From positions 576,522-640,521 of the forward strand of contig NZ_JABEKX010000001.1 of assembly GCF_013407595.1 (NCBI RefSeq): a DNA stretch of 64,000 bases, written 5' to 3'. The notes under the pieces were generated by a model. The model did no database searches. It was not told the DNA's origin and saw only the letters and a program-made list of their open reading frames with translations. The stretch is from Lacticaseibacillus absianus. GTDB lineage: Bacteria > Bacillota > Bacilli > Lactobacillales > Lactobacillaceae. Of the stretch, positions 1 to 64,000 are shown one piece after another; position 1 is the stretch's first letter; every line of letters begins with the position of its first letter. Both the position numbers and the translations under genes were made by a program.

Positions 1-31
1 GTCCATCATAACAGATGCGCACGAGCCAGAC

Positions 32-65
32 TTGTCAAAAACGCATATTTAAGGTATACCTTAAA
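32..65 (+). promoter_or_regulatory. Promoter with 18-bp palindromic operator
   Basis: A -35 TTGTCA (32-37) and -10 TATACC (55-60) lie 17 bp apart. A perfect 18-bp palindrome, TTTAAGGTATACCTTAAA (48-65), covers the -10 box, so a dimeric repressor bound there should block the downstream acetyltransferase gene. The regulator is not identifiable from this window. Confidence 0.55.
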
Positions 66-107
66 ACGAGCCCCGAACCCAAGGTGCTCGGAAGGAAGGA
101 ATACCCG

Positions 108-617
108 ATGATACGATTCCAACCGGTTCATTCGATGCCGCAACGGCGGCAATGTCTCGAAGTTTACCGAGAGGCGATGGATTACTTTGCCCGCTGCGGG
201 CTGCCGTACCCGAGTCGCAGCACGGTGGCAGATGATCGCACTGGCGTTCCGGCAGGCGTGCAGGGGACCAAGCACTATGCGCTGATCTGCGACGACGCAC
301 AGGTGGTCGGGGTGATCGCCTACGTCACCGGTTGCCCGCGGCCGGGTGTGTTGACACTGCAACTGCTGCTGATCCCGACGCAGCTGCGCGGGCGCGGCTA
401 CGGGACTGCGGCGCTGGCCACGTTGGCGGCGCAGGCGGCCAGCGCCGGTGATCGACGCATTGCGCTCACGGTGGTCAACGCGACGCCGAGTGACCTCACG
501 TTTTGGCGCCACCGCGGCTTTGCGATCGTCACACGTGACCGGGTGGCGCAGGCGGCGGGCACCTACCATGACGTCACGACACTTCGGCACACCTTGGCTG
601 TGCCAGTCACCGAATGA
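108..617 (+). CDS. GNAT family N-acetyltransferase
   Basis: A 169-aa protein with the GNAT fold signature: a strand-rich core (LTLQLLLIP) followed by the acetyl-CoA pyrophosphate loop QLRGRGYGTAAL and a C-terminal NATPSDLTFWRHRGF segment typical of motif B. It should transfer an acetyl group from acetyl-CoA to an amine; the substrate is unknown. The reading frame is open from position 15, but the ATG at 108 follows an AGGAAGGA ribosome site (93-100) and gives the normal family length. It is a single gene behind a promoter with a palindromic operator and ends at a bidirectional terminator shared with the convergent cadD-like gene. Confidence 0.85.
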   Translation: MIRFQPVHSMPQRRQCLEVYREAMDYFARCGLPYPSRSTVADDRTGVPAGVQGTKHYALICDDAQVVGVIAYVTGCPRPGVLTLQLLLIPTQLRGRGYGTAALATLAAQAASAGDRRIALTVVNATPSDLTFWRHRGFAIVTRDRVAQAAGTYHDVTTLRHTLAVPVTE

Positions 618-623
618 CAACCT

Positions 624-649
624 GGCCCCGCCTTGCGCGGGGCCTTTTT
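624..649 (+). terminator. Bidirectional intrinsic terminator
   Basis: GGCCCCGC (624-631) pairs with GCGGGGCC (637-644), followed by five T. It lies between the convergent GNAT and cadD-like genes. Confidence 0.8.
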
Positions 650-686
650 GGCCCCGAAAGCGACGTGGCGCGTGTCAGGGATGTGG

Positions 687-1250
687 TCAAAACCAGCTCA
701 GTATGTGATCGATCAGCCCACTGTCCCAGAAGACATAGCAACCGATCAGGATGTAGCAGCCCTTCATCAATTGTTCCCCGTAGTGGGCCAGCACCCGGGT
801 GACGGCGGGACTGTCGGCGATCAGGTGGATCAGCCAGACGATCAGCACGGTCAAGGTGCCGATGAAGAGCAGCGTCAACCCGAAGTGGGGGAGCGTCTCA
901 TTGGCCAAGACGGGTAAGAAGATCGAGAGATTGCAGCCTGCGCACACCGATAGGTAGGTGACGAAGACGTTCCAGACCGGTGCACCGGTGCTGCGAGCAT
1001 CATCATCATCGTCGTCGTCGCGTAGTGCAAGCCAGATCGGGAGCACCCCGAGGACACCGAGCACCCACTCCGGCAGTATGGTCGCCAGGGCTTTGCCCAC
1101 GCCAAAGCTCAAGGTCAACAGGGTCAGTGTGCCGAGCAGATACCCAAGCATCACGGCCGGCATCCGGTAGCGCTTGAGTAGGAACAGTAGCATGAAGAAG
1201 AAGTCTAGGTTCACGCTCAAAAACGTGATGGCCAGTAGCCAGTAATTCAC
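687..1250 (-). CDS. CadD-like cadmium resistance family transporter
   Basis: A 187-aa protein with five to six hydrophobic segments and a short hydrophilic loop between the third and fourth, the architecture of the Cad (CadD) family in Gram-positive bacteria, which confers cadmium or general cation tolerance. The loop carries a run of seven aspartates (about residues 78-84), encoded by a GAT/GAC tract, a plausible cation-binding patch or a slippage-prone tract. A conserved NLSIFLPVLA segment follows. It is monocistronic; the promoter contains a palindrome over the spacer and -10 box but no ArsR/CadC gene is adjacent. The substrate metal is an inference from the family. Confidence 0.8.
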   Translation of the reverse strand: MNYWLLAITFLSVNLDFFFMLLFLLKRYRMPAVMLGYLLGTLTLLTLSFGVGKALATILPEWVLGVLGVLPIWLALRDDDDDDDARSTGAPVWNVFVTYLSVCAGCNLSIFLPVLANETLPHFGLTLLFIGTLTVLIVWLIHLIADSPAVTRVLAHYGEQLMKGCYILIGCYVFWDSGLIDHILSWF

Positions 1251-1278
1251 AGGAAAGCCCCCTTAAGTCGATAGCGAG

Positions 1279-1307
1279 AGTATATGTCTAACTAAACATA
1301 TATTCAA
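1279..1307 (-). promoter_or_regulatory. cadD-like promoter with internal palindrome
   Basis: On the minus strand TTGAAT (1302-1307) and TATACT (1279-1284) are 17 bp apart. The inverted repeat TATATGT-N8-ACATATA (1281-1302) fills the spacer and overlaps the -10 box, the position expected for a metal-responsive repressor of ArsR/CadC type. The repressor gene is not in the window. Confidence 0.5.
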
Positions 1308-1658
1308 CCGGCTGCGGGGGCTGATGGTTTTTTCAGCGCTTGCTCAGTTTTTGGGGCGGCGGCATACGTGATATTCGGGCAGGCTAATAATATCGGCGCA
1401 CTTGGATGAATGAGCGCCAGTGGCGCTTGACGGCACACAATGACGTCGGCGCCGGAATGACCGCAAAGAAAGCGGATTCTGTGAAAGCCGATCGGACGGG
1501 CGGAAGTGGGTTTGCGCAAATGCTGAATTGCACGCCATTAATCATGTTTAATAACTATTTTCGTAAAATCGTTTGCTGTTCCTAACTTGATCAATCCCTT
1601 GATATCAGTGGTTATACCCGAACCATCAGAAATAAGTTAGCTCGGCCTCAAAAAAATC
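1308..1658. other. Intergenic stretch without recognisable gene
   Basis: Between the cadD-like promoter and the mntH promoter. Short open frames on the minus strand lack a ribosome site and resemble nothing known. The second half (after 1540) becomes AT-rich as it approaches the mntH promoter. Confidence 0.5.
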
Positions 1659-1776
1659 TTTACTTTGGATTTTTCTGCCGTATACTAACGGTGGTTTCAA
1701 AATTCCTCGTCGTGGCGAGGCGCCGATAATTCGGCAGTTCGAGCCTGGGTTGGCTCGGGCAGAAAGGATGGTTGAG
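1659..1776 (+). promoter_or_regulatory. mntH promoter and structured leader
   Basis: TTTACT (1659-1664) and TATACT (1681-1686), 16 bp apart, form the promoter. The roughly 85-nt leader holds three consecutive perfect hairpins: CCTCG/CGAGG (1705-1720), GCCGA/TCGGC (1722-1735) and CGAGCC/GGCTCG (1740-1757), the last ending just before the ribosome site AGAAAGG (1761-1767). I do not see the yybP-ykoY manganese riboswitch motif. Confidence 0.5.
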
Positions 1777-3369
1777 ATGAACGATGCACCACAGACACCC
1801 CGTAAGCATAAGCTGATCGAGTATGCGAACGGGCCCTCACTTGAGGAGATCAATGGCACGGTCGAGGTGCCGAAGGGCAAAGGATTCTGGCGGACCTTAT
1901 TCGCTTATTCCGGTCCCGGCGCGCTTGTTGCCGTGGGGTACATGGATCCAGGTAACTGGTCGACCTCCATCACGGGTGGGCAAAACTTCGGTTACCTGCT
2001 GATGACGGTGATCTTGGTCTCAAGCTTGATCGCGATGCTGTTGCAAAACATGGCGGCCAAGCTTGGGATCGTGGGGCGGATGGACCTCGCGCAAGCGATC
2101 CGTGCCCGCACGAGCAAGACGCTGGGGATCATTCTTTGGATCATGACCGAATTCGCGATCATGGCGACAGATATCGCGGAAGTGATCGGCGCCGCGATCG
2201 CGCTGTACTTGCTGTTCCACATTCCGTTAGTCATCGCGGTGTTCCTGACCGTATTGGATGTCCTGATATTATTACTGCTAACGAAAATTGGGTTCCGCAA
2301 GATCGAGGCGATCGTGGTCTGCTTGATCCTGGTGATCCTGCTGGTCTTTGTCTATCAGGTCGCGTTATCTGACCCGAACTGGGGCGAGATCATTCGGCGC
2401 TTGGTTCCGTCTGCGGATGCGGTCGCCACACACCCAGAAGTGAACGGCATGACGCCGTTGGGTGGTGCGCTGGGCATCATCGGTGCCACTGTGATGCCGC
2501 ACAACCTGTACCTGCACAGTGCGGTCTCCCAGACGCGTAAGATCGACCACGATGACGAAGAAGAAGTCGCCACGGCGGTGCGCTTCAGCCAGTGGGACTC
2601 TAACATCCAACTGAGCTTTGCGTTCATCGTCAACTCCCTGCTCCTGATCATGGGGGTCGCGGTCTTCAAGTCCGGCGCCGTCAAGGATCCGTCCTTCTTC
2701 GGGTTGTTCGAAGCCCTGTCGGACACATCCACGCTGAGCAACGGGGTCCTGATCGCCGTCGCTAAGTCGGGGATCCTCTCCATCCTGTTCGCCGTTGCCC
2801 TGCTGGCGTCCGGCCAAAACTCGACGATCACCGGGACCCTGACCGGGCAGGTGATCATGGAAGGGTTCGTGCACATGCGCATGCCGCTGTGGGCGCGCCG
2901 GCTCGTGACCCGTCTGATCTCTGTCGTTCCGGTCCTGGTCTGCGTGGCCATGACCAGTGGGATGAATAAGGTCGACCAGCATGAGGCCCTGAACACCCTG
3001 ATGAACAACTCGCAGGTCTTCCTGGCCTTCGCCCTGCCGTTCTCCATGCTGCCCCTGCTGATGCTGACCGACAGCAAGGCCGAGATGGGCAAGCGGTTCA
3101 AGAACTCTACTTGGGTCAAAGTCTGCGGGTGGATCTCTGTGATCGGGTTGACGTTCCTCAACCTGCTCAACCTGCCGGATTCCTTCGCCGCTTTCCTTGG
3201 CGATAACGCCAGTGCAGGCGCGGTCCAAGGCGCACACATCGCCGCGTATATCGCGATCCTCTTGATCCTGGCGCTACTGGCTTGGTGCATGGCCGACCTG
3301 TATCGAGGCGACAAGCGCTTGGCCGAACGGGAAGCCGCCGCTGAGTTGGCGAACAAGGAGGCAGAATAA
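1777..3369 (+). CDS. mntH: Nramp divalent metal transporter MntH
   Basis: A 530-aa membrane protein that should couple proton flow to uptake of Mn(II) and related divalent metals. The Nramp signatures are present: YMDPGNW in the first transmembrane helix (about residue 57) and MPHNLYLHSAV in helix 6, both contributing the metal site, within about 11-12 hydrophobic segments. The frame is open from a TTG at 1750, but ATG 1777 is correctly spaced (9 nt) from AGAAAGG; the earlier codons lie inside a leader hairpin. The stop TAA overlaps the ATG of the next gene by one base, so the two are translationally coupled. A long N-terminal cytoplasmic tail of about 40 residues is present. Confidence 0.93.
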   Translation: MNDAPQTPRKHKLIEYANGPSLEEINGTVEVPKGKGFWRTLFAYSGPGALVAVGYMDPGNWSTSITGGQNFGYLLMTVILVSSLIAMLLQNMAAKLGIVGRMDLAQAIRARTSKTLGIILWIMTEFAIMATDIAEVIGAAIALYLLFHIPLVIAVFLTVLDVLILLLLTKIGFRKIEAIVVCLILVILLVFVYQVALSDPNWGEIIRRLVPSADAVATHPEVNGMTPLGGALGIIGATVMPHNLYLHSAVSQTRKIDHDDEEEVATAVRFSQWDSNIQLSFAFIVNSLLLIMGVAVFKSGAVKDPSFFGLFEALSDTSTLSNGVLIAVAKSGILSILFAVALLASGQNSTITGTLTGQVIMEGFVHMRMPLWARRLVTRLISVVPVLVCVAMTSGMNKVDQHEALNTLMNNSQVFLAFALPFSMLPLLMLTDSKAEMGKRFKNSTWVKVCGWISVIGLTFLNLLNLPDSFAAFLGDNASAGAVQGAHIAAYIAILLILALLAWCMADLYRGDKRLAEREAAAELANKEAE

Positions 3370-3803
3370 TGGCAGATGAGTTCAAGAAGATCTTAGTCGG
3401 CGTCGATGACTCGGCGGACGCGTTAGCTGCGTTCCAGTACGCGATCCACCGCGCCAAAGCGGATGGGGCCGAGCTGATCATCGCAAGCATCCTCGAATCC
3501 GATGAGATGAATGTGTATCAGGCCATGACCAAGGATTACGTGCACGGTGAACGTGACGCGCTGGAACGACACCTCAACGAGTACTGCCAGTTGGCTAAGC
3601 AGGCGGGGATCGCAAGTGTTCGCGCGATCATCGGCGAAGGCGACCCTGGGGAGACGATCGTGAAGGTGATCATCCCGAAGGTCCAACCAGACCTCTTGAT
3701 CATCGGCGCCGAGGCGAAGAAGGGGCTGGCGAAGCATTTTGGCAGCCAGGCCACTTACATGGTCAAGCATGCGAATATCTCTGTCCTTGTCGTCCGCGAG
3801 TAG
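3369..3803 (+). CDS. Universal stress protein UspA family
   Basis: A 144-aa single Usp domain: the N-terminal KKILVGVDDSADA strand with the nucleotide-contacting aspartate, and the C-terminal IIGAEAKKGLAKHFGSQ loop followed by KHANISVLVVRE, matching the G-x2-G-x9-G-S/T type ATP-binding motif with slight variation. Its ATG overlaps the last base of the mntH stop. Fusion of transcription between an Nramp transporter and a Usp is a recurring arrangement in lactobacilli and suggests a role in metal or acid stress; the exact role is unknown. Confidence 0.9.
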   Translation: MADEFKKILVGVDDSADALAAFQYAIHRAKADGAELIIASILESDEMNVYQAMTKDYVHGERDALERHLNEYCQLAKQAGIASVRAIIGEGDPGETIVKVIIPKVQPDLLIIGAEAKKGLAKHFGSQATYMVKHANISVLVVRE

Positions 3804-3873
3804 CGCACCGGAAGAACTTTCTCACCCAGTCAGGAGATCACGTCTTGCGTGATCCAGCCTGATCAGGTCACTG

Positions 3874-3904
3874 AGCGGAGGGGCGTGCGCCTTTCCGCTT
3901 TTTT
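3874..3904 (+). terminator. Intrinsic terminator of mntH-usp
   Basis: AGCGGA (3874-3879) pairs with TCCGCT (3894-3899) around an inner GGCG/CGCC stem, followed by TTTTTT. Confidence 0.8.
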
Positions 3905-3965
3905 GGCGGTCAAGCCCGGCTTGATGCCGCCTCACGCCCCCACTCGGTGACCAGAAGGGAGCGAC

Positions 3966-4589
3966 ATGACCAATAGTGAATCGATCCGTTCTGAACAGCG
4001 GGCCAGTATCCTGGCGGTCGCCCGGCAATTGTTTGCCCGGCAAGGCTATCAAGCGACCACGACGCGGCAGATCAACGCCGCCTTTCGCGGGAGTGAAGGC
4101 CTGTTGTATTACTATTTCAAGCGCGGTAAACGAGAGATCCTCGATGCGATCATCGCCGCGGGCGCGGATTGGCCTCTGCCCGACGCCTGGCGCTTCAGTG
4201 CGCCGCAGACGCCGCAAGCCTTGGAGCAGCAGGTGCTGGCCGGGCTGGCGTGCTGGTGGCAGACGATGATGACGCCAGCGGTCTACGAGACGATCCTGAT
4301 CTTGATCCGCGAGCGACCACAGCTGCGTGACGCCCAAGTCGAGTGGTGCGCAACGCGGGACCACCAACTACGCGCGAGCCTAGCGACCGCGTTGCAGGCA
4401 CTCGGGCAGCCGTTCACGATGCCGGAGGCCAAGGCGGAGACATGGGCGACGCTGATCGTCGGCCTGTACCAAAAGGTGGTGCTCGAGCAGCTCTTGATCG
4501 CCGGGCGACCGTGGCAGACGGTCGACTTGTACGCGGCGCTGCAGCCAGGTGTGCACGAGCTGGTCTGCGAGCTGGGAGGCGCTGAGTGA
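3966..4589 (+). CDS. TetR/AcrR family transcriptional regulator
   Basis: A 207-aa protein with an N-terminal TetR DNA-binding domain (about residues 10-55: ILAVARQLFARQGYQATTT then a recognition helix and LLYYYFKRGKREIL). The rest is a helical ligand-binding domain with no recognisable ligand. The ribosome site AAGGGAG is 5 nt before the ATG. Its final codons overlap the next gene by 4 nt (GTGA), so the two are an operon; the partner also has an HTH domain. No transporter target is adjacent, so the regulated gene is unknown. Confidence 0.88.
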   Translation: MTNSESIRSEQRASILAVARQLFARQGYQATTTRQINAAFRGSEGLLYYYFKRGKREILDAIIAAGADWPLPDAWRFSAPQTPQALEQQVLAGLACWWQTMMTPAVYETILILIRERPQLRDAQVEWCATRDHQLRASLATALQALGQPFTMPEAKAETWATLIVGLYQKVVLEQLLIAGRPWQTVDLYAALQPGVHELVCELGGAE

Positions 4590-5179
4590 TCCCGGTGACC
4601 GTTGCGTCTCAGGTCGCGCGGCAGCTGACCCAAGCAGCGCTGGCGCCGACGCCAAAGCAGTACCAGCAGCTTCAGCGGACACGCTTGTTGTTGGATGTGC
4701 TGAGCACGGCGGGACCGCGGGTCGAGGGCCCACAGATCAAATACCGGACTTATGCGCATCAGTTGCTGATCCTGCTTCGCCCCAGCCCCCATGACCTCCT
4801 CTACGTGGTGCCGGCGCAAGGTGGGTACCGCGTGGCGGGTAGTGTCGACTACCGCGATAGTCGCGAGATCGACCGCGCTGCCCAGCAGGTCGTCGCGGAT
4901 CGGCACCAGTCGGCGTCAGCGCCGGTGGACTGGCAGCGGCTGCGCATGCGGGTCCCGCGGCTCAGTGCCGCCGACCGCCTGATCCTTGATGCGTTGGCGC
5001 AGTTGCACGCCCAGCGATTTTTGCAGGGGCTGTCAGCGGCGGCGCTGGCAGCACGCATGGGGGTGACCGTCGCACAACTGGCCAAGATCGAGCGCGTCGA
5101 CACGCTGCCGAGCTTGCCGACGTTGCAGCGCTACGCCGAGGGCTTGGGGCTCGCATTGGCGCTTCAAGTGGCGAAGTGA
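4586..5179 (+). CDS. Protein with C-terminal XRE-type HTH, unknown N-terminus
   Basis: A 197-aa protein starting at GTG within the TetR stop codon (4-nt overlap). The C-terminal 60 residues (RFLQGLSAAALAARMGVT...LPTLQRYAEGLGLAL) are an HTH_3/XRE-like fold. The N-terminal 130 residues contain an alternation of strands (IKYRTYAHQLLILLRP, LLYVVPAQGGYRVAG) that I cannot assign; the toxin-antitoxin arrangement of a RelE-like domain before an HTH is a possibility but no catalytic residues are evident. Function unknown; probably a regulator working with the TetR protein. Confidence 0.7.
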   Translation: MIPVTVASQVARQLTQAALAPTPKQYQQLQRTRLLLDVLSTAGPRVEGPQIKYRTYAHQLLILLRPSPHDLLYVVPAQGGYRVAGSVDYRDSREIDRAAQQVVADRHQSASAPVDWQRLRMRVPRLSAADRLILDALAQLHAQRFLQGLSAAALAARMGVTVAQLAKIERVDTLPSLPTLQRYAEGLGLALALQVAK

Positions 5180-5202
5180 CTTGATCGCCCAAAAACGGCA
5201 CC

Positions 5203-5248
5203 AAAAACGGCTCGATATGGTGAATGTTCGCCATATCAAGCCGTTTTT
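5203..5248. terminator. Long bidirectional terminator
   Basis: AAAAACGGCTCGATATGG (5203-5220) pairs with 5231-5248 over 18 bp with one mismatch, a 10-nt loop between. A- and T-tracts flank it, so it can stop transcription in both directions. Confidence 0.85.
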
Positions 5249-5404
5249 AGTGTCTCTAGTGGGCGGCCGTGGCAGATCGCCGACTGGAATGGACAATGGT
5301 GTGTGTCGGGTCGGGCAGATCGGTCATCTCGGCTAGTGGGCGCGCGATGCGCGACTAGTTGCGTTACCGGCTGAATGGCCAAATGGTTCAGATGAAGGTG
5401 GTGT

Positions 5405-5429
5405 GCAGCGCGAGGCGCCCTCGCGCTGC
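5405..5429. repeat. Perfect hairpin at the end of the glycosylation genes
   Basis: GCAGCGCGAGG (5405-5415) pairs perfectly with 5419-5429 across a 3-nt loop. No T-tract follows on either strand, so it is a stable mRNA 3-prime end or processing stop rather than a standard terminator. The rest of 5250-5489 shows no gene. Confidence 0.5.
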
Positions 5430-5489
5430 GCCTTCAGTATACAGCTGATCAAGCCGAGCGGGTGGTGAAAACTGGGGGGATGCCCGCCG

Positions 5490-6464
<975 letters not shown>

Positions 6465-6482
6465 GTGATCCGCTCCTTTCGG

Positions 6483-8618
6483 TCAATCGACCATGCTTGC
6501 GGTAAGCTGATACAGGGTGCCGCCACCCATGCCACCGCCCATACCACCAGTGATCATGTTGCCACCTGTTGAGTTAGTCGTGGTCGTGGTGTTGTACTTG
6601 CTGCTAGCTATTTTCTTACCGACTTTTTGGACCCACTTGGCGATGGCGTCGTTGCTCCCGGCGCGTTGGCTGGCGAGGTAGAACTTGATCTCCCCGTTCT
6701 TGACCAGCTGCTTGAACTGTTTCAGCGTGATCGCTGGATCGGTGCCGTTGTAACCACCGGTCGCCATGACGGCTTTGCCAGTCTTGATGATGTACGGGGC
6801 AGCGGAGTTGGCGTCGCTGGTGGCGAACAGGTAGGTCGCGGACCCGACGCGTTGCTGAATGTAACTCAGCAGGCCGCTATCGACGCTCCCGGCCATATCA
6901 CCCCCCTGGCTGCCTTGTTGCAGCAACGTCGGGCTGGCGTACGGAATGGCGGAAGACTCGCCGGCCAAGGTCGGCGTCAGCGCCCACCAGCCCGGTGCGG
7001 CTAGGAGTGTCGCCAGGGTGATGGCGATCCCGGCCCGGCGCAGTCGATGGGTGCGCAGGCCAAACATTGCGGCGAGGGCGGCCAGGCTGATCGCAGCGAG
7101 CGCCCATGGTTGCCAAGTGTAGACCAGGCTGACATACCAGACCTGGAGTGCCATCGTTAGCGTGAAGGCGATCGGGAGCAACCAGCCAGTCCAATGCTTA
7201 AGGGAGCGCTGGAACTGACGGAACATCGTGACGAGCCCGATCCCAGACAGGGCGGCTAACGGTGGCGCCAGCATGATCATGTAGTAAGGGTGGAAGAAGC
7301 TGGCGATGGAGAAGAAGCCGGCGACAGGCACGAGCCACGCCGCCCAAAACAGCAGATGGTTCTGCTGTTCGGTGGTCTGGTACCACCGCTTCTTGCGGTC
7401 GAGGAAGTAGGCGAAGGCGCTGATCAGGCCGATCAGGGCGACAGGGGCCAGCCAGCTGATCTGTGGCCCGAGGTCAGATTGAAGCAGGCGTAGCGGACCC
7501 GCGGTGCCGATCGCAAAGGCGTTGTTGCCGCCTTGGCCGTTCCCCCCGGGGCCACCTTGACCAGTGCCACCGGGCTGACCGCCACCTTGCGTAGGGGCGC
7601 CGGTGGTGCCGGCTTGACCCCCAGCGGTGCCGCCGTTATTGCCGGTGGTCCCGGAAGGCGGGGTGCCACCGCCAGTGTTGCCGGTGGTCCCAGACGGCGG
7701 GGTGCCACCGCCGTTGTTGCCAGTGGTCCCAGACGGCGGGGTGCCACCGCCGTTGTTGCCGGTGGTGCCACCGGCTTGCTGCTGGGTGTTTTTGCCCATA
7801 CCGGCGAAGGCGGCGCCCGTCCCGGTAGTCTGACCCAGCAGGCGCTCGGTCCCGTTGTAGCCGAAGGCGAGTTCTAGGAGGGAATTAGTCTGCGAGCTCC
7901 CGATGTAAGGGCGGCTGCTGGCGCTGGTGCTATCAACGGCGAGCGGGTAGGCGAGCGTGAACCCGGCCAGGGCGGCAGTCGCGATGACCAGTGTCACTAG
8001 CTTGCGCTGCCACTTGACGTTAGACGCCAGCCAGTAGAAGACGTACATGGCCGGCAGGATCATGAATGCTTGCATCATCTTGATGTTGAAGGCGACGCCG
8101 ATGAGGGCGAAGCTGACGGCGACCAGCCAAGTGCGGTGCCGACTGACGGCGCGCATCAGTAGGAAGCTGGCCAGCAGGAGGAAAAAGATCAGCGTGGCAT
8201 CCATATTGTTGGTGCGTGAATCGGCGACGACGATCGGGGTCAGGGTCATGACTAAGGCGGACAGGCGCCCGGCCCAGGCACCAAAGCGGGGCTTGACCAT
8301 CGCGTACATCAGACCGACGGAGCCGATGCCAAACAGGACGGAGGGCAACACGATCGACCAGCCGTGGATTCCGAAAAGCTTGGCTGAGATTGCCATGAAC
8401 CACAGCGCGATCGGGGGTTTGTCAACGGTGATGAAGCCCGCGGGATCGAAGGCCCCATACCAGAAGTTAGACCAGCTCTGGACCATGCTGGTGATGGCGG
8501 CGGTATAATACGAATTCGCGCTGCCGGCCGCCCAGATTTTCCAGGCGTAGAGGAAGGTGGCTAACCCGAGGATCCCGACGAGCCACCAGTCAAGGTGGCG
8601 TGATTTAATTTTTTGCAT
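6483..8618 (-). CDS. PMT/ArnT-like membrane glycosyltransferase (YkcB-like)
   Basis: A 711-aa polytopic protein with about 11-13 hydrophobic segments, of the GT39/ArnT-like superfamily. It should use a lipid-linked sugar on the outer face to glycosylate an envelope acceptor. DSRTNNMDA (near residue 140) matches the conserved acidic loop of this family. Residues about 280-362 are a low-complexity Gly/Asn/Thr/Pro insertion containing three 13-residue units. The C-terminal soluble domain (from about 560) is the usual YkcB tail and ends in a Gly/Met-rich stretch. The frame is open to 8639, but the ATG at 8618 has AAGGAG 9 nt upstream. It overlaps gtrA by 14 nt. Confidence 0.85.
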   Translation of the reverse strand: MQKIKSRHLDWWLVGILGLATFLYAWKIWAAGSANSYYTAAITSMVQSWSNFWYGAFDPAGFITVDKPPIALWFMAISAKLFGIHGWSIVLPSVLFGIGSVGLMYAMVKPRFGAWAGRLSALVMTLTPIVVADSRTNNMDATLIFFLLLASFLLMRAVSRHRTWLVAVSFALIGVAFNIKMMQAFMILPAMYVFYWLASNVKWQRKLVTLVIATAALAGFTLAYPLAVDSTSASSRPYIGSSQTNSLLELAFGYNGTERLLGQTTGTGAAFAGMGKNTQQQAGGTTGNNGGGTPPSGTTGNNGGGTPPSGTTGNTGGGTPPSGTTGNNGGTAGGQAGTTGAPTQGGGQPGGTGQGGPGGNGQGGNNAFAIGTAGPLRLLQSDLGPQISWLAPVALIGLISAFAYFLDRKKRWYQTTEQQNHLLFWAAWLVPVAGFFSIASFFHPYYMIMLAPPLAALSGIGLVTMFRQFQRSLKHWTGWLLPIAFTLTMALQVWYVSLVYTWQPWALAAISLAALAAMFGLRTHRLRRAGIAITLATLLAAPGWWALTPTLAGESSAIPYASPTLLQQGSQGGDMAGSVDSGLLSYIQQRVGSATYLFATSDANSAAPYIIKTGKAVMATGGYNGTDPAITLKQFKQLVKNGEIKFYLASQRAGSNDAIAKWVQKVGKKIASSKYNTTTTTNSTGGNMITGGMGGGMGGGTLYQLTASMVD
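7641..7757 (-). repeat. Three tandem 39-bp units inside the PMT-like gene
   Basis: Three nearly identical 39-bp units (7641-7679, 7680-7718, 7719-7757) encode GTTGNNGGGTPPS-type 13-mers, with a partial unit continuing to about 7770. They sit in a predicted extracytoplasmic loop and could vary in number by slippage without shifting the frame. Confidence 0.85.
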
Positions 8619-9003
8619 GGGGCACGACTCCTTTTTCATTGAATATCCAGTACTTGCTCAACAAGAAGTTGACCGGGATGGTGACCATCAGGCTGAATGC
8701 GGGGGCTAAGGGGGTAGCCCCTGCGAACCCGGTGGTCCACAGCGTGGTCAGCCCGACGCTCAGCAGCCAGGTGAACGCATAGGTGCTGTAATAGCGGCCG
8801 ACGATCGCCGGGGTGGTGGCTGTCGCCTTGAACACCCGGTGGTTGAGCGCCAGCCCGAGCAGTGAGGTGGCACCATAGCCGATCGCCATGGCCAGGGTCG
8901 GGGTCAGGGGCCGGTACAAGGCCAAATAGAGGAGATAAGTCAGCAGGGTGTTCAGCCCGCCGACGAGGCCGAATTGAATGAATTGCTTGAGTTTGAGCGC
9001 CAA
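8605..9003 (-). CDS. GtrA family membrane protein
   Basis: A 132-aa protein with four transmembrane segments (IQFGLVGGLNTLLTYLLYLAL first) and the family C-terminus FLLSKYWIFNE. GtrA proteins are thought to flip polyprenyl-phosphate sugars across the membrane. The open frame extends to 9195, but a TTG at 9003 lies 7 nt from AAAGGAGG and gives the normal length of about 130 residues. First gene of the glycosylation set, divergent from the two-component system. Confidence 0.85.
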   Translation of the reverse strand: MALKLKQFIQFGLVGGLNTLLTYLLYLALYRPLTPTLAMAIGYGATSLLGLALNHRVFKATATTPAIVGRYYSTYAFTWLLSVGLTTLWTTGFAGATPLAPAFSLMVTIPVNFLLSKYWIFNEKGVVPHAKN

Positions 9004-9144
9004 GAGGTCGCCTCCTTTCTGGATTATCATCAGCATAGCCCGGCAAGCATAAACGAAGCTTAAACCGCAGGGGCGCTGACTATATATTCTGGGCAACATG
9101 CGGTAGCATGGGATTAATCGAATCCTCGAAGGAGTGGATGCCTT

Positions 9145-9843
9145 GTGACCCAACCTAAGATCCTGATCATTGAAGACGATCCAGTCTTGAGCCAAGATAT
9201 GCAGACCGCAGTGACTGCGTTCGCGACCGCCGACGTCAGTCTGAGCGGTCGCGCCGGCTTGACGATGGCGGGGACCGGCGTCTATGACGTGATCGTCTTA
9301 GACATCATGCTCCCTGAACTCAACGGGTTTGAGGTGCTCAAGGCGCTGCGCGCGGATGGCATCGACACCCCGGTATTGATCCTGACCGCGCGGGGGACGA
9401 TCGCGGATAAGATGCGTGGGTTCAACAGCGGTGCTGATGACTATCTGACCAAGCCGTTCCACCGCGAGGAGTTACAGATGCGCCTGAAGGCCTTGCTTCG
9501 GCGGGGTGGGCGCCTGGCGGAAGACGCGGTGCTCACGGCCGGGCCCCTTCAGGTGTGGCCCGAGCGCCGTCAGGCTGAGGCGGCGGGTCAGCCGGTCACG
9601 CTGACCGGTAAGGCCTTCGATCTCCTGGTGTATCTGATGCAGAACCAAAACATCATCATCACGAAGGCTCAGATCTTCGATCGGCTCTGGGGGCTCGATT
9701 CGGATACTGCCCTCACGGTGGTGGAGGTCTATATGTCGAACATGCGCAAGCAGCTCAAGCCCAGCGGTGCCGACCGGCTGATCAAGACGATCCGCAACGT
9801 GGGCTACATCTTACAACCGGAGGGCCAAGATGAAACCAAATGA
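9145..9843 (+). CDS. OmpR family response regulator
   Basis: A 232-aa regulator: receiver domain (residues 1-120) with acidic pair IEDD, phosphoacceptor D53 in VLDIMLPELNGFEV, and K in YLTKPF; then a winged-helix Trans_reg_C domain (about 130-228) ending IKTIRNVGYIL. Start is GTG, with GAAGGAG 10 nt upstream. It overlaps the kinase gene by 14 nt. Transcribed divergently from the gtrA glycosylation genes across about 140 bp, so control of that locus is an attractive inference. Confidence 0.92.
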   Translation: MTQPKILIIEDDPVLSQDMQTAVTAFATADVSLSGRAGLTMAGTGVYDVIVLDIMLPELNGFEVLKALRADGIDTPVLILTARGTIADKMRGFNSGADDYLTKPFHREELQMRLKALLRRGGRLAEDAVLTAGPLQVWPERRQAEAAGQPVTLTGKAFDLLVYLMQNQNIIITKAQIFDRLWGLDSDTALTVVEVYMSNMRKQLKPSGADRLIKTIRNVGYILQPEGQDETK

Positions 9844-11140
9844 GGCCATCAAAAAAACGCGCCGTCGCCTGTTTTGGGGGCAGGTGCTGAGTTTCACCCT
9901 GATGTTCGTCATCCTTGGCGTGGTCGTCGCGGTCAGCTACGAGCGGGCGGTGTATCAGGACGTCGATCAAGGGCTACGGGCGCTCAAACCGACGCTGACC
10001 CGAGGCGCGGCCGCGACCGGTGCTGGCGATCCGCCGCCAGGTGACGGTGGGAGCCCGACCGCTGCCGCCAACCTGGTGGCGTTTGACGACTCAGGCAAGA
10101 TCACCAACGCCGAGATGCTGGGTGACCGGTTCTATGGGTATTTCAGCACACTGAAGCTCCACAAGTCGCAGGTCAACACGCTGCAGACGGTCACGACCAC
10201 TGGGGGGACGTACCGGACGCTGCTCGTGCACCTGACCGCTCGGACCGCCGATCCCGCCTTGAACGGGACCTATGTCCTGATCTTGGTGAACATCGGGCCA
10301 CAGATCGCCGCGATCGCGTCGTTTCGGCAGGTCCTGCTGTTGACGGTGGGCGTGTTCTTCCTGCTGTCGCTGGGGCTGGCCTGGTGGCTGGCGCGGCGGG
10401 GGATGCGGCCGATCCTGGTGGCGTGGCAAAACCAGCAGCGTTTCGTGGCAGATGCAGCCCATGAGCTGCGCGCACCGCTGGCCGTGATCCAGAGCCAGCA
10501 GGAGCAGATCCTGACGCACCCCGGGGACACGGTGGTCGCCCAAAGTGAAACGATCGCAACGACGCTCAGCTCGGTGAAGCGGCTGCGTCGGCTGACGGCC
10601 GACCTGCTGACCATCGCGCAAAGCGATGCCGGCGCGATCGAGGTCGTGCCCGAGCGGCAGTCGCTGGCGGCGGCCTTGGCCCCGGTGGTGAAGCCGTACC
10701 AAGAGATCGCGCCTGGCCAAAAGCGCGTCTTGACGGTGACTCTGCCGCCGACCGATGTCGCGGTGGTCGTTGATGCGCAGCGGCTCCAGCAGCTGGTGGT
10801 GATCTTGCTGGACAACGCCTTCAAGTACACCACTGAGGGGGAGTCGATCTGGGTGACCGTGAGCGTGGGGAACGGCTGGCAACTGACCGTGGGCAACTCG
10901 GGGCAGACGATCGCCGCCGACGCCAAGGCGCGGATCTTCGACCGCTTCTACCGCGAGGACCAGTCGCGCAGCCGCCAGACAGGTGGCAGTGGGCTGGGGC
11001 TCGCCATCGCCCAGTGGATCGTGCAGGCCCACCGTGGGCGGCTGACGGTGCAGGACGTCTTGCCGCACGGGGCAGCCTTCGTGGCGACGTTCCCCCCGAC
11101 GCCGAAGCGCGGCGGGGCTACCGGCCCCGCGCACCGCTAG
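9830..11140 (+). CDS. Sensor histidine kinase
   Basis: A 436-aa membrane kinase: transmembrane segment at about 17-40, an extracytoplasmic domain of about 130 residues with a Gly/Pro-rich stretch, a second membrane segment (about 165-190), HisKA domain with H211 in FVADAAHELRAPLAV, and a HATPase_c domain with N box LLDNAFKY and G boxes GSGLGLAIA. It pairs with the overlapping response regulator. The signal sensed is unknown; its position beside membrane glycosylation genes suggests envelope stress. Confidence 0.92.
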   Translation: MKPNEAIKKTRRRLFWGQVLSFTLMFVILGVVVAVSYERAVYQDVDQGLRALKPTLTRGAAATGAGDPPPGDGGSPTAAANLVAFDDSGKITNAEMLGDRFYGYFSTLKLHKSQVNTLQTVTTTGGTYRTLLVHLTARTADPALNGTYVLILVNIGPQIAAIASFRQVLLLTVGVFFLLSLGLAWWLARRGMRPILVAWQNQQRFVADAAHELRAPLAVIQSQQEQILTHPGDTVVAQSETIATTLSSVKRLRRLTADLLTIAQSDAGAIEVVPERQSLAAALAPVVKPYQEIAPGQKRVLTVTLPPTDVAVVVDAQRLQQLVVILLDNAFKYTTEGESIWVTVSVGNGWQLTVGNSGQTIAADAKARIFDRFYREDQSRSRQTGGSGLGLAIAQWIVQAHRGRLTVQDVLPHGAAFVATFPPTPKRGGATGPAHR

Positions 11141-11186
11141 AGACGCCCTTGCGGCGCTGGAAAAAAGCGCCAAGACATCGCGACCG

Positions 11187-11327
11187 GTCCCAGAATGACG
11201 CGCGACGATGCCAGAATGATCCGCGCCAGCAGGCGACGCCCAGTCTCGCGCATGGCTATCGCTCACGGCATTCGAACGGGCAAAGCAAACGGCCCCGTGA
11301 AACCCGAACTTGGGGGTTTCACGGGGC
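11187..11327 (+). repeat. Composite intergenic repeat, copy A, with terminator
   Basis: Contains AGAATGACGCGCGACGAT (11192-11209 region) and CTCACGGC followed by TTCGAACGGG, then the hairpin GCCCCGTGAAACCC (11292-11305) with its perfect 14-bp complement (11314-11327). The same modules in the same order recur at 16.5 kb (same strand) and, without the first module, at 51.2 kb (minus strand). This copy lacks the 40-bp palindromic units. It separates the convergent kinase and metal-binding protein genes. Confidence 0.7.
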
Positions 11328-11387
11328 TGGTCTGCTAATATGCCGGGTTAAACCGGCTTGATGGCGCAGCCTAGTTGGTTGGGGCGG

Positions 11388-12326
11388 CTACTGGGCCAGC
11401 CCGTCGTGGATCTTGTCGAGGTTCCACTTCATCATGCTGTAGTAAGTGTCGCCGGTCGTGCCCTTCTTGGCCAGCGAGTCGGTGAAGATCTTCGAGTAGA
11501 CCTTCAGGCCCGTCTCTTTGGCGACTTTGTTCATCGATTTCGGCGAGACCGAACTCTCGACGAACAGCGCGCGCACGTCAGAGGCGGCGATCTTGGCCAA
11601 CACCGCTTTCATCTGTTCCGGCGTGCCTTGCGCCTCGGTATTGATCTCCCAGATGTAGGCGGGAGTTACATGGTACGCCTTGCTGAAGTACTTGAAGGCC
11701 CCTTCAGAGGTCACGAGCAAGCGCTGCTTCTCCGGAATGTCCAGGAACTTGGCCTGCGCGGTCTTGTGCAGGGTCTGGAGCTTGGCGATGTAGGTGTCCG
11801 CGTTGTGCTGGTAGGTGCTGGCGTTTTTGGGGTCTTTTTGCTTGAGCACCTTGGTGATGGTGCGGACGTACTGGATCCCGTTGGCGAGGTCGAGCCACGC
11901 GTGCGGGTCTTCCTCGTTGACGTTGGTGGTCAGGTGCTGGGCCTTGACCCCGGCGCTAGCGGCGAAAACGTCTCGGTCGAAGGCCTTGTGACTGGTCTCG
12001 ACGAGCTTCTTGAACCAGCCGTTGCCGCCGGTCTCCAGGTTCAGGCCGTTGTGAAACAGCACGTCGGCTTCGGTCGCGGCCTGAATGTCAGAGGGGCGCG
12101 GCTCGTACTCGTGCGGGTCGGTGCCGCGCTGCACGATGCTGTAGAGTTCGATCTGGTCGCCGCCAACGTTGGCGACTAGGTCCTCTAGGATCGAGTTGGT
12201 GGTCACGACGCGTAACTTCTGGGTGTCTGCGGGACTGTCGCTACGCGTGGTGCGGTGGCTGATGAACCAGTAGACGCCGCCGATGAAGGCCAGCACTGCG
12301 GCCAAGGTGATGATCAACTTTTTCAT
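11388..12326 (-). CDS. Metal ABC transporter substrate-binding protein (Mn type)
   Basis: A 312-aa cluster A-I binding protein. Metal ligands are visible: His in DPHEYEPRPSD, His in EEDPHAWLD, Glu in TSEGAFKYFSKAYH and Asp in KIFTDSLAKKG. The His/His/Glu/Asp set and the absence of a His-rich loop point to Mn(II) or Fe(II) rather than zinc. The N-terminus (IITLAAVLAFIGGVYWFIS) is hydrophobic but has no cysteine, so there is no lipobox; the protein would be held by an uncleaved anchor, unusual for this family. Third gene of the operon, 24 bp after the permease. Confidence 0.9.
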   Translation of the reverse strand: MKKLIITLAAVLAFIGGVYWFISHRTTRSDSPADTQKLRVVTTNSILEDLVANVGGDQIELYSIVQRGTDPHEYEPRPSDIQAATEADVLFHNGLNLETGGNGWFKKLVETSHKAFDRDVFAASAGVKAQHLTTNVNEEDPHAWLDLANGIQYVRTITKVLKQKDPKNASTYQHNADTYIAKLQTLHKTAQAKFLDIPEKQRLLVTSEGAFKYFSKAYHVTPAYIWEINTEAQGTPEQMKAVLAKIAASDVRALFVESSVSPKSMNKVAKETGLKVYSKIFTDSLAKKGTTGDTYYSMMKWNLDKIHDGLAQ

Positions 12327-12350
12327 GGTGTGAGTCTCTCCTCCGTGTGG

Positions 12351-13190
12351 TTACTTGCGTTTGGGCAGGAAGCCTTGCTTTGGGGAAATAGCGAATGAGA
12401 TGGCGAACAAGGCCGCCGCGACGATCACGATCGCCGGGCCCGATGCCCAGTTGAAGGTGTAGCTGAAGTACAGCCCGACGATCGCGGAGATCACGCCGAC
12501 GCCGGCTGCCATCACCAGCATCGTACTGAGCTTGTCGGTCCAGAGGAACGCGGTCGCTGCCGGGGTGATCAGCATCGCAACGACCAAGATGATGCCGACG
12601 GTCTGCAGCGCCGACACGGTGACCAGGGTCAACACCAGCATCAGCCCGTAATGCAGGAGCTGGGCATGCAGGCCATAGGTGCGGGCGTAGGTCTCGTCAA
12701 AGGAGGTGATCAGAAGCTCCTTGTAGAAGCCGACGACGAACAGGATCACGATCCCCAGCACGACCGCGGTGGTCATAATGTCGCTATCGCTGACGGCGAG
12801 GATGTTCCCGAACAGGATGTGGTGTAGGTTCGTCGCGCTTTCGGCCATCGAGATCAGAATGAACCCGAGGGCGTAAAACGCGGAGAACACCACCCCGATC
12901 GAGGTGTCGGTCTTGATCTTGCTGTGTGCGGCGACGAAGCCGATCAGCAAGGCGGCGAGGATGCCGAAGACGCTCGCGCCGATCAGTACATTGATCCCGA
13001 GCATGTAGGCGACGGCCACGCCGGGCAGCACCGCGTGGGAGATCGCATCGCCCATCAGCGACATCCCGCGCAGGATGATGAAGCTGCCGATCACGCCGGA
13101 CATGATGCCGACCATGATCGCGGTGATCAAAGCGCTTTGGAGGAAGTCATACCGGCCAAGCGCGGTGAAGAATTCGGTCAGTGTGCTCAT
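12351..13190 (-). CDS. Metal ABC transporter permease
   Basis: A 279-aa ABC-3 family permease with about eight to nine transmembrane segments and the family region GDAISHAVLPGVAVAYMLG (about residues 47-66). It forms the membrane channel of the Mn-type importer. The ATG overlaps the stop of the ATPase gene (ATGA, 4 nt). Confidence 0.92.
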   Translation of the reverse strand: MSTLTEFFTALGRYDFLQSALITAIMVGIMSGVIGSFIILRGMSLMGDAISHAVLPGVAVAYMLGINVLIGASVFGILAALLIGFVAAHSKIKTDTSIGVVFSAFYALGFILISMAESATNLHHILFGNILAVSDSDIMTTAVVLGIVILFVVGFYKELLITSFDETYARTYGLHAQLLHYGLMLVLTLVTVSALQTVGIILVVAMLITPAATAFLWTDKLSTMLVMAAGVGVISAIVGLYFSYTFNWASGPAIVIVAAALFAISFAISPKQGFLPKRK

Positions 13191-13927
13191 GCTTGCCCCT
13201 CCTTTGCGTCGAACAAGACGGCGGACAGATCCGCGCTGAAGGCCTGTTCGATGTTGGCCGCGGAGTATGTCTGCGCGACTGGCCCAAAGTCGATGATGCC
13301 ATGGTTCATCACGACCAGATCATCGAAGTAGCGTGAGACCTTGTTCAGGTCGTGGTGCACGACGATGATCGTCTTGCCGGCATCGCGCCAGGCCTTGAGG
13401 ATGGTCATGATCGCCGTTTCGCTCTGTAAGTCGATCCCGACGAAGGGCTCATCCAGGATGATGATGTCGGCTTGCTGCACGATCGCCCGGGCGACGAAGA
13501 CCCGCTGGAGCTGGCCGCCAGAGAGGCTGCCGATCTGCCGCGGGGCGAAGCCGGTCAGCTCGACCTGGGCCAACGCCTCATACGCGGCGGTCCGCTCCGC
13601 CTTGCCCGGGCTCCGAAAAAGGCCCAGCTGACCGTAAGTGCCGGTCAGGACAACGTCGAAGACGTTGATCGGAAAGGTGAGGTCGAGGTCCTTGCGCTGT
13701 TCGACATACGCGATGCGCTTTTGCTGGTCGCGCAGCGGCTGGCCGTTGTACGTTGCAGTCCCGCTCAGGGGTTTGATCAAGCCCAGCATGGCCTTGATCA
13801 TCGTGGATTTACCTGCACCGTTTGGTCCGATGATCCCAGTAATTTTGCCTGCGTCAAAGTTCACGGCAACATCAGTGAAGACTGGTGTGTCATCGTAAGC
13901 AACGGTGAGGTTCTTGAGTTGTAACAT
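13187..13927 (-). CDS. Metal ABC transporter ATP-binding protein
   Basis: A 246-aa ATPase with Walker A GPNGAGKST, signature LSGGQLQRV, Walker B IIILDEPF and the switch histidine in IIVVHHDL. It powers the Mn-type importer. The frame is open to 13939; ATG 13927 is 5 nt from GGAGG and is preferred. First gene of the operon, behind a DtxR/MntR-like operator. Confidence 0.93.
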   Translation of the reverse strand: MLQLKNLTVAYDDTPVFTDVAVNFDAGKITGIIGPNGAGKSTMIKAMLGLIKPLSGTATYNGQPLRDQQKRIAYVEQRKDLDLTFPINVFDVVLTGTYGQLGLFRSPGKAERTAAYEALAQVELTGFAPRQIGSLSGGQLQRVFVARAIVQQADIIILDEPFVGIDLQSETAIMTILKAWRDAGKTIIVVHHDLNKVSRYFDDLVVMNHGIIDFGPVAQTYSAANIEQAFSADLSAVLFDAKEGQA

Positions 13928-13942
13928 AAGAGCCTCCAAATT

Positions 13943-13999
13943 TTTAGGGTTATCTAACTATCCTAAAGATAGTATACTGGATTTTTTGAAATCGGGCAA
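13943..13999 (-). promoter_or_regulatory. Promoter of metal ABC operon with MntR/DtxR-like operator
   Basis: On the minus strand TTGCCC (13994-13999) and TATACT (13971-13976) are 17 bp apart. Immediately downstream, TTTAGG (13943-13948) and CCTAAA (13962-13967) form an inverted repeat with a 13-bp partly symmetric centre. Position and TTAGG/CCTAA arms resemble operators of DtxR-family Mn-responsive repressors. The regulator gene is not in the window. Confidence 0.6.
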
Positions 14000-14059
14000 T
14001 GTATTTGTTAAGCGCGGCTAACAAAACTTGCGCGTGCACGCGCAATGCGGCTGGGGGGG

Positions 14060-14101
14060 TTGCACATTGCGGTGTATTACGTATAATAGTACACGTAATA
14101 C
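14060..14101 (+). promoter_or_regulatory. Promoter and operator of the YtrA-like operon
   Basis: TTGCAC (14060-14065) and TATAAT (14082-14087) are 16 bp apart. GTATTACGT (14074-14082) and ACGTAATAC (14093-14101) are a perfect 9-bp inverted repeat flanking the -10 box, the form expected for an autoregulating YtrA-type GntR protein. Confidence 0.75.
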
Positions 14102-14118
14102 GAAAGGACGGTGCACTC

Positions 14119-14475
14119 ATGGATGACGCGCGTTTTACGCATCTCGCCTACTACGAACGGCTGGTGCTTCAGATCAAGCAGCAAGTCGTCTCAGGGGTCC
14201 TGCGCCCAGGAGAGAAGCTGCCTTCAGTGCGGGAGATGGCCAAGCAGGTCCGGTTGAACCCGAACACGGTCGCCAAGGCGTATAAGCAGCTAGAACTCGA
14301 TCAAGTCGTGATCGTGCGTCCCGGGCTGGGGTCGTTCATCGCGGCGGATCAGCCGCCGGCCGCCGCGGCAGTGGCGCAGCTGCGTCAGCGGTTCGATGAG
14401 GCGGTGGTCGCGGCCAGGGCAGCGGGTGTCACGACGGCCCAGTTGCGGGCGTGGTTGGAGGAGGAGCAGGAATGA
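14119..14475 (+). CDS. GntR family regulator, YtrA subfamily
   Basis: A 118-aa protein: winged HTH (about 10-78, with SGVLRPGEKLPSVREMA and NTVAKAYKQLE) plus a short C-terminal dimerisation helix pair, the small YtrA layout without a large ligand domain. The frame is open from 13999, but ATG 14119 follows AAAGGA and lies after the promoter. It overlaps the ABC ATPase gene by 4 nt. YtrA proteins repress their own ABC transporter operon, often in response to cell-wall-active compounds; the palindrome in the promoter fits this. Confidence 0.9.
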   Translation: MDDARFTHLAYYERLVLQIKQQVVSGVLRPGEKLPSVREMAKQVRLNPNTVAKAYKQLELDQVVIVRPGLGSFIAADQPPAAAAVAQLRQRFDEAVVAARAAGVTTAQLRAWLEEEQE

Positions 14476-15356
14476 AACTGACAGTACAGAATCTGCGCAA
14501 GCAAGTGTCTGGGCAGGTGGTGTTGCAAGACATCAGCTTCACTTGGGCACCAGGCGAGATCATCGGGCTGGTGGGCCAAAACGGCGCTGGGAAAACGACA
14601 CTGATGCGCACCTTGGTGAACCAGTACCGACCAGACGGTGGGGCGCTGCTGCTCGATGGGGAGTCGCTCGACGCCCACCCGGCGCGCCGCGAGTCGCTGA
14701 TCTACATCGACCCGACCCAGACGTTTTTTGGGCGCTACACCCTGGCAGCGCTGGTCGCGTTTTACGCCGAGGCCTACCCGGCGTTCGACCGCCGGCGGTT
14801 CGCGTCGATGGCGGCCGACCATGGGCTGAAGTTGGGGCAGCGCTACCGGGAGCTCTCCAAGGGCTATCAGGCGTTGGTCGTGATGCTCTTGACGCTGGCG
14901 TCCAATGCGCCGCTGATGCTACTCGATGAGCCGTTCGATGGGCTAGACCTGTTCGTCCGTGAGGCGATCGTCGGTCTTGTGATCAGCGAGGTCGCGGAAG
15001 GGCGGCGGGGGTTCTTGATCGCGTCGCACAATCTGATCGAGCTGGATGGATTGGCGGATCGGATCTTGTTCCTACGCCGCAACACGATCAGCCACGATTA
15101 TCAGCTGGAGGACTTGCGCGCCAAGGCGGTCAAACTTCAGCTGGTGTTCACCCAAGACGGGATCCCGTCAGTCGTGCGAGAACTCGGCCAGGTGCTGAGT
15201 GTGCGCGGCCGAGTGGTCGAGGTGTTGTTTCGCGATTACACGCCGGCCGTGCAGGCGCAGATCGAGGCGCTGGCACCGGTGCTGATGGCGCCGTTGCCGC
15301 TGGATCTGACCGATATTTTCAGAAGCGAATTCAGTCGAATGGAAGGGGAGCGATAG
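14472..15356 (+). CDS. ABC transporter ATP-binding protein (YtrB-like)
   Basis: A 294-aa ATPase with Walker A GQNGAGKTT and Walker B MLLDEPFDGLD. The signature is LSKGYQ rather than LSGGQ, as often seen in YtrB/BcrA-type exporters. It has a C-terminal extension of about 80 residues. The ATG sits inside the upstream stop (ATGA) behind GAGGAGCAGGA. It energises the permease encoded next. Confidence 0.9.
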   Translation: MKLTVQNLRKQVSGQVVLQDISFTWAPGEIIGLVGQNGAGKTTLMRTLVNQYRPDGGALLLDGESLDAHPARRESLIYIDPTQTFFGRYTLAALVAFYAEAYPAFDRRRFASMAADHGLKLGQRYRELSKGYQALVVMLLTLASNAPLMLLDEPFDGLDLFVREAIVGLVISEVAEGRRGFLIASHNLIELDGLADRILFLRRNTISHDYQLEDLRAKAVKLQLVFTQDGIPSVVRELGQVLSVRGRVVEVLFRDYTPAVQAQIEALAPVLMAPLPLDLTDIFRSEFSRMEGER

Positions 15357-15357
15357 G

Positions 15358-16437
15358 ATGGCGACACGATTGATCTGGCGGCGCCACCGCTGGTTGTGGC
15401 TGGTGGCCGCGCTGCTGATGCTGCTGTACACGGGCAATGTGGTCCGGTCGGGGGCGAGCCAATATAATGACCTGCGCACATCGATGATGACCCCCCAGGC
15501 GTTCGCCCGCGACCGGGCCAAGCCGGACAAGGACCGACAGACCGGTGAGCAAACGTACCGGGCGTATAAGGATCACTGGCTGATGTTCTACCAGAACTAC
15601 GGGGAAGAGGCGGTCGACCACGCGCTCTTGCCAACTGGCGTGGCGAATGGGCCACTGACCATCGATCTGTTTTATCTGCTCGGGCTTTTCCTGCTGGGGC
15701 TCGTGGTCAGTGCGTGGGACCACTTCGGTCGGTTCGACCGGTTCCTGATGGCGACGCGGTTCACCCGCAGGCGCATTTTTTGGACGCGCACTGGCGGCTA
15801 TCTGGGGCTTGTGATCGGCGGGACTATCGCGGTGAATGGCCTGGCGGCGCTTGGGCTACACCTGCTGATCCCCGCGCATTACCTGAACTTGTCGGGGTCG
15901 ATGGTGCTTGGCCTGACGCTTTATAACACGGCGTTAGCCGCCCTCGGATTCACCACGGGGCTCCTGTTCGGGATGCTCTGTGGGCGGGTGTGGCTGTTGG
16001 CGGCGCTGGCAGTGGCGACGGTGGTCGTGGCCGATCAGACTGTGCAGGGGCTGTCGACCGTGTGGGGACAACTGACGCAGGGGACGGCGTCGTTATCGTG
16101 GGCCTCGCTCGCACAACCGCTTTGGGCGTACTGGCCGCTGATGATCGGGTACGTGATCATGACCATTGCGCTGCTGATCCTGGGGGCGTGGAGTTACACG
16201 CAGTTGTCGTTAGAACAAGACGGGCAGGCACTCATCTTGCCACGGTTGCGCCCACTGGTGGTCGCTATCGGAATGGTTGTCGCATTCGGGACGTTTCTTG
16301 GCACGGATCAACATGGGCGGTTCGTCCTGGGGAACAGCATCCAGGCACCGCTGATCGTTCTGGCACTGGGCGTGCTCTGGGCCTTTTGGCCGCAGTTGGC
16401 GGTGCGCTTGCGGGCTTGGCGGGTCCAGCATCACTGA
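15358..16437 (+). CDS. ABC-2 type permease of the YtrA-controlled exporter
   Basis: A 359-aa membrane protein with an N-terminal transmembrane segment (about 13-28), a hydrophilic loop of about 75 residues, then six or more hydrophobic segments, the layout of ABC-2 permeases. It starts one base after the ATPase stop with GGGAG upstream. No family name can be read beyond its context; the substrate is unknown, with peptide antibiotics or envelope precursors the usual candidates. Confidence 0.8.
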   Translation: MATRLIWRRHRWLWLVAALLMLLYTGNVVRSGASQYNDLRTSMMTPQAFARDRAKPDKDRQTGEQTYRAYKDHWLMFYQNYGEEAVDHALLPTGVANGPLTIDLFYLLGLFLLGLVVSAWDHFGRFDRFLMATRFTRRRIFWTRTGGYLGLVIGGTIAVNGLAALGLHLLIPAHYLNLSGSMVLGLTLYNTALAALGFTTGLLFGMLCGRVWLLAALAVATVVVADQTVQGLSTVWGQLTQGTASLSWASLAQPLWAYWPLMIGYVIMTIALLILGAWSYTQLSLEQDGQALILPRLRPLVVAIGMVVAFGTFLGTDQHGRFVLGNSIQAPLIVLALGVLWAFWPQLAVRLRAWRVQHH

Positions 16438-16484
16438 TCGCGACGCGGGTCCGGATGCGCGATGACACGAATAGGGCCAAGAGA

Positions 16485-16738
16485 TCATGAACGGCCCAAG
16501 AATGACGCGCGACGATTCCAGACTCGGACGCGCCAGGCGCGACGCCCACGCTTCCGCCCGGTGATAGCGAAGGCCGCAGCTAGGAACATGCTTCCGTCCG
16601 GCGATGCCGGACGCCGCAGTAAGGCCCATGCTTCCGTCCGGCGATAGCGGAGGCCGCAGTGAGTCAATCTAACGCAGGTCTGCCCATCACTCACGGCGTT
16701 CGACTGGGTAACGCAAGCCATATGAGCACGGCCCCGTG
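16485..16738 (+). repeat. Composite intergenic repeat, copy B, with three 40-bp units
   Basis: Starts with AGAATGACGCGCGACGAT as in copy A. Then come three 40-bp units (16548-16587, 16588-16627, 16628-16667) built on CTTCCGTCCGGC and GCCGGACGCCGCAG, a palindromic core in the clearest unit. TCTAACGCAGGTCTG and ATCACTCACGGCGTTCGA follow, then the left arm of a terminator (16725-16738). No gene is present in 16438-16788. The downstream terminator arm is beyond the IS element. Confidence 0.75.
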
Positions 16739-16788
16739 TCACCCGGCGCTGGTCCGCGTCAAGTAGACAGGTCAAATAATTAAAGTGC

Positions 16789-17667
16789 CTATGCAGTTTT
16801 CCTTACGGCATGATTCCGATATTCCATCGGGGTCATGCCGTTTAGTGTTTCTTGGCGGCGTTCGTAGTTATACCAGTTGATTGCCGCTTCGATACTCTTC
16901 ATCATCTCAAGCTCGGACAAGCAGTGCTCAAAGGCGAACCACTCAACCTTAAGATGGCTCCACAGGCTCTCCATTGGGCTATTATCGCCAGGAGTGCCCG
17001 GCCGCGACATGCTGTGGATAATTCCTTCACCTGCTAAGCACGTGTTGTAGGTGCGCCCGGTGTACGCGGATCCTTGGTCACTATGCGTAATTTCTGGCCT
17101 GATGCCATTGTTGCTCTTGATGGCCAGCTTAATCGTCTTGGTGGTAAGCGCCGCGGTTTCGCTCGGTGCCACACACCAGGCGATCACGCTGTGATCATAG
17201 AGATCCTTCACGGCACTAAGCCGCAGTTTCTGTCTACCATCTTGACCGTAAGTGAGCTCGGAACAGTCGGTCACCCAGACTTTGTTGGCCGCGCTAGGGT
17301 GGAAGGCATGCCCCGCATCGACGGTGTACAGCTTGTTGGCTAGGAGGAACTCCTTCCTCTCGGCTCTGCGATCGTGCTTCGCTACACGGATAGAGGCTCG
17401 AATCCGTCCCTGACGCATGAGCCTGCGGACACGACCGTGACTCACGTGATAGGGTGTTTCCTTATTGATATACGTCACGAGCCGTTTGACCCCGAAGACA
17501 TAGTGATGCTTTTCCTCAAGGGTCACGATGTAGGCCAGAATAGCCTGGTTCTCCCGTTCATGGGCCGTCACCTTACGATGCGTCCACTTGTAGTACGCTG
17601 CACGCGAGATACCCAGAAACCGGCATGTCTCACTGATGCCATAAAGCTGACCGGAGTCGGGATTCAC
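16789..17667 (-). CDS. IS3 family transposase OrfB (DDE integrase domain)
   Basis: A 292-residue frame with an N-terminal HTH_21 region (YGISETCRFLGISRAAYYKW) and an rve integrase core: first Asp in WVTDCSELTYG, second in THSDQGSAYTG, Glu in NSPMESLWSHLK. A GTG at 17667 is possible as a start, but in this group OrfB is normally made as an OrfAB fusion by -1 frameshifting; the -1 frame is open upstream through TPRTGKRECRSDRQYQ to the A7 slippery run. No ribosome site supports independent initiation. Confidence 0.9.
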   Translation of the reverse strand: MNPDSGQLYGISETCRFLGISRAAYYKWTHRKVTAHERENQAILAYIVTLEEKHHYVFGVKRLVTYINKETPYHVSHGRVRRLMRQGRIRASIRVAKHDRRAERKEFLLANKLYTVDAGHAFHPSAANKVWVTDCSELTYGQDGRQKLRLSAVKDLYDHSVIAWCVAPSETAALTTKTIKLAIKSNNGIRPEITHSDQGSAYTGRTYNTCLAGEGIIHSMSRPGTPGDNSPMESLWSHLKVEWFAFEHCLSELEMMKSIEAAINWYNYERRQETLNGMTPMEYRNHAVRKTA

Positions 17668-18392
17668 TTCTTGCGCGAGTTGCTGAATGGCCTGATATTG
17701 CCTGTCTGATCGACATTCCCTCTTTCCAGTTCTTGGAGTTTTTTTAACACTGCGACCTCCGTTGACACACGGGTTAATCGTGCCTGTAGTCGCTTGTTCT
17801 CGAGCTTCAAACGCTCTACTTCAGTGAGCTGACTATTATCTTCCTTCGCCTTACCGCGGCGGTCTGCGAGGGCGGACTCACCACCTTGCTTGAACTTTTT
17901 GACCCATGCATAAACCTGTCCATACGAAACGTTGAACCGCTGGGTTGCGGCGACGTAGTCGTGTTCGTTGGCGATGGTCCATTGTGCGATCTCGATACGT
18001 TCGAGCTGCGTAGTCTTGCGTCCATCCTTCATTGGCTTGGCCCTCCCAGTGGCTTGTAGTGATTTACCACTAGTATACAGGGATACCCATTGACTGATGA
18101 CGGTTTTACCCGGAATGCCGTAGGCAACAGCCAGCTGCCGAAAAGATGTGTTACCGGCTAGGTACTTCTGCACGACTTCTAGCTTGAACTCCCGAGAATA
18201 CTGTTGGTTAGTATGCCTGGACTTAAGACCATCCATCCCATCAGCTGCGTAACGTTCTAACCACTGGTTGACCTGGTGGTGATCGATACCGTGTATCCTT
18301 TCCACTGCCTGTGAACTCCAGCCGCCCTCATTAACCAAACCAATGTAGAACAGTTTCTCTTCGGGCGTGTATCTTGAACCTATCCGGCCCAT
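17664..18392 (-). CDS. IS3 family OrfA (helix-turn-helix protein)
   Basis: A 242-aa protein with at least two tandem HTH units (about 10-60 and 60-110, then 125-165) and a C-terminal leucine-zipper-like coiled coil (VERLKLENKRLQARL), as in IS150-type OrfA. It binds the inverted repeats. It ends 4 nt inside OrfB. The product after the A7 run (LQELERGNVDQTG...) is the unshifted tail. Confidence 0.88.
   Translation of the reverse strand: MGRIGSRYTPEEKLFYIGLVNEGGWSSQAVERIHGIDHHQVNQWLERYAADGMDGLKSRHTNQQYSREFKLEVVQKYLAGNTSFRQLAVAYGIPGKTVISQWVSLYTSGKSLQATGRAKPMKDGRKTTQLERIEIAQWTIANEHDYVAATQRFNVSYGQVYAWVKKFKQGGESALADRRGKAKEDNSQLTEVERLKLENKRLQARLTRVSTEVAVLKKLQELERGNVDQTGNIRPFSNSRKK
17739..17745 (-). 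other. Programmed -1 frameshift site of the IS
   Basis: On the coding strand TTA AAA AAA CTC gives a run of seven A. Slippage by -1 joins OrfA to the open frame leading into OrfB, giving the OrfAB transposase. Confidence 0.75.
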
Positions 18393-18543
18393 AAAAAAAC
18401 TCCTTCCTAAGAAGGCAAGCTTTAATTATTTGCTTGTCTACCTAGGTAGGAGTATAGCCCACCCCTCAGTTCAGGGAGTTCACGGGGCCGTGCTTTATGG
18501 GCTGGGCCAAAACTGGTTGATGGCTCAGCCGCTGATTTGGGGG

Positions 18544-19713
18544 TCAGTGGGTCGGAACGGCGCGGATACGGTCGCTCAAGATGAAGCTCGCGGCGAGAAA
18601 AGCCACGACGACCGCGTACGGGATGTGGTAATTCCAATCGAGCAGCGCGCTTGAGATGAGTGGTCCGGCAATGTTGCCGACGGAGGTCAGCGACATGTTG
18701 AGCCCGTTGATTACGCCTTGGTGCTCACGGCCCTGCTTGGTCAGTAGTGTCGTGATCGCTGGGCGCAGTAGGTCAAAGGCGGTGAAGGCGATCAGGGTGG
18801 CGACCATCACGCTCACTTTGTTGTGGGTGAACATCAGCCACAGTACAGCCAGCGCGGAGGCGGCAAAGGCGATGCGGATCAGCCGCACCTCTGTCAGCGC
18901 CTGCACCAGGCGGTCGAAGAACAGCACCTGCGCAATCAGCGAGATGACCCCATTGAGTGTCAACACCAGTGCGATATCGCTGAGCGTGAACCCGAAGACC
19001 TCATTGACGAAGATGCTGTAGATGCTCTCGAATCCCTGCAGGCCGAAGCTCGACACGAGGATCAGCACGAACAGCATCAGCATCGGGCCGCCAAGGACCG
19101 CGCGCCAGTCGGTCGCCGTCGGCTGAACTGCACCCGATCGCGGCGCCTGGGTGGGCCGGTGGTCAGCGGGGAGCCAGACCGTGGTCGCCAGTAACCCCGC
19201 CAGCCCTAGGCCGGCGGCGACCCAAAACGGCACCTTGTAGCCGGACTGCGCCAGCAGGCCGCCGAGCCCCGGGCCGAGGATCAGGCCACCGGAAAAAGCG
19301 GCGGAGAGCCAGCCGATCACCTTGGCGCGGTGGCGCAGGTCGGTGACGTCTGCGGCCAGGGCCTGGGCGGTCGGCACGAACATGCCGGCGGATAGACCCC
19401 CGATGATTCGCGAGAGGTCGAACATCGCCAGCTGGTTGGTCAGCGCGAAGAGCACTTCGGATAAGGCGAACAGGGCCAACCCGCCAAGCAGCAGCGGCTT
19501 GCGCCCGATCCGGTCCGACAGCCGGCCGACCAGCGGCGACGCGATGAACTGGGTCAACGCGTACAGGGACGACATGATCCCCATATCCGTGGCAGACAGG
19601 TGCAGGTCGTTTTTGATGAACGGCATGACCGGGAAGATCAGACTCATGCCCAGACAGATCAGGAACTCACTGAAGATCAAGATGGCGATGGTGCGTTTGG
19701 CGCGAGGGTGCAT
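18544..19713 (-). CDS. MFS drug efflux transporter (NorA-like)
   Basis: A 389-aa, 12-segment major facilitator protein. Motif A is GRLSDRIGRKPLLLGG between helices 2 and 3, and motif C is GLILGPGLGGLLA in helix 5, marking a drug/proton antiporter. ATG follows GGAGG by 8 nt. It is monocistronic. Its terminator appears to have been split by the IS downstream. The substrate cannot be read from sequence. Confidence 0.88.
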   Translation of the reverse strand: MHPRAKRTIAILIFSEFLICLGMSLIFPVMPFIKNDLHLSATDMGIMSSLYALTQFIASPLVGRLSDRIGRKPLLLGGLALFALSEVLFALTNQLAMFDLSRIIGGLSAGMFVPTAQALAADVTDLRHRAKVIGWLSAAFSGGLILGPGLGGLLAQSGYKVPFWVAAGLGLAGLLATTVWLPADHRPTQAPRSGAVQPTATDWRAVLGGPMLMLFVLILVSSFGLQGFESIYSIFVNEVFGFTLSDIALVLTLNGVISLIAQVLFFDRLVQALTEVRLIRIAFAASALAVLWLMFTHNKVSVMVATLIAFTAFDLLRPAITTLLTKQGREHQGVINGLNMSLTSVGNIAGPLISSALLDWNYHIPYAVVVAFLAASFILSDRIRAVPTH

Positions 19714-19789
19714 GATCAGGCCTCCGAACTTAGACGTTAGCCTCTAATCTATCACACCTGATCGCACACTGACACCTGACGTGACACGG

Positions 19790-20299
19790 TCAGGCGCGCG
19801 ACCAGAGGTCCACGCTGGCAGTGGCGAGGATGTGGCCGGCCATTGCGTGGCGCATCTCGGACAGCCAAAACCCTGGCGCTAGCGGCAGGGGTGCATCCAG
19901 CGCGAAGACGGTCAGGGTGTAGGCATGATCGGCGTTGGGCGGCTGCGGGCCGACGTAGCCGGTCGCCACTTGTGGGTCCGGGTGGTGGATCAGGCTGCCT
20001 GCGTTGCTGTTGCGCCCCTGAAGCATCGGGACGGCGTCGGTGCGGCTGGCGTCTTCTGGCACTGTCGTGACCGTCGCGGGCAGGTTCGCGGCGACCCAGT
20101 GGATCCACGGGAACCCGGACACCGGCACTGCGTCGTAGTCGATCAGCTGAAGCGCGAACCCCTGCGTGTCGGCTGGTGCGTCGGTGATCGTCAGCGGAAA
20201 ACTGCGCTTGGGGTGGGCCGCGTGCAGGTCGGTGGGCTCGGCGTACTTGCCGAAGCGGTCTGCGAGGTAGCCATCAGTCGTTGGAACATGGATTTCCAT
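19790..20299 (-). CDS. YbhB/YbcL family Raf kinase inhibitor-like protein
   Basis: A 169-aa PEBP-fold protein. The ligand-pocket motifs are visible: FALQLIDYDAVPVSGFPWIHWVAANLP and GYVGPQPPNADHAYTLTVFALD. Bacterial members bind anionic ligands; no enzymatic role is established. AGGAAG is 8 nt before the ATG. It stands alone, divergent from the PHP gene. Confidence 0.9.
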   Translation of the reverse strand: MEIHVPTTDGYLADRFGKYAEPTDLHAAHPKRSFPLTITDAPADTQGFALQLIDYDAVPVSGFPWIHWVAANLPATVTTVPEDASRTDAVPMLQGRNSNAGSLIHHPDPQVATGYVGPQPPNADHAYTLTVFALDAPLPLAPGFWLSEMRHAMAGHILATASVDLWSRA

Positions 20300-20360
20300 T
20301 GAATCGCTTCCTAAATATGGTTACTCTTAGGATAGCACGAAACCGGAAAGGAAGCGGCCC

Positions 20361-21140
20361 ATGACCTATTACGATCAGCACGTGCACACCTATTTTTCCT
20401 TCGATTCGACCGCCGAGTTCGAGGCCTACCTGGCGCAGACGCACCAGCCGTTCGTCACGACCGAGCACCTGGAGATGGCGAACCCCGACGACGCGGGGCA
20501 AGACGACGCCCCGGATTATGCGGCCTATGTGGCCAAACTCAAGGCGTTGAAGGCACATTACCCCAACCAGCTGCTGCGTGGCGTTGAGGTCGGCTACTAC
20601 GCCCCGCGCGCGGCGGCGATCCGGGCGTATGTGACGGGTCACGACTACGACTTGACGCTGCTGAGTTTTCATCACGATGGCGCGCATGACTACCAGGATC
20701 CGGTCTTTCTTGACCGCGATCCGAAGACCCACGTGCAGGCGTATTATCGCACGATGTTGGCCGGGCTGCAGGCCGTGGACTACGCGGATGTGCTGGCCCA
20801 TTTTGACTACGGGCTGCGGGTGCTGGATATCGGGCCGGACGCGTTGATCGCGTGGGCCGGGGCGCAACTCGATGACATCTTGCGCCTGGTGATCGCCAAA
20901 GGCATGGCGCTTGAGTTCAACACGAAATCCGCCTATCATTGGGGCAACGCGGCGCTGTATGAGGTCGTCTTCCCGCGCTACGTCGCACTGGGTGGGACTC
21001 GGGTGACGCTGGGCAGCGATGCGCACACCGCCGATAAGTTCCAGACCGAATTCGACCGCGCCAAGCGGGCGCTGCGGCGCGCCGGGGTCTCACACCTGAC
21101 GACGTATCGCGCGCACCAACCCCATGAGGAGGACTTCTGA
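20361..21140 (+). CDS. PHP domain phosphatase (histidinol-phosphatase HisJ family)
   Basis: A 259-aa PHP metal-dependent phosphoesterase. Metal-binding motifs are DQHVHTYFS at the N-terminus, TTEHLEM, GVEVGYY, LLSFHH, LAHFDYG and the C-terminal GSDAHTADK. Family members dephosphorylate histidinol phosphate, but no his genes are in this window, so the substrate may differ. It is followed at 2 nt by a metalloprotease-like gene and then a sirtuin in what looks like one transcription unit. Confidence 0.85.
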   Translation: MTYYDQHVHTYFSFDSTAEFEAYLAQTHQPFVTTEHLEMANPDDAGQDDAPDYAAYVAKLKALKAHYPNQLLRGVEVGYYAPRAAAIRAYVTGHDYDLTLLSFHHDGAHDYQDPVFLDRDPKTHVQAYYRTMLAGLQAVDYADVLAHFDYGLRVLDIGPDALIAWAGAQLDDILRLVIAKGMALEFNTKSAYHWGNAALYEVVFPRYVALGGTRVTLGSDAHTADKFQTEFDRAKRALRRAGVSHLTTYRAHQPHEEDF

Positions 21141-21142
21141 CC

Positions 21143-22066
21143 ATGATCCCAGAGATGCTAGACCCACTTTTGGCAGACGTGCAGGCGCACTACGCGATGC
21201 CGATCGAGGTCGCCGTGAGCGGCCCCGCCAGCGGCCGGCTGACCCATGAACAATCGCACCAAGAGCTGCTGGGCAACAACCACCTGCAGGTCAGCGTGAC
21301 GGATACCACGGCGGTCGCCTACACGCTGAGCCACGAGTTGCTGCACATGCAGCTGACGACAGCGGGTTACCCGCCGCTGCAGTTTCACCTGACGACCGGT
21401 CAGCCCCAAGTCGACCAGCAGTTCTTTGCCGTGGCCACTGCGCTGTACGACGCGGCGTTGCACGGGCAGATCCGTGCGTGGCAAGTGGCCCACGGGCTGT
21501 TCACCCCGGCGGTGACGCAGGCCCTGGCCGCCGGCTTCGCCGAGAAGCTGAGTGGCGATGACGATACCGCGTTGAGCGTCTTTCGGATCCTGACGGCGCT
21601 GGACGCCTATGTGATGTTCGATGGCCGCGCCGGCGACTGGCTGGCCGCCGTGCCGGATGAAGCCGCGGTCGCTGCGGACTTGTACGGGCTGCTGGTCGAC
21701 AAACCGATCGACTCGCCGTTCGCGTTTCGCCGCGCGGTGGTCAAGCTCTGGCGGGCCTTTGACGTCACGCTGACGCGCCACGGCTTCCAGGAGACCGGTA
21801 ACGCGGAGTTCGCGACCCTGCCGCCGGTGTTGTCCGCCCGACAGCTGCGCCTGGCGCTGAACCAGACCTTCGAGCTGCGGCACAGCGAGATGCGCAACCG
21901 CAATACGCGTCAGCGCGCCTATGTCGCCCAGGGTAAGGGCGACGGCCAAAACGCCTTCGTGCTACCGCTGACACAGGCCCTCAGTCCGGCCGCCTTTCAG
22001 ACGCTGTACCAGACCCCGTTGCAAGACGTCTTGCAACGCTACGATCTGGATTACACGCTGCGCTAA
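21143..22066 (+). CDS. Conserved protein with HELLH zinc-binding motif
   Basis: A 307-aa cytoplasmic protein. LSHELLHMQL (about residues 67-76) matches the HExxH zinc-peptidase motif, preceded by VAYTLSH. No signal peptide or membrane segment is visible. Resembles proteins that some Lactobacillus genomes label IpaB/EvcA family, a name I recall with low confidence and which implies nothing about function. GAGGAGG precedes the ATG by about 11 nt. It lies between a PHP phosphatase and a sirtuin. Confidence 0.7.
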   Translation: MIPEMLDPLLADVQAHYAMPIEVAVSGPASGRLTHEQSHQELLGNNHLQVSVTDTTAVAYTLSHELLHMQLTTAGYPPLQFHLTTGQPQVDQQFFAVATALYDAALHGQIRAWQVAHGLFTPAVTQALAAGFAEKLSGDDDTALSVFRILTALDAYVMFDGRAGDWLAAVPDEAAVAADLYGLLVDKPIDSPFAFRRAVVKLWRAFDVTLTRHGFQETGNAEFATLPPVLSARQLRLALNQTFELRHSEMRNRNTRQRAYVAQGKGDGQNAFVLPLTQALSPAAFQTLYQTPLQDVLQRYDLDYTLR

Positions 22067-22083
22067 GCAGAGGGGGTGGCGCG

Positions 22084-22770
22084 ATGTTTGCACTCAAGAC
22101 CGCGATCGAAGCGGCCCGGTTCGTCACGTTCCTGACGGGCGCCGGGGTCTCGACCGCGTCGGGGATCCCAGATTACCGCAGCCAAGGCGGGTTGTACGCC
22201 GGGCGTGATGCCCCGGAAGACGTCCTGTCATACGATTACCTGCAAGCGCACCACCAGGCGTTTCACGACTGGGTCTGCGCCAACATGATGCACCCTCAGG
22301 CGCGGCCGAACGTGATCCACACACGCATGGCGGCGATCGCCAACGCTAAGGGCGCGATCGTCACCCAGAACGTCGACGGGTTGCACACGGCCGCTGGGGC
22401 CAAGCACGTGGTCGAGTTCCATGGCCGACTGGATCGCCTATACTGCCAGACCTGTGGTGAGTTGGTCGACCCGGCGACGTACCGGCGGTCAGATCGACAC
22501 GCCGTGGACGGCGGGATCATTCGCCCGGGGATCGTGTTGTATGGTGAGCCGATCGCGCCTGCGGTGGTCGAAGCCGCGGTGGCCGCAGTCCAATCTGCCG
22601 ATCTGCTGGTGGTGGTCGGCACGAGTCTGCAGGTGTACCCGTTCGCCGGGTTACTCCGTGAAGCCCGCCCGGCCGCCACACTGGTCGCGGTCAACCGTGA
22701 GCCGCTGACCCTACCACCCGGGGCCCACATGGTGGTCGCACCGGCCGAGACTGTCTTTGCCCAACTATGA
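22084..22770 (+). CDS. Sir2 family NAD-dependent protein deacylase
   Basis: A 228-aa sirtuin. NAD-binding motifs GAGVSTASGIPDYRS and TQNVDGLH, and the catalytic His in HVVEFHG, are present, as are GTSLQVYPFAG and the closing VAVNREP. The zinc module has only the first Cys pair (CQTC, about residue 121-124); the usual second pair before GGIIRPGIVLYGE is replaced by HAVD, so zinc may not be bound. Length is slightly short for the family. It is 17 nt after the HELLH gene. Confidence 0.9.
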   Translation: MFALKTAIEAARFVTFLTGAGVSTASGIPDYRSQGGLYAGRDAPEDVLSYDYLQAHHQAFHDWVCANMMHPQARPNVIHTRMAAIANAKGAIVTQNVDGLHTAAGAKHVVEFHGRLDRLYCQTCGELVDPATYRRSDRHAVDGGIIRPGIVLYGEPIAPAVVEAAVAAVQSADLLVVVGTSLQVYPFAGLLREARPAATLVAVNREPLTLPPGAHMVVAPAETVFAQL

Positions 22771-22806
22771 CCTGACGCGTGGGGGCGCGTGAACGGAGGA
22801 AAAAAG

Positions 22807-23391
22807 ATGCCTAAAAGTCGACTAGAAGCCTTTACCGATGGCGTGATCGCCATCATCATCACGATCATGGTGTTGGAGCTGCGGCCACCGGAAGGCGGGA
22901 CCTTCGGCGCGCTGTGGAATCTGCGCTACTCACTGCTGATCTACCTCGTGTCGTTTTTCACCCTTGCCGTCTACTGGAACAATCACCATCACCTGTTTTT
23001 GATCGTCCGCAAGATCAGCGGGCGGGTCCTGTGGGCGAATATCGGGTTTCTCTTCACGATCAGCCTGTTCCCGTTCGTCACCGCATGGGTGGGGGAGCAC
23101 CACATCGATAGCGCGGCGCCGGAGATGACCTATGGAATGGTCATGTTCGCGACCAATGCGGCGTTTTACCTGCTGATCCGGTGCCTGAACCAGGCCGATA
23201 AGGATAACCACGCGTTCCATCAGCTGGTCGGCAAGGATTATTACAAGCCACTGGTCTCTGTGGGGGGCGCCTTCCTGGCGATCTTCGCCGCGCTGCTCTG
23301 GCCGCCGTTGACGATCCTGATCAACGCGGCGTTGATGGTGCTGTGGATCCAGCCGGAGCAGCGGATCGAACGCCATGTTGCCCACAAGTAG
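22807..23391 (+). CDS. TMEM175-like channel (DUF1211)
   Basis: A 194-aa protein with six hydrophobic segments. The first carries RLEAFTDGVIAIIITIMVLEL, the RxxxFSDG-type signature of the bacterial TMEM175 potassium channel family (formerly DUF1211), followed by VYWNNHHHLF. ATG 22807 is preferred over the in-frame GTG at 22789 because GGAGG (22795-22799) lies 7 nt upstream of it. It is followed closely by the TPM-domain gene. Confidence 0.85.
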   Translation: MPKSRLEAFTDGVIAIIITIMVLELRPPEGGTFGALWNLRYSLLIYLVSFFTLAVYWNNHHHLFLIVRKISGRVLWANIGFLFTISLFPFVTAWVGEHHIDSAAPEMTYGMVMFATNAAFYLLIRCLNQADKDNHAFHQLVGKDYYKPLVSVGGAFLAIFAALLWPPLTILINAALMVLWIQPEQRIERHVAHK

Positions 23392-23400
23392 GAGGAGAAA

Positions 23401-24711
23401 ATGCGATCAAGGCACAAACTGGCGGCGCTGATCGGCGTCGTGATCGCGCTGTGGGGCCTCGCCTTAGCGGTGGCACGCCCACAGCCGGTCGCCGCGGCTG
23501 AGCGCCAGTGGGTCAAGGACTCGGCCGGCGTGTTGACGCCGACCACGATGGCGCTGATCGACCGCCTCAACAACGTCACCTTCGCCAAGCTGCCAGGCCA
23601 CCCGCAGCTGGCGGTGGAGGTGCGCCGCGCGCTACCGGCAAGTGAACAGGATATCGACGACTACAAGGCGGACCGCTTCGCCGAGTGGGGCGTCGGCCGC
23701 AAGGGGTGGGACAACGGGCTACTGCTCGTGGTCGCCGTGAAGGACCGCAAGTACGGGCTGGAGGTCGGCTATGGTCTGGAAGCCGCGGTGCCGGACGGGT
23801 CAATGGATGACATCGTGACCGACAGCGTCACCGCCGACCTCAAGGCGGCCCGCTACGACGACGCAGTGCGTGCCATGGTCGATCACTTGAGTGCGGTGCT
23901 GGCAGACCACCGCAGTGCGATCATGACACCGGCCGGGATCAAGGCTGAGCGCGCCGCGCAGCAGCGGAGCGCCGACTTAGATCGTCTGCTGGTCGAGATC
24001 GCCGTGCTGGTGGTCTTGGTGATCGTGGTGTGGCTGGTCGTGCGCAAGGCCACTCGGACCCGCTTGCTGGTCAAGCGACTCAATGACCCAGCTGAGCAGG
24101 CCGCGTTGCCGCTGTACTGGGGCCTGCCGGAGGCCGAGCGCGTGCGCTTCGCCGAGCAGCTCAAGGCCCCGATGCGCGGGCCGCTGGACCAGGCATTGCT
24201 GGCCCGCAAGCTGACCGCTTACCTGTATGATACCCTCGGTGAGCTGGTACTGCGCAGCGCGGATCCGCTCCCCTATCCCTGGTACGTCTATGGTGCGGTG
24301 ATCAAGCGGCGCGACGCACAGGCCGTCGTGGCGCAGCCGGATTGGGCCAGTTTTCTGGGGCTGATCGAGCCGGATGTGGCGCCTGTATACACGCCGTATG
24401 CGGCGTATGCGCCGGGGTTCGAGACATGGGCTAAGGGCGCGCACGCCCGGGCGCTGGAGCAGCAGGCGGTCTGGCAGGCCTTCATCTCGCACGTCGAGTT
24501 GAAGGACCCGCTGGATGAGGCGACACTGGCGCTGACGCTGGATGCGATCCTGCAGTACCAGCGCGATCCCAGCCAGCACAACGCCACCGATGGCCTGCCC
24601 CTGTGGGTCGGGGCCAATTACGCTGGCGGGAGCAGTGGGGATAGTAGCAGCTTTGGCAGCGGCTTCGGCGGCGGAAGCAGCGGTGGGGGCGGCTTCTCCG
24701 GTGGCTGGTAA
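23401..24711 (+). CDS. TPM domain membrane protein (YgcG-like)
   Basis: A 436-aa protein: signal peptide (about 1-34, ending VAAAE), a TPM fold (about 36-170) with WVKDSAGVLTP and GRKGWDNGLLLVVAVKDRKYGLEVGYGLE, a transmembrane segment (about 198-218), a cytoplasmic region of about 180 residues, and a Ser/Gly-rich tail ending GGGGFSGGW, which is typical of this family. TPM domains have been linked to phosphatase activity and photosystem or membrane protein maintenance; its role here is unknown. Ribosome site GGAGGAGAAA. Confidence 0.85.
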   Translation: MRSRHKLAALIGVVIALWGLALAVARPQPVAAAERQWVKDSAGVLTPTTMALIDRLNNVTFAKLPGHPQLAVEVRRALPASEQDIDDYKADRFAEWGVGRKGWDNGLLLVVAVKDRKYGLEVGYGLEAAVPDGSMDDIVTDSVTADLKAARYDDAVRAMVDHLSAVLADHRSAIMTPAGIKAERAAQQRSADLDRLLVEIAVLVVLVIVVWLVVRKATRTRLLVKRLNDPAEQAALPLYWGLPEAERVRFAEQLKAPMRGPLDQALLARKLTAYLYDTLGELVLRSADPLPYPWYVYGAVIKRRDAQAVVAQPDWASFLGLIEPDVAPVYTPYAAYAPGFETWAKGAHARALEQQAVWQAFISHVELKDPLDEATLALTLDAILQYQRDPSQHNATDGLPLWVGANYAGGSSGDSSSFGSGFGGGSSGGGGFSGGW

Positions 24712-24770
24712 GGCCTCGACGGTGGCGATCGACGGTCACCACGGCGTGGAGCAATGAAAGGATGAGTGCA

Positions 24771-25733
24771 ATGACCTGGGGAACGATCGCAACATGGCGG
24801 ATGGCCCACGATGGCGTGCGCAAGGCCAGTGACCTGTTGGCGCAGGCGGGCCGCGCAGGGGATGCTGTCGAGGCGTTGATCAACGTCGTCGAGGCTTACC
24901 CGTACTACAAGAGCGTCGGTTACGGGGGCCTGCCGAACGAAGAAGGGGTCGTCGAGATGGACGCCGCCTTCATGGACGGGGACACGCTGGCGCAAGGGGC
25001 GGTCGGTGGCATCCGCAACGTGATGCACGCCGTCTCTGTCGCCCGCGCGCTGTCGGCGCAGCACTATAACAGCTTTCGCGTCGGCGAGGGGGCGACGAAG
25101 TTCGCCGCGCTCAACGGGTTCGAGATGACGAACATGCTGACCGATCGCGCCAAGGCTCAGTGGCAGCACCGCTTGGCAGAGCTAGCGGCCGCCGACCTCG
25201 ACCCTTACGACGGACATGACACCGTCGGCGCGATCACGCTGGACCGCCAGGGCTCGATGGCGGCGGCGACCTCGACCTCGGGGCTGTTCATGAAAAAAGC
25301 TGGCCGTGTCGGCGATTCGCCACTGTCAGGGTCCGGCTTCTATGTGGACAGCGAGCGCGGTGGGGCAACGGCGACCGGGCTGGGTGAGGACATCATGAAA
25401 GGTTGCTTGGCCTATGAGATCGTGCGACGCATGGGCGACGGCGAGACGCCGCAGGCAGCTTGTGACCACGCTGTCTACCCGTTCATCGAGACACTCAAGC
25501 GGCGCTACGGTAAGGCGGGAGAATTTTCGCTAATCGCGATGAACCCCCGCGGGGACTGGGGTGTGGCGACCAATGTCGAGTTCACCTTCAGCGTGGCGAC
25601 CTCAGCGGCCGCCCCGCAACTTCTGATGGCGACCCCCGGCCCGGCGCAGACAACGGTGATCGCGCCAGTCACACAGGCGTGGCTAGAGGCGTATGAACAG
25701 CGGCTCAAGGCCCCAATCGACCTCAGTCGGTAG
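24771..25733 (+). CDS. N4-(beta-N-acetylglucosaminyl)-L-asparaginase family Ntn hydrolase
   Basis: A 320-aa glycosylasparaginase-type hydrolase. The autoprocessing site is GHDTVGAI, with the nucleophile Thr at residue 151, and the C-terminal subunit contains the substrate loop GRVGDSPLSGSGFYVD and ATGLGEDIMK. It cleaves the Asn-GlcNAc bond or acts as an isoaspartyl peptidase-like enzyme. ATG 24771 is chosen because AAAGG lies 9 nt upstream; the ATG at 24762 is too close to it. Lacks a signal peptide, so it acts inside the cell. Confidence 0.88.
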   Translation: MTWGTIATWRMAHDGVRKASDLLAQAGRAGDAVEALINVVEAYPYYKSVGYGGLPNEEGVVEMDAAFMDGDTLAQGAVGGIRNVMHAVSVARALSAQHYNSFRVGEGATKFAALNGFEMTNMLTDRAKAQWQHRLAELAAADLDPYDGHDTVGAITLDRQGSMAAATSTSGLFMKKAGRVGDSPLSGSGFYVDSERGGATATGLGEDIMKGCLAYEIVRRMGDGETPQAACDHAVYPFIETLKRRYGKAGEFSLIAMNPRGDWGVATNVEFTFSVATSAAAPQLLMATPGPAQTTVIAPVTQAWLEAYEQRLKAPIDLSR

Positions 25734-25746
25734 CTGTCGCCGTGAC

Positions 25747-25785
25747 CGAATACCCCCCTGATCCGGCGGATCGGGGGGGTATTCG
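25747..25785. terminator. Strong hairpin after the asparaginase gene
   Basis: CGAATACCCCCC and its complement, with an inner GATCC/GGATC, form a stem of about 17 bp. T-tract is absent, but the position after the stop codon fits a transcription end. Confidence 0.6.
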
Positions 25786-25793
25786 CGTGACGC

Positions 25794-25825
25794 AAAAACC
25801 CCATCCGGAGGGGGTCCGGATGGGG
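25794..25825 (-). terminator. Intrinsic terminator of msmK
   Basis: On the minus strand CCCCATCCGGA pairs with TCCGGATGGGG, followed by five T (25794-25798). Confidence 0.8.
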
Positions 25826-25856
25826 CGGGGTTGGATATCGGATAAAAGGAGTGGAA

Positions 25857-27014
<1,158 letters not shown>

Positions 27015-27046
27015 TCGAACCACTCCTATCTTAATTGACACTTATT

Positions 27047-27067
27047 AGTATAAATGTAAGCGGTTCA
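27047..27067 (-). promoter_or_regulatory. msmK promoter with cre-like element
   Basis: The minus-strand -10 is TATACT (27047-27052). Upstream, TGTAAGCGGTTCA on the plus strand (27055-27067) resembles a CcpA cre site but is one base short of the 14-bp consensus. Carbon catabolite repression is plausible, not shown. Confidence 0.4.
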
Positions 27068-27156
27068 TTTTGAATGCACGATGTGCCCAAAAAAACGGCG
27101 GTTTTTTGGACGGATTGACCAAAAACGTATGGTACACTGCTATCGAGGTGAGAAAG

Positions 27157-27633
27157 ATGGCAAAAACATGGACGATGGTGCTGGTCAAGACGCCAAGCGG
27201 GATCGTGATGATCAACCGGCAGAAGCCGCCGTACCGCGGGTTGTGGAACGGCGTGGGCGGCAAGGTCGACCCCGGTGAGACACCGCAAGCCGGGGCCCTG
27301 CGCGAAGTTGAAGAAGAGACCGGCTTGGCGCTGACCCCGGCCGACTTGCGGCCGGCGGGTGTGATGCACTGGCATGTCAACGATAAGTGGTTGGGCGACG
27401 TGTGGCTGTTCGTCGCCCGTTCCGCGACTGCCTTGCCGGGGGCACAGATGACGCGTGAAGGGGTGTTGGCGACCTGGTCGCGCGAGTGGCTACTGGCGTC
27501 AGATAACCTGGGCATCGTGCCAGACCTGCAGCCCTTGCTGCCACACCTGCTAGGGGGCGAGCAACTGGAGTTCGATTCATGGTTCGCCGATGATCTCTTG
27601 CAGCGCCTTGAGGTCTTGGGCCCATGGGCATGA
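27157..27633 (+). CDS. Nudix hydrolase (MutT/8-oxo-dGTPase type)
   Basis: A 158-aa Nudix protein. The Nudix box G-x5-E-x7-REUxEExGU is complete (GGKVDPGETPQAGALREVEE, about residues 34-57). Probably removes oxidised or other abnormal nucleotides; the exact substrate is unknown. The frame is open from 27070, but ATG 27157 follows GAGGTGAGAAAG. It overlaps the DUF72 gene by 10 nt. Confidence 0.88.
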   Translation: MAKTWTMVLVKTPSGIVMINRQKPPYRGLWNGVGGKVDPGETPQAGALREVEEETGLALTPADLRPAGVMHWHVNDKWLGDVWLFVARSATALPGAQMTREGVLATWSREWLLASDNLGIVPDLQPLLPHLLGGEQLEFDSWFADDLLQRLEVLGPWA

Positions 27634-28463
27634 TGCGGCGGATCGACGTCGGGCTGACCAGCGTGGCCGACCACCCGACGCTGGCCAGTCAAGGCAAGGC
27701 CAGCACACTGGCGGATCTGGCAGGTCACCTGCCGGTCGTCGAGCTGGACACGACGTTTTACGCCCTGCCGACCGCAGACGCGGTGCGTCGCTGGCAGCAG
27801 GCGGTCCCGGCCAGTTTTCAATTCATTGTCAAGGCGACGCAGTTCATGACGCGGCACAAAGAAGCGCCTGACCACGAGCCGGTGGCCGAGTTCACCGCGT
27901 GGCGCCGGGCGCTGGCCCCGCTGATCGAGGCGGATCAGTTGGCGGCGGCGTTGTTTCAGCTTCCCCCGTACTTCGGGGTCACCGCCGAAAATGTGCGCTA
28001 CCTGCACCTGATCCGCCGGCTGTTGCCAGGGGTGCCGGTGGCGCTGGAGTTTCGCAATGACGGGTGGTACAGCCCGGACTACCGCGGCAGCACGCTGGCG
28101 TTGATGCGCGAGCTGACGTTCAGTCATGTCGTGGTGGACGAGCCACAGACGGCCAGCGGTAGCGTCCCGCTTGTCGCTGAGGTGACGGATCCCGCGCTGG
28201 CGATCATGCGACTGCACGGGCGTAACACCGCGGGGTGGCTGGAGCGCGATCCACAGTGGCGAAGCTGCCGAACGAACTATCGGTACAGCGATGCTGAACT
28301 GCAGGCGCTGGGGCAGGTCGCGACCACGCTGGATGCCCGCCGCGTGATCGTGATCTTCAATAACAACGGTGGCCACGACGCGGCCGCCAACGCCTTGGCG
28401 TTCATCGCTCAGCTCGGGTTACAGTTCGACGACCTGGGGCCCAGCCAACTGTCACTGTTTTGA
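27624..28463 (+). CDS. DUF72 family protein (YecE-like)
   Basis: A 279-aa protein with the DUF72 TIM-barrel features: ELDTTFYALPT near the start, FQFIVKATQFMTRHK, LFQLPPYF, VALEFRNDGWYS and IMRLHGRN, then a terminal FNNNGGHDAAANA. No enzymatic activity is established for the family. Starts inside the Nudix gene, so the pair is co-transcribed and probably translationally coupled. Confidence 0.88.
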   Translation: MGMMRRIDVGLTSVADHPTLASQGKASTLADLAGHLPVVELDTTFYALPTADAVRRWQQAVPASFQFIVKATQFMTRHKEAPDHEPVAEFTAWRRALAPLIEADQLAAALFQLPPYFGVTAENVRYLHLIRRLLPGVPVALEFRNDGWYSPDYRGSTLALMRELTFSHVVVDEPQTASGSVPLVAEVTDPALAIMRLHGRNTAGWLERDPQWRSCRTNYRYSDAELQALGQVATTLDARRVIVIFNNNGGHDAAANALAFIAQLGLQFDDLGPSQLSLF

Positions 28464-28474
28464 CCCCGATACGA

Positions 28475-28915
28475 CTAATCGTGCCCTGGCCACGTGGCGG
28501 TCAGGACGGCCAGCGCATGGGCCTTGGTCCGCTCGGCGAGGGTGACGCTGGGTTCATTGGTGGTCCAGTGGTCAGCCGGCAGGTCGATCAGGCCCCAGCG
28601 GCGGTAGAGCGTGTCGGCCCACGTCGTGTTGGTGAGCGTCGCGCTCCGGTAGCTGACGGCGTAGTGCTGCCCGTTGAAGTCGACGGTGGTCGTCGCCGCG
28701 AAGAACCCGTGGGTCAGGATGCACAGCGCAAGCGATAACACGATGCTGGCGTGCACCAAGCCGCGTCCAGCCGCCGGGTGACGGAAGCTGCGGCCGACCA
28801 GGTAGGTGTCGAGTCGCGTCGGCACCAGATTGACTGCGGTGCGTAACAGCATGTGATTGCTGAATAGCAGACAGATGCCGAGAAGTTCGGCCGCGAGCAA
28901 GGCACGATTATTCAT
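28475..28915 (-). CDS. Small membrane protein of unknown function
   Basis: A 146-aa protein not recognised. Two hydrophobic segments (about 3-25 and 53-73) flank a short loop, followed by an extracytoplasmic or cytoplasmic tail of about 75 residues (TVDFNGQHYAVSYRSATL). ATG 28915 is chosen after GGTGGTG; a longer frame to 28933 lacks support. Codon use is like its neighbours. It converges with the DUF72 gene at 11 bp, without an obvious terminator. Confidence 0.6.
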   Translation of the reverse strand: MNNRALLAAELLGICLLFSNHMLLRTAVNLVPTRLDTYLVGRSFRHPAAGRGLVHASIVLSLALCILTHGFFAATTTVDFNGQHYAVSYRSATLTNTTWADTLYRRWGLIDLPADHWTTNEPSVTLAERTKAHALAVLTATWPGHD

Positions 28916-29095
28916 GGGGTCACCACCGATCACGCATCGGAGGTCTTACGCTTCAGACTTGACGGGGAATCGACCGTCAGACGCCCTGTAGTCTACGCTT
29001 ATGTGAGCGGGCTAGCCCAGAGTGACCGGCCTTTTAACCGGGTTTTAGCCAGTTTGGTGTGTCGTCGCCGGGCACTTGGGCGCACAAAAAGCGGT

Positions 29096-29141
29096 GGCCG
29101 GCCGCGCGTGAATATGAATATGGGCCGGCCAATGGTATAAT
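29096..29141 (+). promoter_or_regulatory. metG promoter with repeated GGCCGGCC
   Basis: TATAAT (29136-29141) is a good -10 box; the -35 is weak. Two GGCCGGCC octamers (29096-29103, 29123-29130) bracket the -35 position. No T-box leader is visible between the promoter and metG. The remaining 28916-29095 shows no gene. Confidence 0.45.
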
Positions 29142-29193
29142 GAATGGCAGTTTAAGCACTTTTCACACACCCGCACCATTCGCGGGGAGATGA

Positions 29194-31194
<2,001 letters not shown>

Positions 31195-31213
31195 CAATTG
31201 CACACACGACAAG

Positions 31214-31239
31214 GTCGCGGCGATCGCCGCGGCTTTTTT
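31214..31239 (+). terminator. Intrinsic terminator of metG
   Basis: A perfect palindrome CGCGGCGATCGCCGCG (31216-31231) with flanking pairs, followed by TTTTTT. Confidence 0.85.
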
Positions 31240-31244
31240 GTGTG

Positions 31245-31713
31245 GTTGGCAACTGGCAGCCACGCAAAATTTAATAAATAACAAAGGTCCGCGTGCATCC
31301 CGACGTGAAGAGCGGGTCAGCTGGGCCCAGCGGTCGCTTTTTGAGAGATCGGATTTTGATTTTTGAGGGCATGGAAGCGCGCCCACGGAATCGGGACCCG
31401 ATCGTAGTCGCCGGACAGAGGGATGGGTTGAAATGACCGCACGTGACGCGAGAGAAAAGGGGGGGCAAACCGTTCTGTTGATTCAAATCGTAAATGAAAT
31501 TAGAAAAGTACAATTTATTAATTAGACTAACAATTAATTAAATGCTGAAATATATAATTGAACAACCATAATGATTCGCCTGAAACAAACTGTTTTTACA
31601 ATTTTCGGTATAGACACGATAGTTTATATAGCTTACAATTCGGCTAATATCCGAAGTACGTGACTTGGGGGAGTCCGCGGGTAGAAATATCTTAATTTTA
31701 GGGGGATTTTGAT
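31245..31713. other. Long AT-rich intergenic region before a surface protein gene
   Basis: Composition falls sharply to AT-rich after about 31480 in an otherwise GC-rich genome. No coding frame with a ribosome site is visible. It ends with TTAGGGGG, the ribosome site of the surface protein. The shift could mark a recombination boundary or a long leader. Confidence 0.5.
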
Positions 31714-32970
31714 ATGAGGGATCAAGGGGAAAAAATGGCCGCGGTGCGTAAGACCTGGATCGCTGCGGGGATCGCCGCAGCGACACTGTTCAGCGTTCAG
31801 GCGCTCGGGGCACAGACGGTGGCGGCGGCAGAGGCCGCGCCGGCAGTCGCAGAAGTCAGCGTTCAAGCAGATCTGCTGAATCGTATTGCGAACAACAAGA
31901 AGATGGTGCAGGCGTTCGGCAACGTCAAGGACACCGTGACGAATCGGTCGTTCTACGGTGACTTCGATTACCTCGCCGGGTTGGTGCGTAGTGGCAAGAT
32001 TGCAGATAAAGACGCGCTGTACGCCGCAATGAAGCCGATCGCGCAAGGCGTCAAGGAATACCTTAAGGCGACGGCGAAGAAGCAAGTCGCCGCAGTCGGC
32101 AACGTGACCGACCCGGTCACCAAGCGCAGCTTCTACGGTGCGATCGACTACCTGTTCAACAGCGCAGTGGTCACCGTCGACGATAGCGGTGTCGGGTTCA
32201 CTTTTGACCCAGCGGAACTCAATGCGATCATCGAGCGGGCCCAAAAAGCGATGGTGACGGAAAAAGCAGATGACACCTATGCCACGACTGACCGGACGCC
32301 GCACATCAAGACGCCGGTAACAGAGACGGTGGATGACACCTACGCCACGACTGACCGGACGCCGCACGTCAAGACGCCGGTAACAGAAACAGTGGATGAC
32401 ACCTACGCCACGACTGACCGGACACCACACGTCAAGACGCCGGTGACGGAAACGGTGGACGACACCTACGCCACGACTGACCGGACGCCGCACATCAAGA
32501 CGCCGGTAACGGAAACGGTGGACGACACCTACGGCCAGGGCGACCGGACGCCGCACGTCAAGACGCCGGTAACAGAGACGGTGGATGACACCTACGCCAC
32601 GACTGACCGGACGCCACACGTCAAGACGCCAGTGACGGAAACGGTGGACGACACCTACGGCCAGGGCGACCGGACGCCGCACGTCAAGACGCCGGTGACA
32701 GACCCGATCGATGACAACAACGATCAGACTGACCCGACGCCGCTGCCTAAGACGCCGGTGACGGATCCGACCGACGACACCAAGGGCCAAGGCGACCCGA
32801 CGCCGACGATCAAGCCAGTGGCGGCCAAGACGCCGGCACCGCGTGCAACCAAGGCAGCGCTCCCGCAGACGGGTGACGAAGTGAACCCAGCGATCGCCTC
32901 CCTTGGGGTCGTGGCGGTGATCGGGGCCCTGTTTGGCCTCGCAGGGCACGACCGCAAGCGCCGCGCCTAA
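31714..32970 (+). CDS. LPxTG-anchored repeat surface protein
   Basis: A 418-aa secreted protein. Signal peptide (about 1-39: TWIAAGIAAATLFSVQALGA then AAAE). Two related N-terminal motifs, NVKDTVTNRSFYGDFDYL and NVTDPVTKRSFYGAIDYL (about 70 and 130), show an internal duplication. Residues about 184-370 are nine 21-residue Thr/Asp/Pro repeats. The sortase signal is LPQTG (L383) with a hydrophobic segment and KRRA tail. Likely a wall-linked stalk or adhesin; ligand unknown. ATG 31714 has GGGGG 8 nt upstream; ATG 31735 is also possible. Confidence 0.88.
   Translation: MRDQGEKMAAVRKTWIAAGIAAATLFSVQALGAQTVAAAEAAPAVAEVSVQADLLNRIANNKKMVQAFGNVKDTVTNRSFYGDFDYLAGLVRSGKIADKDALYAAMKPIAQGVKEYLKATAKKQVAAVGNVTDPVTKRSFYGAIDYLFNSAVVTVDDSGVGFTFDPAELNAIIERAQKAMVTEKADDTYATTDRTPHIKTPVTETVDDTYATTDRTPHVKTPVTETVDDTYATTDRTPHVKTPVTETVDDTYATTDRTPHIKTPVTETVDDTYGQGDRTPHVKTPVTETVDDTYATTDRTPHVKTPVTETVDDTYGQGDRTPHVKTPVTDPIDDNNDQTDPTPLPKTPVTDPTDDTKGQGDPTPTIKPVAAKTPAPRATKAALPQTGDEVNPAIASLGVVAVIGALFGLAGHDRKRRA
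32263..32820 (+). repeat. Nine 63-bp tandem repeats in the surface protein gene
   Basis: Units of 63 bp encode ETVDDTYATTDRTPHVKTPVT with two alternative centres (TYATTDR or TYGQGDR). Seven are nearly identical at the DNA level; the last two (DPIDDNND..., DPTDDTKG...) have diverged. High identity implies recent expansion. Confidence 0.9.
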
Positions 32971-33101
32971 CCGCAGTCGGCTGGATGAAGCGCGTGGTCC
33001 GCGGGCGCGCACCCCACGGATGACTTGAACATGACATTGGAGGGATCTTTGACCGGCAGCGGCTCAGGGGTCCCTTTTGGCCCAATCACAGGAGGGATGA
33101 G

Positions 33102-34283
33102 ATGGTCTACACACAGCAGAACCAATCACAAGGGGCGTCTGGTGGGTATCCGCTCAACGCCGACAACGAGTGGGTCGAACTCGCCGGTCAACTGCCTTGG
33201 CAGGCGCTAGAAGCGATCTATCAGCTCGACTTTGCCGCGGATTCGGGCCGCCAGGGGACACCCTTTCGCCAACTCTATGCCGCCCAGCTGATCAAGGACC
33301 GAACGGGTCTGACGGATCGAGCAGTCTTCCAAGCGATTCGGGAGGTCCCGGCGTTCCAGTACTTCGTCGGCCTGACGGGGTACCATCCGAGCCTGCCGTT
33401 TTCCGTGGGGTCTTTGGCCCACTTCCGCCGCCGCATCGCGCCGCTCAAGCCGATCTTGGACCGGGTGATCGCCAGGCGCTTGGGTGAACTGATCCAAGCC
33501 GCGTTGCAGGGGTCAGACTGGACGCTGGTCGAGGCGTTTTGGTCCAGTTGGTCGGATGACTGGGAGGCGGTCGAGTACCTGGGCCAGGCCGCCTTGGCGG
33601 AGCTCGACTCAGATCAACAGCTGATGGCCAAACAGCTTAGCCGCCCCGCGGTTGCGCCCCGCGGCGATCGTCCGACTGGCGCGGTCGCCCAGTTGATCGA
33701 GGCGTTAGAGGGCGAACAAGCGCGCGTCGAGCAGCTTCAGGCGGCTGGTGGGCACCTGAGCCCCCGTAGGCAAGCCGTGCTGACTACGATCCGCGCACTG
33801 AGCGACGAACTGGCGGCGCGTCAGGCGATGATCGCGCGTGCGGACGACACGCCGAGCTACGCGCAGGCGCTGAGCGCGCGCACCGTCGAGATCACGCATT
33901 TTCAGCTCGGGGTGCCGCGGCCGGTGACGGCGTTCCTCGAGGCGTTGCAGCGGGCTGGCGGGCGGCGGCCCAGCTTCATCTTGACCGCTGGCGGGCAGCT
34001 CTCGGCGCTCGAACGCGCTCAGTGTGAAGCAGCGGGCCTGCAGGTGCTCGAACGGGCACAGGCGGGCAGTGGGATCGCGTTGATCGGGCTGCCCGACACG
34101 TCGGACCTGCTGATGCAAATTCAACTTCAACAGTTGGCCGTGAAGCTCGAGTCCGTGATGGTCAGCGCCAAGCTCGGGCCACTCCTGAGTCTCTACGATG
34201 GGCCGCTCGTGCTGACCCTGGCACGGGGCGCGCATCAGTTTCAGCTCCAGTACCGCGATCTGCCCCAACCGCCGCTGGCGTGA
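33102..34283 (+). CDS. Protein with transposase DUF772-like N-terminus, no DDE core
   Basis: A 393-aa protein. Residues about 25-115 (LPWQALEAIYQLDF, RQLYAAQLIKDRTGLTDRA, FQYFVGLTGYHPSLPFSVGS, LAHFRRRI) match the N-terminal DUF772 region of IS5/IS1182-type transposases. The rest has no DDE residues: a predicted helical stretch (170-240), then a beta-rich part (IEITHFQLGV onward) of unknown type. The frame is intact with a good ribosome site (GGAGGG, 5 nt) and normal codon use, so it looks like a maintained, perhaps domesticated gene rather than a relic. Function unknown. Confidence 0.65.
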   Translation: MVYTQQNQSQGASGGYPLNADNEWVELAGQLPWQALEAIYQLDFAADSGRQGTPFRQLYAAQLIKDRTGLTDRAVFQAIREVPAFQYFVGLTGYHPSLPFSVGSLAHFRRRIAPLKPILDRVIARRLGELIQAALQGSDWTLVEAFWSSWSDDWEAVEYLGQAALAELDSDQQLMAKQLSRPAVAPRGDRPTGAVAQLIEALEGEQARVEQLQAAGGHLSPRRQAVLTTIRALSDELAARQAMIARADDTPSYAQALSARTVEITHFQLGVPRPVTAFLEALQRAGGRRPSFILTAGGQLSALERAQCEAAGLQVLERAQAGSGIALIGLPDTSDLLMQIQLQQLAVKLESVMVSAKLGPLLSLYDGPLVLTLARGAHQFQLQYRDLPQPPLA

Positions 34284-34412
34284 ACTTGTGGGCGGGTCGC
34301 TAAGCGCTGGCGCACTTTCGGGGGCATTGAGCTTGACGGGCTCGCCCGCGCGGCACCAGCAATGGGCATGGCTCGGCGGCCCGGGGCGGCTGAGGAAAGT
34401 CTCGATGAACGC

Positions 34413-34438
34413 AAAAAAAGGCCGTATGGCCTTTTTTT
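34413..34438. terminator. Bidirectional terminator
   Basis: AAAAAAAGGCC-GTAT-GGCCTTTTTTT between the convergent DUF772-like gene and the surface-protein pseudogene. Confidence 0.85.
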
Positions 34439-34454
34439 GGTGGTGCGATCGGTC

Positions 34455-35633
34455 TCAGCTGTGCTTGCGCCGTGTCCCAGCGAGCCCGATGAGGCTGACC
34501 AGCGTGAGAAGCGCGCCGGCTCCCGCGGCGGCCGGCGTTGTTGTTGCACCGGTCTGCGGCAGCACTTGTTGGGTGCTAGTTGTCGGTGGCTGCTGATCGG
34601 CGCTGGGGTGGCTGACCGTGTCGGGGTTGCCGGACGGCTGGCCATCGATACCGTTACCGTTCGTCCCGTTACCAGCCGTGCCGTTGCCGCCAGCACCATT
34701 GCCTTGGTCACAGTTGCCGCCTGGCGTGGTCGCGACCAGGTAGAAGGTCAGACTCGTGACGGCGGGATCGCCGAAGTACAGCGGGAGCTGCTCCGGCAGG
34801 CGGGTGGTGTCGATCGTGTAGCCGGCCGGGACGTTTTGCCCGATCTCCTCGGAGCGGGTCGAAAACTCGGTATCGTACTGGGCGGTCAGGGCGAGGGTAT
34901 GGATCAGCGCACCGGTCTTGGTGTCGCGGTAGTAGACGGGGATCGTCACGTCGGGTAGTTTCTGAACGTAAAACGTCAGGCTCGGCACGGCGGGGTCGCC
35001 GAAGTACATCGGCAGTTGGTCCGGCAGGCGGGTGGTGTCGATCGTGTAGCCGGCCGGGACGTTTTGCCCGATCTCCTCGGAGCGGGTCGAAAACTCGGTG
35101 TCGTACGCGTCGGTCAAGGCCAGGGTGTCGATCAGCGCGTCGGTCGTCGTGTCGCGGTAATAGACGGGGATCGTCACGTCGGCGCGCGGGGCAACGGCGG
35201 TCGTCACCGGTTCGACGACCAGCTGGATGGCCTGCGCCGGCCCGCTGAGGAAGCGCCCTTCGCCGGCGTCTGGCCTTGGCTGCGCGGCAAATTCGAGCAG
35301 TCAGTAGCCATCTGGCAGCAGCGCGGTGACATTGGCGATGAATGGGGCGGTGAACTGGCCTTGGGCCTCATCGCGCCACGCGACGCCGAGGGCGCCTTGA
35401 ACGGTGGCCTGGCCGACGCTGGTCATCTGGTCTAGGGTGGCGCCGCTTGTCTTGTCTTTGAAGGTGATCGTCAGGGTCCCGAGCGCGCGATCGCTGGTTT
35501 CTTGGGCATCAGCGGCTTGGACCGAAGCGGGTGGGGCCACTGCCAGGCTGAGCAGTAAGCCTGCCGCCAAGCAGACGGTGAGCCAGCGCCAGACGGCCTG
35601 CCCGTGGTTGATCGTGGTATGATGCTGAGTCAT
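34455..35633 (-). pseudogene. LPxTG surface protein interrupted by an in-frame TGA
   Basis: One reading frame from ATG 35633 (GGAGGA 7 nt upstream) to 34455 would encode 392 residues, broken by TGA at 35301-35303. Before the stop: signal peptide (VCLAAGLLLSLAVAPPASVQA) and a domain beginning LGTLTITFKDKTSG. After it, the frame continues LLEFAAQPRPDAGEG into two near-identical 76-residue beta-rich repeats (VTIPVYYRDT...LTFYV), a Gly/Asn linker and sortase signal LPQTG with a hydrophobic tail. A single TGG to TGA change would explain the break. The repeats resemble mucin-binding-type domains, an inference. Either a recent pseudogene, readthrough, or a sequencing error. Confidence 0.75.
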
Positions 35634-35801
35634 GCTATCGTCCTCCTCCGAGTGGGTGTGACCAGGGTCGATCATTGACAGCGAAGGTCTCGGCGTGCGC
35701 CAAGCCCATCTATCTAAAGTATAGTGAGTCAACCTTCTCGGGGGCAAGCCAGACGCCTCGCGCAGCGGGGCGTGATCAACCAAGTGCTTACCGGTGGCCC
35801 C

Positions 35802-35835
35802 AAAAAGACCCGCAGCCCAAGCGGGACTGCGGGTC
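35802..35835 (-). terminator. Terminator of the minus-strand lac genes
   Basis: On the minus strand GACCCGCAG pairs with CTGCGGGTC, followed by TTTTT (35802-35806). Confidence 0.8.
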
Positions 35836-35849
35836 AGGGGCAGCGGTGG

Positions 35850-36725
35850 TCACCCGAGGGTCAGGGTGGTCGTCATCGTCCGCTGCTCACCGCCTTCAAT
35901 GACGGTGTTGCCAAGTTTCTTGAACCAATTCGTCGGGGTCCCGGCGGCGTCCGGCAGGCCGTTGAACGGCTCGACGCAGACGAACGGGGCGTTTTGGCCT
36001 TCCGGGCTCCAGAGTGTCAGGTACGGGAAGTCGGTGAGGTCTAAGGTCACTTCGGGTCCGCCGGCCTTAGTCGCCAGCGTCGCGCTGGTCGCCTCGGGTG
36101 CATCGACGATGATCAAGCCATCATCGAGCAAGGCGTGGCTCAACGGGATCACATTGCCGTCTGCGGCGGGCAGCGGCGTGATCTCACCGTTGCGGAACGG
36201 GACCGGACCGATCCCGAACTGATGCAACGGGACTTTGGCGCCGTTCAGCGTGACGGTGTAATCTTCAAGCGGCTGGCTGAGCGCAAAACCAGGGTGAAAC
36301 CCGAGGGCAAACGGCATCGGCTCGCGCGAGCCGTTCGCGACCGTGTAGCGGATCGCTAGGCCGGCATCGGTCAGCTGATACGCCACAGTGAGCGCGAAGT
36401 CGAAGGGGTACATCGCCTTGGTCTCGGCGTTCGCCCGCAAGGTCAGTTGCACGCGATCGACGCCGGCTTTCGTGATGCTCGCGAACTCATAGTCGCGGGC
36501 GAAGCCGTGCTGGCGCATCGGATACGGCTGACCGTCCAGGGTGTACTGGTCGTCGTTGGACTTGCCGATGGCGGGAAACAGCAGTGGGGCGTGGCGGCCC
36601 CAGTATTGGCCGGTGGTGTCTGTCCAGATGAACTCGTGCCCGTCGGCTTTGCGGACCAAGCTGGTCAGCTCGGCACCGTGGGGGTCGATGGCGGCGGTGA
36701 AGTGGTCGGATTCGATGGTGATCAT
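35850..36725 (-). CDS. lacX: Aldose 1-epimerase family protein LacX
   Basis: A 291-aa GalM-like protein (TLWSPEGQNAPFVCVEP region contains a catalytic Glu position; FALGFHPGFAL provides the His). LacX homologues sit at the end of lactococcal lac operons; the presumed role is mutarotation of galactose or a phosphorylated derivative. ATG follows GGAGGCATAATCC, and the ribosome site overlaps the end of the DUF4867 gene. Last gene of the minus-strand lac unit. Confidence 0.85.
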   Translation of the reverse strand: MITIESDHFTAAIDPHGAELTSLVRKADGHEFIWTDTTGQYWGRHAPLLFPAIGKSNDDQYTLDGQPYPMRQHGFARDYEFASITKAGVDRVQLTLRANAETKAMYPFDFALTVAYQLTDAGLAIRYTVANGSREPMPFALGFHPGFALSQPLEDYTVTLNGAKVPLHQFGIGPVPFRNGEITPLPAADGNVIPLSHALLDDGLIIVDAPEATSATLATKAGGPEVTLDLTDFPYLTLWSPEGQNAPFVCVEPFNGLPDAAGTPTNWFKKLGNTVIEGGEQRTMTTTLTLG

Positions 36726-36728
36726 GGA

Positions 36729-37406
36729 TTATGCCTCCTGTAGCGGGTCGACGCTGACGAGCGCGCCGGTCACCCCAACGGCGATGCCTTGGGCGATCTT
36801 ATCCGTGCGCGACGGGTGAACGACCTGGAATTTGTTCTGCTTGACGATCAACGGGTTATCGCTGTGGTAGCCGGCCGGGAACGGCTGGTTGGTGCCTTGG
36901 ATCAGCATCACAACGAACTTGAACCCGGCAGTGGTCACCTCGCACGGGCTGTAGTGCAGGGTGTCGCTGTAGAACTCGACGACGGTCCCGGCCGGCACGT
37001 AGAACAGCTTGGCGTCGCGCTCGGCGTTGAACTGGCCGGCGTGTAGCTGACTGCGCTTGCCGATCACCATGACGACGGGGGTCATGAAGATGTTCAGCTC
37101 ACTACCTTGATGAAACTCAACGGCGGTCAGGGACTGGCTGTGGCCGGCACACTCGCCGGCTTCGATCGGCAGGCCCGCGAACACATCTGCGCCGATCTGC
37201 TGGATGACCGGCAAAGCCTCCAGGGTCGGGTTGGACGGGACGTAGACATTGGCCCCGGTGGGGATCGGGATCTCGCGCATGGCCGCGGTCAGGTCGGTGA
37301 GCGTGTATTGCGGGTAGACGATGCCGTAATCCGCGAACGCGGGATCGTCAAGTGTCAGGATGTCGCGGTCTGGGTTTTGGGTGCGTAATTGGTCTAATTG
37401 TGTCAT
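36729..37406 (-). CDS. DUF4867 family protein
   Basis: A 225-aa protein of the DUF4867 family, found with tagatose-6-phosphate genes in lactobacilli. Motifs include EAGECAGHSQSLTAVEFHQGSE and HYSPCEV, with histidine and glutamate spacing suggestive of a cupin-like metal site. Function is not established; its place between lacC and lacX suggests a step in galactose-6-phosphate handling. ATG is preceded by AAGAAGG. Confidence 0.8.
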   Translation of the reverse strand: MTQLDQLRTQNPDRDILTLDDPAFADYGIVYPQYTLTDLTAAMREIPIPTGANVYVPSNPTLEALPVIQQIGADVFAGLPIEAGECAGHSQSLTAVEFHQGSELNIFMTPVVMVIGKRSQLHAGQFNAERDAKLFYVPAGTVVEFYSDTLHYSPCEVTTAGFKFVVMLIQGTNQPFPAGYHSDNPLIVKQNKFQVVHPSRTDKIAQGIAVGVTGALVSVDPLQEA

Positions 37407-37419
37407 GGTTGCCTTCTTC

Positions 37420-38358
37420 TTATTGGGGGATGATGGTGACTTGGGCGAAGTAGTCGTCGAAGCGAGTCGGATCGACGAAGCCGGTCTCAGCTTCCATCGT
37501 GTTGAGCATACCGGTGGTCATGGCGGTCTTCATCACGGTCTCATCGGACGCGCCGTCATCGATCGCCATGGCGAGCCCGGCCAGGGTCGAATCGCCGGAG
37601 CCGACCGGGTTGACGACGTTGATCTTCGGGATCGCGGCTTGGTAATAGTGATCGTTGTGCTTGACGAACGCCCCGGCAGCGCCCAGCGAGACGACGATCC
37701 ACTCGATACCGTCAAAAAGCGGGTCTTGCAGGTGCTGCTTGAGTGCCGGTAGGTCGTGCTTGTCGACGGGCACGTCGAGCAAGGCGGCGAGCTCGTCTTC
37801 GTTGGGCTTGATCAGCAGTGGCTTGACGGCCGCCGTGAGCCCAGCCTTCAAAGCGGCCCCGGAGGCATCGAGGATCACCTTGACCTGCTTGGTGGCAGCG
37901 TGAGCGATCATCGTGACGTAGAAGTCGGGGGCGAGTCCGCGCGGTAGCGACCCAGAGATGGTGACGACGCTGGCCGTGTCGAGTAGCTGGTCGAAGTGGG
38001 CGAGAAACGCTTCGCCGTCGGCTTCGCTCAGGGTCGGACCGGCTTCGAGGATCTCTGTTTGGTTGCCGCCGTCGTGGAGGATCGCGATGCACTGCCGCGA
38101 TTCCTGGTCGATGTGGGTGAAGTCGTGCGCGATGCCGTCTTCATCGAGGCGCGCCTCGATGAAGCGGCCGAAGTTGCCGCCGAGCACGCCGGTGGCGATC
38201 AGTGGGTGGCCGAGCAGGTGGGCGACGCGTGAGACGTTCAACCCCTTGCCACCGGCGGTCTTGCGGACGTCGGTGATGCGGTTGACGGTGTCGATCGCGA
38301 GGTGCTCGAGGGGATAAGCGATGTCGATGGATGGGTTCATGGTGACGGTCAGGATCAT
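37420..38358 (-). CDS. lacC: Tagatose-6-phosphate kinase LacC
   Basis: A 312-aa PfkB-family kinase phosphorylating tagatose-6-phosphate to the 1,6-bisphosphate. PfkB signatures: GGKGLNVSRVAHLLG near the N-terminus and VVNPVGSGDSTLAGLA with the catalytic Asp near residue 254. GGAGCCTGACTC precedes the ATG. It is followed 13 bp later by the DUF4867 gene. Confidence 0.92.
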   Translation of the reverse strand: MILTVTMNPSIDIAYPLEHLAIDTVNRITDVRKTAGGKGLNVSRVAHLLGHPLIATGVLGGNFGRFIEARLDEDGIAHDFTHIDQESRQCIAILHDGGNQTEILEAGPTLSEADGEAFLAHFDQLLDTASVVTISGSLPRGLAPDFYVTMIAHAATKQVKVILDASGAALKAGLTAAVKPLLIKPNEDELAALLDVPVDKHDLPALKQHLQDPLFDGIEWIVVSLGAAGAFVKHNDHYYQAAIPKINVVNPVGSGDSTLAGLAMAIDDGASDETVMKTAMTTGMLNTMEAETGFVDPTRFDDYFAQVTIIPQ

Positions 38359-38401
38359 GAGTCAGGCTCCTTTTGTGTGCGGGTGAGGGGGGATTTTTGC
38401 C

Positions 38402-38438
38402 GAAAAAAAAGCCGAGCCCTTCTCGGGAGCGGCTTTTC
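38402..38438 (-). terminator. Hairpin with T-tract between lacD and lacC
   Basis: On the minus strand AAGCCGCTCCC-GAGAA-GGGCTCGGCTT with a two-base internal mismatch is followed by eight T. It probably attenuates rather than separates the two genes, lowering lacC expression relative to lacD. Confidence 0.65.
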
Positions 38439-38455
38439 CGAAATGACTGATCGAA

Positions 38456-39457
38456 TTAGTCGGTGGTGACCTTGTTCGTCCATGGGGTCGCGGTCGTGGC
38501 CAGGACCTTGTTCAGGCGGTCGATGTTCGCCTTGCCTTCGGTCTGCAACCACTGCTTGCCGGCTTCTTCGCCGTCAGCAGCGAATGGCTTGACGCCGTTC
38601 TTCCAGGTCGCCCGGCCGCAGAGCACGCCGTTGAAGGTGGAACCAGCGTCCTTGGCGAATTGCAGTTCCTTCAAGAACAGCTCGTTGGTGACACCGGCGG
38701 ACAGGAAGATGAACGGCAGGTCCGTTGCATCGGACTGTTCCTTGTAGTAAGCCGCCGCTTCAGCCTTGGTGTAGACGGGCGTCACACCGTCTTCGGTGAA
38801 GCCTTCGACGAACTTCTGGTTGACTGGCACTTCAAGCTTCAGGACCGCCACGTTGTAGCGTGGGTTCGAGAATTCCTTGGTCATCTCGATGACCTTGTGT
38901 GGCTTGACCTTGGAGTAGGCTTCATCGGTCACAGAGTCCATGTTGGCGTCGTAGGAGACTAGCTCCAGGAACATTGGCAGGTCGTTGGCCTTGGCTTCGG
39001 CCCCGACGCGTTCAACGAAGGCCTTCTTGCGGTCGTTGATCGCATCGGATTCGTCTGTGTCGTAGTACAGCAGGAACTTCACGGCGTCCCCGCCTTCTTC
39101 GGCGATGCGCAGCGCGCTTTGGTCGTCGATCAGATCAGGGAAGCGGCCAGGCTCGGTGGCATCGTAGCCCGTCTTTTCGTAGGAGAGCAGCAGGCCCGCG
39201 TTGTCATCGCGAACGTTCGCTGCTGGCAGCCCGTATTCTGGGTCCAGCAGGATGGAACTTGCGTACTTCGTCAGTTCCGCAGACACAGCCTTTTTGAAGT
39301 CAACGATCTCGGTCTCGTTCGAAGGTTGGTTCGCGGCGGCCGCGATCATCTTCTTCAGGGAACCGCGTTGGTCGATCGCCAGCGCAGAGATGACGTTGTT
39401 CTCATCAGACAGTTTCTTCAGGTGTGCCAGTTGACCAGCAGTAAGCTTTACAGACAT
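38456..39457 (-). CDS. lacD: Tagatose 1,6-diphosphate aldolase LacD
   Basis: A 333-aa class I aldolase splitting tagatose-1,6-bisphosphate to dihydroxyacetone phosphate and glyceraldehyde-3-phosphate. Family motifs: SALAIDQRGSLKKM, SSILLDPEYGLPA, LYYDTDE, VAVLKLEVPVN (catalytic Lys) and FIFLSAGV. The frame extends to 39472, but ATG 39457 has TTGGAGGGACT upstream. It has an own cre-like promoter region and a hairpin after it. Confidence 0.95.
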   Translation of the reverse strand: MSVKLTAGQLAHLKKLSDENNVISALAIDQRGSLKKMIAAAANQPSNETEIVDFKKAVSAELTKYASSILLDPEYGLPAANVRDDNAGLLLSYEKTGYDATEPGRFPDLIDDQSALRIAEEGGDAVKFLLYYDTDESDAINDRKKAFVERVGAEAKANDLPMFLELVSYDANMDSVTDEAYSKVKPHKVIEMTKEFSNPRYNVAVLKLEVPVNQKFVEGFTEDGVTPVYTKAEAAAYYKEQSDATDLPFIFLSAGVTNELFLKELQFAKDAGSTFNGVLCGRATWKNGVKPFAADGEEAGKQWLQTEGKANIDRLNKVLATTATPWTNKVTTD

Positions 39458-39504
39458 TAATAGTCCCTCCAAGTATTTTGTGACGGCCAGAGCCGCTCAG
39501 CTAT

Positions 39505-39547
39505 AGTGTAGCGCATTTTGGTCCAAATGTTTAATGCAAGCGTTACA
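39505..39547 (-). promoter_or_regulatory. Possible lacD promoter with cre-like element
   Basis: A weak minus-strand promoter (TAAACA, 17 bp, TACACT at 39505-39510) and TGCAAGCGTTACA (39535-39547), again a cre-like site one base short of consensus. The 136-bp gap between lacB and lacD leaves room for it. Confidence 0.3.
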
Positions 39548-39593
39548 TCCCGTCGTGGCGGCGCTTGCGGCTAGCGAAGCCAGCCGTGTGCCT

Positions 39594-40112
39594 TCAGTCG
39601 TGGTAGACGCCTTCGTTCCACTTCTCGATCTCTTCGTCGAAGAAGTGGGGGTTGTCTTTTTGGTCCGGGTTCGCCGGAGCGAGGTGGTCGATCTTGTCGA
39701 TGATCGCTTTGTTCGCGTCGTCGGCCTTGTACGTCGCGTCAAGGAAGGCCTTGACGATGTCTTCAGCCAGGTGTTCCCCGACGGTCGCGCCGCCGAAGCC
39801 GATGATGTTGGCGTTCAGCTGTTCGCGTGCGTAGACCGCGCTGGTGACGTCGGAGACCAAAGCGGCCCGGATGCCTTCGTTCTTGTCTGCCGCGGTGGAG
39901 ATGCCGATGCCGGTGCCGCACAGCACGACGCCGAGGTCGGCGCGGCCGTCTGCCACGTCTTCGGCGACTTTCTTGCCGTAGATCGGGTAGTGCGTGCGGT
40001 GTGTGTCATAGGTGCCTTCGTCGATGACGTCGTAGCCCAGGTCCTTGAGCATGTTCGAGATCTGGATCTTGACGTCTGTCACGATGTGGTCGTTCCCGAT
40101 AGCAATGATCAT
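39594..40112 (-). CDS. lacB: Galactose-6-phosphate isomerase subunit LacB
   Basis: A 172-aa subunit of the LacAB isomerase converting galactose-6-phosphate to tagatose-6-phosphate. RpiB/LacAB-family residues: [23 protein letters not shown] and [16 protein letters not shown] follows GAAAGGAAG. It lies 20 bp after lacA. Confidence 0.95.
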
Positions 40113-40132
40113 GATTGTGCTTCCTTTCTGAC

Positions 40133-40561
40133 CTAAATCATTTTCTCGAGCATGTCGAGGCGGACCTGATGGCGGCCGCCGGCGTACTCCGTATCCAAGT
40201 AGCGCTGAATGATGGTCAGCGCCTTGTCGAGGCCGAGGATGCCGGTCCCGATCGAGATTGCCTTGGCGCCGTTGTGCTCAGCGGTCATGTGGGCGGTGTT
40301 CTCTTCGCTCACGTTGGCGGTGACCATGCCCTTGAGCTTGTTGGACGCCATCGCGGAGCCGACACCGTAGCGGTCGAACATGATCGCCTTGTGCGCGGCA
40401 CCGGTCAGGATCTTCTCGGCAACGGCAACGGATGAATCGACGAAGTCTGCCGCGGGTTCCGGCGACACATCGATCACGCGGTAAGCGTGGTCGGTCAAGT
40501 AGGCTTTGACAGCCTCTTTCATCTCGAACCCATCGCGGTCTGCACCAATAACTACATCCAT
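40133..40561 (-). CDS. lacA: Galactose-6-phosphate isomerase subunit LacA
   Basis: A 142-aa LacA subunit ([44 protein letters not shown]), the RpiB-like partner of LacB; LacA lacks the catalytic cysteine, consistent here with FDRYG. ATG is 7 nt after GGAGAG. It follows lacR by 26 bp. Confidence 0.95.
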
Positions 40562-40587
40562 GGTTGAACTCTCCTTTGCAAAAATGG

Positions 40588-41349
40588 CTAGGCTGTGGTG
40601 ATCACAGTCGTGTATTGACTGTACGCCGCGCGGTCCGCTGCGTCGATCGCCGCGTTGGTGATCAAGCCGTCGGTCTGATCAAGCTCGTAGAACGTGTAGA
40701 AGTCTTGCTGATTGAGCTTGCTCAGGTCTGCGACGACGAAGCGGTGTGCGGTGTTATCCATGGCGATGCGCTGCGTCTGGCCTTCTTCGGGGTTCGCGTT
40801 GGTGATCGCGTTGCCGTCGAGGCCGTTGACGCTGATGAACGCCTTGGTGGTGCGCAGGTGAGCCAAAACTTCATTGGCGAGGCTCCCGATGAACGCCCCG
40901 GAGCGCGCCCGGTAGCTCCCGCCGATCAGCTGCAAGGCGAACTGGTCGGCGCGGGCCTGGAAGCTCTGGAACACGGGCAAGCTGTTCGTGACGATCCGGA
41001 CATCGTGAAGCGTCAGGTGATCGGCGATCAGCTCATTGGTCGTGCCGGGGCCCAAGTACACGGTGTCACCCGGTTGGATCAGGCCAGCCGCGGTCTTGGC
41101 GACCGCGTTTTTGTCCTTGACGTGCAGGTTCCGCTTTTGGATCCGCGAGAGTTCCGGTGTTTCTCGTAAGTGCAAGCTCTGCGCACCGCCGTGGATCCGG
41201 ACCAGTGCGTGCGCGTCGTCGAGCTCCTCAAGGTCGCGCCGAACGGTCATGGTCGAGACGCCGAGCGCTTCGCCGATCTCATTGACGGTCACGATGCCTT
41301 TGTGGTCGACCAGCTGCTGGATCGTCAGCAGCCGTTCTCGCTTGAGCAT
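40588..41349 (-). CDS. lacR: Lactose regulon repressor LacR (DeoR family)
   Basis: A 253-aa DeoR-family repressor: N-terminal HTH (about 5-55, [19 protein letters not shown]) and a sugar-phosphate-sensing domain ([20 protein letters not shown]). Tagatose-6-phosphate is the known inducer for lactococcal LacR. ATG 41349 is 7 nt from the GGGGG ribosome site. It heads the minus-strand lac operon and is divergent from lacE across 495 bp that holds several TGTTC half-sites. Confidence 0.92.
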
Positions 41350-41367
41350 GCGCACGCCCCCTTTCTG

Positions 41368-41538
41368 TGTTCGCTAATGTTTGTTTTTGTTCACGAGGAC
41401 AGCCTATCATCAGCGCCGGCAGACGTCAAGTGAAAACCAATGAATATGGGAATTTTTGGGGTGCATGGGCCGCTGTTCATGGGTCGGATGTGACATGTTC
41501 CGTGTGAACGGAGCTGGTGATGTGAACATAGCCGAACA
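41368..41538. promoter_or_regulatory. Cluster of TGTTC/GAACA half-sites
   Basis: TGTTC or GAACA occurs at 41368, 41388, 41474, 41496, 41523 and 41533; GTTC-CGTGT-GAAC (41497-41509) is an inverted pair. The spread upstream of lacR suggests multiple LacR sites. A further half-site, TGTTCC, is at 41608. Confidence 0.45.
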
Positions 41539-41621
41539 TTTTCGCGCAAGCACGCCCGCCTGACGACATTTACGTCGCACGCACCCCGGGCAAGGGCTGG
41601 CGGAGAATGTTCCAAAATCAA

Positions 41622-41677
41622 ATTAAGCGTTTACAGACGGCGGACGGACGGTTTATGATGACGATGTTGTTAACAAC
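41622..41677 (+). promoter_or_regulatory. lacE promoter with cre-like site and palindromic operator
   Basis: TTTACA (41630-41635) and TATGAT (41654-41659) are 18 bp apart. A cre-like sequence ATTAAGCGTTTACA (41622-41635) has a perfect right half and covers the -35 box, so CcpA would block the promoter. GTTGTTAACAAC (41666-41677), a perfect 12-bp palindrome, lies at the start point. Confidence 0.65.
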
Positions 41678-41684
41678 CACTCGT

Positions 41685-41766
41685 GGATCGTAACTATTCA
41701 ATTAGGCGTAACCACGGTTTCAATGGCAACGGGGTGGCCCGGGGTCTATCGAAGCCGTGGTTTTTG
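41685..41766 (+). promoter_or_regulatory. Ribonucleic antiterminator overlapping a terminator
   Basis: A 29-nt element beginning GGATCGTAACT and ending AGGCGTAACC (41685-41713) fits the RAT of LicT/LacT-type antiterminators. Its last AACC is also the start of AACCACGGTTTC, which pairs with GAAGCCGTGGTT (41751-41762) over 12 bp (one G-U) followed by TTTTT. Bound LacT would keep RAT folded and prevent the terminator, allowing lacE transcription. Confidence 0.85.
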
Positions 41767-41844
41767 TCGTGCCATTATTGCGCCGCTAGGGTCGATCACC
41801 CCGGTGGCGTGCACAGTCAGTCACTATGAGAGAGAGGGTCAATC

Positions 41845-43554
41845 ATGCAAGTCATCATCAACAAGCTTGAGAAGCATCAAGCGTTCTTCGAGAAAATCTC
41901 GCGGAACATCTACCTGATGGCGATCAAGGATGGGTTCCTGGCCGCGATGCCGATCATCCTGTTCTCCAGTATTTTTATCCTATTAACGAACATTCCGCCG
42001 CTGTTCGGCGTGAACCTGCCGACGGACCTCGCGGCGTGGGCGAACAAGATCTACAACTACACGATGGGCTTCGTCGGCTTCTATGTCGCCGGGACCACCG
42101 CCAAGGCGCTGACGGGGTCAATGAACCAGCGTATGACCGGCGGGAAGTTTCTCAACAACACGTCGACGATGATGGCGTCGATGGTCGGCTTCATGCTGCT
42201 GGCAATCGGGACCACCAGCAAGGGCAATTTCTTGCCGACGTTCTTCGGCACCCAAGGGGTCCTGTCGGCCTTCGTTGCCGCGTTCGTCACCGTCCACGTC
42301 TACAAGTTCTGCGTCTCCCGCGACCTGACGATCAAGCTGCCTAAGGAAGTGCCGGGGGCGATCTCCCAGAACTTCCGCGACATCATCCCGTTCGGCTTGG
42401 CGACGCTGATCTTCTCGCTGATCGACGTCCTCGTGCGCCTGTGGCTCAACGTACCGTTCGGAGCGATGATCTCGACACTGCTCAGCCCGGTGTTCAAAGG
42501 GGCGGAGAGCTATCCGGGGATGATGCTGATCTGGTTCTTGATCCCAATGTTCTGGTTCCTGGGGATTCATGGGCCGTCCGTCGTGAAGCCGGCGCTGGCT
42601 TCCGCACTCTATGGGAACACAACGGCGAACCTGGACCTGTTCAACGGCGGCCACTTCCCGATCCACGCGCTGACCGAAAACTTCGGGAACTTCATCGGTG
42701 AGCTTGGCGGCACCGGGGCGACCTTCGTCGTACCATTCATCTTCATGTTCCTGATGAAGTCTAAGCAACTCAAGGCGATCGGCAAAGCCTCCTTCATCCC
42801 GGTCATGTTCGCGGTCAACGAGCCGCTGCTGTTCGGGGCGCCGATCGTGTTGAATCCGTACTTCTTCGTGCCGTTCGTGGTCACCCCGGTGGTCAACGTC
42901 GTGATCGGCAAGGCCTTCATCGACCTGCACATCATGCGCGGCTTCATGTACGTGATGTCTTGGGCCCTGCCTGGGCCGATCGGGGCTTTCCTCGATACGA
43001 ACTTCCAATGGACCGCACTGCTGTTGATGGCGATCTTGCTGACCGTCGACACGCTGATCTACCTGCCGTTCATCAAGGCATATGACGCCAGCCTGCTCGA
43101 GCAAGAGGCGCAAGTCGACGCCGCCCCGGCGGCAGCCGTGGCCGCTGACGCCCCGGTCGCACCAGTGACTGTGGATGCCCCAGCCGCACCAGCCGCACCA
43201 GCCGCGCCTGTCGAGACGCTCAGCAAGGAGCTCAAGGTTTTGGTCCTGTGTGCCGGTGGGGGAACGAGCGAGCAGCTCGCCAACGCCCTGGTCGAAGGCG
43301 CAAAGGCGACCGGGCAGCCGATCGTGGCGAGTGCCGGCGCGTATGGGTCGCACCACGATATTCTGCCGAACTACGACCTAGTCGTGCTCGCACCGCAAGT
43401 GCGGACCTATTACAATGACCTGAAGTCAGACACCGATAAGCTCGGGATCAAGCTCGTCGCCACTAAGGGCCAGCAGTACATTGCCTTGACGCATGATCCG
43501 GCGGGTGCGGTCAAGTTTGTCCTTGACGAAGTGAACCGACCGACGGAAGCTTAG
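41845..43554 (+). CDS. lacE: Lactose PTS EIICB component LacE
   Basis: A 569-aa membrane permease with an EIIC domain (about 1-410, ten hydrophobic segments; HGPSVVKPAL and NGGHFPIHALTENFGNF), an Ala/Pro-rich linker (about 425-460: APAAAVAADAPVAPVTVDAP) and a C-terminal EIIB domain with phosphoacceptor C469 in LVLCAGGGTS. It imports lactose and phosphorylates it with EIIA LacF. Its mRNA leader carries the RAT/terminator. First gene of the plus-strand lac operon, which in L. casei begins with lacT instead. Confidence 0.95.
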   Translation: MQVIINKLEKHQAFFEKISRNIYLMAIKDGFLAAMPIILFSSIFILLTNIPPLFGVNLPTDLAAWANKIYNYTMGFVGFYVAGTTAKALTGSMNQRMTGGKFLNNTSTMMASMVGFMLLAIGTTSKGNFLPTFFGTQGVLSAFVAAFVTVHVYKFCVSRDLTIKLPKEVPGAISQNFRDIIPFGLATLIFSLIDVLVRLWLNVPFGAMISTLLSPVFKGAESYPGMMLIWFLIPMFWFLGIHGPSVVKPALASALYGNTTANLDLFNGGHFPIHALTENFGNFIGELGGTGATFVVPFIFMFLMKSKQLKAIGKASFIPVMFAVNEPLLFGAPIVLNPYFFVPFVVTPVVNVVIGKAFIDLHIMRGFMYVMSWALPGPIGAFLDTNFQWTALLLMAILLTVDTLIYLPFIKAYDASLLEQEAQVDAAPAAAVAADAPVAPVTVDAPAAPAAPAAPVETLSKELKVLVLCAGGGTSEQLANALVEGAKATGQPIVASAGAYGSHHDILPNYDLVVLAPQVRTYYNDLKSDTDKLGIKLVATKGQQYIALTHDPAGAVKFVLDEVNRPTEA

Positions 43555-43636
43555 GTGAGAAGACGCGGCGGGGGGCGGCTAGCTGCCCCCTGTTGCCGTC
43601 GAGCCAGCCCCAACGATGCGCAGTCAGGAGGACACC

Positions 43637-44488
43637 ATGCAACTTGTGATTCGCCAGATCTATAACAACAATAGTGCCTTAGTGACGGTCAGTGCGGGGA
43701 AAGAAGCGGTCGTCCAGGGCAAGGGGATCGGGTTTGGCAAACGGCGCGGCGACACGATCGAGTCTAAGGACGCGACCAAGATCCTGTACCTCGGCGACGA
43801 CCGGATCCAAGCCCAGTTCACCAGCCTGCTCAAAGACGTGCCGCTGGACATCGTCGTCGCGGTGTTCGATGCGATCGACCACGCCAAGCAGGTGCACCAC
43901 CTCAAGCTTCTGAACTACCTGTACGTCACGCTGGGCGACCATGTGTTTCAGATGTACAAGAAGCTAATGGCGGGGCAGTACCGGCCAAGCGTCGTGCCGA
44001 GCATCGAGGCACAGTACCCCGTGGAGTATGCGGCGGCGCGCGACGCGTGGCGGTCGATCAACCAGAACCTGCACGTGTACTTTCCGCCGGAAGAGGTCAA
44101 GAGCCTCGCCCTGCACTTCATCAACGCGCAGGGGGACGACACGGATCCGGCCCCGACCGCGCCGCTGGTCGCGGCCGTTAACCAGGTCGTGCAGGCGGTG
44201 TTCGCTAAGCACCAGATCCACCGGACGCTAGCGAACCGGAACTACTTCGACCGCCTGATGATCCACCTGCAATACCTAGTGGAGCGGATGCAAGACGGTG
44301 CGCAGGATGAGCAGACCATCAGCACGGCCATCACGCAGGATTTTCACCAAAAGTACCCGCGCTCCTTCGCCATTGCTGGGGAGGTCGCGGCTGAGCTCGC
44401 TAGTCAGCTGCACATCACCCTGACGGCCAACGAGCGGCTCTACTTCATCATCCACATTCAACGTCTGATCCAAGAAAACGAAGATTAA
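43637..44488 (+). CDS. lacT: BglG-family transcriptional antiterminator LacT
   Basis: A 283-aa antiterminator: RNA-binding CAT domain (1-60; IRQIYNNNSALV, GKGIGFGKRRGD), then two PRD domains with conserved histidines (VHHLKLLN, ALHFINAQ, LMIHLQYLVER and FIIHIQRL). PTS phosphorylation of PRD histidines controls RAT binding. ATG 43637 has AGGAGGACACC upstream. Position after lacE is unusual, since L. casei has lacT first. Confidence 0.93.
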   Translation: MQLVIRQIYNNNSALVTVSAGKEAVVQGKGIGFGKRRGDTIESKDATKILYLGDDRIQAQFTSLLKDVPLDIVVAVFDAIDHAKQVHHLKLLNYLYVTLGDHVFQMYKKLMAGQYRPSVVPSIEAQYPVEYAAARDAWRSINQNLHVYFPPEEVKSLALHFINAQGDDTDPAPTAPLVAAVNQVVQAVFAKHQIHRTLANRNYFDRLMIHLQYLVERMQDGAQDEQTISTAITQDFHQKYPRSFAIAGEVAAELASQLHITLTANERLYFIIHIQRLIQENED

Positions 44489-44509
44489 TCGATACAGGAG
44501 GACCCAACC

Positions 44510-44863
44510 ATGGCTACCAAAGAAGAAATCTCAATGACCGGCTTTGCGATCGTCGCATACGCTGGTGACGCGAAGACAGACCTGATCGACGCGCTCAACG
44601 CGGCGCGCACCGGTGATTTTGCCCACGCCCGCGAGCTGGTCGCATCGGCCAATGACTCGATCGTGGCGGCGCACAACGAGCAGACCAAGCTGCTCTCTAA
44701 GGAGGCGGGCGGCGAGCAGATGGACGTCACCTTCATCATGGTGCACGGCCAGGACACGCTGATGACTACGATGATGCTCAAGGACCAAGTGACCTTCTTC
44801 ATCGATGAGTACGAGCGGATCGCGGCCGTTGAGGCGAAGCTTGGCCTCACCCCGGCGCAATAG
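44510..44863 (+). CDS. lacF: Lactose PTS EIIA component LacF
   Basis: A 117-aa soluble EIIA of the lactose/chitobiose family, passing phosphate from HPr to LacE. The phosphoacceptor is H79 in MVHGQDTLMT. Three-helix layout (IVAYAGDAKTDLIDALNAAR start). AGGAGG is 9 nt upstream of the ATG. Confidence 0.95.
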   Translation: MATKEEISMTGFAIVAYAGDAKTDLIDALNAARTGDFAHARELVASANDSIVAAHNEQTKLLSKEAGGEQMDVTFIMVHGQDTLMTTMMLKDQVTFFIDEYERIAAVEAKLGLTPAQ

Positions 44864-44872
44864 GAGGCAGCC

Positions 44873-46291
44873 ATGACATTACTGAATCGTGTGCAGGCGC
44901 TACCCAAGGGCTTCGTCTGGGGGGGTGCCACCGCGGCCTACCAAGTTGAAGGCGCCACGCAGGTCGACGGCAAGGGCAAGACCATGTGGGATGACTACCT
45001 GAAGGCGCAAGGGCGCTTCTCGCCGGATCCCGCCAGCGACTTCTACCACTTGTATCCGGAAGACTTGGCGCTCGCCAAGCTGTACGGGCTCAACGCGATC
45101 CGTGTGTCGATCGCGTGGACGCGGCTGTTCCCGACCGGCACCGGCACGCCCAATGCCGCCGGGGTGGCGTATTACCACCGGCTGTTCGCGGCGTGTGAGG
45201 TCAACGGCATCACGCCTTACGTCTCCTTGCACCACTTTGATTCGCCGAAGACCTTGTTTGACGCAGGGGACTGGCTGAATCGCAAGACCATCGATGCGTT
45301 CGTCGACTACGCCGCGTTTTGCTTCAAAGAATTCAGCGAGGTCCAGAACTGGTTCACCATCAACGAGCTGATCTCGCTGGCTTTTTCCCAATACATCCAG
45401 GGCAACTTCCCGCCGTCGCACCGCTTCGATGTGACCAGCGCGATCCAAGCGCAGCACAATGAACTGCTGGCGCACGCACGGGTGGTCAATCTCTACAAGC
45501 ATGCGGGTTACACGGGGCGCATCGGGCTGATCCACGTCTTACAGCCGGTCTACCCGTACCCAGATAACGCGGCCAACCGACACGCCGCGGCGCTGGAAGA
45601 TGCCTTCATGAACCGCTTCTTGCTCGACGGCACCTTCAAGGGCACGTACACGCCGGAGACCATGGCGCTGATCGACGAGTTGCTGGCTGCCAACGATGCG
45701 ACGCTGACGATCGAACCCGGCGACATGGCGATCCTGAAGGAAGCCGCCGGACAGAACGACTACTTCGGCCTGAACTACTACCAGCCATCCTTCGTGGCGG
45801 CGTACGCCGGCGAAAGCACCAACACCTTCAACGGGACCGGGGACAAGGGCACAAGCGACTTCAAGTTCAAAGGGGTCGGTCAGCATGTCAAAAAGCCTGG
45901 CATCGCGCAGACCGACTGGGACTGGAACATCTACCCCGAGGGGCTGTACGACATGCTCAAGCGTGTCGCCCACGACTATCCGACCTGCAAGACCATCTAC
46001 ATCACCGAAAACGGGATGGGCGACAAGGACCAGTACGCTGGGGTCGGGCAGCTGATCAACGACGACAAGCGCATCGACTTCATCGATCAGCACGTTGCCG
46101 CGGTGCTCCAAGCGCGCGCAGAAGGTGTCGATGTGCAGGGCTACTTCGTCTGGTCGCTGCAGGATCAGTTCTCCTGGGCGAACGGGTACAACAAGCGCTA
46201 CGGGCTCTTCTACGTGAACTTCGAGACCCAAGCGCGTGAGATCAAAAAAAGCGCCTTGTGGTTCAAGACGCTCGGGGAGACCCTGCGTTAA
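44873..46291 (+). CDS. lacG: 6-phospho-beta-galactosidase LacG
   Basis: A 472-aa GH1 glycosidase that splits lactose-6-phosphate into glucose and galactose-6-phosphate. Acid/base E165 in TINELISLA and nucleophile E379 in ITENGMGD are present, as is the start FVWGGATAAYQVEGA and YFVWSLQDQFSWANGYNKRYG. Length matches the family. Last gene of the operon; a terminator follows at 46377. Confidence 0.96.
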   Translation: MTLLNRVQALPKGFVWGGATAAYQVEGATQVDGKGKTMWDDYLKAQGRFSPDPASDFYHLYPEDLALAKLYGLNAIRVSIAWTRLFPTGTGTPNAAGVAYYHRLFAACEVNGITPYVSLHHFDSPKTLFDAGDWLNRKTIDAFVDYAAFCFKEFSEVQNWFTINELISLAFSQYIQGNFPPSHRFDVTSAIQAQHNELLAHARVVNLYKHAGYTGRIGLIHVLQPVYPYPDNAANRHAAALEDAFMNRFLLDGTFKGTYTPETMALIDELLAANDATLTIEPGDMAILKEAAGQNDYFGLNYYQPSFVAAYAGESTNTFNGTGDKGTSDFKFKGVGQHVKKPGIAQTDWDWNIYPEGLYDMLKRVAHDYPTCKTIYITENGMGDKDQYAGVGQLINDDKRIDFIDQHVAAVLQARAEGVDVQGYFVWSLQDQFSWANGYNKRYGLFYVNFETQAREIKKSALWFKTLGETLR

Positions 46292-46376
46292 CCCGCGCGC
46301 CCATGGGGCGGGCCCAAAGCCGTTCGCGTCACCCGGCCGTTGGCCCGTCACGCGGCTGAACTAATTGCGCCTAGAC

Positions 46377-46432
46377 AAACAGCGACCGCCCTTGCTAACC
46401 CGAATTTGGGGTCCGCAGGGCGGTCGCTGTTT
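46377..46432 (+). terminator. Terminator of lacETFG
   Basis: AAACAGCGACCGCCCT (46377-46392) pairs perfectly over 16 bp with 46417-46432, ending in TTT. The loop contains AACCCGAATTTGGGG, like that of the 11.3-kb terminator. Confidence 0.8.
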
Positions 46433-46535
46433 GAGTCTGAACGAGTTGTGCTTGGGGCCGCCCGGGAACGCCCCGTCATGCGATGACGTTGGCCTTGCCT
46501 TGGCGGTCATTCCGGGGGCGAGTGCGGCCCGCGGA

Positions 46536-46769
46536 TTAGCCAAGCCGGTCGAGGCTGCCTTCAATGACGGGGTAGCTGGCGAGCTGGGTCAGGTCGGTGT
46601 CGAGCGGCACGGTGTAGAGCAGCAGGTGGACTTTGGCAGGCGCCTCCTGCTTGAGTTGCTTGAGCTGCGCTTGCGCAGCGGCGTGATCGGCGCTGGCGAA
46701 CACGACCTCGACGACCCGGCGGTGGTCCAGGTCGGTATACGTGCGCACGATCAAGTCGATGGTGGCCAT
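46536..46769 (-). CDS. Small conserved-looking protein of unknown function
   Basis: A 77-aa soluble protein (IDLIVRTYTDLDHRRVVEVVF then an alternating helix LKQLKQEAP and VHLLLYTVP) with an alpha/beta pattern. Not recognised. A strong ribosome site (GGAGGAATATAG) precedes the ATG and codon use is normal, so it is probably real. It is divergent from tatD. Confidence 0.55.
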   Translation of the reverse strand: MATIDLIVRTYTDLDHRRVVEVVFASADHAAAQAQLKQLKQEAPAKVHLLLYTVPLDTDLTQLASYPVIEGSLDRLG

Positions 46770-46893
46770 CTATATTCCTCCTAACGAATTCGCTTATGAT
46801 TATAGCAGAAAATCGTGTGGGTGCGGGAGATTTTTCGAGCCGCGTGCCGAGTAGTGTATAATAGACGGGACAAAGACGAACCGAGGCAAACCG

Positions 46894-47667
46894 ATGCAAA
46901 TTTTTGATTCTCACACGCACCTGAACGATACCCCTTACGCCGGTCACGTCGCCGAGTACGTCCAGCAGGCGCAGGCTCTGGGCGTTACCGAGATGGCAAT
47001 CGTCGGCTCTGACACCGCGCTGAACGCCGGGGCGATGGCGCTGGCCGCGGACTTCGCCGGCCTGTACGCGATCGTCGGCTGGCACCCCGAGTCGAGCAAG
47101 GACTACACGCCGGCGGCCGAGGCGACGCTCTTGGCGCAGCTGGCGGCGCCCAAGACCGTTGCGCTCGGGGAGATCGGCCTGGACTATCACTGGGACACCA
47201 GCCCGCGTGACCGCCAGCGCGAGGTTTTTCGCCGACAGCTGGCGATCGCGCGCGACTTGCACATCCCAGTGTCGATCCATACCCGCGATGCGTGGGCGGA
47301 TACCTATGCGATCCTGAAGGCGGCTCACCTGGAGGACTTCGGCGGGGTGATGCACAGTTTCACCGGCGACGCCGAAGACGCTCGGCGGTACCTGGATCTG
47401 GGGATGTACATCTCCTATTCTGGCATCGTCAGCTTCAAGAACGCGCCGGCGGAGCACGAGTCCGTGCGGGTCGTCCCAGCGGAGCGCCTGCTGGTCGAGA
47501 CGGATGCGCCGTACCTGACACCGGTGCCCTATCGCGGCAAGCCGAACCAGCCGGGGTACACCCGGTACGTGGTGGACGCGGTCGCCCAGTGGCGAGACGC
47601 GACGCCGGAAGCGATCGCGGCGACGACGCGCGCCAACGCCCACCGGCTGTTCGGGTTGGGCGACTGA
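46894..47667 (+). CDS. tatD: TatD family metal-dependent DNase (YabD)
   Basis: A 257-aa TIM-barrel metallo-nuclease. Metal ligands: DSHTHLN at the N-terminus, GEIGLDYH, PVSIHTRDA, MHSFTGD and ETDAPYLTP. Roles proposed include 3'-5' DNA or tRNA processing and repair. It begins the tatD-rnmV-ksgA-veg run. -10 TATAAT is at 46857-46862. Confidence 0.94.
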   Translation: MQIFDSHTHLNDTPYAGHVAEYVQQAQALGVTEMAIVGSDTALNAGAMALAADFAGLYAIVGWHPESSKDYTPAAEATLLAQLAAPKTVALGEIGLDYHWDTSPRDRQREVFRRQLAIARDLHIPVSIHTRDAWADTYAILKAAHLEDFGGVMHSFTGDAEDARRYLDLGMYISYSGIVSFKNAPAEHESVRVVPAERLLVETDAPYLTPVPYRGKPNQPGYTRYVVDAVAQWRDATPEAIAATTRANAHRLFGLGD

Positions 47668-47677
47668 AAGGATGAAC

Positions 47678-48244
47678 ATGACAGCATTCAAGCAAGTGAT
47701 CGTGGTCGAGGGCCGCGATGACACCAAGCGCCTGTTCGAGGCGTTCGGCCCGATCGACACGATCGAGACCCGCGGCAGCGCCATCGATGACGCCACGCTG
47801 GCGCTGATCCGGCGGGCGCAGGCGGCGCGCGGCGTGATCGTGCTGACGGACCCGGATTTTCCGGGTGAAAAGATCCGCAAGACGATCAGTCGCGCAGTGC
47901 CCGGCGTGACGCACGCCTTTTTGCCTCGCGCGGCGGCGGTGCCGGACGGGCAGGGCTCGCTGGGCGTCGAGCACGCCAGCCCGACTGCCTTGCGCCAGGC
48001 GCTCGCGCACCTCGTCACAGAGCAGGTCTACGCCACGCCGCTGATCCCGCGTGAGGACCTGCTCACGGCGGGGCTTCTGGGCGGGGCCAACGCCCGTGCG
48101 CGGCGTGAGCGGCTCGGGGAGCTGCTTCACATCGGGTACACTAACGGCAAGCAACTGCAAAAACGTCTGGCCCAGTTTCAGATCACCGAAGCGCAATTCG
48201 CAGCCGCGCTGCGCCAATTAGAAGAGGAGACGCCACATGCCTGA
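47678..48244 (+). CDS. rnmV: Ribonuclease M5
   Basis: A 188-aa Toprim-domain nuclease that matures 5S rRNA. Toprim motifs VIVVEGRDDTKRL and VIVLTDPDFPGEKIR, and family HAFLPR and IGYTNGKQLQKRL, are present. ATG 47678 is preferred because AAAGG lies 6 nt upstream; the ATG at 47672 touches it. It overlaps ksgA by 8 nt. Confidence 0.94.
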   Translation: MTAFKQVIVVEGRDDTKRLFEAFGPIDTIETRGSAIDDATLALIRRAQAARGVIVLTDPDFPGEKIRKTISRAVPGVTHAFLPRAAAVPDGQGSLGVEHASPTALRQALAHLVTEQVYATPLIPREDLLTAGLLGGANARARRERLGELLHIGYTNGKQLQKRLAQFQITEAQFAAALRQLEEETPHA

Positions 48245-49115
48245 ACACATCGCGACCCCGAGTCGCACCAACGAGATCCTGCGTCGCCACGGGTTTCGCT
48301 TCAAGAAGAGCCTGGGGCAGAACTTCCTGACCAACCCCAAGATCCTCGCCAACATCGTCGCGGCAGGGGCCGTGACCGCCGCCGATGATGTGATCGAGAT
48401 CGGTCCGGGGATCGGCGCGTTGACCGAGTTTCTTGCCACCGCTGCCCACCAGGTCCTGGCGCTTGAAGTCGACCCCCGCCTGCTGCCGGTCCTGGCCGAG
48501 ACGCTGGCACCGTACCCGAACACGACCGTGGTGGAAGGTGACGTGCTGAAGGCCGACCTCGCCACGTTGATCGCGACGCACTTCGACGGCCAGCACGCGA
48601 TCAAGGTCGTTGCCAACCTGCCGTACTACATCACAACGCCAATCCTGATGCACCTGATCGACACGCCGATCGCTTTCGCCAGCATCACCGTGATGATGCA
48701 AAAAGAGGTGGCCGCGCGCTTGACGGCCCAGCCGAACAGTAAGGACTACGGTAGCCTCTCCATCGGCGTGCAGCAGCACATGGATGTCGCCGTCGCCTTC
48801 ACGGTCAGCCGCACCGCCTTCGTCCCGGCCCCCAACGTTGACTCTGCGATCGTCACCCTGACGCGCCGGGCCGAGCCGCTGGTCACGGTCCGCGACCAAG
48901 CCGCGTTCGACAAGCTGGTCCGCGGGAGCTTCGTCGCGCGGCGCAAGACGCTGTGGAACAACCTGATCAACCTCTACGGGAAGGATGAGGCGACCAAGGC
49001 CCGCCTGACCACTGCCTTGGCGCAGGTCGGCGTGGCGCCGAGTGCGCGGGCCGAGCAGCTGACCATCAGCCAATTCGCGGCACTGGCGGAAGCCCTGGCG
49101 GCACCGGCGCGCTAG
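48237..49115 (+). CDS. rsmA: 16S rRNA dimethyladenosine transferase
   Basis: A 292-aa SAM-dependent KsgA/RsmA that dimethylates two adjacent adenines near the 3' end of 16S rRNA. Motifs: KKSLGQNFLTN, VIEIGPGIGALTEFL (SAM), VVANLPYYITTPIL (NLPY active site) and FVPAPNVDSAIV. Start lies within the end of rnmV after AGAGGAG. Confidence 0.96.
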   Translation: MPEHIATPSRTNEILRRHGFRFKKSLGQNFLTNPKILANIVAAGAVTAADDVIEIGPGIGALTEFLATAAHQVLALEVDPRLLPVLAETLAPYPNTTVVEGDVLKADLATLIATHFDGQHAIKVVANLPYYITTPILMHLIDTPIAFASITVMMQKEVAARLTAQPNSKDYGSLSIGVQQHMDVAVAFTVSRTAFVPAPNVDSAIVTLTRRAEPLVTVRDQAAFDKLVRGSFVARRKTLWNNLINLYGKDEATKARLTTALAQVGVAPSARAEQLTISQFAALAEALAAPAR

Positions 49116-49171
49116 GCACGCCACATCCATGAGAGAACGCTAAAAAATCAGGGCTGGCGCGCGGTCAACAG

Positions 49172-49228
49172 TTGCGGGATCTTGATTGTAATGGTATAAT
49201 TGCAAATTTCTTGCGTTCGTGCTATGAT
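49172..49228 (+). promoter_or_regulatory. Two tandem veg promoters
   Basis: P1 has TTGCGG (49172-49177) and TATAAT (49195-49200), P2 has TTGCAA (49200-49205) and TATGAT (49223-49228); each has a 17-bp spacer. Their adjacency suggests strong constitutive expression of veg, as in Bacillus. Confidence 0.75.
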
Positions 49229-49249
49229 AGGCGCCAAGGGGTGAAGTGC

Positions 49250-49501
49250 ATGCCAATTACAATCGCAAGCATCAAGCAACAACTCGATTCTAAGATCGGG
49301 GAAAATCTAACCGTTGTCGCTCAGGCTGGTCGCAAGAAAGTGACCCGCCGCAAGGGAACGCTCAAGGAAACGTACCCCGCGATCTTCGTCGTTGATCTCG
49401 ATCAAGACGAGAATGCGTTCGAGCGGGTGTCTTACAGTTATGCCGACCTCCTCACCAAATCGATCCAGATCACATTTGATGGCGAAGAAAAAGCGTCTTA
49501 A
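49250..49501 (+). CDS. veg: Veg family protein
   Basis: An 83-aa Veg protein (SIKQQLDSKIGENLTVVAQAG, KVTRRKGTLKETYPAIFVV, VSYSYADLLT). It is a conserved small beta-rich protein implicated in biofilm regulation in Bacillus. ATG 49250 has AAGGGGTGA upstream. Longer in-frame starts lie within the promoters. Confidence 0.95.
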   Translation: MPITIASIKQQLDSKIGENLTVVAQAGRKKVTRRKGTLKETYPAIFVVDLDQDENAFERVSYSYADLLTKSIQITFDGEEKAS

Positions 49502-49527
49502 AAAACCGGCTGTTGGCCGGTTTTTTT
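49501..49527 (+). terminator. Terminator of veg
   Basis: AAAAACCGGC-TGTTG-GCCGGTTTTTTT immediately after the stop codon. Confidence 0.9.
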
Positions 49528-49647
49528 AGTACATCTGATTCGGGTTGGCCGCCCGTTACGGCGCGATCACAGGCTGATCGGGCTTTTTGGCTGTGGTGGC
49601 ACGGCCTGATCGCCTTAAGCATGCGTCCGTCTGGTGTCGCCGAATGC

Positions 49648-50040
49648 TCATAACCCGTAGGCTGCCTTGATCGGCCGCGACGCCGAGCAGACGCCGTAGA
49701 CCTTGATGGTCGCCACGGTCGCCTGTAGCAGGTCGAGTGGCACGTCCTGCTCGATGATCAGCATGCCGTAGACCTTGATCGTCTGCACCTTGTTGGCGGC
49801 GTGCAGCGCCTGCAGGGTCTTGGTGGTCAGGACCATCAGCCCGAGCGTGAAGTCATCGGTTTGCTCTTTGGCGAGCAGCGGGGTGAGGTAATCTTGGCTG
49901 GCGTCGAGCTTGCTGTGCACCGCCTGGAGGACGAAGTCGGTACGGTTGCGGTAGAAGCCGTTGGCGACAAGCAGGTCGATCGCGGCAAGGTCGGCGGACG
50001 TAAAGTTGAACGTCAATTTTTCAGTTTGGGTATCACGCAT
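49648..50040 (-). CDS. Ribbon-helix-helix-like small protein
   Basis: A 130-aa protein. The N-terminal strand-helix-helix (LTFNFTSADLAAIDLLVANGFYRNRTDFVLQAV) fits a CopG/RHH DNA-binding domain. The C-terminus repeats a motif, KVYGMLIIEQDVP and KVYGVCSASRPIKAAYG, that I do not recognise. ATG 50040 is preferred, with AAGGAG 9 nt upstream; the ATG at 50049 is too close. A near-perfect inverted repeat covers the ribosome site, suggesting autoregulation. Confidence 0.7.
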   Translation of the reverse strand: MRDTQTEKLTFNFTSADLAAIDLLVANGFYRNRTDFVLQAVHSKLDASQDYLTPLLAKEQTDDFTLGLMVLTTKTLQALHAANKVQTIKVYGMLIIEQDVPLDLLQATVATIKVYGVCSASRPIKAAYGL

Positions 50041-50066
50041 TATAACCATCTCCTTGGATGGCTATA
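50041..50066 (-). promoter_or_regulatory. Inverted repeat over the ribosome site of the RHH-like gene
   Basis: TATAACCATC (50041-50050) and GATGGCTATA (50057-50066) are complementary with one mismatch, with the GGAG core in the loop region. It can be a DNA operator for the encoded protein, or an RNA hairpin that exposes or hides the ribosome site. Confidence 0.55.
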
Positions 50067-50218
50067 ATATACACTGAGTGCTCGCGGCTGTCAAGCAGGG
50101 CGCACCGATCCCGCCCGCGGCACGTTCGCGCGCGGTTTTTCCAACCCGCACGAGGAACGCGTGTAATTTGCTTGCGAAACCAGTATACTAATAAGAAAAC
50201 AAGAGACTGGTGGTACTT

Positions 50219-51067
50219 ATGGAAATCGTCCAGAAAGCCCCGGCCAAGATCAACCTCAGTTTAGACGCCCTGTACCGCCACCAAGACGGCGAACACGAGT
50301 GGAAAATGGTGATGACGTCGGTCGACCTAGCGGATTACGTGCACATCCGGCCGGCGGCGACGATCCAGGTGACGACGGATAGTGGCTTCCTGCCCGAAGA
50401 CCCGCGTAACCTCGCCTATCAGGCGGCGCTGGCACTGGCAGCACACGCTGGCGTCCGTCAAGGCGCGCGGATCCACATCGAGAAGCACATCCCGGTGGCA
50501 GCGGGGCTCGGTGGGGGCTCATCGGACGCCGCCGCCGTGTTGCGTGGGCTGAACCAACTGTGGCAGCTGGGGTACAGCAATGCACTGCTGGCGGAGATCG
50601 GCCTGACGGTGGACTCGGATGTCCCGTACTGCGTGTATTCACAGACAGCGCTGGTGACTGGCCGCGGTGAGATCGTTCAGCCACTCGGCGCGCTACCGAG
50701 CTTCTGGGTGGTGTTGGCGAAGCCGCGTGTGTCCGTGTCGACGCCGAGCATCCTCAACGCGATCGATTACGCGCAACCGATGCCGCGCCCGGACACGGAC
50801 GCGGTGCTGATGGGGATCGCATCGCGGGATTTTGGCTTGATGGCACAGGGGATGTCGAACAGCTTGGAACAGCTGACGGCTAGCCGCTACCCGGAGATCA
50901 CTGCGCTCAAGACGCGCCTCGTGAAGTACGGTGCGCGGGTGGCGCAGATGTCTGGCAGCGGCCCGACGGTGTTCGGCTTGTGTGAAAAAGCCTCCCGTGC
51001 GCAACGGGTCTATAACAGCATGAAGGGCTTCTGCCGTGAGGTGTACTTGGTCCGCCCGCTCGGCTGA
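50219..51067 (+). CDS. ispE: 4-diphosphocytidyl-2-C-methyl-D-erythritol kinase IspE
   Basis: A 282-aa GHMP kinase. GHMP motifs: KINLSLDALYRHQDGEHEW, the ATP loop PVAAGLGGGSSDAAA and C-terminal MSGSGPTVFGL. No other MEP-pathway gene is in the window; many lactobacilli use the mevalonate route yet keep this gene in the purR-glmU block, so its true substrate may differ. Start could also be GTG 50210, but 50219 gives the standard N-terminus. Confidence 0.9.
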   Translation: MEIVQKAPAKINLSLDALYRHQDGEHEWKMVMTSVDLADYVHIRPAATIQVTTDSGFLPEDPRNLAYQAALALAAHAGVRQGARIHIEKHIPVAAGLGGGSSDAAAVLRGLNQLWQLGYSNALLAEIGLTVDSDVPYCVYSQTALVTGRGEIVQPLGALPSFWVVLAKPRVSVSTPSILNAIDYAQPMPRPDTDAVLMGIASRDFGLMAQGMSNSLEQLTASRYPEITALKTRLVKYGARVAQMSGSGPTVFGLCEKASRAQRVYNSMKGFCREVYLVRPLG

Positions 51068-51114
51068 TCGGCCCGCAGGCACGAGGTGGAGACCCCAACT
51101 GGGTCTCGCCTGAC

Positions 51115-51176
51115 GAATCAGCACGGCCCCCAGTCTAACCCAAGTGTGCGGGTCTGACTGGGGGCCGTGCTGATTC
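51115..51176. terminator. Long bidirectional terminator
   Basis: A 21-bp perfect stem (51115-51135 with 51156-51176) contains AGCACGGCCCCCAGTC. It is the terminator module of composite repeat copy C and lies between ispE and the convergent minus-strand gene. Confidence 0.85.
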
Positions 51177-51380
51177 AGCGTGCGTTGCTCGCCGTGAGTG
51201 ACGAGCAGACCGGCGTTAGAATGCCTCGCTGCGGCGTTCGGTAGCGCCGGACGGCAGCAAGGGCTTCACTGCGGCGTCCGGCACAGCGGGACGGCAGCAA
51301 GGGCTTCACTGCGGCGTCCGGCAAAGCGGGACGGAAGCAAGGGTTTCACTGCGGCGTCCGGCAAAGCCGGAAGGAAGCAC
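51177..51380 (-). repeat. Composite intergenic repeat, copy C, with four 40-bp units
   Basis: Four 40-bp units (51221-51260, 51261-51300, 51301-51340, 51341-51380), two differing at only two positions. On the minus strand each carries GCTTCCGTCC and GCCGGACGCCGCAGTGAA, the same unit as in copy B, followed by TCTAACGCCGGTCTG and GTCACTCACGGCG and then the terminator at 51115-51176. No gene lies in 51068-51463. Confidence 0.85.
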
Positions 51381-51463
51381 CGGCGCCGCTTGATGGTTCG
51401 GCCTGGTTTGAGATCGGTGGGTGGCTGCCGCGAGCCGCTAATGATGGCTTGGTGCCTGTGTCT

Positions 51464-51835
51464 TCAGCTGTATTTGCGCCGGGTCCAGAAGTGCCGCTTC
51501 GGTCGCGGATCGGGGGCGGCCGCCATGTAACGGCCGTCCGGATCCGTCATCATCCAGCGCTGCCCTTGTGCGAGCGGGTGATACCGCCAGAGTCGGGCGC
51601 CGGCCGGCCCCAGGGTCACCCCATCGAACGCGATGATCCGGGTGATCGCGGTGAAGCAGTCGCCGAGCGTGGTTTGGAACATGAAGCCCGAGTAGCGATC
51701 GGCGCTCAGCGTCACCGCGGTGGCGTGGACCTGTGCCAGCAGCCGGGCGGCTTGCGGGTCCTCACCGAGCTCGGCGGCCAGGGTTTCGTCGAAAGTCTGG
51801 AGCCAGTCAACGGCGCGTTGTTCATCTTGACGCAT
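51464..51835 (-). CDS. Uncharacterised protein
   Basis: A 123-aa soluble protein not recognised (VDWLQTFDETLAAELGEDPQAARLL, SGFMFQTTLGDCFTAITRIIAFDG, RLWRYHPLAQGQRWMMTDPDGRY). It ends in a basic RPKRHFWTRRKYS. A good ribosome site (GGAGGAGAATC) supports it as real. Confidence 0.6.
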   Translation of the reverse strand: MRQDEQRAVDWLQTFDETLAAELGEDPQAARLLAQVHATAVTLSADRYSGFMFQTTLGDCFTAITRIIAFDGVTLGPAGARLWRYHPLAQGQRWMMTDPDGRYMAAAPDPRPKRHFWTRRKYS

Positions 51836-51996
51836 GATTCTCCTCCTCCAAAACCCGTCCGCTCCCCAGCGGACGGTGATCGTGTGACCCCTTTAGTCTA
51901 GCACGATCCGTGCGCCAAACCTCGGGCCCAAGGCGGAGACGGTTGACTTTGGCCGAGCCGGTCGCCACAATGAGGGGATAGAAAGAGGTGTAGGAA

Positions 51997-52875
51997 TTGA
52001 AACAACCGAAGCCAAATCAAGCATTTCGTTGGGGGATCATCCTCAACGCCGTCTACATCGTTGCAGAGGTCACTTTTGGCTTGATGGTCGGCTCCATCGC
52101 ACTGGTTGCCGATGCGATGCACAACCTGAGCGACGTGCTCGGGCTGGGGATCGCGTGGTTCGCGGACTGGCTGTCGTGTCGCCAGCCGACGATCCGGCGC
52201 ACGTATGGGTACAAGAGCTCGTCGATCCTTGCAGCGCTGGTCAACGCCGTCTTCCTGCTGGTCGCGATGGGCGCGATCATCGTCGAAGCGGTCCAGCGCT
52301 TCGGCCACGCCCAGCCAGTGGCCGGGGGCGTCGTGATGCTCGTTGCTGGGGTCGGGATCTTGGTCAATGGGGCGACGGCGCTCTTGTTCCACAGCGGCCA
52401 GCAGCACGACTTGAACATCCGTGGGGCGTTCTTACATATGGCCGCGGATGCCGGTGTGTCGCTCGGGGTCGTCTTGGCCGGGGGCCTGACGCTGTTGACC
52501 GGGTGGGCGTGGCTCGATCCGCTGGTGTCGATCTTGGTCGCTGTGCTGGTCCTGATCAGCACCTGGGGCCTGTTGCGCGACGCCGTGAACCTCGCGATGG
52601 CCGCCGTGCCCAAGGCGATCGACACCGCCGCGGTGCGCGCACTGATCGAGGCGTTCCCGACGGTGACCGCGTGCCACGATCTGCACATCTGGGCGCTGAG
52701 CACGACCGACGTGGCGCTGACGGTGCACGTGACGCGCAATGTCAGCAGCGACAACGATCAGTTCCTCGAGCAGTTGAGTCACAAGTTGCGCCATACGTTC
52801 GAGATCGCGCATGTGACGATCCAAGTCGAGTACGGCGATTACCAGCCGCTTCAGCAGCGTGACAACCCGTACTGA
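51997..52875 (+). CDS. Cation diffusion facilitator family transporter
   Basis: A 292-aa CDF exporter (ZitB/CzcD class) for zinc or related ions. Six transmembrane segments; metal-site HxxxD pairs in DAMHNLSD (helix 2) and LHMAAD (helix 5); C-terminal metallochaperone-like domain with CHDLHIWAL. Start is TTG 51997 with AGAGG about 8 nt upstream. It is monocistronic. Confidence 0.9.
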   Translation: MKQPKPNQAFRWGIILNAVYIVAEVTFGLMVGSIALVADAMHNLSDVLGLGIAWFADWLSCRQPTIRRTYGYKSSSILAALVNAVFLLVAMGAIIVEAVQRFGHAQPVAGGVVMLVAGVGILVNGATALLFHSGQQHDLNIRGAFLHMAADAGVSLGVVLAGGLTLLTGWAWLDPLVSILVAVLVLISTWGLLRDAVNLAMAAVPKAIDTAAVRALIEAFPTVTACHDLHIWALSTTDVALTVHVTRNVSSDNDQFLEQLSHKLRHTFEIAHVTIQVEYGDYQPLQQRDNPY

Positions 52876-52975
52876 CCGAGAGGGACACGCTCGTGGGGAA
52901 TGCAAGGCGCCCGAGCGCGGCGCTGGAAGGACCAGCTTTTGGCGCGCGTGCCCCGAGTAACGGACCGAATGTGAG

Positions 52976-53007
52976 ACCAGTTCAGCACAAGCTGGGCTGG
53001 TTTTTTT
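52976..53007 (+). terminator. Terminator before padR
   Basis: ACCAG/CTGGT and inner CAGC/GCTG stems with TTTTTTT. Ends the CDF transcript. Confidence 0.75.
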
Positions 53008-53008
53008 A

Positions 53009-53060
53009 TACTTTGCTTTACAAGGCACAGTGGTCGTCATATACTTTGTCTTGCAAAGTA
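53009..53060 (+). promoter_or_regulatory. padR promoter with two operator copies
   Basis: TTTACA (53017-53022) and TATACT (53040-53045) are 17 bp apart. TACTTTG-TCTTG-CAAAGTA (53042-53060) is a perfect inverted repeat over the -10 end, and a second, weaker copy TACTTTG-CTTTA-CAAGG (53009-53025) covers the -35. This is the usual PadR-family autoregulation layout. Confidence 0.75.
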
Positions 53061-53077
53061 GCGAAGAGGAGGACACC

Positions 53078-53410
53078 ATGACCAAGATTTCGTCGCAGTT
53101 GCTCAAAGGGGTGCTCGAACACGCTATTTTGATGATGATCGCGCAAGGGGAGACCTATGGCTACGCGCTGATGCAGCAGCTGGCCACAGACGGGTTCGGG
53201 CCGATTCCGGAAGGGACCGTGTATCCGCTGTTGCTCAAACTGCAGCGCAACGGGCTGATCACCGCCGCGCGCCACGCTTCAACGACGGGGCCGGATCGCA
53301 AGTACTACCAGATCACCGCGGCGGGGCGTGCGCAAGTGGCGACGTTTTTACCGGAGTGGCAACAGTTGGTGGGCGCAATGACCGCCTTGATTCAAAAAGA
53401 GCAGGAGTAG
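53078..53410 (+). CDS. PadR family transcriptional regulator
   Basis: A 110-aa PadR regulator, subfamily with a short C-terminal dimerisation helix. The wHTH contains LEHAILMMIAQGETYGYALMQQL, GTVYPLLLKLQRNGLI and DRKYYQITAAGRAQV. ATG 53078 has GGAGG upstream. It is 4 bp before a membrane gene, forming the PadR plus membrane-partner pair common in Bacillota. Confidence 0.93.
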   Translation: MTKISSQLLKGVLEHAILMMIAQGETYGYALMQQLATDGFGPIPEGTVYPLLLKLQRNGLITAARHASTTGPDRKYYQITAAGRAQVATFLPEWQQLVGAMTALIQKEQE

Positions 53411-53414
53411 TGAG

Positions 53415-54221
53415 ATGAACAAACAGTTGGATCTAGTCAAGTCGAACGATCGGCGGGTCGAGGCACTCCATGGGCTCGATCGCATGTACGCACAGACGCT
53501 GGTCACCTATATTCGCGCGCACTGGCATAAGGATCGTGAGGCGATCGAAGACGCCATCCAAGACATCCTCATCGACTTGGTGACGGCGCAAGCGGAAGGC
53601 ATTGCAGCGAAGGCCTACTTTGGCACTGATCCGCAAACGGCGGCGGATGAGATCGTGCGAGAGTTGCCTGCGGCCGCCCCGGCGCAGTGGTTGATGCGGC
53701 TGTGGCCGGGGGTCAATGGCATGGGCTTATTATCGCTCGGTGGGGTGGTCTTGACCCTCGGGCTGGGTGAGGCGTTCGATCTGATGGATGCGGCGAGCTG
53801 GTTTATTTTTTTGGTCCTGTTCATGCTGGTCGCGCCACTGTTTCGGGGCCTGGACTTTAACCGCCTGAAGCGCCGAACGGTGTGGCGCTTCGCCCTTGGG
53901 CTCGTGGTCGTGATCGCGGTGTATGTCGGCGTGTTCTGGTTGCCGGATATTCCGATAACGGCCCCCGTGGCGCAGCGGATCGCAGGCGGCCTGGTCGGCG
54001 TGTTTGTGGTGGCCAATGGGGGCCTAGCCGTTAAGTTTAGACGTCTGGCGGTGCCGTGGGTGCTGGCCTGGGCGGTCGGTGGGGCGCTGGCGATGCTCGC
54101 GCTCGGGCTGGGCCTGACCCTGTGGGCTAGCTTCGGGGTCGCGCTCGCATTGTTCGGCTGTGGCCTTGGGGTGGAGCTGTACCAGGTGAGCCATCTGCAT
54201 GTGGTCGCGCAGATGGGCTAA
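53415..54221 (+). CDS. PadR-linked membrane protein (HAAS/DUF1129-like)
   Basis: A 268-aa protein: N-terminal helical cytoplasmic region (1-80; DREAIEDAIQDILIDLVTAQAEG), reminiscent of HAAS signalling domains found next to PadR, then six to seven hydrophobic segments. DUF1129 is the closest family I can suggest; the match is uncertain. It may signal to PadR or be its target. Confidence 0.65.
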   Translation: MNKQLDLVKSNDRRVEALHGLDRMYAQTLVTYIRAHWHKDREAIEDAIQDILIDLVTAQAEGIAAKAYFGTDPQTAADEIVRELPAAAPAQWLMRLWPGVNGMGLLSLGGVVLTLGLGEAFDLMDAASWFIFLVLFMLVAPLFRGLDFNRLKRRTVWRFALGLVVVIAVYVGVFWLPDIPITAPVAQRIAGGLVGVFVVANGGLAVKFRRLAVPWVLAWAVGGALAMLALGLGLTLWASFGVALALFGCGLGVELYQVSHLHVVAQMG

Positions 54222-54294
54222 GCTGGCGCGCGGTGCCTGTGAGGCCCCTCGTGTGCCGGCGACACCCCGTATGATTACGCGCGAGTGTAACCGC

Positions 54295-54323
54295 TTGCCA
54301 AAAAATCAACGGCGTGCTACAGT
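54295..54323 (+). promoter_or_regulatory. Promoter of candidate long non-coding RNA
   Basis: TTGCCA (54295-54300) and TACAGT (54318-54323) are 17 bp apart. No coding gene with a ribosome site follows; a structured region and a terminator do. Confidence 0.55.
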
Positions 54324-54328
54324 AACGT

Positions 54329-54843
54329 CGAGCTCGAGTCTAAGGTGATGTCGGACAGCTGCCGGCACCGGTGACCTTCAGGCTTGGTGAAATCATCCAA
54401 GGCTTTCGCCTAGTAACCCCCACAGAGCATATGCAGTGAAGCGTCGCGTACTGACGGACGCAAAGGCCAGTGGTATGTGGATGAATCGATCGTGCGAACC
54501 GTCGGGTTGCCCCTGCTCCGGCAGGCATCTAATCAAGTCCGGCCGGTGTGCTGACGCACCGGCCACGCAAGGCCCACGCGGCGTCAAGCCGCTGCGGCCC
54601 TGCGGCTCCGCCTGGCAACGGCGGGTCACGTCAGCCAAAGGCGCGCTGGGGGCTTCCCTGGGGCGGCTTTGGTGTGTCTGGGCACGCCAAAAACGACAGG
54701 TCGGGCCACTGACTCGCCAAAGGGACGGCGTCGCGACAGCTTGTGGCGGGGCGTGAAGTGTGTTAAGCTACTAAACTTGTGTGCACGGCAGCGGGAAATG
54801 ACGCGAAAAATGCATTTTCGCCGAACGTTCCCTGTTTTTTTGC
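54329..54843 (+). ncRNA. Candidate structured non-coding RNA, about 515 nt
   Basis: A promoter precedes and a strong terminator ends this region. Many stems can be drawn: 54344-54369 (GGTG..GTCGG/CCGGCACC), CTTGG/CCAAG (54383-54401), CCTGC/GCAGG (54512-54525), GGCCGGTG/CACCGGCC (54541-54564), GCGGC/GCCGC (54578-54592), CCGCC/GGCGG (54608-54624) and GGTGTG/CACGCC (54671-54688). It does not match RNase P, tmRNA, SRP, 6S or T-box motifs that I know. The open frame 54436-54756 has no ribosome site and odd codon use. Identity unknown; comparison with GOLLD/ROOL-like long RNAs would be a natural first test. Confidence 0.45.
54789..54840 (+). terminator. Terminator of the candidate RNA
   Basis: An outer GGGAA/TTCCC stem encloses GCGAAAA-ATGCA-TTTTCGC (54803-54821) and is followed by a T-run (54835-54841). 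Confidence 0.75.
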
Positions 54844-54875
54844 CTTTTTATCTAGGAATTTCAGGAACAATCCCA

Positions 54876-54930
54876 TATAATATTGGAGATTGCAGCGTTA
54901 GACTGCGCGATAATCCAAATATTCGGAGTT
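54876..54930 (+). promoter_or_regulatory. purR promoter with PurBox-like site
   Basis: TATAAT (54876-54881) is the -10 box. AACTCCGAATATT, read on the minus strand (54918-54930), matches the LAB PurBox AWWWCCGAACWWT at 11 of 13 positions, suggesting PurR controls its own gene. Confidence 0.45.
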
Positions 54931-54943
54931 AGGAGAACATAAT

Positions 54944-55792
54944 ATGAAAGTACGGCGAAGTGACCGCTTGATCGATATGACGCGGTACCTGTTGGAACGG
55001 CCCCACACGCTGGTGCCACTGACGTTTTTCTCGAAGCGCTACGAATCCGCCAAGTCCTCGATCTCGGAGGACCTCGCGATCGTGCGCCGCACGTTCGCGC
55101 AGCGGCAGACGGGGATCCTTGAGACGGTGCCCGGGGCCGCTGGTGGGGTGCGCTACATCCCGATCATCGGGGAACAGGAGGCGACGGGCTTCATCACCGA
55201 GATGGCGCACCGCCTGTCGGAGACCGATCGCCTGCTGCCAGGGGGGTATGTCTACCTGTCCGACTTGCTCGGCACCCCTGAGGTCTTGCGGCAGATCGGC
55301 CGGTTGATCGCCACCCAGTACCTCGACGCCCATGTGGACGCTGTGATGACTGTGGCGACCAAGGGGATCCCGATCGCCCAGAGCGTCAGCCAGTACCTGA
55401 ACGTGCCGTTCGTGATCGTGCGGCGCGATTCCAAGATCACGGAAGGCTCCACCGTCAGCGTCAACTACGTCTCGGCGAGCTCCGCTCGGATCGAGAAGAT
55501 GGAGCTGTCCAAGCGCAGCCTGCCGGCCGGTTCACGGGTGCTGATCGTGGATGACTTCATGAAGGGCGGCGGCACCGTCAACGGGATGCGCAGCCTGATC
55601 ACCGAGTTCGACGCGAGCCTGGTCGGCATCTCGGTGTTTGCGGAAGGCAACTTCTCCGGCGACCGCATGGTGACGGACTACACGAGCCTGATCCGCGTCG
55701 ACGAGGTCGACACGAAGGCCAACACCCTGCACGCCGTGGCGGGCAATTACTTGGCCAAAAACGTGCAGCGCTTCAAGGAGCTGGGTGAATGA
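54944..55792 (+). CDS. purR: Purine operon regulator PurR
   Basis: A 282-aa protein: N-terminal winged helix (1-75; SDRLIDMTRYLLERPHTLVPL, ESAKSSISEDL) and a phosphoribosyltransferase-like domain with the PRPP loop VLIVDDFMKGGGT (about residues 201-213). It senses PRPP and controls purine genes. It overlaps the next gene by 4 nt (ATGA). Confidence 0.95.
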   Translation: MKVRRSDRLIDMTRYLLERPHTLVPLTFFSKRYESAKSSISEDLAIVRRTFAQRQTGILETVPGAAGGVRYIPIIGEQEATGFITEMAHRLSETDRLLPGGYVYLSDLLGTPEVLRQIGRLIATQYLDAHVDAVMTVATKGIPIAQSVSQYLNVPFVIVRRDSKITEGSTVSVNYVSASSARIEKMELSKRSLPAGSRVLIVDDFMKGGGTVNGMRSLITEFDASLVGISVFAEGNFSGDRMVTDYTSLIRVDEVDTKANTLHAVAGNYLAKNVQRFKELGE

Positions 55793-56931
55793 GTGCCTAC
55801 CTCTACCCAGTGAAGATGGCGGTGATCATTTTTCCGTTCCTCGCCTTGGCGCTTGCGCTGCCATTCATGATCGGGCAGTACCGGCGCTACGGGAGCTTCG
55901 TCTTCTGGCGGGCAGTCGTGCTGTACACGTTCGTCTTCTATCTGATCAGCGCGTATTTCCTGATCATCCTGCCACTGCCGAGCGTGGCCAGCGTCGCCAA
56001 GCTGACGACGCAGCGATACAACCTGATCCCGTTCACCGCGCTGCGCCAGTTCTTGGCGACCACGGTGTTCGATCCGCTGGCGCCGCACACGTGGCTGGCG
56101 GCGCTGCGCCAACCCGGGTTCATTCAGCCGGCGTTCAACGTGGTGCTGACGATCCCGTTCGGCGTGTACCTGCGCTATTACTTCAAGCGCCCGCTGTGGC
56201 AGGTCGCGCTGATGAGCTTCGCGCTGTCGCTGTTCTTCGAGCTGACGCAGCTGTCCGGGCTCTACGGCTACTACCCGCGGCCTTACCGGCTGTTCGACGT
56301 CGATGACCTGATCTTGAACACGACCGGTGGCCTGATCGGGGGGCTGCTGGCGCCGACGCTGATGCGCGTCTTCCCGTCACGTGATGAGATGGACGCCGCG
56401 AGCTATGCGAAAGGGACTCACGTGACGCTGATGCGCCGCTTCGTCGCCTTCGTGATCGACAACGTGGTCGTCGTCGGGGTGATCACCACCCTGTTCAGCC
56501 TGCTGGTCCACCTGCTGGGCGGCGACCGCCTGCTGGATAACGTGCAGCTGGCGAGCATCGGCCCGATGCTGATCGTGTTCATCTTGTTCCCAGTGCTGAC
56601 GCGCGGGCAGACCCCGGGTAAGGCGTTGGTGAAGATCAAGATCGTTAACGAGGACGGGACGCCGGTCACGTTCTGGCGCCTGGTCTGGCGCGAAGTCCTG
56701 CTGTACGGCGTGGCGCTGCACAGCCTGGGGGCGTTCAACACGTTCTTCATCGAAGTCTTCTCGAAGTTCCACCGGACCGACATCAACTTCATCCTGCTGG
56801 GCATTTTTGGCGTCATCACCGGCTTCTTGGTGGTCAACTTCCTCTGGGAGCTCATCACGCGCGACAACCGGTATTTCTACGACGTCTGGGCCAAGACGAA
56901 GCAGGTCAGCACGGTCGAACACAAGGTCTAG
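55789..56931 (+). CDS. VanZ-like and RDD domain membrane protein
   Basis: A 380-aa fusion: a VanZ-like part (about 1-195) with five hydrophobic segments and YNLIPFTALRQF, FVVLTIPFG-type and FDVDDLILNTTGG motifs, then an RDD domain (about 215-370; MRRFVAFVIDNVVVVGVI, GQTPGKALVKIKIVN). VanZ proteins are linked to glycopeptide and lipopeptide tolerance; RDD proteins often to ion exchange. Its start lies in the purR stop. Confidence 0.85.
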   Translation: MSAYLYPVKMAVIIFPFLALALALPFMIGQYRRYGSFVFWRAVVLYTFVFYLISAYFLIILPLPSVASVAKLTTQRYNLIPFTALRQFLATTVFDPLAPHTWLAALRQPGFIQPAFNVVLTIPFGVYLRYYFKRPLWQVALMSFALSLFFELTQLSGLYGYYPRPYRLFDVDDLILNTTGGLIGGLLAPTLMRVFPSRDEMDAASYAKGTHVTLMRRFVAFVIDNVVVVGVITTLFSLLVHLLGGDRLLDNVQLASIGPMLIVFILFPVLTRGQTPGKALVKIKIVNEDGTPVTFWRLVWREVLLYGVALHSLGAFNTFFIEVFSKFHRTDINFILLGIFGVITGFLVVNFLWELITRDNRYFYDVWAKTKQVSTVEHKV

Positions 56932-56937
56932 CCGATC

Positions 56938-56962
56938 AAAGACGCGCAATGCGCGTCTTTTT
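56938..56962 (+). terminator. Terminator of purR operon
   Basis: AAAGACGCGC-AAT-GCGCGTCTTTTT. Confidence 0.9.
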
Positions 56963-57078
56963 CGCTTTGGTTAAGATATTGGCCTACCTGATTGCGCTTA
57001 GCGGGCGGCTAGCTTATGATAATTGAGTACATCACACTGCGCCTAAGCGCGCGACTACAAGATGGGAGCAATCATATC

Positions 57079-58470
57079 ATGTCTGGAAAATACACGATCA
57101 TCCTTGCGGCGGGCAAGGGGACGCGCATGAAGTCGAAACTGTACAAGGTGTTGCACCCGGTGTGCGGCAAGCCGATGGTCGATCATGTCCTGACCGAGGT
57201 CGAGAAGACCGCCCCGGATGAGGTGGTCACGGTGGTCGGACACGGCGCCGAAGCGGTCGAGGAGACCCTGGGCGAGCGCAGTGCCTATGTCGTCCAAGAG
57301 ACGCAGCTGGGGACTGGGCACGCGGTGCTGCAGGCCGAACCGCTGCTGGGCGATAAGGACGGTATGACGCTGATCGCCAACGGGGACACGCCGCTGCTGA
57401 CGGCGGCGACGTTCGAGAAGCTGTTCGCCTACCACAAGGATAAGGGCGCGGCGGCCACGATCCTGACCGCCAAGGCCCCGGACCCGACCGGCTACGGGCG
57501 GATCATCCGCAGCGAGATCGGCACGGTGCAGAAGATCGTGGAGCAAAAAGACGCGACCGCCAAGGAAGCTGAAGTGGACGAGGTCAACACCGGCGTCTAC
57601 TGCTTCGACAACCAGGCGTTGTTCAAGGCGCTGCACCAGGTGACCAACGATAATGCACAAGGGGAATACTACCTGACCGACGTGATCGAGATCCTGAAGA
57701 AGGCGGGCGCGATCGTCGCGGCCTATAAGATGAGCGATTTTGACGAGTCCATGGGGGTCAACGACCGCGTGGCACTGGCGGCGGCGACCAAGGTGATGCA
57801 GGCGCGCATCAACCGCCAGCATATGCAAAACGGCGTGACCCTGATCGACCCGGTCGCGACCTACATCGACCGCGACGTGCAGATCGGGGCGGACACGGTG
57901 ATCGAGCCCGGCGTGACCTTGAAGGGCCACACGGTGATCGGCAGTGACTGTGTCATCGGGGCCCACTCCGCGCTGGTCAACGCAACGCTGGAAGACCACG
58001 TGACCGTGACCAGCTCGACCATCGAGGATTCGATCATGCGCGCGGGGTCTGACATCGGCCCGAATTCCCACCTGCGCCCGCAAAGCGACATCGGCGAAGG
58101 CGCTCACCTCGGGAACTTCGTCGAGATCAAGAAGGCGACGATCGGGGCGCGCACCAAGGTCGGCCACCTGACCTACGTCGGCGACGCGACGCTCGGCACC
58201 GACATCAACGTCGGCTGTGGGGTCGTCTTCGTCAACTACGACGGGGTCAACAAGTGGCACACCAACGTGGGGGACCACAGCTTCATCGGCTCCAACGCCA
58301 ACCTCATCGGACCGGTCGAGATCAGCGACCACAGCTTCGTGGCGGCGGGCTCGACGATCACGGACGATGTGCCGTTCCACGCGATGGGCATCGCACGGGC
58401 GCGTCAGAGCAACAAGGCGGACTTCTGGGATCGCACCGCGCTGGCGACCGATTCGGAATGGAATCAGTGA
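57079..58470 (+). CDS. glmU: Bifunctional GlmU
   Basis: A 463-aa enzyme making UDP-N-acetylglucosamine: N-terminal uridyltransferase (1-230; [31 protein letters not shown]) and C-terminal left-handed beta-helix acetyltransferase (about 250-440; hexapeptide repeats, [15 protein letters not shown]). ATG 57079 follows GGGAG; the longer frame from 57016 is not needed. Confidence 0.97.
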
Positions 58471-58518
58471 GTGCTGACCAGACTGTGGGCTGAAGCAGCG
58501 TCAGCTCAGCGGCTCAAG

Positions 58519-58564
58519 GCGGCCTGTCGTGACCCGAACGCGGGTCGCCGGCGGGCCGCTTTTT
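58519..58564 (+). terminator. Terminator of glmU
   Basis: GCGGCC/GGCCGC around an inner GACCCG/CGGGTC stem, then TTTTT. Between here and prs (to 58740) no gene is visible. Confidence 0.8.
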
Positions 58565-58742
58565 GGCGCGTGGGCACTGGCTAGCGGGCAGACCGCCGGC
58601 CGCGTCGTGGGTTATTTTTCTGAAAATTCGCGGCCAGCGCCGCGATCGACCCGGTGGCGTGGTCCGCTCGAAGGTTGGCCTAGCGGGAGCGGTCAGATTT
58701 GTAAGGGAATCGGGGCAAATGGCCGCGTAATTGCGAAATTTT

Positions 58743-58751
58743 TGTTATAAT
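58743..58751 (+). promoter_or_regulatory. prs promoter, extended -10
   Basis: TGT followed by TATAAT (58746-58751) is an extended -10; no good -35 is seen. The leader to the prs ATG is about 90 nt. Confidence 0.55.
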
Positions 58752-58849
58752 GGGGCTATGAGTGCTTGAAAACGGGGGCCAACGCTTGCTTGGTGGCCGT
58801 TTTCCGCCAGTTTTTGATGGAACGCAAACTTAATATCATGGAGGAAACC

Positions 58850-59818
58850 ATGCCTTACTCTGACCCAAAGTTGAAGATTTTTGCCTTGAACTCGAACAAA
58901 CCACTGGCGGAAAAGATCGCCGCGGAAGTTGGCGTCGAACTCGGGAAGTCATCGGTGAACCGGTTTAGCGACGGCGAAATTCAGATCAACATCGAAGAAA
59001 GTATTCGTGGTGATGATATCTACCTGATCCAGTCCACCTCGGCGCCGGTCAACGACAACCTGATGGAGCTGCTGATCATGATCGACGCGCTGAAGCGGGC
59101 CTCCGCACACACGATCAGCGTGGTCATCCCGTACTACGGCTACGCGCGGCAGGACCGCAAGGCGCGTTCCCGTGAACCGATCACGGCCAAGCTGGTCGCG
59201 AACATGCTCGAGCGCGCCGGCGCCAACCGCGTGCTCGCGCTGGACCTGCACGCCGCGCAGATCCAAGGCTTCTTCGATATCCCGGTCGACCACCTGATGG
59301 GCGCGCCGCTGCTGGCAGACTACTTCATCCGCAACGGCTACGCCAACGAGGACACGGTCGTCGTGTCGCCTGACCACGGTGGCGTGACCCGGGCGCGCAA
59401 GCTGGCAGAATTCCTCAAGGCGCCGATCGCGATCATCGACAAGCGCCGGCCGCGGCCGAACGTTGCGGAAGTGATGAATATCGTGGGTAAAGTCGATGGC
59501 AAGCGCTGCATCATCATCGACGACATGATCGACACCGCAGGGACCATCACCCTGGCGGCGCAGGCCCTGAAGGATGCCGGGGCGACCGAAGTGCTCGTGG
59601 CGGCGACGCACGCGATCTTCTCTGGTCCGGCCACCGAGCGCCTGACCAACTCCGTGATCTCCCAGGTCGTTGTGACCGACTCCATCAACCTGCCGGAAGA
59701 CAAGAAGATGGACAAGCTCGTGATCGTCTCCGTCGGCCCGCTGATGGGTCGCGCGATCACCCGCATCCAAGAGAACAAGCCGGTTTCCCCGTTGTTCGAG
59801 AACCGCTTCACCAAGTAA
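58850..59818 (+). CDS. prs: Ribose-phosphate pyrophosphokinase
   Basis: A 322-aa PRPP synthetase (class I). Motifs: [55 protein letters not shown], and the PRPP loop [17 protein letters not shown] 58850 has GGAGGAAACC upstream. Longer frames upstream lie in the leader. Confidence 0.97.
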
Positions 59819-59831
59819 TCAGCTCAGGCCA

Positions 59832-59864
59832 CGGCCGCGCCCTTTGGGGGACGCGGTCGTTTTT
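59832..59864 (+). terminator. Terminator of prs
   Basis: CGGCCGCG and CGCGGTCG pair with one G-U, followed by TTTTT. Confidence 0.85.
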
Positions 59865-59948
59865 GGTCACCTGTGTGGCGAGGCAAAAAGCCCCAGTACT
59901 CGCGCAAAATCAGGTATAATGAAATCAAAACCATAAGGAGGGAATATC

Positions 59949-60326
59949 TTGTTCAAAGAATTCAAGCAATTCATTATGCGCGGCAACGTGCTGGATCTGG
60001 CCGTCGGTGTCATCATCGGGGGCGCGTTCACCGGGTTGGTCACGTCCTTGACCACGAATCTGATCAACCCGATCATCGGGCTGTTCACCCGGAGCACGAA
60101 CCTGACCTCCATGTCCGTGACGGTGATGGGCGCGAAATTCACGTACGGCGCCTTCCTGAACGACGTGATCAATTTCCTGATCGTCGCCTTCGTCGTGTTC
60201 CTCTTGATCCGGACGGTCAACCGCCTGCTGCCACCCAAGGCCGCTGAACCCGTCGAACCTGCTGGCCCGACCAAAGAAGAACAGCTGCTCACCGAGATCC
60301 GCGACCTGCTGGCCGCCAAACACTGA
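59949..60326 (+). CDS. mscL: Large-conductance mechanosensitive channel MscL
   Basis: A 125-aa channel with two transmembrane helices: [22 protein letters not shown] (pore helix with GGAF) and the second at about 65-88. Cytoplasmic C-terminal helix [17 protein letters not shown]. Start is TTG 59949 after AAGGAGGGAATATC. Releases solutes under osmotic downshock. Confidence 0.95.
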
Positions 60327-60333
60327 ACACCGC

Positions 60334-60357
60334 GCCCGCCGCTCCGGCGGGCTTTTT
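60334..60357 (+). terminator. Terminator of mscL
   Basis: GCCCGCC-GCTCC-GGCGGGC-TTTTT. Confidence 0.9.
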
Positions 60358-60360
60358 GGT

Positions 60361-60762
60361 GACCAGAGCGACACAAGGCCGCACTTAGCGGGACGGATAG
60401 CATCGGCCAGCGCGTTGCGCCCCGCACTTGGGCGCGATGTGATGGGCGTGGCTATACGCGCCCGCGTTGGCCTTGCGTCGCTCGACGAGACCAGAGCGAA
60501 ACGGTGGCACACTTAGGGCGACGCGCTGGGCGTGACAAGCTGCCTGCCCGTTGCCAGCGTGTCGCTCGACGAGACCAGAGCAAAGCGAGGCCGCACTTAG
60601 CGGGCCGGCTAGCACCGGCCAGCGCGTTGCGCCCCGCACTTGGGCGCGATGTGATGGGTGCGGCTATACGCGCCCGCGTTGGCCTTGCGTCGCTCGACGA
60701 GACCAGAGCAAAGCGAGGCCGCACTTAGCGGGCCGGCTAGCACCGGCCAGCGCGTTGCGCCC
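60361..60762 (+). repeat. Tandem 128-bp repeats between mscL and yhgE
   Basis: Units begin GACCAGAGC. Unit 1 is 60361-60488 (128 bp), unit 3 is 60573-60700 (128 bp, very similar), unit 4 is a partial copy (60701-60762) identical to the first half of unit 3, and unit 2 (60489-60572) is a divergent 84-bp version. Each full unit contains inverted segments, for example GGCCGGCTAGCACCGGCC. They are open in several frames, but there is no ribosome site, so those frames are spurious. The yhgE promoter follows. Confidence 0.88.
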
Positions 60763-60786
60763 CCCTGCCGCCGCTCCAGGCGGATG

Positions 60787-60795
60787 TGCTATAAT
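60787..60795 (+). promoter_or_regulatory. yhgE promoter, extended -10
   Basis: TGC followed by TATAAT (60790-60795). It lies just after the 128-bp repeats. Confidence 0.55.
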
Positions 60796-60830
60796 GCGAA
60801 ATAAATATTCTGATATTTGGAGGAGACCCC

Positions 60831-63560
60831 ATGCGCAATATCCTAGCCCTGTTCGCCTTAGACTGGCGGCGCATCTTCAAGAGCCCCTTCGCGTTCCTGC
60901 TGATCTGTGCGCTGGTCGTGATCCCCAGTCTGTATTGCTGGTTCAACGTATGGGCATTGTGGGACCCGTATAGTAACACGCAGGCCCTCAAGGTCGCCGT
61001 GTACTCTGCGGATGTCCCGACCGAGTTTCGGGATCAGAAAGTGGCGATCGGCGACACCCTTGTGGCGGAGCTGAAACACAACAAGAAGCTTGGCTGGCGG
61101 TTCGTCGACTCGCGCCAAGCGGTGGTCGATGGCGTCCGCAGCGGCAAGTACTACGCGGGGATCGTTGTGCCGAAGCGGTTTTCCAAGGACCTGCTGTCGT
61201 TTGTCGACGGTCAACTGCAGAAGCCAAAGCTGGATTACTATGTCAACGAGAAGGTCAACGCGATCGCCCCGAAGATCACTGGGACCGGGGCTGCCACCCT
61301 GCAGAGCACGATCTCCACGGAATTCGTCGACACCGTCGCTAAGACGTTGGTCGGGGTGTTCAACCAAGCGGGGGTCAAGCTCGACGAGAATCTGCCGATG
61401 ATCCGGCGCTTCGCGAGCCTGGTCACGACCACGGACGCGCAACTGCCGGTCATCACGGGCTACCTCGACCAGGTCAGCGCCCTTCAGGCCAAGCTCCCGG
61501 CGCTGCAGGCCAAGCTCCAAGCGGCTAATGAGATGGCGACTTATCTGCCGGCGGTCAACGCGATGGCCCAGAAGTTAGTCGGCGCCAACCAGTATCTGCC
61601 GCTGGTCGATGACGCGGGCCGGCTGGCCGTTCAGGTCCAGGGCAAGTTACCGGTAGTCCAGCAGGCCGGTCAGCAGCTGAGTGGGGTCGTCACGCATTTT
61701 GCGCAGCTCGACGTCGCTGTCGCGGACGCGCTGACGGTCACCAGTGGCGGCTTGACGCTGATCGATCAAGTCGACGGGACGCTGCCGGCCCTGACCGCTT
61801 TTGGTCAGCACGCCGCCAGCGCGGTCGACACGACGAAGGACACGGTGCTGCCGAAGGTCGAAGCAGCGTTGACGGTGGTCCAAAACGCCACAGATGCTGG
61901 CTTGACCCTGATCCAGGCGGGCAATACTAGCCTGCAGGCCGATCTGGCCACTCTCCAGGATTTGCTCGCTCAACTGACCACGGCGGACACCCCCGAGACG
62001 CGGACGGCGATCGGGGACCGGTTGACGGCGCTGGCGACTCGCCAAGGCCAGCTGGCGGACACCGCAACGGGACTGGCGGCGACCCTCCAGCAGCTGCAGG
62101 CTAGCCGGACTGCGATGGGTCAGCCCGCAAGTGCCGCTTTGACCCAGGCGATCGCCCGCCTCCAGCACCTGGCGACGGTTGCGACAACGGTGCAGATCCA
62201 GGCGCGCGCCTTGGCGCAGTCGGTCCCGACAATGCGCGTCACCGACTTGCAGGCCAAGCTCACGGCGCTGAGCACGGCTGGTCAGACGGTGGCTGATGCC
62301 GCAACTGCCCTGCAGCAGTTGGATCTGAGCACGGGTATCCGGCAGGTGCTCGTGGACTTCAAGGCCTTACTGCAGGACGCGAAGACGACGCTGGCGGCCC
62401 TGAACGATCAGCTGCTACCAGAACTTCCGCAGCTACTGGCGACGACCAAGTCGGTGTTGCGCCAAGCCAACACGTTTCTCAAGCAGGCCCAGACGCAGCT
62501 GCCGGCGCTGCGCCAGGAGCTGGAAGCGGCCAACACGCTGCTCAACGGGCACATGCAGCTGATCACCAGCGGTATCACCACTGTGGCGGGGCTCTACCAG
62601 ACGGAATTCCCGGCGCTGCAGCAGAAGCTGACGCGCGCGACCGCGTTCATCCAACAAGACTTGCCCGCCGTCGAAGCCCAGTTGACCGAGACGCTGGGGC
62701 TGGCGAACACCAAGATGCCGGTCCTGGCGAGTGGGCTCGCAGATGCGCAGGCCTTCATCGACACTGACTGGCCCACGCTCAAAGACGCGATCCAGCGCGG
62801 CGCAGCGGCGATCCGCAAGGGGGAGCAGTCGATCGATCTCACGCAGCTGATCAAGTTGCTCAAGCGCGACGCGACGAAGGAGGCGAACTTCCTGGCCGCG
62901 CCAGTCACGCTGCACGAAACCGCCCTGTACCACATCCCGACTTACGGCTCCCAGTCCGCGCCGTTTTACCTCGCACTGTGCATCTGGGTCGGGGCACTGC
63001 TGCTCGGGGCGATCCTGATCACCGAGTACAGTCTACCGGCGGCGCTGGCGGGGGCGACGGTGCGTCAGCAGTATATCGCCCGCTGGCTGACGTTCGCCGG
63101 GCTGGGGATGCTGCAGGCGCTGATCGCGGCCGTCGGCAACCTGGTCTTGATCGGCACTTACGTCGTGAACAAGCCGCTGTACCTGCTGTTTGCGATGCTG
63201 CTCAGCCTTGTGTTCGTGTCGATCCTCTACGCCTTGATCGCGTTGTTCGGCAACATCGGCAAGGGCTTGGGGATCATCATCTTGGTCCTGTCGATCTCCG
63301 GGGCCGGCGGGAACTTCCCGGTCGTCTTATCCGGTCAGTTCTTCCAGGCGATCAACCCGTGGCTCCCGTTCACCTATGCGGTCAACCTGCTGCGGGAGAC
63401 CGTCGGGGGCATCTACTGGCCGAACCTTTGGGTAGACATCTGGGCGCTGCTGGCTTTTGGCGCCGGGGCGTTCCTGTTGGGGCTGATGCTGAAAGCGCCG
63501 ATCCGGCCGTGGATCGATAAGATGCACGCCGTGACGCGCAAGAGCAAGATCATTGAATAG
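60831..63560 (+). CDS. YhgE/Pip family membrane protein
   Basis: A 909-aa protein. Topology: N-terminal membrane segment (about 20-37), a very long extracytoplasmic region (about 40-700) dominated by helical heptad-rich coiled coil with many Ala/Leu/Gln, then five to six C-terminal membrane segments of ABC-2 type (from about 710). PFAFLLICALVVIPSLYCWFNVWALWDPY is characteristic of YhgE/Pip; Pip of Lactococcus is a phage receptor. Ribosome site GGAGGAGACCCC. It is monocistronic. Confidence 0.88.
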   Translation: MRNILALFALDWRRIFKSPFAFLLICALVVIPSLYCWFNVWALWDPYSNTQALKVAVYSADVPTEFRDQKVAIGDTLVAELKHNKKLGWRFVDSRQAVVDGVRSGKYYAGIVVPKRFSKDLLSFVDGQLQKPKLDYYVNEKVNAIAPKITGTGAATLQSTISTEFVDTVAKTLVGVFNQAGVKLDENLPMIRRFASLVTTTDAQLPVITGYLDQVSALQAKLPALQAKLQAANEMATYLPAVNAMAQKLVGANQYLPLVDDAGRLAVQVQGKLPVVQQAGQQLSGVVTHFAQLDVAVADALTVTSGGLTLIDQVDGTLPALTAFGQHAASAVDTTKDTVLPKVEAALTVVQNATDAGLTLIQAGNTSLQADLATLQDLLAQLTTADTPETRTAIGDRLTALATRQGQLADTATGLAATLQQLQASRTAMGQPASAALTQAIARLQHLATVATTVQIQARALAQSVPTMRVTDLQAKLTALSTAGQTVADAATALQQLDLSTGIRQVLVDFKALLQDAKTTLAALNDQLLPELPQLLATTKSVLRQANTFLKQAQTQLPALRQELEAANTLLNGHMQLITSGITTVAGLYQTEFPALQQKLTRATAFIQQDLPAVEAQLTETLGLANTKMPVLASGLADAQAFIDTDWPTLKDAIQRGAAAIRKGEQSIDLTQLIKLLKRDATKEANFLAAPVTLHETALYHIPTYGSQSAPFYLALCIWVGALLLGAILITEYSLPAALAGATVRQQYIARWLTFAGLGMLQALIAAVGNLVLIGTYVVNKPLYLLFAMLLSLVFVSILYALIALFGNIGKGLGIIILVLSISGAGGNFPVVLSGQFFQAINPWLPFTYAVNLLRETVGGIYWPNLWVDIWALLAFGAGAFLLGLMLKAPIRPWIDKMHAVTRKSKIIE

Positions 63561-63597
63561 CGATTGAGGCAGACCCCATTGGGACCAGCTGAAACAA

Positions 63598-63630
63598 CCC
63601 ATCCCCCTGTCATTGTGGCAGGGGGATGGG
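63598..63630. terminator. Bidirectional hairpin terminator
   Basis: CCCATCCCCCTG (63598-63609) pairs perfectly with CAGGGGGATGGG (63619-63630) between the convergent yhgE and ydcF-like genes. T-tract weak. Confidence 0.7.
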
Positions 63631-63667
63631 CTGTCTTCAGACCGGCACGCCGTTCAGCGAGTCTGGC

Positions 63668-64000
63668 TCAAGCGAGGCCTTGCTGAAGCGCCACGGCAAT
63701 GGCGAACAGTGCGATCAAGCCGATGATGATCATGTGGCGACGCTTGTGGATCACGACGAACGCGAGGTACTCACGGATCACCGCGTTCGGCAGAAAATAA
63801 AACGAAGTGGCTGCGCCGACCCCGTTCGCCTTCAACCCCGCCGCCTTGGCGAAGATACCCGCGCGAAAGAGGTGGTAGTTGTTAGTGAAGAAGGTCGCCT
63901 TGAACGGCCGCTCGCCCCAGACCGAGCGGATCAAGGCGGCGGAGAACTTCATGTTCTGATAGGTCGTCTTGGAGGCGTCTTCGACCAGCGTGTCGGCTGC
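63668..64000 (-). CDS. YdcF family (DUF218) protein, 3-prime part only
   Basis: The C-terminal 110 residues, cut by the window edge; the frame continues upstream past the annotated internal Met. Visible are LVEDASKTTYQNMKFSAAL and TNNYHLFRAGIFAKAAGL, the SAM-like or phosphate-binding region of the YdcF/SanA family, and a final transmembrane segment (MIIIGLIALFAIAVALQ). Probably a membrane-associated envelope protein; activity is unproven. Confidence 0.8.
   Translation of the reverse strand, partial: AADTLVEDASKTTYQNMKFSAALIRSVWGERPFKATFFTNNYHLFRAGIFAKAAGLKANGVGAATSFYFLPNAVIREYLAFVVIHKRRHMIIIGLIALFAIAVALQQGLA

Follow-up and report, generated by a model that had tools for sequence, protein, structure and literature searches.

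In the window (the whole 64-kb stretch of Lacticaseibacillus absianus DNA that was analysed), a gap of 722 bp separates the stop of an open reading frame (53,415–54,221, plus strand; preceded by padR and with weak DUF1129 similarity below the Pfam cut-off) from purR (54,944–55,792, plus strand), in agreement with the roughly 720 bp given by an earlier, sequence-only reading. Both genes are neighbours and lie outside the element described here. A pattern scan locates in the gap the promoter which that reading had proposed: a −35 TTGCCA, a 17-nt spacer and an extended −10 (TGC-TACAGT, with TG ahead of the −10) at 54,295–54,323, one site against a mean of 0.2 in shuffled sequences. A CGAGT box (54,282–54,286) precedes it at the left edge of a repeat; 8 nt separate the box from the −35, and its GAG begins 12 nt before the −35. 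Downstream, with all features on the plus strand, come the predicted RNA body (54,330–54,706, its start placed from the −10), which contains a descriptor match to a GGU-GAA-...-[AGGC UUUC GCCU]-AGUA-ACC motif (54,386–54,418) and a strong 3′ hairpin, CCAAAGGCG...GGCTTTGGTGTG (54,635–54,676); a small, fast-changing hairpin at the right edge as placed by alignment (54,698–54,725; by eye, GGTCGGG-loop-CGACCC in copy L003); and a terminator-like hairpin with a run of seven T (54,787–54,842).

The repeat, which we call T1, is about 425 bp long (54,280–54,706) and reaches from before the promoter to beyond the 3′ hairpin; DNA search and alignment give four copies in the same genome, with 97–99% identity and unrelated flanks. 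In a four-way alignment, the similarity between copies runs from 54,279–54,280, which is 15 nt ahead of the −35, to 54,701–54,720, with little likeness beyond (identity is 0.69 over the 40 nt that start 20 nt past the hairpin and 0.45 over the following 40 nt). The promoter is kept in all four, the exceptions being one −35 base in L002 and one spacer base in L004, and an RNA of about 380 nt with a predicted start near 54,330 would be common to all copies. Judged by the look of the sequences, the neighbours are presumably purR, an XRE-type regulator, an AraC-type regulator, and nrdI with an aminopeptidase; with the remaining copies beside other genes, the linkage of the RNA to padR and purR looks incidental. 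By eye, the T1 edges show neither long terminal inverted repeats nor a target duplication, and possible CGAGT...GACTCG ends of 5–6 nt in the window copy are absent from the other three.

As a single sequence, the window copy gives a mixed picture. The 513-nt strand folds at −226.2 kcal/mol against a shuffled mean of −212.45 kcal/mol (z −2.40) and beats 100 of 100 shuffles, a predicted folding excess of moderate size and not overwhelming. The exact fold of T1, whose copies are too alike to show covariation, could still be chance; its minimum-energy form pairs the region of the GAA/AGUA motif otherwise than the motif does. A simple terminator scan found nothing on the plus strand of the gap, whereas folding of 54,780–54,845 gives a two-tier hairpin beside the seven T (−19.3 kcal/mol). 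Because T1 similarity stops at 54,701–54,720, while the similarity of the region upstream of purR to a relative that has no RNA there (G001) starts at 54,803, this hairpin lies outside the repeat, in the purR upstream region. The strong terminator of the sequence-only reading thus exists as a fold, missed by the simple scan, without being part of T1, and the transcript of about 515 nt could apply just to the window copy. Neither T1 nor the second family described below (T2) has a clear intrinsic terminator within the repeat. Pfam gave no match for three of the gap's open frames.

The comparison with Rfam proposed alongside that reading was run with cmscan, and no family reached the cut-off: the whole window has no match at the gathering score, and the gap gave only three unrelated sub-threshold matches (E 0.5–9.2). 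Ten T1 and T2 loci (four T1 and six of nine T2), together with 11 loci of the families found in two other genomes, G010 and G006, likewise returned unrelated sub-threshold matches alone (E 0.05–4.3). These matches, the best at E 0.05, belong to unrelated families and are taken as chance, except a 6S-like one that lies beside a G010 copy and not in it. ARAGORN found no tRNA or tmRNA gene in the window, and the element has no Rfam or ARAGORN match to RNase P, tmRNA, SRP or 6S RNA, whose motifs the sequence-only reading had not seen either. 6S RNA and multi-copy sRNA siblings have their own transcription, act in trans and sometimes occur in several copies; T1 resembles them in its own promoter, its several copies and a proposed action in trans but is longer or more numerous, and 6S RNA does not match it at E ≤ 10. 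Covariance models of ROOL, GOLLD and OLE are present in Rfam 15, and membership of ROOL or GOLLD, which had been suggested, is not supported: neither matched at E ≤ 10, the copies are dispersed on the chromosome, and the window lacks a tRNA gene. Both are ornate, structured bacterial RNAs of considerable length whose function is unknown; some occur in Lactobacillales, and they are encoded in phages and prophages, often near tRNA islands (PMC12286853). T1 is also long, bacterial and, by prediction, structured, but differs in the dispersed chromosomal copies, the missing Rfam match and the absence of a tRNA gene from the window. The 520-nt lncRNA of Lactobacillus salivarius is described as confined to one species, missing from some strains, without a definite function found and megaplasmid-encoded, and the abstract mentions no multi-copy chromosomal family (PMC5643018); it is cited under ROOL in PMC12286853. 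Set side by side by description alone, T1 is also long, probably non-coding and of narrow range, but multi-copy and chromosomal rather than megaplasmid-borne. Small mobile repeats and MITEs are under 200 bp with mostly terminal inverted repeats and target duplications, and are dispersed, non-coding and foldable when transcribed, some with putative promoters (PMC2229807). T1 is also dispersed, foldable and promoter-bearing but has about 425 bp and, by eye, neither inverted repeats nor target duplications. Stem-loop sequence families of bacterial genomes are reportedly the subject of one publication. We found nothing in the literature plainly describing such an RNA family; subscription papers lay largely outside the search, and we do not claim absence from print. 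Phage and plasmid records held no match for T1, T2 or L183 (one G010 subfamily), plasmid records none for L118, and two exact patterns were absent from viral contigs. An exact-pattern scan of genome contigs for the 3′ hairpin, which may leave out the T1 genome itself, gave four matches in unrelated organisms that are taken as chance.

The T1 3′ hairpin led to a second family in the same genome. It matches T2 at nine places (75–85% identity, E 2.5e-8 to 1.3e-5), and as a descriptor it has a single match in the 64-kb window, T1 itself. T2 comprises nine copies of about 450 bp, in subgroups 81–85% alike, and shares with T1 the promoter layout, the internal motif and the 3′ hairpin: GAGT (in eight of nine copies) stands 8–9 nt before TTG(C/T)C, followed after about 17 nt by TAGACT, then an interior GAA(A/G)TCATCCA and the hairpin GCCAAAGGCG...CTTTGGTG. 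Of the 123 pairs in the T2 fold, 10 have both partners changed, where shuffles give 7.1 and 8 of 500 reach that number, while further pair types are not above shuffles (500 of 500 as high); we regard the covariation as weak, being mostly one split between the two subgroups and hence few events. All nine copies run straight from the hairpin into a variable array of palindromic modules of about 100–130 bp, often in tandem. The modules are a separate repeat spread through the genus, probably genus-wide: they follow the 3′ hairpin at L005–L008, L013, L014 and L020–L022, occur also at L045–L047, L049 and L050, and have dozens of matches in G001 and G010 and some in G012, G013 and G017. By eye, their stems look swapped by compensating blocks. 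Where the flanks of L119 and L168 match G000 loci, the likeness is this separate tail repeat and not a shared site.

At the nrdI site, where the T1 copy L004 lies, G010 carries an unrelated-looking element with 22 matches in that genome and none in the other 29. Its sense strand reads GAGCTTAAAAA-TTGACG-17-TACACT, a folded body and the hairpin GGCC(A/G)AGGCC...GGCTTCGGCGCG; among the copies, the −35 is of TTGAC type and the −10 of TACACT or TAAGCT type; by eye, most copies end in their own, mostly copy-specific, intrinsic terminator, and many G010 and G006 promoters have GAG 11–12 nt before the −35. In an alignment of 20 G010 copies, 97.4% of the cells in 57 predicted pairs are paired (38–49% in slid controls), and 20 of the 57 pairs have changed on both sides against a shuffled mean of 12.3, with 0 of 500 shuffles as high; the number of further pair types was reached by 23 of 500, and the structure was derived from the tested alignment itself, which favours that structure. 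Covariation in the G010 family is strong. Three covariance models were built, R1 on T2, R2 on the G010 family and R3 on G010 and G006 together. R2, with seven candidates scored per genome, matched G010 and G006 alone among 397 family genomes (G006 at E 6e-8 to 7e-7). With R3, G010 has at least 52 matches, none weaker than E 3.9e-10, and G006 at least 15, 13 of them at E ≤ 0.012, counts that are a lower bound with 94 of 1125 candidates scored. Sequence was retrieved for 49 of the 52 G010 places, of which 39 were inspected, and for 13 in G006, one of which (L194) lacks the 5′ part. Weak R3 matches in G004 C2 and G016 look by eye to lack a promoter and the features of the element and were rejected, and further weak ones (E 0.5–9.6) fall in G000, G004 C9, G005, G006 (two), G015, G020 and G029. 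The R1 scan gave nine weak matches (E 0.48–6.7) in G010, G028, G006, G015, G013 and G027; the two best, both in G010, lie within coding sequence by eye and were set aside. Directly upstream of one G010 copy, L136:1177–1363 resembles 6S RNA (27 bits, E 0.055, below the gathering score), the gene ahead of it being presumably rarA-like.

Sequence searches do not join the two pairs of families. R2 and R3 have no T1 or T2 match (for R3, with E ≤ 10 as the limit, over the window and the 13 T1/T2 loci), nhmmer shows no link between the families, and R1 places T1 at the corresponding position with 10–11 bits and E 1.6–2.4, values that are not significant, although these were the sole sub-threshold matches in 130 kb. 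The architecture does suggest a link. The GAA...AGUA motif is a 3-bp stem around GAA...hairpin...AGUA, which we take from its sequence to be bulged-G or loop-E like. Its strict form is present in T1, in eight of nine T2 copies (one lacks it) and in 27 of 49 G010 and G006 elements (missing in 22); the 49 comprise 37 from G010 and 12 from G006, and L121, L176, L194, the false L198 and L199 and ten loci (L200–L209) lie outside this set. In 1000 shuffles each it occurred once for T1 and 0 and 3 times for two T2 copies, and in the 64-kb window, both strands, it has two matches, one of them T1. The motif follows the −10 by 62 nt in T1, 67 in T2 and 67–71 in G010 and G006. The 3′ hairpin of T1, common to T2, resembles CCAAGGCC...GGCTTCGGCGCG of G010 and G006, and a descriptor that joins a GAG-box promoter with GCCRARG...GGCTTYGG at 230–420 nt recovers three of four T1, five of nine T2, 28 of 49 G010 (9/20 and 19/29) and one of 13 G006 elements, has one match in the window (T1) and none in 102,215 bases of control purR loci. 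Both descriptors were written after the families had been inspected. We conclude with fair confidence that T1 and T2 belong to one superfamily with the G010 and G006 elements by architecture, not by sequence or covariance profile; on that footing, the superfamily is at present known from three genomes of a single genus, probably Lacticaseibacillus.

Each family is narrowly distributed. T1 is absent from the other genomes in a set of 60 relatives that included its own, and in 30 genomes of the genus its one match elsewhere is 45 nt in G013 (E 9e-4); the T2 core is found in none of the other 29. When a T2 copy with its tail was compared with 251 family genomes (at most two candidates scored per genome), three further genomes of the genus gave matches, all to the tail alone. 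Of the other genomes, 28 have a purR match at E ≤ 1e-60; the 27 purR loci that were compared show no alignment to 54,281–54,706, so the element is missing there from the gaps upstream of purR that were to be collected from relatives. The closest relative by PurR, G001 (98%), lacks both T1 and T2, and the RNA is therefore dispensable at the genus level. There, purR directly follows a cation transporter, and T1 is missing in one block with padR and the gene after it (window 52,879–54,803); at one T2 site, the element is missing along with a neighbouring gene. In a 400-kb sample, G001 has no dispersed repeat of such size; the repeats seen there are tail arrays and some others that are tandem or present twice.

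The copies do not diverge evenly along their length. In T2 subgroup A (five copies), identity is 0.99 in the body, 0.58 over 13 nt of the −35/−10 spacer and 0.47 in the upstream flank; the trend is present, and weaker, in subgroup B and two G010 subfamilies. The T1 spacer is 0.97 identical, which implies that the T1 copies are recent or fully homogenised, and T1 alone could be a recent burst. At one site occupied in both genomes, L145 (G006) and L174 (G010) have both flanks and orientation in common, yet their elements are 0.56 identical, against 0.87–0.96 between L145 and three G006 paralogues of its subfamily and 0.93–0.97 between L174 and two G010 paralogues. Since L174 is about as distant from L118, of another G010 subfamily (0.58), the shared site could also reflect replacement by another subfamily or a separate insertion. 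At a second site (L194/L208), identity over aligned columns is 0.71 across species and, within them, 0.93 (L194) and 0.74–0.81 (L208), which weakly supports concerted evolution, L194 lacking its 5′ part. The shared-site identities have the pattern of concerted evolution, as judged from one good shared site and the T2 spacers. G006/G010 pairs with flanks matching on one side were left uncounted, and a one-sided match between L118 and L004 was dismissed as a single coincidence.

Several other similarities were noted and are not counted as shared sites. Stretches of 121–125 nt near family copies are identical between G000 and G010 (L002:345–469, L121:1–125, L133:3027–3147), perhaps a recently moved insertion element. 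A padR-like stretch just downstream of a G006 copy (L196:1–245) is 74.8% identical to L001:219–467; padR adjoins the window copy too, in a different order. Elsewhere in the window, 16,745–18,459 is an IS3-type transposase region 74–78% identical to lactobacillus plasmids, mostly of Lacticaseibacillus, and 51,198–51,530 is an apparently intergenic open frame of internal repeats, perhaps another repeat array.

We lean towards reading these elements, on the evidence of the sequences, as an independently transcribed family of long structured non-coding RNA genes, with four T1 and nine T2 copies in the genome. The sequence-only reading of an unassigned long structured RNA gains from the promoter, the repeat unit, the missing Rfam match and the covariation (strong in G010, weak in T2), with the transcript itself a prediction. 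T1 would be transcribed from its own promoter, starting near 54,330, and the copies at many loci would make nearly one RNA, whose dose would be set by copy number. Such an RNA would act in trans, with self-assembly or binding to a protein or RNA of the cell as the likeliest mode, and gene conversion between copies would hold the body constant as promoter spacers and flanks diverge. In an extension of this reading that we consider unlikely, the elements may form a dispersed, concertedly evolving RNA multigene family, with at least 52 loci in one genome and near-identical RNAs of about 400 nt in each subfamily. Gene conversion would then homogenise subfamilies as in rRNA, and turnover between species would be too fast for sequence searches. 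If this is true, an RNA of that dosage would more likely be abundant and structural or self-assembling than a specific regulator.

The best rival, which we consider unlikely but serious, is a selfish, non-autonomous, MITE-like mobile repeat that carries its own promoter, lands mostly just downstream of genes and makes a folded RNA for its own spread or incidentally. Such a repeat would account for copies that are dispersed, sharp-edged and unrelated in their flanks, for families confined to single genomes, for a T1 that is uniform through the promoter spacer and for the position of G010 and T2 copies mostly after co-directional open frames. G001, without the element at purR and at one T2 site, would suit it as well, but what is missing there is padR, the next gene and T1, or T2 and a neighbouring gene, rather than the element alone. 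Further, the T1 edges seen by eye are without long terminal inverted repeats or target duplication, the T2 spacers have drifted around a uniform body, unlike a recent burst, sites are occupied in both G006 and G010, and the G010 family has compensatory pairs.

Orientation bears on another reading, in which the element is a cis-acting 3′ part of the upstream gene (terminator, insulator or stabilising 3′ end). The upstream open frame is co-directional at 18 of 19 G010, seven of nine T2, two of four T1 and two of four G006 loci, whereas the downstream frame in G010 is split 9 to 9 (one locus has none), which implies no downstream cis target; the counts cover 19 of the first 20 G010 and four of 13 G006 loci and use mechanical open frames, some surely spurious. 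In G010 and T2, the upstream frame is also usually close, and by eye a terminator ends most G010 copies. We nevertheless think this role improbable: most copies carry their own promoter, several G010 loci have, by eye, a terminator-like stretch ahead of the element, and two of the four T1 copies follow an opposite-strand frame. A purR leader or attenuator would fit the position upstream of purR and the hairpin at 54,787–54,842, but we reject it as very improbable, given the three other T1 copies beside other genes and the 27 purR loci of relatives without alignment to 54,281–54,706. It is equally hard to credit a small protein-coding repeat: the gap has open frames, but the three compared with Pfam have no match, and the T2 subgroups differ by single-base indels that put the frames out of register. 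That the fold is a chance product of GC-rich DNA, as the modest z-score of the window copy (−2.40) might suggest, is barely conceivable for a repeated unit with a conserved promoter whose wider family shows covariation.

Bacteria have few long structured RNAs, and for most of these no function is known. With 13 to more than 50 copies per genome, their own promoters and a fold kept despite sequence turnover, the RNA genes that we propose would offer an accessible test case for the role of such RNAs, in hosts that are lactobacilli, probably of food type. Each such family resembles a repeat private to one species and can thereby escape the databases. The family would also be a test case for gene conversion among dispersed RNA genes.
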